Under the pieces are notes generated by a model. The model was not told the origin of the DNA and did no database searches. It saw only the letters and a program-made list of their open reading frames with translations. From Nephromyces sp. MM_2019 (Eukaryota > Apicomplexa > Aconoidasida > Nephromycida): a stretch of DNA of 14,765 nt. The position numbers were made by a program, and so were the translations under genes. Shown here in pieces: positions 1-14,765 of the stretch. The DNA lies in NCBI GenBank assembly GCA_015657535.1, contig JADHZB010001864.1, positions 17,475 to 32,239 of the forward strand, written 5' to 3'. Numbering within the stretch: the first letter of the stretch is position 1; every line of letters starts with the position of its first letter.

Positions 1-101
1 GAACTCAAGATGCTTCTAGTTGCTATAATGGGTGTGTGTGTGTGTATGTGTGCGGAACTCAAGATGCTTCTAGTTGCTATAATGGGTGTGTGTGTGTGTG
101 T
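1..101 (+). repeat. Tandem duplication, period 54
   Basis: The segment beginning GAACTCAAGATGCTTCTAG at 1 is repeated at 55, both copies running into a TG tract. The near-identity of the two copies suggests a recent duplication. It lies in the intron left of FARS2 exon 487-585. The remainder of 100-486 is AC-rich intron with no convincing exon. Confidence 0.9.
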
Positions 102-486
102 GTGTAGATTGTTATCAGGGGGTTTAGCTAATAATTTCCTGCCTATGTGAATGCTCTTAGACAGTATATCACATGCTAGCTGTAAATTGTATTGCTTAGA
201 AGCGTTTAAGGTTCAGGTTTTTTTCACACACAGAGGCACATTAAAACACATATATGCATGCTCACACAGGGCGACATTTACACACGTACTTATTCCCACA
301 CTTTGCATTCACACACATACTCTTTACACATAACTGCATTTACTCACATGCTTGCTTACACACAGATTCATTCACACACATTAAGAGTTTATTCGGTGAA
401 GCATCACATGCTTCTATGTATCCCAGTGTCTTCTTCAATAGTCTGTCTTCAAATGTACGTATACATGCTCACACACACATGCACAG

Positions 487-1943
487 GTTATCTCGGCTCT
501 TATTGATCATCTACTCCCCGACTGTAAGGCTTGGCGAATTCAACAGGACTTCTTCCCTTTTACTTTCCCATCATATGATGTTGAGGTTAGTCTACTTTCT
601 GTCTAGATAAGTGTGTGTGTGTGTGACTTTAGCCGTGTATGTGTGGATTTAGCTGTGTGTGAGTAAGCATATGTGTCAATGCAGTTGTGTGTGAGTAAGC
701 ATGTGTGTTTGTGTGTGTATGAGGCTGCTGGCTAGCTAAATATCTCATCGTCAGTGTCACTTGAAAAGCTTAGAATCTTCAACCAGTTTTCCACTGACTC
801 TCTAGATAGCAGCTCCAATGACAAACACACAACTTAAAACCTACTTTACTCCCCTCCCCTTATAAGCCTTTATAACCCCCAATACCTCCCCTAAACAGCA
901 ATCTTCAATCACACACCTGGAAGTAACCCTCCTCACAATTGTGCAAACCCCCCTCTCAACTATTCTAACACACGCAGACCCCAAAATAATTCCCCCCACA
1001 AACAAACCCCTTCCTCAATCACCCCGCCAAAAGCACCCTCTAAAACCAAACCCCCCACCTGACTAACTTCCCTATACATCCACCCCCCAATTAGGCATCC
1101 CCCCAGTAAGCGTCCCCCTGAAACCACTTCCACTCACTTCCCCTCATCACTACCCCCAACAAACCCTCCCAATAACTCCCCTCTATAGCAACTCTCCTAC
1201 AGCACCCCTCACACCACCTCCCACCCCCCTCAGGTGTATTTTAAAGGTTCCTGGGTAGAAATTCTTGGATGTGGAGTAGTTCATCCTACTCTTCAAGCAA
1301 AGTTCAGCCACGCACTAGGTGCACACAAGTTTGGGTGGGCTTTTGGCTTAGGTTTAGAGAGAATAGCGATGATGCTCTTTGAGATACCCGACATTCGCCT
1401 CTTCTGGTCATCTTCGAAGAGTTTTCTTGAGCAGTTCGCCTCCAAATCTCTCTGGGAGGAAGCCGTCTTCAAACCGTTCTCTACAGTTGCCCCTGTACGC
1501 AAACACAAGTTTTGGGGGGGTGTGCATGGAGTGGTGTGTTGATTGGGTGTGTGTGTGCAGTGGTGTGTGTGCAATGGTATGCTGATGAGGTGTCTGTGAA
1601 GTGCCGTGTTGATGAGATGTGTGTGAAGTGGTGTCTTGATGTCTGTGAGAAGCGTGTGCTTGTAAAGTGCTGTGTTGATGAGGAGCGCGTGCAGTTCATG
1701 ATGTGTATACCACCACACTCAACTGGTGCTATGGTGTATGTACACTCATCTCCCACTTAGTGGTATATACACCCACTGCTAACCAAAGAACACCACAAGT
1801 TTGCTTTTGTCTATACACTTCATCTACGTGACACACACGATCTACTTACCCTAAATATTTTGGTGTGTGTTATCCTTCTGATTCTCTTTTTCACTCGCTC
1901 TTTGCACGATCGCCTGCCCCCCCTAGCACTAGCAGATATGACT

Positions 1944-1983
<40 letters not shown>

Positions 1984-3665
1984 CTTTCTTCCTTCAGATT
2001 TCAAAGGATATCTCCTTCTGGATAAGCGATGACGAAATAGTGCATTTTAATACTGAAAAAGCAGCGGAAGAAGATGCACAAGATTCTCCTCTTTCAGACG
2101 TTGAAGCAGCAAAGAAAATGGGAAGCAAAGAGGCTTCTGATGTTTGGGGATGGTAAGAAAGATATATGTGGAAGATGGGAGAGGTATTGTGCCCTTTCTT
2201 GGCTGGTATAGAGGGTGTGTAAACACCCTTAGAGAGTGTGTGCATGTGTGGAGGGTGCGTACCGCTTCTTTTGGGGGGTGTACGTATACTGTCCTCTTAT
2301 TCTTTTGGGTCCTGAAGATTTGGTGCTCTCTGCCAAGTCTCCGCACACACAGGAGCAAATCCACTGGAGTGTGTTTGCACGCTCCAATCTTTTCTCTTCT
2401 CTCGTACGTTGCTCATATGAACCTTATGCATCAGAAATCCACATATATAAAGAGAGAAGCACAAAAAGCGCCATACACACACAAGGAAATGCAAGCGCAG
2501 CGCGATACACACAGAGAAATACATGCACAGTACGACACACATAACAGGATACCCTGAAACGCATACACACCGATATACACACACACGCATACATCGATAA
2601 ACATGCAGAGAAAACCCATATATGACATGGTAAGATGTATATGTGTGTTAGGACAAGAAAGAATGATTTCTTTGACGTTCTGAGGGAGGAAAGCTGCGAC
2701 CTAATTGAAGAAGCTTATCTTGTGGATAAATTTTTCCATCCTTCCGAGAGGAAGTACTCGCACACATATCGTTTAACCTTCTCCCCTACTGCTGACATAC
2801 GGGTAAGACAGCTGTACGTACACCCCCACTTTGAAGGCTAACTTCTAGCAGCACCCATTCATTTGACTTGTCGGAAGCAACTTCTCAACGTAATGCTCTC
2901 AATAGAACCCACACACAAGCCACAGGGACATGCATACACACCCCCAGGGATAGTGCGCTCATACACCCACACACACATACACACACACACACATAAACAC
3001 ACATAAACACACACATACACCCACACACACATACACCCACACACACATACACCCACACCCACACACACATACACCCACACACACATACACCCACACACAC
3101 CCACACCCACACCCACATACACATACACCCACACACACATACACCCACACACACATACACCCACACACACACATACACCCACACACACCCACACCCACAC
3201 ACACATACACCCACATACACATACACCCACATACACATACACCCACACACACATACACCCACACACACATACACCCACACACACATACACCCACACACAC
3301 ATACACCCACACACACATACACCCACACACAGACACCCACACACAGACACACACACACAGACACACACACACACACATACACCCACACACACCCACACCC
3401 ACACACACATACACTCGCATCCGTACACTATACTCTCAGACTTGTAGTGAACTCAACTCCGTGCTCTTAAGGCAGCATTTCTTAAGGCCAAATCCTGTCC
3501 AAAGCTAACATAGTTTGCAATTCAAGGAGAAACCCTAAAACCTAAACCCTACTTCCTTCTTCTTTACTTTATCAGGACCCCGGAGAGTTTCAGCGGATAA
3601 TTAACCTTCAAATGGAATCCCTAAGAAATCGATTAGTTAAGAAGATGATGCTATCGCTTCGCTAA
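487..3665 (+). CDS. FARS2: Mitochondrial-type phenylalanyl-tRNA synthetase, C-terminal part (5 exons)
   Basis: Charges tRNA-Phe with phenylalanine in an organelle. The exons I assign are 487-585, 1234-1494, 1998-2152, 2652-2802 and 3576-3665, giving about 251 codons in one frame with intron phases 0, 0, 2, 0. Exon 1 ends with FPFTFPSYDVE, the conserved element before the strand-turn 'LGCGV'. Exon 2 carries class II motif 3 (GWAFGLGLERIAMMLF) and the 'PDIRLFW' signature of single-chain PheRS. Exons 3-5 form the FDX-ACB anticodon-binding domain (DISFW, NDFFDVL, LVDKFFHP, YSHTYRLTF) and end at TAA 3663-3665. The catalytic N-terminus and any targeting peptide lie outside the window. All introns are GT-AG; the exon 2 donor (CCT|GTACGC) is chosen because it preserves frame and family spacing. 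There is an extra acidic stretch of about 40 residues in the anticodon-binding domain. Family assignment is very secure; the exon 2 end is the least certain boundary. Confidence 0.93.
586..1233 (+). other. FARS2 intron: TG-rich 5' third, then G-poor C/A/T tract
   Basis: A 648-nt GT-AG intron (donor GTTAGT, acceptor CCTCAG). Its first part contains TG repeats and a duplicated GTGTGTGAGTAAGCAT (about 653 and 685, period 32). From about 830 to 1230 the + strand is almost devoid of G and consists of CCCC-, ACC- and CTCC-rich sequence leading into the acceptor. This acts in effect as a very long C-rich tract. No coding signal is seen. Confidence 0.85.
1508..1690 (+). repeat. Degenerate GT-rich minisatellite, unit about 30-33 bp
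   Basis: Repeated blocks resembling TGTTGATGAGGTGTGTGTGA followed by AGTG occur around 1536, 1577, 1607, 1634 and 1673 within FARS2 intron 2 (1495-1997). The copies are diverged. They create an apparent Cys/Val-rich ORF that is not a protein. The rest of the intron to 1997 holds a palindromic motif at 1734 and a (GT)n run at 1948-1982 just before the acceptor. Confidence 0.7.
1734..1745. other. Quasi-palindrome GTGTATGTACAC
   Basis: A member of the recurring GTGTA-Y-N-TACAC family, followed by TCATCTCCCA; in FARS2 intron 2. Confidence 0.7.
1948..1982 (+). repeat. (GT)n microsatellite next to an acceptor site
   Basis: An uninterrupted GT run of about 35 nt ends 16 nt before the start of FARS2 exon 1998-2152. 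Only CTTTCTTCCTTCAG separates it from the exon. Confidence 0.95.
2961..3415 (+). repeat. CA-rich minisatellite, basic unit ACACACATACACCC (14 bp)
   Basis: About 455 bp of FARS2 intron 4 (2803-3575) is made of ACACACATACACCC units and variants, with no G at all outside a few CACAGACAC variants near 3329-3362. On the minus strand it yields long Cys/Val/Gly/Met ORFs that are artefacts of the repeat. The array breaks near 3416, and 3416-3575 is ordinary intron ending TTTATCAG. Confidence 0.95.
3530..3550 (+). repeat. Interstitial telomere-like repeat (CCCTAAA type)
   Basis: AAACCCTAAAACCTAAACCC then T is three degenerate units of the CCCTAAA/TTTAGGG telomere repeat, 26 nt upstream of the last FARS2 exon. 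It is too short to be a telomere; it is probably an interstitial remnant or chance. Confidence 0.5.
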
Positions 3666-4314
3666 AGAATATAGCTACTAGGTGTGTATGTATGTGTGTG
3701 TGAGTGTGTGTGGGGGTACGTGTTGGTGTCGGTGTGTGTGTGTGTGCCTGGATAATACTAGAGCGTCTTGGGAGGGCACTATGCGGCCATTTTCATCTCC
3801 AACCACAAGGGGAGAATTACATGCTTTTAATGCCCGCTTTGTGAGGTGTTAAAACACAAAAATGTTGCACACTATACACACGAAGCCACCCCCCCCACCC
3901 AAATCGTTCTCGCATATTCATTAACACACACCGCAGATCTCAGTGCTGACGGCACACGCGCTACACAAGTATTCCTCACACACAGGGAGACCAAACACAC
4001 ACTGCAACATCCACCATGCACACACTGGACACAACTCCACACACGCATGAGTCTCACAATGCAAGATCCACTACGCACATATTGCCACATCCACTAAGCA
4101 CACACTGTACATACACCCCATAAATATGATCCACACACACACTTCAGCATCCACTATACGCATATTTCACATCCGCAATATACACACACAAATCTACCAT
4201 CCTCTCATGGGCTAACATGAACACACGCATATATAGCCGCGCCTCCCACCATGCCAACTCAGCAATCCATATGTCCATGCAGCAACACACACACTCACTC
4301 ACAGCATCCCTCTA
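3666..4314 (+). other. FARS2 3' flank: TG tract then CA-rich spacer
   Basis: After the FARS2 stop, 3680-3752 is TG-rich, and 3846-4310 is CA-rich with many ACACAC blocks and phrases of the type CATCCACTA-CGCACAC recurring about every 25-40 nt. No AATAAA is visible close to the stop and no convincing exon is seen. Open frames here are His/Thr-rich translations of the repeat. Confidence 0.6.
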
Positions 4315-4463
4315 ATGCTTCATAAAATGTTAAGACTAGGCGTATTAATAAGCTTAAACGTGGACGGAAAGATAGTGTCTGAACTCAGCCTACATACACA
4401 CAGAGAATATTAAGCGAAGCTTGAGATGAAAATGAACAAAAACACTGAGCAATTGCAGTGCTT
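4315..4463 (+). CDS. Possible first exons of the middle gene
   Basis: An ATG at 4315 (or 4327) opens a frame reading MLRLGVLISLNVDGKI up to a possible donor ATA|GTGTCT at 4375. The frame stays open until a TAA at 4411-4413. A second candidate, about 4420-4463, reads LEMKMNKNTEQLQC before a GTATGT donor. The two blocks lack dinucleotide repeats and look like protein, but they are short. No family match or continuous junction to the 5111 exon was found. They could equally be chance open stretches between FARS2 and the next gene. Confidence 0.15.
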
Positions 4464-4483
4464 GTATGTGTGTGAGTTTATTA

Positions 4484-4710
4484 TGCAAACTCAAAATCCA
4501 AGGGGGGATTTCGCAGCGTGTGTGTGTGCGTGATTGAGTGTATCCACACACATTATGCAAGGAAAAATTGCATGTGTGTGTATAATAATGCATCTACACA
4601 CAAAATCCAAGGGGAAATTGCAAAATGTGTGTATGTGAGTGTATGTACAGAGGAAAGCGAAGGGGACATTACACAACATTTATGTGTGTGTACAAAAGTG
4701 TACATACACT
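4484..4710 (+). repeat. Degenerate ~70-bp repeats with CACACA...TGTGTG arms
   Basis: Four diverged blocks follow one plan: CACACA-type arm, AAATCCAAGGGGAAATTGCA-type core, then TGTGTGTG arm. The cores are near 4491, 4557, 4603 and 4658. The CA arm of each unit can pair with the following TG arm, so each could fold into a hairpin in DNA or RNA. The last block ends in the palindrome GTGTACATACAC (4698-4709). Confidence 0.6.
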
Positions 4711-4845
4711 TAAAATCAAATTTGCTGACATGCTCAGCATCGCTACAACCACCCTTTCCATAAGCCTATCTTCTCGTTTACACACAACTAATACTAGAAG
4801 GGGTATACGTACTCCGTGTCCTTTTAAAAAAATGTATTATACAGC

Positions 4846-5020
4846 AGTCTTACGCTCATACTTCACGCACGCCGAGATCATCAGCATATGCTTATCCTTT
4901 ACACAGAGATTGACACTGCCTGCATGTGCTCATGCTTCACACACACACACACGCTCAGATTACCAGCATATCCTCGTGCTTCACACACGCTAAGAACACC
5001 AGCATATGAGCACTCAGTAA
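4846..5020 (+). repeat. Degenerate ~45-60-bp repeats (CTTCACACACGC...CAGCATAT)
   Basis: Blocks of the form CTTCACACACGCT-AGATTACCAGCATAT recur beginning near 4859, 4934 and 4978, with spacing of about 45-75 nt. Flanking sequence to 5110 is CA-rich with a pure (CA)n at about 5060-5081. No exon is evident before the candidate at 5111. Confidence 0.6.
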
Positions 5021-5110
5021 CAGCTGCAGTGTATATACATCAATATCATCCAGATACTTTACACACACACACACACACACATATACAAGCAGTAGGAAGT
5101 TCGTCTTCAG

Positions 5111-5700
5111 CAGAGGCAGCAGGGATGGAAAACTGCTTTTGATGATATGTGCATGGCAAGTAAAGCCTACAGTATGGGAGCCATCACATAGACAAAGCAC
5201 ACACACACAGACGGCACTGCACACACAGTGTTACGAAAACACCTTATGGACACAATCGCATATTAAAACACGCACACATCATCAAACACAGCAACATACA
5301 AAAGAAACACACATGCTAACACACACACACCGACCCACTCCCGCTAAAACGAGTGCAGCACTACAAAATGGAAGTAGCAAGGATGTGCGTCGACATAGAG
5401 GAAAGTTCTTTGATAAGAACCGTGTGCTCTACGCAAAACACACACACACACACAGGCTACAAAGAGGAAATATCCGAGCAGTAGAGATAGAGGAATCAGC
5501 TGAACAACCTTAGTGCCCACCACCGCCAGGAGGACCAGACGATTCTCCCTGAAGAAGATGATGAAGATGAAGATGATCATAAAGATGATGAAGATGAAAA
5601 AAAAGAAGAGCAAGAAAATGATGGAAACACAGCAGATGAAGAAAATGAACGAATTGAAGATGATGAAGAGGCAGTAAATGAAGACGCAAAAACGTGTTAG
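5111..5700 (+). CDS. Three phase-compatible candidate exons ending in an acidic domain (unrecognised)
   Basis: Candidate exons 5111-5159, 5354-5421 and 5500-5700 join in frame (phases 1 and 0). Acceptors are TTCAG, ACGAG and AATCAG; donors are A|GTAAAG and ACC|GTGTGC. The product reads QRQQGWKTAFDDMCMA, then MQHYKMEVARMCVDIEESS, then LNNLSAHHRQEDQTILPE. A run of some 45 mostly Asp/Glu residues follows (about 5551-5685), before TAG 5698-5700. These segments lack CA repeats, unlike their surroundings, and they look like protein. They lie on the same strand and upstream of the probable NELF-C/D exons, so they may be its 5' part with a lineage-specific acidic insert. I found no clear family motif to prove this. 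A one-base shift in the A5 run at 5688-5692 would carry the frame on through about 5770. The ACGAG acceptor is weak. Confidence 0.35.
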
Positions 5701-5945
5701 TTCGTCCTACTGTGAAGAGGGTAAATCAAATGGAATAAATGCATTTGAAGACAGCAAGCATAACCTCCAGGGTAACACATTAAACAACCTCTTTTTATCA
5801 CACAGATATAAGCCCTTGGCATCAACGAGGCACATTAAGGCAGAAGATATCTTCGAACTTTCATCAAACGTGCAGAGACGGTGTGTCTATGAACACACAT
5901 TTTTCAGGGCTGGAAATCATAGTATTAACAAAGGGAGGAAATATA

Positions 5946-6185
5946 CACACACAAACACGAAAAAACTGCATTTCAAGGTAAAAAATGTAAAAGGACCCAC
6001 ACACACACGCAGAATCTTCATTTCAAAGTAAAACTAGTATGAGAGGGCACAAACACAAGCGGAAAACTTCATTTCAGAATCAAGAGTATAAAAGCACACA
6101 CATACACAAAGAATAAAAACCTGAATCATAAGGGAGAAATCGCACAAGGTATAAAGAACAGCACACAACTCAGCATAATCTGCAG
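5946..6185 (+). repeat. Tandem ~50-bp degenerate repeats containing CATTTCAAGGTAAAA
   Basis: Four to five diverged copies start with ACACACAC, pass through CTTCATTTCAAAGTAAAA-type sequence, and end with AAAAGG or GAGGGC. Copies begin near 5947, 5998, 6048 and 6095. The core resembles a donor site (TTTCAAG|GTAAAA) and is repeated in each unit. The first copy could be part of a real exon starting after TTTTTCAG at 5907; the others are probably decayed copies. Confidence 0.6.
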
Positions 6186-6305
6186 TTTATGTTTCAATAT
6201 GAACACATACAAACTAAGGATTCTCTGCGCTTGCCGATGCTCTTTCAACCACCTAATATATCAACAAGCCCATTATCTTCTCAACGATGGAAGGGAAGCA
6301 AACAG
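6186..6305 (+). CDS. Candidate internal exon (unrecognised)
   Basis: This 120-nt block is bounded by CTGCAG before it and CAG|GTAGAG after it, and it is free of CA repeats. In phase 0 it reads FMFQYEHIQTKDSLRLPMLF and continues through QRWKGSKQ. A second frame is also open and contains NHLIYQQAHYLLNDGREA, so the reading frame cannot be fixed from sequence alone. It lies between the acidic candidate exons and the probable NELF-C/D exons on the same strand. The phase-0 frame stays open past the donor (VEIAMWTLKG), with another possible donor at GTATGA near 6337. No family is recognised. Confidence 0.25.
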
Positions 6306-6471
6306 GTAGAGATAGCGATGTGGACGCTCAAGGGGTATGAAAACCATAATACAGACACACACGCTTTTTTTGAGATATATCAATATGTGCTTGTTACTTC
6401 ACACACATCATCGCCCGCAAGTTACCTCACACACACCATTATCACTTCACACATACACACCTTTAAGGTAG

Positions 6472-6809
6472 CCTTCACCCAAGGGTAAACGTGGCTGCCT
6501 CCTAAGTCCATTGCCACGTATGAAAACGCAGCAAACACGCCAAACTTCATCACCCTCCTCATCCCCGTCACAACGCAAAAGGCATAGCCAATTGCCATCT
6601 TTGAATAGAAGAAGAAAAAGAGGAGGGAGAAGAAGAATATGAAGATGAAGAGGAAGAAGAAGAGGAAGAGGAAGAAGTAGAAAAAGAAGAGGAGGGAGAA
6701 GAAAACTTTTGAGGCGATAAAACGTAAATTTCTGCGTCGAGTGTTTTTCCTTTGCGGAAGGAAGTGGAAAACGGCGAAACTGCAAAGAATAGCGAATCCT
6801 GCTGCGTTT
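6472..6809 (+). CDS. GA-rich candidate exon region with competing frames
   Basis: After the TAG at 6469-6471 an open frame of 56 codons runs 6472-6642. It is Ser/Arg/Lys-rich, with KGKRG and NRRRKRGGRRR, and ends at TGA 6640-6642. In the next frame, 6608-6712 encodes an almost pure Glu tract and stops at TGA 6710-6712. In the third frame, after a TAG at 6678-6680, 6681-6809 encodes KKKRREKKTFEAIKRK followed by a hydrophobic/basic stretch, and ends before a GTGTGC donor. A splice from AAGG|GTAAAC (6485) to the acceptor at 6608 would connect PSPK in frame to the Glu tract. At least one of these is probably coding, because the block lacks TG/CA repeats. I cannot choose the true structure. Confidence 0.25.
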
Positions 6810-6976
6810 GTGTGCGGAGGGTGTGTGCGCGTCAGCTCGTCTGTAGGAGCATGTATGTACCGCTATGAGTACTCCTGTGTGCGACTGTGTGTGCGCCTTT
6901 GCTTGCCTGTGTAGGCTGGAGCTATCATCATGTAGGACCTGCGTGTGTGTGTGGGTAAAATGAGTTACCTAGTAAG
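6810..6976 (+). other. TG-rich stretch between candidate exons
   Basis: TG-rich intron-like sequence with repeated GTGTGCG/TGTGTGTG elements. No convincing exon was found between the 6809 donor and the 6977 acceptor. At least one small exon may be missing here, because the reading phases on either side (0 and 1) do not match. Confidence 0.4.
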
Positions 6977-8974
6977 CCATGTGCGTCCACCTTTATGATA
7001 TCATACAAAGTGTGTGTGCAAGTAAAGCATCTTCAAGGACAGTGTGTGCAATTTTGAGTGCTTGCGTGCAGTATCTTCGTTGATACATCGAATCATTACT
7101 CAGCTGAGTAAAGGTGTATACATTACTCTGCGAAGGTTATATGTGTGTGTGCACTCTCATCTTGTAAGCTACAAGCGACGAAAATTTGCTCCCCCACTTC
7201 TCACGGTTTTCTATCTCCCCCTCACCGCATATACTTACAGTAACCTCAGCAAGAAAGCATGCCTATCTGTTTGATAACTTGTGTGTTGATAAAACTCACA
7301 CACACGCACCCAACACACAACCATAAAATTAATGAGGATTCACATACACACACACATACACACTCCTGCCGACAGATACACACTCACCTACCAACCCTCC
7401 CGACAATGCACACTCACCAACACACACCGAAGCACACACACTCACCAACACACACATGCCGAACAACACATGCATCCGCAGACCAATCCACACACACACC
7501 TATCAACGCACACACAAACCCCCCCTCCAATCTATAGGCCCACCAATGCACCCACACACACACGGCAACACACACGCAATGACTTTACCTTGTAACCACC
7601 CCTTTCCACATTTGCTACTCACAACACACACACACACGCCGGAAATCTCCCTCCTGTTCATCTCCCAGCCACCTTACCAGCACTTTTTGCTCTTAATATC
7701 TCTCCTTCAAGAAATGTCTAAAAATTGACATTTTTTGAGATTTTCTTTGCTCCCTCTTCTGTATACGTTTTGTGCATCATTTCCGCCAAGGAGTTTAGGG
7801 CGATTCTTTAATGAGTTGTTTTCCTCTATATAAATACCATATGAACTTTCAGTGAGTGTGTGCACGAATGCTAAGAGCATATGGTAGTTTATGCGTTTTA
7901 GGGGAAACTTGTGTGTTTTTTTGGTGTGTTGGGGGGTGGTTGGGTGTGTGTTAGTGGAGATTATTTGGAGGAGTGTTGGAGGAGGTGTGTGTGCGTTGGG
8001 GTGTGCGTGTGTTGGGGTGTGGGTGTGTGTTTGGGGGGTTTTTGTGTTGTTTTAGGGTTTTGGGTATGTATTGGATTGCTTGTGTTTTTGTTTGTGCGAG
8101 TTTTGGGTGTTTGTAGTGGAGTGTATTTGTGGAGTGTGTGTATTGAGGTGTGTGTATTTTGGTTATTTTTTGAAGTGTCTGTATATTGGGATGTGTGTGT
8201 ATGGATGTGTGTATGTTGGAATTTGTGTGGAGTGTGCGTGAATATGTGCTCAAGCACTGGAAAACTGTGTGTAGTGCTAATGCGCCGTACTCTTCCGAGT
8301 ATGCTGCTGCGTGTGTGACGAAGCTGCTGCCAATGCTTGATATTTTGTGTTTTATCTCTCTATTGAGTATATGGTGGGCAAAACTTTGTGTGTGAATGTG
8401 TACATGTTGAGAATAATCCGAGATTTTTGCGTACACGTGTGTGTGTGTCTCCTGCTTCTACACTATAAAATAGTGGGCTATCAGTTTTTCTACCAGATAT
8501 TAGACTGAGTTTTTATGCGTGTACGTGGGTGTGTGTGTGTGTGTGTGTGTGTATGTGAATGCGTATGTGTGTGTCAGTATGTGTATGTGAACGTGTGTGT
8601 AAATGTGGGTAAGTTTATGCGCATGTGTGTATGCATGAATATTGAGCGTTTGTGTGTCTTGGTGTGAATGGGTCTGTGTAAACCTGTGTATTTCCTGCGT
8701 ATGTATTTCTTGTGTATGTTTAAATAGCACTCCTGATCTGTATGTTTTTGTGTGCGAATCTTTCCAGATATATGCTTTGTGGGTGTATAAATGTATCTCA
8801 AGGTTTGATTGTGTGCACAGACATCTCTCCACCTTCTGTGTGTTGAGCTCCTCCAACTCTATTATTTCTCCCTCTCTCGCTGTGTATGTACACTCACTCT
8901 GAATCTTCTACTTCTGTTCCAACTGTTTCATAGTTATTCGGAAGATGCTAGAAACAGAGCTTAAATCTAGATAA
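6977..8974 (+). CDS. NELFCD: Probable TH1-family protein / NELF-C/D, C-terminal exons
   Basis: NELF-C/D is a subunit of the negative elongation factor that holds RNA polymerase II at promoter-proximal pauses. Seven small exons chain in frame: 6977-7009, 7072-7113, 7169-7205, 7241-7268, 7669-7715, 8275-8346, 8768-8802, with the last at 8934-8974 ending in TAA. Readable pieces are SSLIHRIITQLSK, SDENLLPHFSRNLSKK, YQHFLLLISLLQE, ANAPYSSEY, VTKLLPMLD and VIRKMLETELKSR. From memory, human NELF-C/D has DRMVHLLSR, VLPVVSYIRKC, RYFVTEVLDVIAPPYTSDF and LFLPILE in the same order. The spacing from the 'LP' to the 'PY' is the same 36 residues. Weak points: the donor at 7716 (GTCTAA), the AAG acceptors before 6977 and 7169, and the absence of a recognised N-terminus. 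Reading on past 7715 would instead stop at TGA 7726-7728. The downstream AATAAA fits a gene end here. Confidence 0.6.
7269..7668 (+). repeat. CA-rich intron of the probable NELF-C/D gene
   Basis: ACACAC blocks and CACTCACCAACACACAC-type repeats fill this 400-nt segment between exon 7241-7268 and the exon at 7669. Three overlapping His/Thr/Pro ORFs are translations of the repeat. The acceptor is CATCTCCCAG. Confidence 0.75.
7716..8274 (+). other. TG-rich intron-like region of the probable NELF-C/D gene
   Basis: The first 140 nt are T-rich without repeats; from about 7905 to 8220 the + strand is GTGT/GGGG/TTTT-rich. An ATG at 8213 opens a frame (MLEFVWSVREYVLKHWK) that runs in frame into exon 8275-8346. 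It could mark an alternative start of a short separate protein of about 69 residues. The preferred reading treats this as intron ending in GTGTGTAG. Confidence 0.45.
8515..8767 (+). repeat. TG-rich microsatellite tract in an intron
   Basis: (TG)n with GTATGTGAA interruptions, about 8520-8640, in the 421-nt segment between exons ending 8346 and starting 8768. The acceptor is CTTTCCAG at 8767. Confidence 0.75.
8882..8893. other. Quasi-palindrome GTGTATGTACAC
   Basis: A family member in the 131-nt intron before the last probable NELF-C/D exon, 40 nt from the acceptor, followed by TCACTCTG. Confidence 0.7.
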
Positions 8975-9079
8975 GGAGTTTAAGCTGCTTTCGATGTGTG
9001 TGTGAGCTGCGTAGCCTCAGTATAGCTAGTCGAAGTGACTGAGTCCATCTCTTTGCGTGCACACAGGGAAATGCACTGC

Positions 9080-9085
9080 AATAAA
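9080..9085 (+). terminator. Candidate polyadenylation signal AATAAA
   Basis: The canonical hexamer lies 106 nt downstream of the TAA at 8972-8974, at a plausible distance for the 3' end of the probable NELF-C/D transcript. It is the only AATAAA seen between that stop and the XPO7 start. Confidence 0.45.
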
Positions 9086-9190
9086 GCTCCTACGGTGTGT
9101 GCGAGAAGTGATTGGCTGCATGAAACCTCTGGAAAGTGAGAAATAAGACAGGAATGTCGGTGTGTGTGTGTGGTAGGAGTTTAGTGGGGT

Positions 9191-9248
9191 GCGGAGGATA
9201 CGCTGTGCCTGTTGAGAATGAGTTCTTTAGTATGCGGAGGATACGCTG
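9191..9248 (+). repeat. Direct repeat GCGGAGGATACGCTG, period 43
   Basis: Exact 15-bp copies at 9191-9205 and 9234-9248 in the spacer upstream of XPO7. Confidence 0.95.
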
Positions 9249-9279
9249 CTGTGTGGAATGATTTCTATAGAATATGCAA

Positions 9280-9340
9280 CACATACCGGTGTATATACAC
9301 CTGCTCTCCCAATATGTTCAGCACATACCGGTGTATATAC
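9280..9340 (+). repeat. Direct repeat CACATACCGGTGTATATAC, period 42
   Basis: Exact 19-bp copies at 9280-9298 and 9322-9340; each contains the palindrome GTGTATATAC(AC). The period is almost the same as that of the neighbouring duplication. Confidence 0.95.
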
Positions 9341-9344
9341 TCCA

Positions 9345-9990
9345 ACTCTCTGCCTTTGTTATCTACTAAAAGCACTTTGTGTTGCTATAGGGGTTAAGAA
9401 ATAGCTGCTACCCTACTTCTGTGTGCTCAGATTTTCTCTATATGAAGTCCATGTGTGCGTGCGTACGATTTTGCCTTGTGTACTGATTTAAAATGTGTGT
9501 GTTCCCCATTATATTTTGGTGTGTGCGTGTTTTTCTGCACTTTAATGAAGCATCTTCAAATTTGAAACTCGTTGAAGGTGTTTTCTGTATGTGTGAGTAT
9601 GTTGCTGCTTTCGTGCGATTTCCCTAGTATATCACTGGGCTATTCTTCTGTATGTGTTGTTTGCCTTTTCTATATTCTTCCTCTCCCTCTTCTTCATGTT
9701 CTCCCACACCTCTTCCTAATCTTCTAACCCGCCCCCTNCCAGATTCCATCTATGAGAACCCCCCCCCCCTCTACGGTATGGTAGAACTCGAGATTAACCC
9801 CTCTGATTGAGTTTCCAGTGTAAATTCTGACGAATGTGATGGGATGCTTTTCTGGCATCTTCTTCTCAACTAAATCAGTTGTACTCGAGGCAGTTTACCT
9901 GTTGGAGAAGAGGAGGAAGTAGGGAAGATTCTACTGTTTGGTGGAAAACGTCTAATCAGTTATTTGAGGAGCAGTTTTGTGTGTGTAAAC
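9345..9990 (+). promoter_or_regulatory. Spacer and probable XPO7 promoter / 5' UTR
   Basis: No coding signal is seen between the 9340 repeat and the XPO7 ATG. The region is T- and TG-rich to about 9650, then pyrimidine-rich (CTTCC-type, 9655-9745). It contains one ambiguous base at 9738 and an 11-C run at 9759-9769. A purine-rich stretch GAGAAGAGGAGGAAGTAGGG (about 9904) precedes the start codon. No TATA box is clear. Assigning it as promoter/leader rests on position only. Confidence 0.35.
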
Positions 9991-12900
9991 ATGAGCCTCG
10001 AAGATCAGAATATTCAAAGAGATCTTCAGCAGTTTGAGATCTTATGCCAAGCGTTCTATAGGTGTGTGTGAGGGGGGGTGGGTTGTATGTGAGGGGGTTG
10101 GGCCGTTTGTGTGAACGGAGTTGTGTGTCAGGAGCAGGGTTGGGCTGTTTGTGTGAGGAGCAGCATTGGGTTGTTTGTGTGTGAGGAACGGTGTGTGATG
10201 GTTTTCTGTAAGGAGCACAGTTGCATGGTGTGTGTTTTTAGGATACGGGTTTTTTAGTGTGTGTGAGTGATGTTTTTGCGTGTGCATGGTGGATTCTCTT
10301 TGTTTTATATGTTCTGTTTGTGTTTTTGTTGGTTTTTCAGTTGTTTATAGTGTGTGTGTGTGTGTGTGTGTGTGTGTATTTCAGTTTGTAGCATTTTCAT
10401 TGTGGACTTCTCTCTTTTGGCCTTGTTGAATTCTAAACGTCTCCTTTTTTATGTATTCCTGTGTGTTTGTGGTGTGTGTGTGTGTGTGTAGCAACAATGA
10501 TTTAGAACGGCAGAGAGCTCATGAAGTTCTACTGCCTTTGGTTAGTTCTCTCGATGGCCTTCCGAAGCTTCAAGCAATTCTGGCCCACTCAAATAACCTC
10601 CAGAGTTTGTTATTTGCTGCTGCAGGGCTAAGAAACATCTTCACACGGTAGGTGGTGTGTGTGTGCTGTTTTTAGTATGTGTGTTGTCTATAATGTATGT
10701 TGATTGTAGTGTGTGTGTGTGTTGTTTTTATTGTGTGTCGATTATATTGTGTGTATGCTGATTATAGCGTGTTTGTGTACTAATTTTATTACATCTGTGT
10801 GTTTATTTCCTGCTGTGTGTGTTGATTCTTTTGTGTCTGTGTGTGTGCTGTTTTTTTTTATAGGAGCTGGGACATGATCCCATCTTCCAACCCTCAGCAG
10901 ACTGCTACTTTTATATTAAACTACTTGGTGAGTTCTTCTGGGGCTTATAGATTGTGTGTTAGGTGGTGTACGTACACTTACATTGCTTCGTGCAGTAGAT
11001 TTTATAGGTTTTTGTGTTGTCTCTGGTATGACTGTGTATGTTGAGTTGTGAGTGGTGTTTGTATTGTATCTCCTTTTGCTGGTGTTATGTGATGATTGTG
11101 GTGTTTGTTACCTGGATGTCTCGCTCCTGTGTGCACTTTACATTAAATACCTCTTATATCTGTGTGTGTTACTCCAGTTACGTATCATTGTACATACACT
11201 CTGTTAACCTGTGTGTTTGTCGGCTTTTGTGTATGTATATGCTGTGGTGTGTATGTGCTTTTGTGCTTGCTTCCTTGCTTGCGTGTGTGTGCTTGACATC
11301 AAGATTACTGCTCCTACCTTTGTTACTAACCTTGCTTCGCTTTGCAGTATCAGCGTGCTCCTGATATACTAGAGAATGCTCCAGAGATATTAACTCCCTT
11401 TGTGTGTCTCTGGTGCCGTATAGTTAAGCTATCATGGCTGGAAAACATGTCGAATCAGGTATTTTTCGAGTGTACTTACACCTCCAGTGTTTGTGTGTGA
11501 AGATGCTTTTTTCCCCCGTCTCTTGGTTGTTATTTAGTTGGCTAAGCTTTCTGCTTGTTAAGGCATTCAATTACGTGCTTAGAGCATCTATAAATTTGTG
11601 TATGTGATGGCAATATCTGTGTAGGTGTGCGTGTGTGTGCATGATGGCAATGAGTATATGATGTCAAAGTATGTGTGTGTGTGCAATACAAATGTTTATA
11701 TGATCTGAATTTCTGTGTGTGTTGCTTCTTATGTGATGTATTTCTCCACTATTTTCGCTGTATTTTCAACTCCTCGGTGTACTTACACCCGCTCTCACTG
11801 CTTTCCAGGGGGTTATACCTCAAATCGATCAGTTTTTGGAGGGAGGAAATGCTCATTGGGTGGTGGGGCTTCACATCCTCACTGAATTAGTTGAGGAGAT
11901 GAAGCTTCATAACTCTGTCTTTGCTCCACGTCTGAGAAGAACTGCTCTCTCATTTAGGGATATCTCTATGCCCCAGATCATTGATGTGAGAATTTGTGGT
12001 GGATCTGGTGGTGTGTGTGTGGGCATGTGCTCTGTGTCTATGTGAGGATAACCCCTGTTTGAGTTTTGAATGGCGTGTGCGTGCGAAGTTACACTCTTAG
12101 TATGCTTCTAAGTGATGCATGCGTATGACGATGTACTCTGTGTGTGTTTTGAAGTGATACGTGTCCGTGAAGATTCACGCTATGCTATCTAGACACTAGT
12201 GTGTCAACATGTACACCATGCCCTAGTCATGTGTGTGCGAAATTTTTTGGGTCAAAGTTTTTGTACATAACAATTGTGTGCGTATCTGACTCTGAGCAAT
12301 TATGCTTGTGTGTGTGCTTGTTTTTGCTCTCTCGTAAAGGCCATTTTTTCAAGTTTTTTTTGCGTTTTTCGTACTTCATGAGTGTAGGTACACTCTTAAG
12401 CCTCACTGATATGCGAGGAGCATGATGTATAATTTTGCTTTTAGAGAGCTTTGAAGACTTTGCAGCAATTTGTCAGTGGAGTTGTACAAGTGCCTAATCG
12501 CTCAGAAGAAATCAAGTTATCTAATCAGGTGCTGAAGCTAACACACAACTGCTTAGCATTTGACTACATGGGAACATCACCCGACGAATCTCAAGAAGAT
12601 CAGGTTTGAAGTTTGTGCTTTGAAGAGTATCATTATGAGTGTATGAACACCTCAAAGAGTATATTATTTGGCTCGCTTAAGAACTGTTAGTCTTTTATTT
12701 TTGGAGGTTTTATGGCAGGCAGTATAATCGTGGTGGAGTTGCTACATATAGAACTATTGGGGAGGTTTGGGGGGTTGAAGATGATGGGTAGGGGGTTGAA
12801 GATGAGGGGATGATTCTCAGTAAGTTGAAGAGGAGGTTTAACCAGTTAACTGTGAATTTCAAGGCAATGAAGATGGATGCGTTCGAATTGAAGGTTACGT

Positions 12901-14694
12901 TACTGTTTTTAAGATGAGAATACTAAAGGAATCATCGAGGTATACGCTTTTTATGAGAAGTGGGAAGCGGAAAGGATGTTTTTTATGCTTTTCTACTAGA
13001 AGTTGGCTGCACACCGTGTGTGGCTTTACAGAAACGCATGCTATTCCTCTGGTCTTATCATCATTTCCTCCTCTGTCTGTCTTGTGGTCACTTCTTCCTG
13101 CTCCTCTTGAGCTTGCTCTTCTCTTTCATCTTCTCTTTCCTCTTCTTCATCCACTTGTTTCTCCACTTCTTCCGCTGCTTCTTCCATCGACCTCTTCTTC
13201 CTTGGCTTCTTCTTCTTTGCAGACTACGGTGATGCTACCTGCAGCTTTCAACTATCTTGGGGATGGAAACATCGCTCTCATCTTCTTTGATTTGTATGCG
13301 ATCTGCTGGAATGATCCGCAAGGGGAGAGGATAGAAAGCGCGAAGCTTTGCCTTGCCTGCCTTGTATTGGTAGCATCTATTAGAAAGTAAGTGTGTGTGT
13401 TATTATGATTGAGGACTGTGTGCGTCTTGTGCTGTAATGAGGTGTGTGTTGCTTGTTTGTATTGCTTGTGTGTTGTTTGTGGGTGTTGCTTCTCTGTGTT
13501 TTTTGTGTGTGCTGCTTGTACTTACTGATTATTTGTGTTCTTTCCATGGAGCTTAGTTACTCTGCGAGTGTACGTACACCCGATTACTCTGTTTCAGATC
13601 TTTCTTTGCTAATGAAGACCAGAGAAATCTCTATATTAAGCAGATGATGACGGGCACTCGGCGTGTACTACAGACTAATCTTGGCTTAGATCATGATGAC
13701 TGCCATCATGAGTTCTGCCGTCTGCTCGGAAGGATTGGATCAGCTGGGCAGGTGTGTGTGTGTGTATGTGAAAGGCTTCATTATGGTGTGTGCTATGCTG
13801 CATAAATGAAACTTGTGGGCGGGAGGTTGAGTCGGGGAGTAAATGGAGAACTTCATTGCACTGCTTTCCATGCAAACACTTCATCTATTACACACTTGTA
13901 GTATTCTGTTAAAGAATGCATGTATCTTCTGGCTGATGATAAACTCTATTTTATGTGTGTGTGTGTGTGTGTGTGTTCCTCAGCTGGTGGAGTTTGCAGA
14001 GTTTACGGATTTTGAAAGCTGGACAAACCTGCTGTTTACATACACTATTAGGGTCCTGGAAAATTGGCGGCGTATGGTATGTCAGTGTGTTTTTGAGTGT
14101 GCTCTACTCGTGTGTGTTAGTGTGTGCTCTACTCGTGTGTGTCAGAATTTACTCTACGCATATGAACTTTTTAGGCTCCTGGCCAAGATGATGTGTGTGA
14201 TATAATTTAGGGTTGTGTGTGCATGCTGAGCTTTGCGTGCTTGTATGTGAGTCTCAGGCGTCGTGTGCTCGTATGTGTGTTCCATTAGGTGCATTGATTT
14301 TGCGACTTTTGCACACCAACCTGGCTATGTGTGTCAAGGTGGTGTACTATATGTTTCGCTCATACATTTCAGTGTGCTTATGTGTGTGTATGGATCTCTA
14401 TCTCTTCTTCAGCCGAACAGTATGCAGTACTTGCTGGGAGCGTGGATATCCATGTTAAATCCCGTAAATTTTAGAAACCCTCAAGTTCTGGCAGCAAGTG
14501 TAGGCTTCTACATCGAGCAGGTTGGTAAGCGCAATACGTGTGTGTGTTATGTGTGTGCTGTGTATGTATGCTGCTGTAAGTTTGTGCTGTGTGTGTACTT
14601 TTTGTGTATTCTTCATGCGCGTGTGTTCAGTTGAGAGTGCATGTCTACATGTGGACGACCTAGTGTCCACGCTTGTATGGAATCTTTTCAATTT
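9991..14694 (+). CDS. XPO7: Exportin-7 (RanBP16), N-terminal part (11 exons, runs off right edge)
   Basis: A nuclear transport receptor of the importin-beta family; with Ran it carries cargo through nuclear pores. Exons: 9991-10061, 10492-10647, 10864-10927, 11348-11458, 11809-11985, 12445-12603, 13223-13386, 13598-13751, 13984-14076, 14413-14524 and 14631 to about 14694. Intron phases run 2, 2, 0, 0, 0, 0, 2, 0, 0, 1, all frame-consistent, giving about 440 of the roughly 1,090 residues usual in the family. The ATG at 9991 is chosen because MSLEDQNIQRDLQQFE sits where family members begin. Family landmarks appear in order: the importin-beta N-terminal helix (LERQRAHEVLLPLV), LSFRDIS, LKLTHNCLAFDYMGTSPDES, IALIFFDLY, HHEFCRLLGRIG, and PNSMQYLLGAW. 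The exon 10 donor could be 14521 (GTTGGT) or 14525 (GTAAGC). I prefer the latter because it joins in frame to the exon at 14631. The end of exon 11 is uncertain (GT at 14675 or 14695). Confidence 0.93.
10062..10491 (+). repeat. XPO7 intron 1: G/T minisatellite and (GT)n tracts
   Basis: From 10062 to about 10270 degenerate 35-40-bp units of the form GTTTGTGTGAGGAGCAGGGT then TGGG recur. A pure (TG)n tract lies at about 10350-10377. Another (GT)n at 10472-10489 directly abuts the acceptor (TGTGTGTAG), leaving no pyrimidine tract. Confidence 0.85.
10648..10863 (+). repeat. XPO7 intron 2: GTTGATTATAGTGTGTGTG-type repeats
   Basis: Diverged units combining TTGATTATAGTGTGTGTG with TTGTTTTTAT recur at roughly 30-nt spacing across the whole 216-nt intron. 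It ends in TTTTTTTTTATAG. Confidence 0.65.
10928..11347 (+). other. XPO7 intron 3
   Basis: Donor GTGAGT, acceptor CTTTGCAG. T/G-rich without a regular minisatellite. It has a perfect palindrome GTGTACGTACAC at 10966-10977 and a near copy, TTGTACATACAC, at 11188-11199. No additional exon is seen. Confidence 0.8.
10966..10977. other. Perfect palindrome GTGTACGTACAC
   Basis: A family member 38 nt downstream of the XPO7 intron 3 donor. Confidence 0.75.
11470..11481. other. Quasi-palindrome GTGTACTTACAC (donor-side copy)
   Basis: It begins 11 nt inside XPO7 intron 4, followed by CTCCAGTG. The same 13-mer (including the next C) recurs at 11777 near the acceptor. Confidence 0.75.
11777..11788. other. 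Quasi-palindrome GTGTACTTACAC (acceptor-side copy)
   Basis: It ends 20 nt before XPO7 exon 5; followed by CCGCTCTCACTG. Confidence 0.75.
11986..12444 (+). other. XPO7 intron 5
   Basis: Donor GTGAGA, acceptor GCTTTTAG. It contains degenerate GTGCGTGCGAAGTTACACTC / GTCCGTGAAGATTCACGCTA phrases (about 12078 and 12163). The palindromic motif lies at 12382-12393, 51 nt before the acceptor. No exon is seen. Confidence 0.75.
12382..12393. other. Palindromic motif GTGTAGGTACAC
   Basis: A family member with a G at the variable position, in XPO7 intron 5, followed by TCTTAAGCCTCACTG. Confidence 0.65.
12604..13222 (+). other. XPO7 intron 6, lacking TG repeats
   Basis: A 619-nt intron (donor GTTTGA, acceptor CTTTGCAG) whose composition differs from its neighbours. 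It has a G-run cluster at 12759-12809 and a CTT/CTC-rich pyrimidine tract of about 160 nt (13060-13220). There is no dinucleotide repeat. Family alignment runs straight from GTSPDES across to the exon at 13223, so no exon is missing here. Confidence 0.75.
13568..13579. other. Perfect palindrome GTGTACGTACAC
   Basis: It ends 18 nt before XPO7 exon 8; followed by CCGATTACTCTG. Confidence 0.75.
14098..14146 (+). repeat. Tandem repeat TGTGCTCTACTCGTGTGTGT, period 25
   Basis: Two exact GCTCTACTCGTGTGTGT copies start at 14101 and 14126, with a decayed third near 14151, in XPO7 intron 9 (14077-14412). Confidence 0.85.
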
Positions 14695-14765
14695 GTGTGT
14701 GTGATTCATGCTCCCCTGCTGGGTATTGTGTGTGATTCATGCTCCCCTGCTGGGTATTGTGTGTG
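14695..14765 (+). repeat. Tandem repeat, period 31, at window end
   Basis: GATTCATGCTCCCCTGCTGG then GTATTGTGTGT begins at 14703 and again at 14734 and runs to the window edge, so the array may continue. It lies in the intron after XPO7 exon 11. Confidence 0.95.

Follow-up and report, generated by a model that had tools for sequence, protein, structure and literature searches.

An abundant palindrome, frequent in introns, as a putative site of a PFG-type factor in an apicomplexan-type genome

A short palindrome recurs through the window (the whole 14,765-nucleotide stretch of DNA analysed) and through the 48.3-Mb genome to which it belongs, and its core is identical to TGTAYRTACA, a female-gametocyte element that PFG and AP2-FG together bind in Plasmodium, according to PMC11162789. 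The motif is real and lies far above chance. From its sequence, we consider it very probably a DNA site for a sequence-specific protein, and by analogy with Plasmodium we give a probability of about 0.5 to the reading that its copies are putative sites of a PFG homologue.

A direct check of the window sequence found the motif at all 15 coordinates where the first-pass annotation had claimed exact or near copies: nine are exact matches to GTGTAYNTACAC on one strand, and six differ from the motif by one mismatch. Four further one-mismatch sites were absent from that list. Two modelled genes, both on the plus strand, host 10 of the 15 sites in their introns. The FARS2-like gene is modelled from a profile-search match to Pfam PF01409 (E 6.5e-16, for 1234-1500) and a joined translation open end to end, and the exportin-7-like gene from an open joined translation of 419 aa with four homologues, the best of which (39% identity) is named exportin-7 by its source; its exons, searched singly, gave no Pfam match. 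The description of the motif as seeded through introns holds for these 10 sites but not for those at 4698, 5029, 8882, 9289 and 9331, which lie in 3666-9990, outside the gene models. Searches for tRNA and Rfam features gave 0 matches at gathering scores. The features are as follows, with strand where assigned.

1234-3665, plus strand: FARS2-like gene (mitochondrial-type phenylalanyl-tRNA synthetase), 3' part; exons 1234-1494, 1998-2152, 2652-2802, 3576-3665
1734-1745: exact palindrome GTGTATGTACAC, FARS2-like intron
2278-2289: one-mismatch copy, FARS2-like intron
2812-2823: one-mismatch copy, 9 nt past the FARS2-like donor GT at 2803
4105-4116: one-mismatch copy, additional to the first list, outside gene models
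4538-4549, plus strand: one mismatch to GTGTAYNTACAC and two to the YR form, additional to the first list, outside gene models
4639-4650: one-mismatch copy, additional to the first list, outside gene models
4698-4709: exact palindrome, outside gene models
5029-5040: one-mismatch copy, outside gene models
8882-8893: exact palindrome, ~1.1 kb before the modelled start of the exportin-7-like gene
9289-9300: exact palindrome, ~0.7 kb before the start of the exportin-7-like gene
9331-9342: one-mismatch copy, 42 bp from the 9289 copy, both in a diverged direct repeat
9991-14520, plus strand: exportin-7-like gene, 5' part; first five exons 9991-10061, 10492-10647, 10864-10927, 11348-11458, 11809-11985; last five 12445-12603, 13223-13386, 13598-13751, 13984-14076, 14413-14520
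10966-10977: exact palindrome, exportin-7-like intron 3, donor 38 nt away
11188-11199: one-mismatch copy, middle of exportin-7-like intron 3
11470-11481: exact YN copy GTGTACTTACAC, exportin-7-like intron 4, donor 11 nt away
11777-11788: exact YN copy GTGTACTTACAC, exportin-7-like intron 4, 20 nt before the acceptor
12382-12393, minus strand: exact copy, exportin-7-like intron 5, 51 nt before the acceptor
12639-12650: one-mismatch copy, exportin-7-like intron 6, donor 35 nt away
13568-13579: exact palindrome, exportin-7-like intron 7, 18 nt before the acceptor
14034-14045: one-mismatch copy, additional to the first list, within an exportin-7-like exon

Allowing up to two mismatches and counting both strands, the window holds 69 matches, compared with a mean of 17.0 and a maximum of 31 in 200 shuffles. 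The window has six exact copies of GTGTAYRTACAC, where order-1, order-3 and order-4 Markov resampling gave means of 0.01, 0.20 and 0.31 (200 runs per order; maxima 1, 3 and 3), and the word occurs 2,356 times genome-wide, against 71 for the reversed word, which has the same letters and is 33 times rarer (CACATGCATGTG is the reversed form of the palindrome). For GTGTACGTACAC alone, the genome-wide counts were 706 and, reversed, 10, so that 706 of the 2,356 sites have a CG centre; an AYRT centre was present in 39 of 63 GTGTNNNNACAC occurrences in a 163-kb sample partly fetched around GTGTACGTACAC sites. The shuffles, the Markov resampling and the reversed-word count reject a simple TG/CA background as the source of the motif, in line with the first-pass annotation. 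In places the sites form clusters, as can happen with regulatory sites; three at 23-bp spacing are an example.

Alignment of 44 sites gave the fuller consensus RGTGTAYRTACACY, in which the palindrome extends outward to R...Y (R in 39 and Y in 40 of the 44 sites) and the flanks are unconserved. The C/T-rich sequence CNCTCTCACTG said to follow most copies was reduced to this one pyrimidine, the next base being a weak C (18/44). From -20 to +39 in the same 44 sites, no base exceeded 24/44 beyond the first two flanking bases, and no conserved element body was found, which argues against the footprint of a mobile element and led us to reject that candidate. An origin of the copies from a small mobile palindrome, or from TG/CA microsatellites as their by-product, is very improbable: the window is indeed rich in TG/CA repeats and the 9289 and 9331 copies share a diverged direct repeat, but conservation ends one or two bases into the flanks, and both the rarity of the reversed word and the resampling means (none above 0.31) speak against it.

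The two halves of the palindrome vary independently. At the one stem position tested, the one-sided change CTGTAYRTACAC was found at 874 sites genome-wide (CTGTACGTACAC being a one-sided variant) and the two-sided change CTGTAYRTACAG at 100, where independence predicts 81; with reversed-pattern counts subtracted, the figures are 95 and 75. This 1.2- to 1.3-fold excess is of a kind that base pairing also predicts, although in our judgement pairing would predict a far larger one, and the 100 two-sided against 874 one-sided changes gave no sign, at this position, of the compensatory changes of a hairpin stem. Among 60 rows of sites with an acceptor-like neighbour (59 distinct sites), the centres were 17 CG, 11 TA and 32 CA or TG, compared with 18.0, 12.3 and 29.7 predicted under independence from the genome-wide share of CG centres, and position +12 was Y in 52. 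In isolation the 16-mer has a folding energy of -5.7 kcal/mol (z -3.2), but the folding of six native 52-nt contexts, covering 6 of the 15 sites, does not surpass that of shuffled sequence (z -1.43 to +1.62). Independent halves and unremarkable native folding together point to a two-half-site DNA-binding protein rather than an RNA hairpin, and they rule against an RNA stem. The first-pass interpretation is supported in part: among its four candidates, a protein-binding operator, with binding predicted, fits best, and the evidence opposes the RNA hairpin and the mobile palindrome.

An intronic splicing element, the remaining candidate, has weak support at best, and it depends on position. Of the 10 intronic sites in the window, seven have a splice site no more than 51 nt away, where 25% would be expected (P 0.004, at a cut-off picked after looking at the data); within 30 nt there are 4 of 10 (P 0.05), and at a 100-nt cut-off P is 0.16, so that the statement that many copies lie 10-50 nt from a splice site stands with a strength that varies with the cut-off. 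Genome-wide, with TTTTNCAG and GTAAG as crude stand-ins for splice sites, the acceptor-like word was found just 3' of the motif at 60 sites, compared with 34 sites where it stood at a greater distance and 30 where it lay on the exon side (a bias of ~1.8 to 2 times; P 0.01 and 0.002, respectively), whereas donor-like GTAAG showed no preference (128 vs 127) in a comparison of low power, with ~109 matches expected by base rate as computed with 2,400 sites. The splice-site bias of the motif is weak, and in these genome-wide counts the positional preference that had been proposed as a check was seen on the acceptor side. These proximities and the folding of the isolated 16-mer are what an intronic RNA element or hairpin that aids splicing or the pairing of intron ends would predict, but we consider such an element improbable, given the donor result, the independence of the halves, the native contexts and the 5 of 15 sites outside modelled introns.

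If the palindrome is a DNA element, its two inverted half-sites, RGTGTAY, would together bind a sequence-specific nuclear protein. The likeliest binder may be the organism's own predicted homologue of PFG, given the TGTAYRTACA core and the ApiAP2-type genes in the genome of this apicomplexan-type organism; a profile search gave 64 AP2 matches, of which 44 were marked as over the cut-off (two of those only with neighbours), and six ACDC matches, all over the cut-off, compared with 0 in 14 control genomes. The intronic copies would then serve as enhancer or promoter elements placed in the non-coding DNA, of which introns are here a part, and the palindrome might control transcription in a sexual stage. 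Two papers, both of which use the motif as a regulatory motif, state that PFG in Plasmodium berghei brings AP2-FG to the element and switches on female-gametocyte genes (PMC11162789, PMC10945693). PMC10945693 also gives the ten-base motif as TGTRNNYACA, within which the present core falls, and reports PFG homologues broadly in apicomplexans and in Vitrella, together with two conserved regions of PFG that, according to its authors, resemble no known DNA-binding domain. Against this reading stand the 10 of 15 intronic sites, since Plasmodium targets are there defined as genes with peaks up to 1.2 kb upstream (PMC10945693), the host genes (an exportin and a tRNA synthetase), which have no obvious sexual role, and the exonic copy at 14034; three sites lie 0.7-1.1 kb ahead of the modelled start of the exportin-like gene. 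The assembly may also be a mixture of genomes, as contigs differ in composition.

The same DNA-level evidence, namely the extended palindrome, the independent halves and the genomic excess over the reversed word, would be expected if the sites were occupied by some other protein that binds DNA through two half-sites or as a dimer and has no relation to PFG, such as a further ApiAP2, a zinc-finger protein or an architectural one, with a regulatory or chromatin-organizing role. The AP2 matches supply many candidate factors. We regard this as rather unlikely, because exact identity of the core with the published element of a related lineage would then be a coincidence. The palindrome could also be an AP2-G type site (GxGTACxC), in which a pair of inverted GTGTAC copies would mark genes of sexual commitment: GTGTAC and GTACAC are the halves of GTGTACGTACAC, and GTGTACAC is bound by Plasmodium and Theileria AP2-G domains according to PMC4537280 and PMC12190761. 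However, GTAC is absent from the TA-centred sites (11 of the 60 acceptor-neighbour rows), and a listing of the 25 most enriched 8-base palindromes lacks plain GTGTACAC, of which 163 kb of sequence hold 4 copies. The lack of a GTAC core in TA-centred sites and the scarcity of GTGTACAC led us to reject this candidate, which we hold to be quite improbable.

If a PFG homologue does read the palindrome, the female sexual-gene switch of malaria parasites would be older than Plasmodium, candidate targets in an unstudied relative could be read off the sequence alone, and the very regular palindrome would offer a clean substrate for working out how PFG grips DNA. We suggest tentatively that the female sexual-stage element of Plasmodium may be an ancient apicomplexan regulatory code; here its form would be the full 14-bp palindrome, with copies numbering in the thousands, many lying as intragenic elements within introns, and a PFG homologue might read it.

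Splicing enhancers that lie within introns, close to 3' splice sites, form a general class, and some palindrome sites likewise lie near acceptors; unlike that class, the element is palindromic, has a weak acceptor bias with no donor bias seen, and also occurs outside modelled introns. With the AP2-G site of Plasmodium and Theileria, GxGTACxC or GTGTACAC, it has the GTGTAC half in common, but TA-centred copies here are without GTAC, and the enriched palindromes listed do not include the 8-bp form. With the PFG element of P. berghei, by contrast, it shares an identical 10-bp core and inverted half-sites, and this genome carries ApiAP2-type genes. The word here is longer (R...Y, 14 bp), its copies are frequent in the introns examined, and the genome, of 48 Mb, is a different one; in both cases the number of places per genome is of the order of a thousand or more, with 1,073 and 1,204 PFG ChIP peaks given in PMC10945693 and 2,356 exact 12-mers here.

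All 15 occurrences of the 12-bp quasi-palindrome reported in the first-pass annotation were present in the window, nine matching GTGTAYNTACAC exactly on one strand and six with one mismatch. When up to two mismatches were allowed, the window contained 69 matches (both strands counted), compared with a mean of 17.0 and a maximum of 31 in 200 shuffles, and GTGTAYRTACAC occurred exactly six times, compared with means of 0.01, 0.20 and 0.31 in order-1, order-3 and order-4 Markov resampling. Motif density in the window was ~8 times the genome average, but since the motif was first spotted visually in this very stretch, its high density there is itself no evidence. In the whole assembly (48,283,399 bases, 1,127 contigs), where the window occupies positions 17475-32239 of its contig, GTGTAYRTACAC occurred 2,356 times versus 71 for its reversed word (the same letters in reverse order), GTGTAYNTACAC 2,638 times forward and 2,614 reverse versus 100 and 101, and GTGTACGTACAC 706 times versus 10.

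Alignment of 44 distinct sites from the window and sampled stretches of the assembly gave the consensus RGTGTAYRTACACY, with A or G at position -1 in 39/44, C or T at +12 in 40/44, G at -2 in 21, C at +13 in 18 and a YR centre in 39 (another in 5); no base exceeded 24/44 in any farther column from -20 to +39, indicating no conserved outer flank. Few long stretches were sampled, and the set is not random: 15 stretches were taken around GTGTACGTACAC, sites <50 bases from a stretch end were left out, identical 52-base contexts from overlapping stretches were entered once, and orientation was assigned from local TG/CA content. Independently of it, C or T directly followed the palindrome in 52 of 60 genome-wide sites with TTTTNCAG within 30 nt downstream (one palindrome entered twice). 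In a 163-kb merged sample, enriched by fetching around GTGTACGTACAC, an AYRT centre was found in 39 of 63 GTGTNNNNACAC, and the most over-represented 8-base palindrome was GTACGTAC (24 versus 1.8 expected).

Contig GC spans 0.29 to 0.47 and motif density also varies between contigs, so the assembly may be a mixture of organisms or have strong compartments. Comparison of sampled stretches L008, L009 and L012 with L004-L007, L010, L011, L013-L016 and the window gave three composition groups that differed in motif density: one with AT repeats at a GC of about 0.29-0.31, one with an excess of GpC at about 0.34-0.42 and one rich in TG at about 0.41-0.47. L008 carries an asparagine-rich open frame of 1,817 aa, and exons resembling a fused ATP sulphurylase/APS kinase were recognized, by eye only, at 6215-9819 of L013.

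Two genes were modelled in the window:
1234..3665, plus strand, FARS2-like phenylalanyl-tRNA synthetase, 3' part
9991..14520, plus strand, exportin-7-like gene, first ten exons (single exons without a Pfam match)

The motif had been described as seeded through introns, which held for 10 of the 15 sites; the other five lie in 3666-9990, without a gene model, three of them preceding the exportin-like start by 0.7-1.1 kb, and a previously unlisted one-mismatch copy at 14034 falls in an exon. As to the noted closeness to splice sites, 7 of the 10 intronic window sites were within 51 nt of one (25% expected, P 0.004), but this cut-off was post hoc, and others gave 4/10 at 20 nt (P 0.014), 4/10 at 30 nt (0.05), 6/10 at 40 nt (0.006), 7/10 at 75 nt (0.04) and 7/10 at 100 nt (0.16). 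Genome-wide, the acceptor-like TTTTNCAG occurred 60 times within 30 nt after the palindrome, versus 34 at 150-180 nt (P 0.01) and 30 within 30 nt before it (P 0.002; base rate ~39), whereas donor-like GTAAG showed no bias (128 near versus 127 far, 109 expected). The motif thus leans mildly to the intron side of acceptors, as would a non-coding element, and has no fixed spacing from splice sites.

Several repeats were noted. The last FARS2-like intron contains a minisatellite of roughly 470 bp (2940-3415, CATACACCCACACA-type units) that is CA-rich on the sense strand, so intron TG richness is not strictly tied to transcription direction. Window positions 1-108 hold a tandem pair of a 54-bp unit, with 98% identity across 51 bases and a TG run at the end, and 9270-9345 a diverged direct repeat with 42-bp spacing, the palindrome following CACATACCG in each copy. 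In sampled stretch L026, positions 2277-2334 carry three palindromes spaced exactly 23 bp apart, directly ahead of T-rich acceptor-like sequence.

Pairing of the two arms in RNA predicts that a one-sided G-to-C change is met by C-to-G opposite. Genome-wide, 437 forward and 437 reverse sites were changed on one side (CTGTAYRTACAC), 100 on both (CTGTAYRTACAG) and 2,356 on neither; independence predicts 81 two-sided sites, or 75 versus 95 left after subtraction of reversed-pattern counts, a small excess (ratio 1.2 to 1.3) at the single stem position tested. No clear pairing preference appeared at -1/+12 in 39 sites (A-T 11, G-C 8, A-C 8, G-T 6, others 6). The centre bases too behaved independently: with C at 0.547 per half, 18.0 CG, 29.7 CA or TG and 12.3 TA were predicted in the 60 sites preceding TTTTNCAG, and 17, 32 and 11 were counted. 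The 16-mer folded in isolation at -5.7 kcal/mol (z -3.2), but the folding of six native 52-nt contexts was not stronger than that of their shuffled versions (z -1.43 to +1.62). Near-independent halves and unremarkable native folding point to a DNA site, and the sequence pattern is what a protein contacting two half-sites independently would leave.

Candidate binders are encoded in the genome. AP2-domain matches numbered 64 at E 0.001 or better, in places several per open frame; 44 were marked over the cut-off, two of them only together with neighbours. The ACDC domain, a companion of AP2 in apicomplexans, had six matches, five on contigs also bearing an AP2 match within ~1.4 kb, and was found in none of 14 control genomes. 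This domain content suggests that the organism is an apicomplexan or closely related to that group. The AP2-G site, given as GxGTACxC in three papers (PMC4537280, PMC12190761, PMC6631176), is similar to the motif, but fits more poorly: GTAC is absent from TA-centred sites, and GTGTACAC by itself was not among the enriched palindromes listed for the 163-kb sample. The better candidate would be a homologue of PFG, a Plasmodium female-gametocyte factor. According to one study, PFG in Plasmodium berghei binds the ten-base female element TGTRNNYACA and recruits AP2-FG to it, its binding at one site fell to background after three point mutations there, and homologues are reported from apicomplexans and Vitrella (PMC10945693). 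A later paper gives the same element as TGTAYRTACA (PMC11162789), which in that form is identical, letter for letter, to the core of the motif described here.
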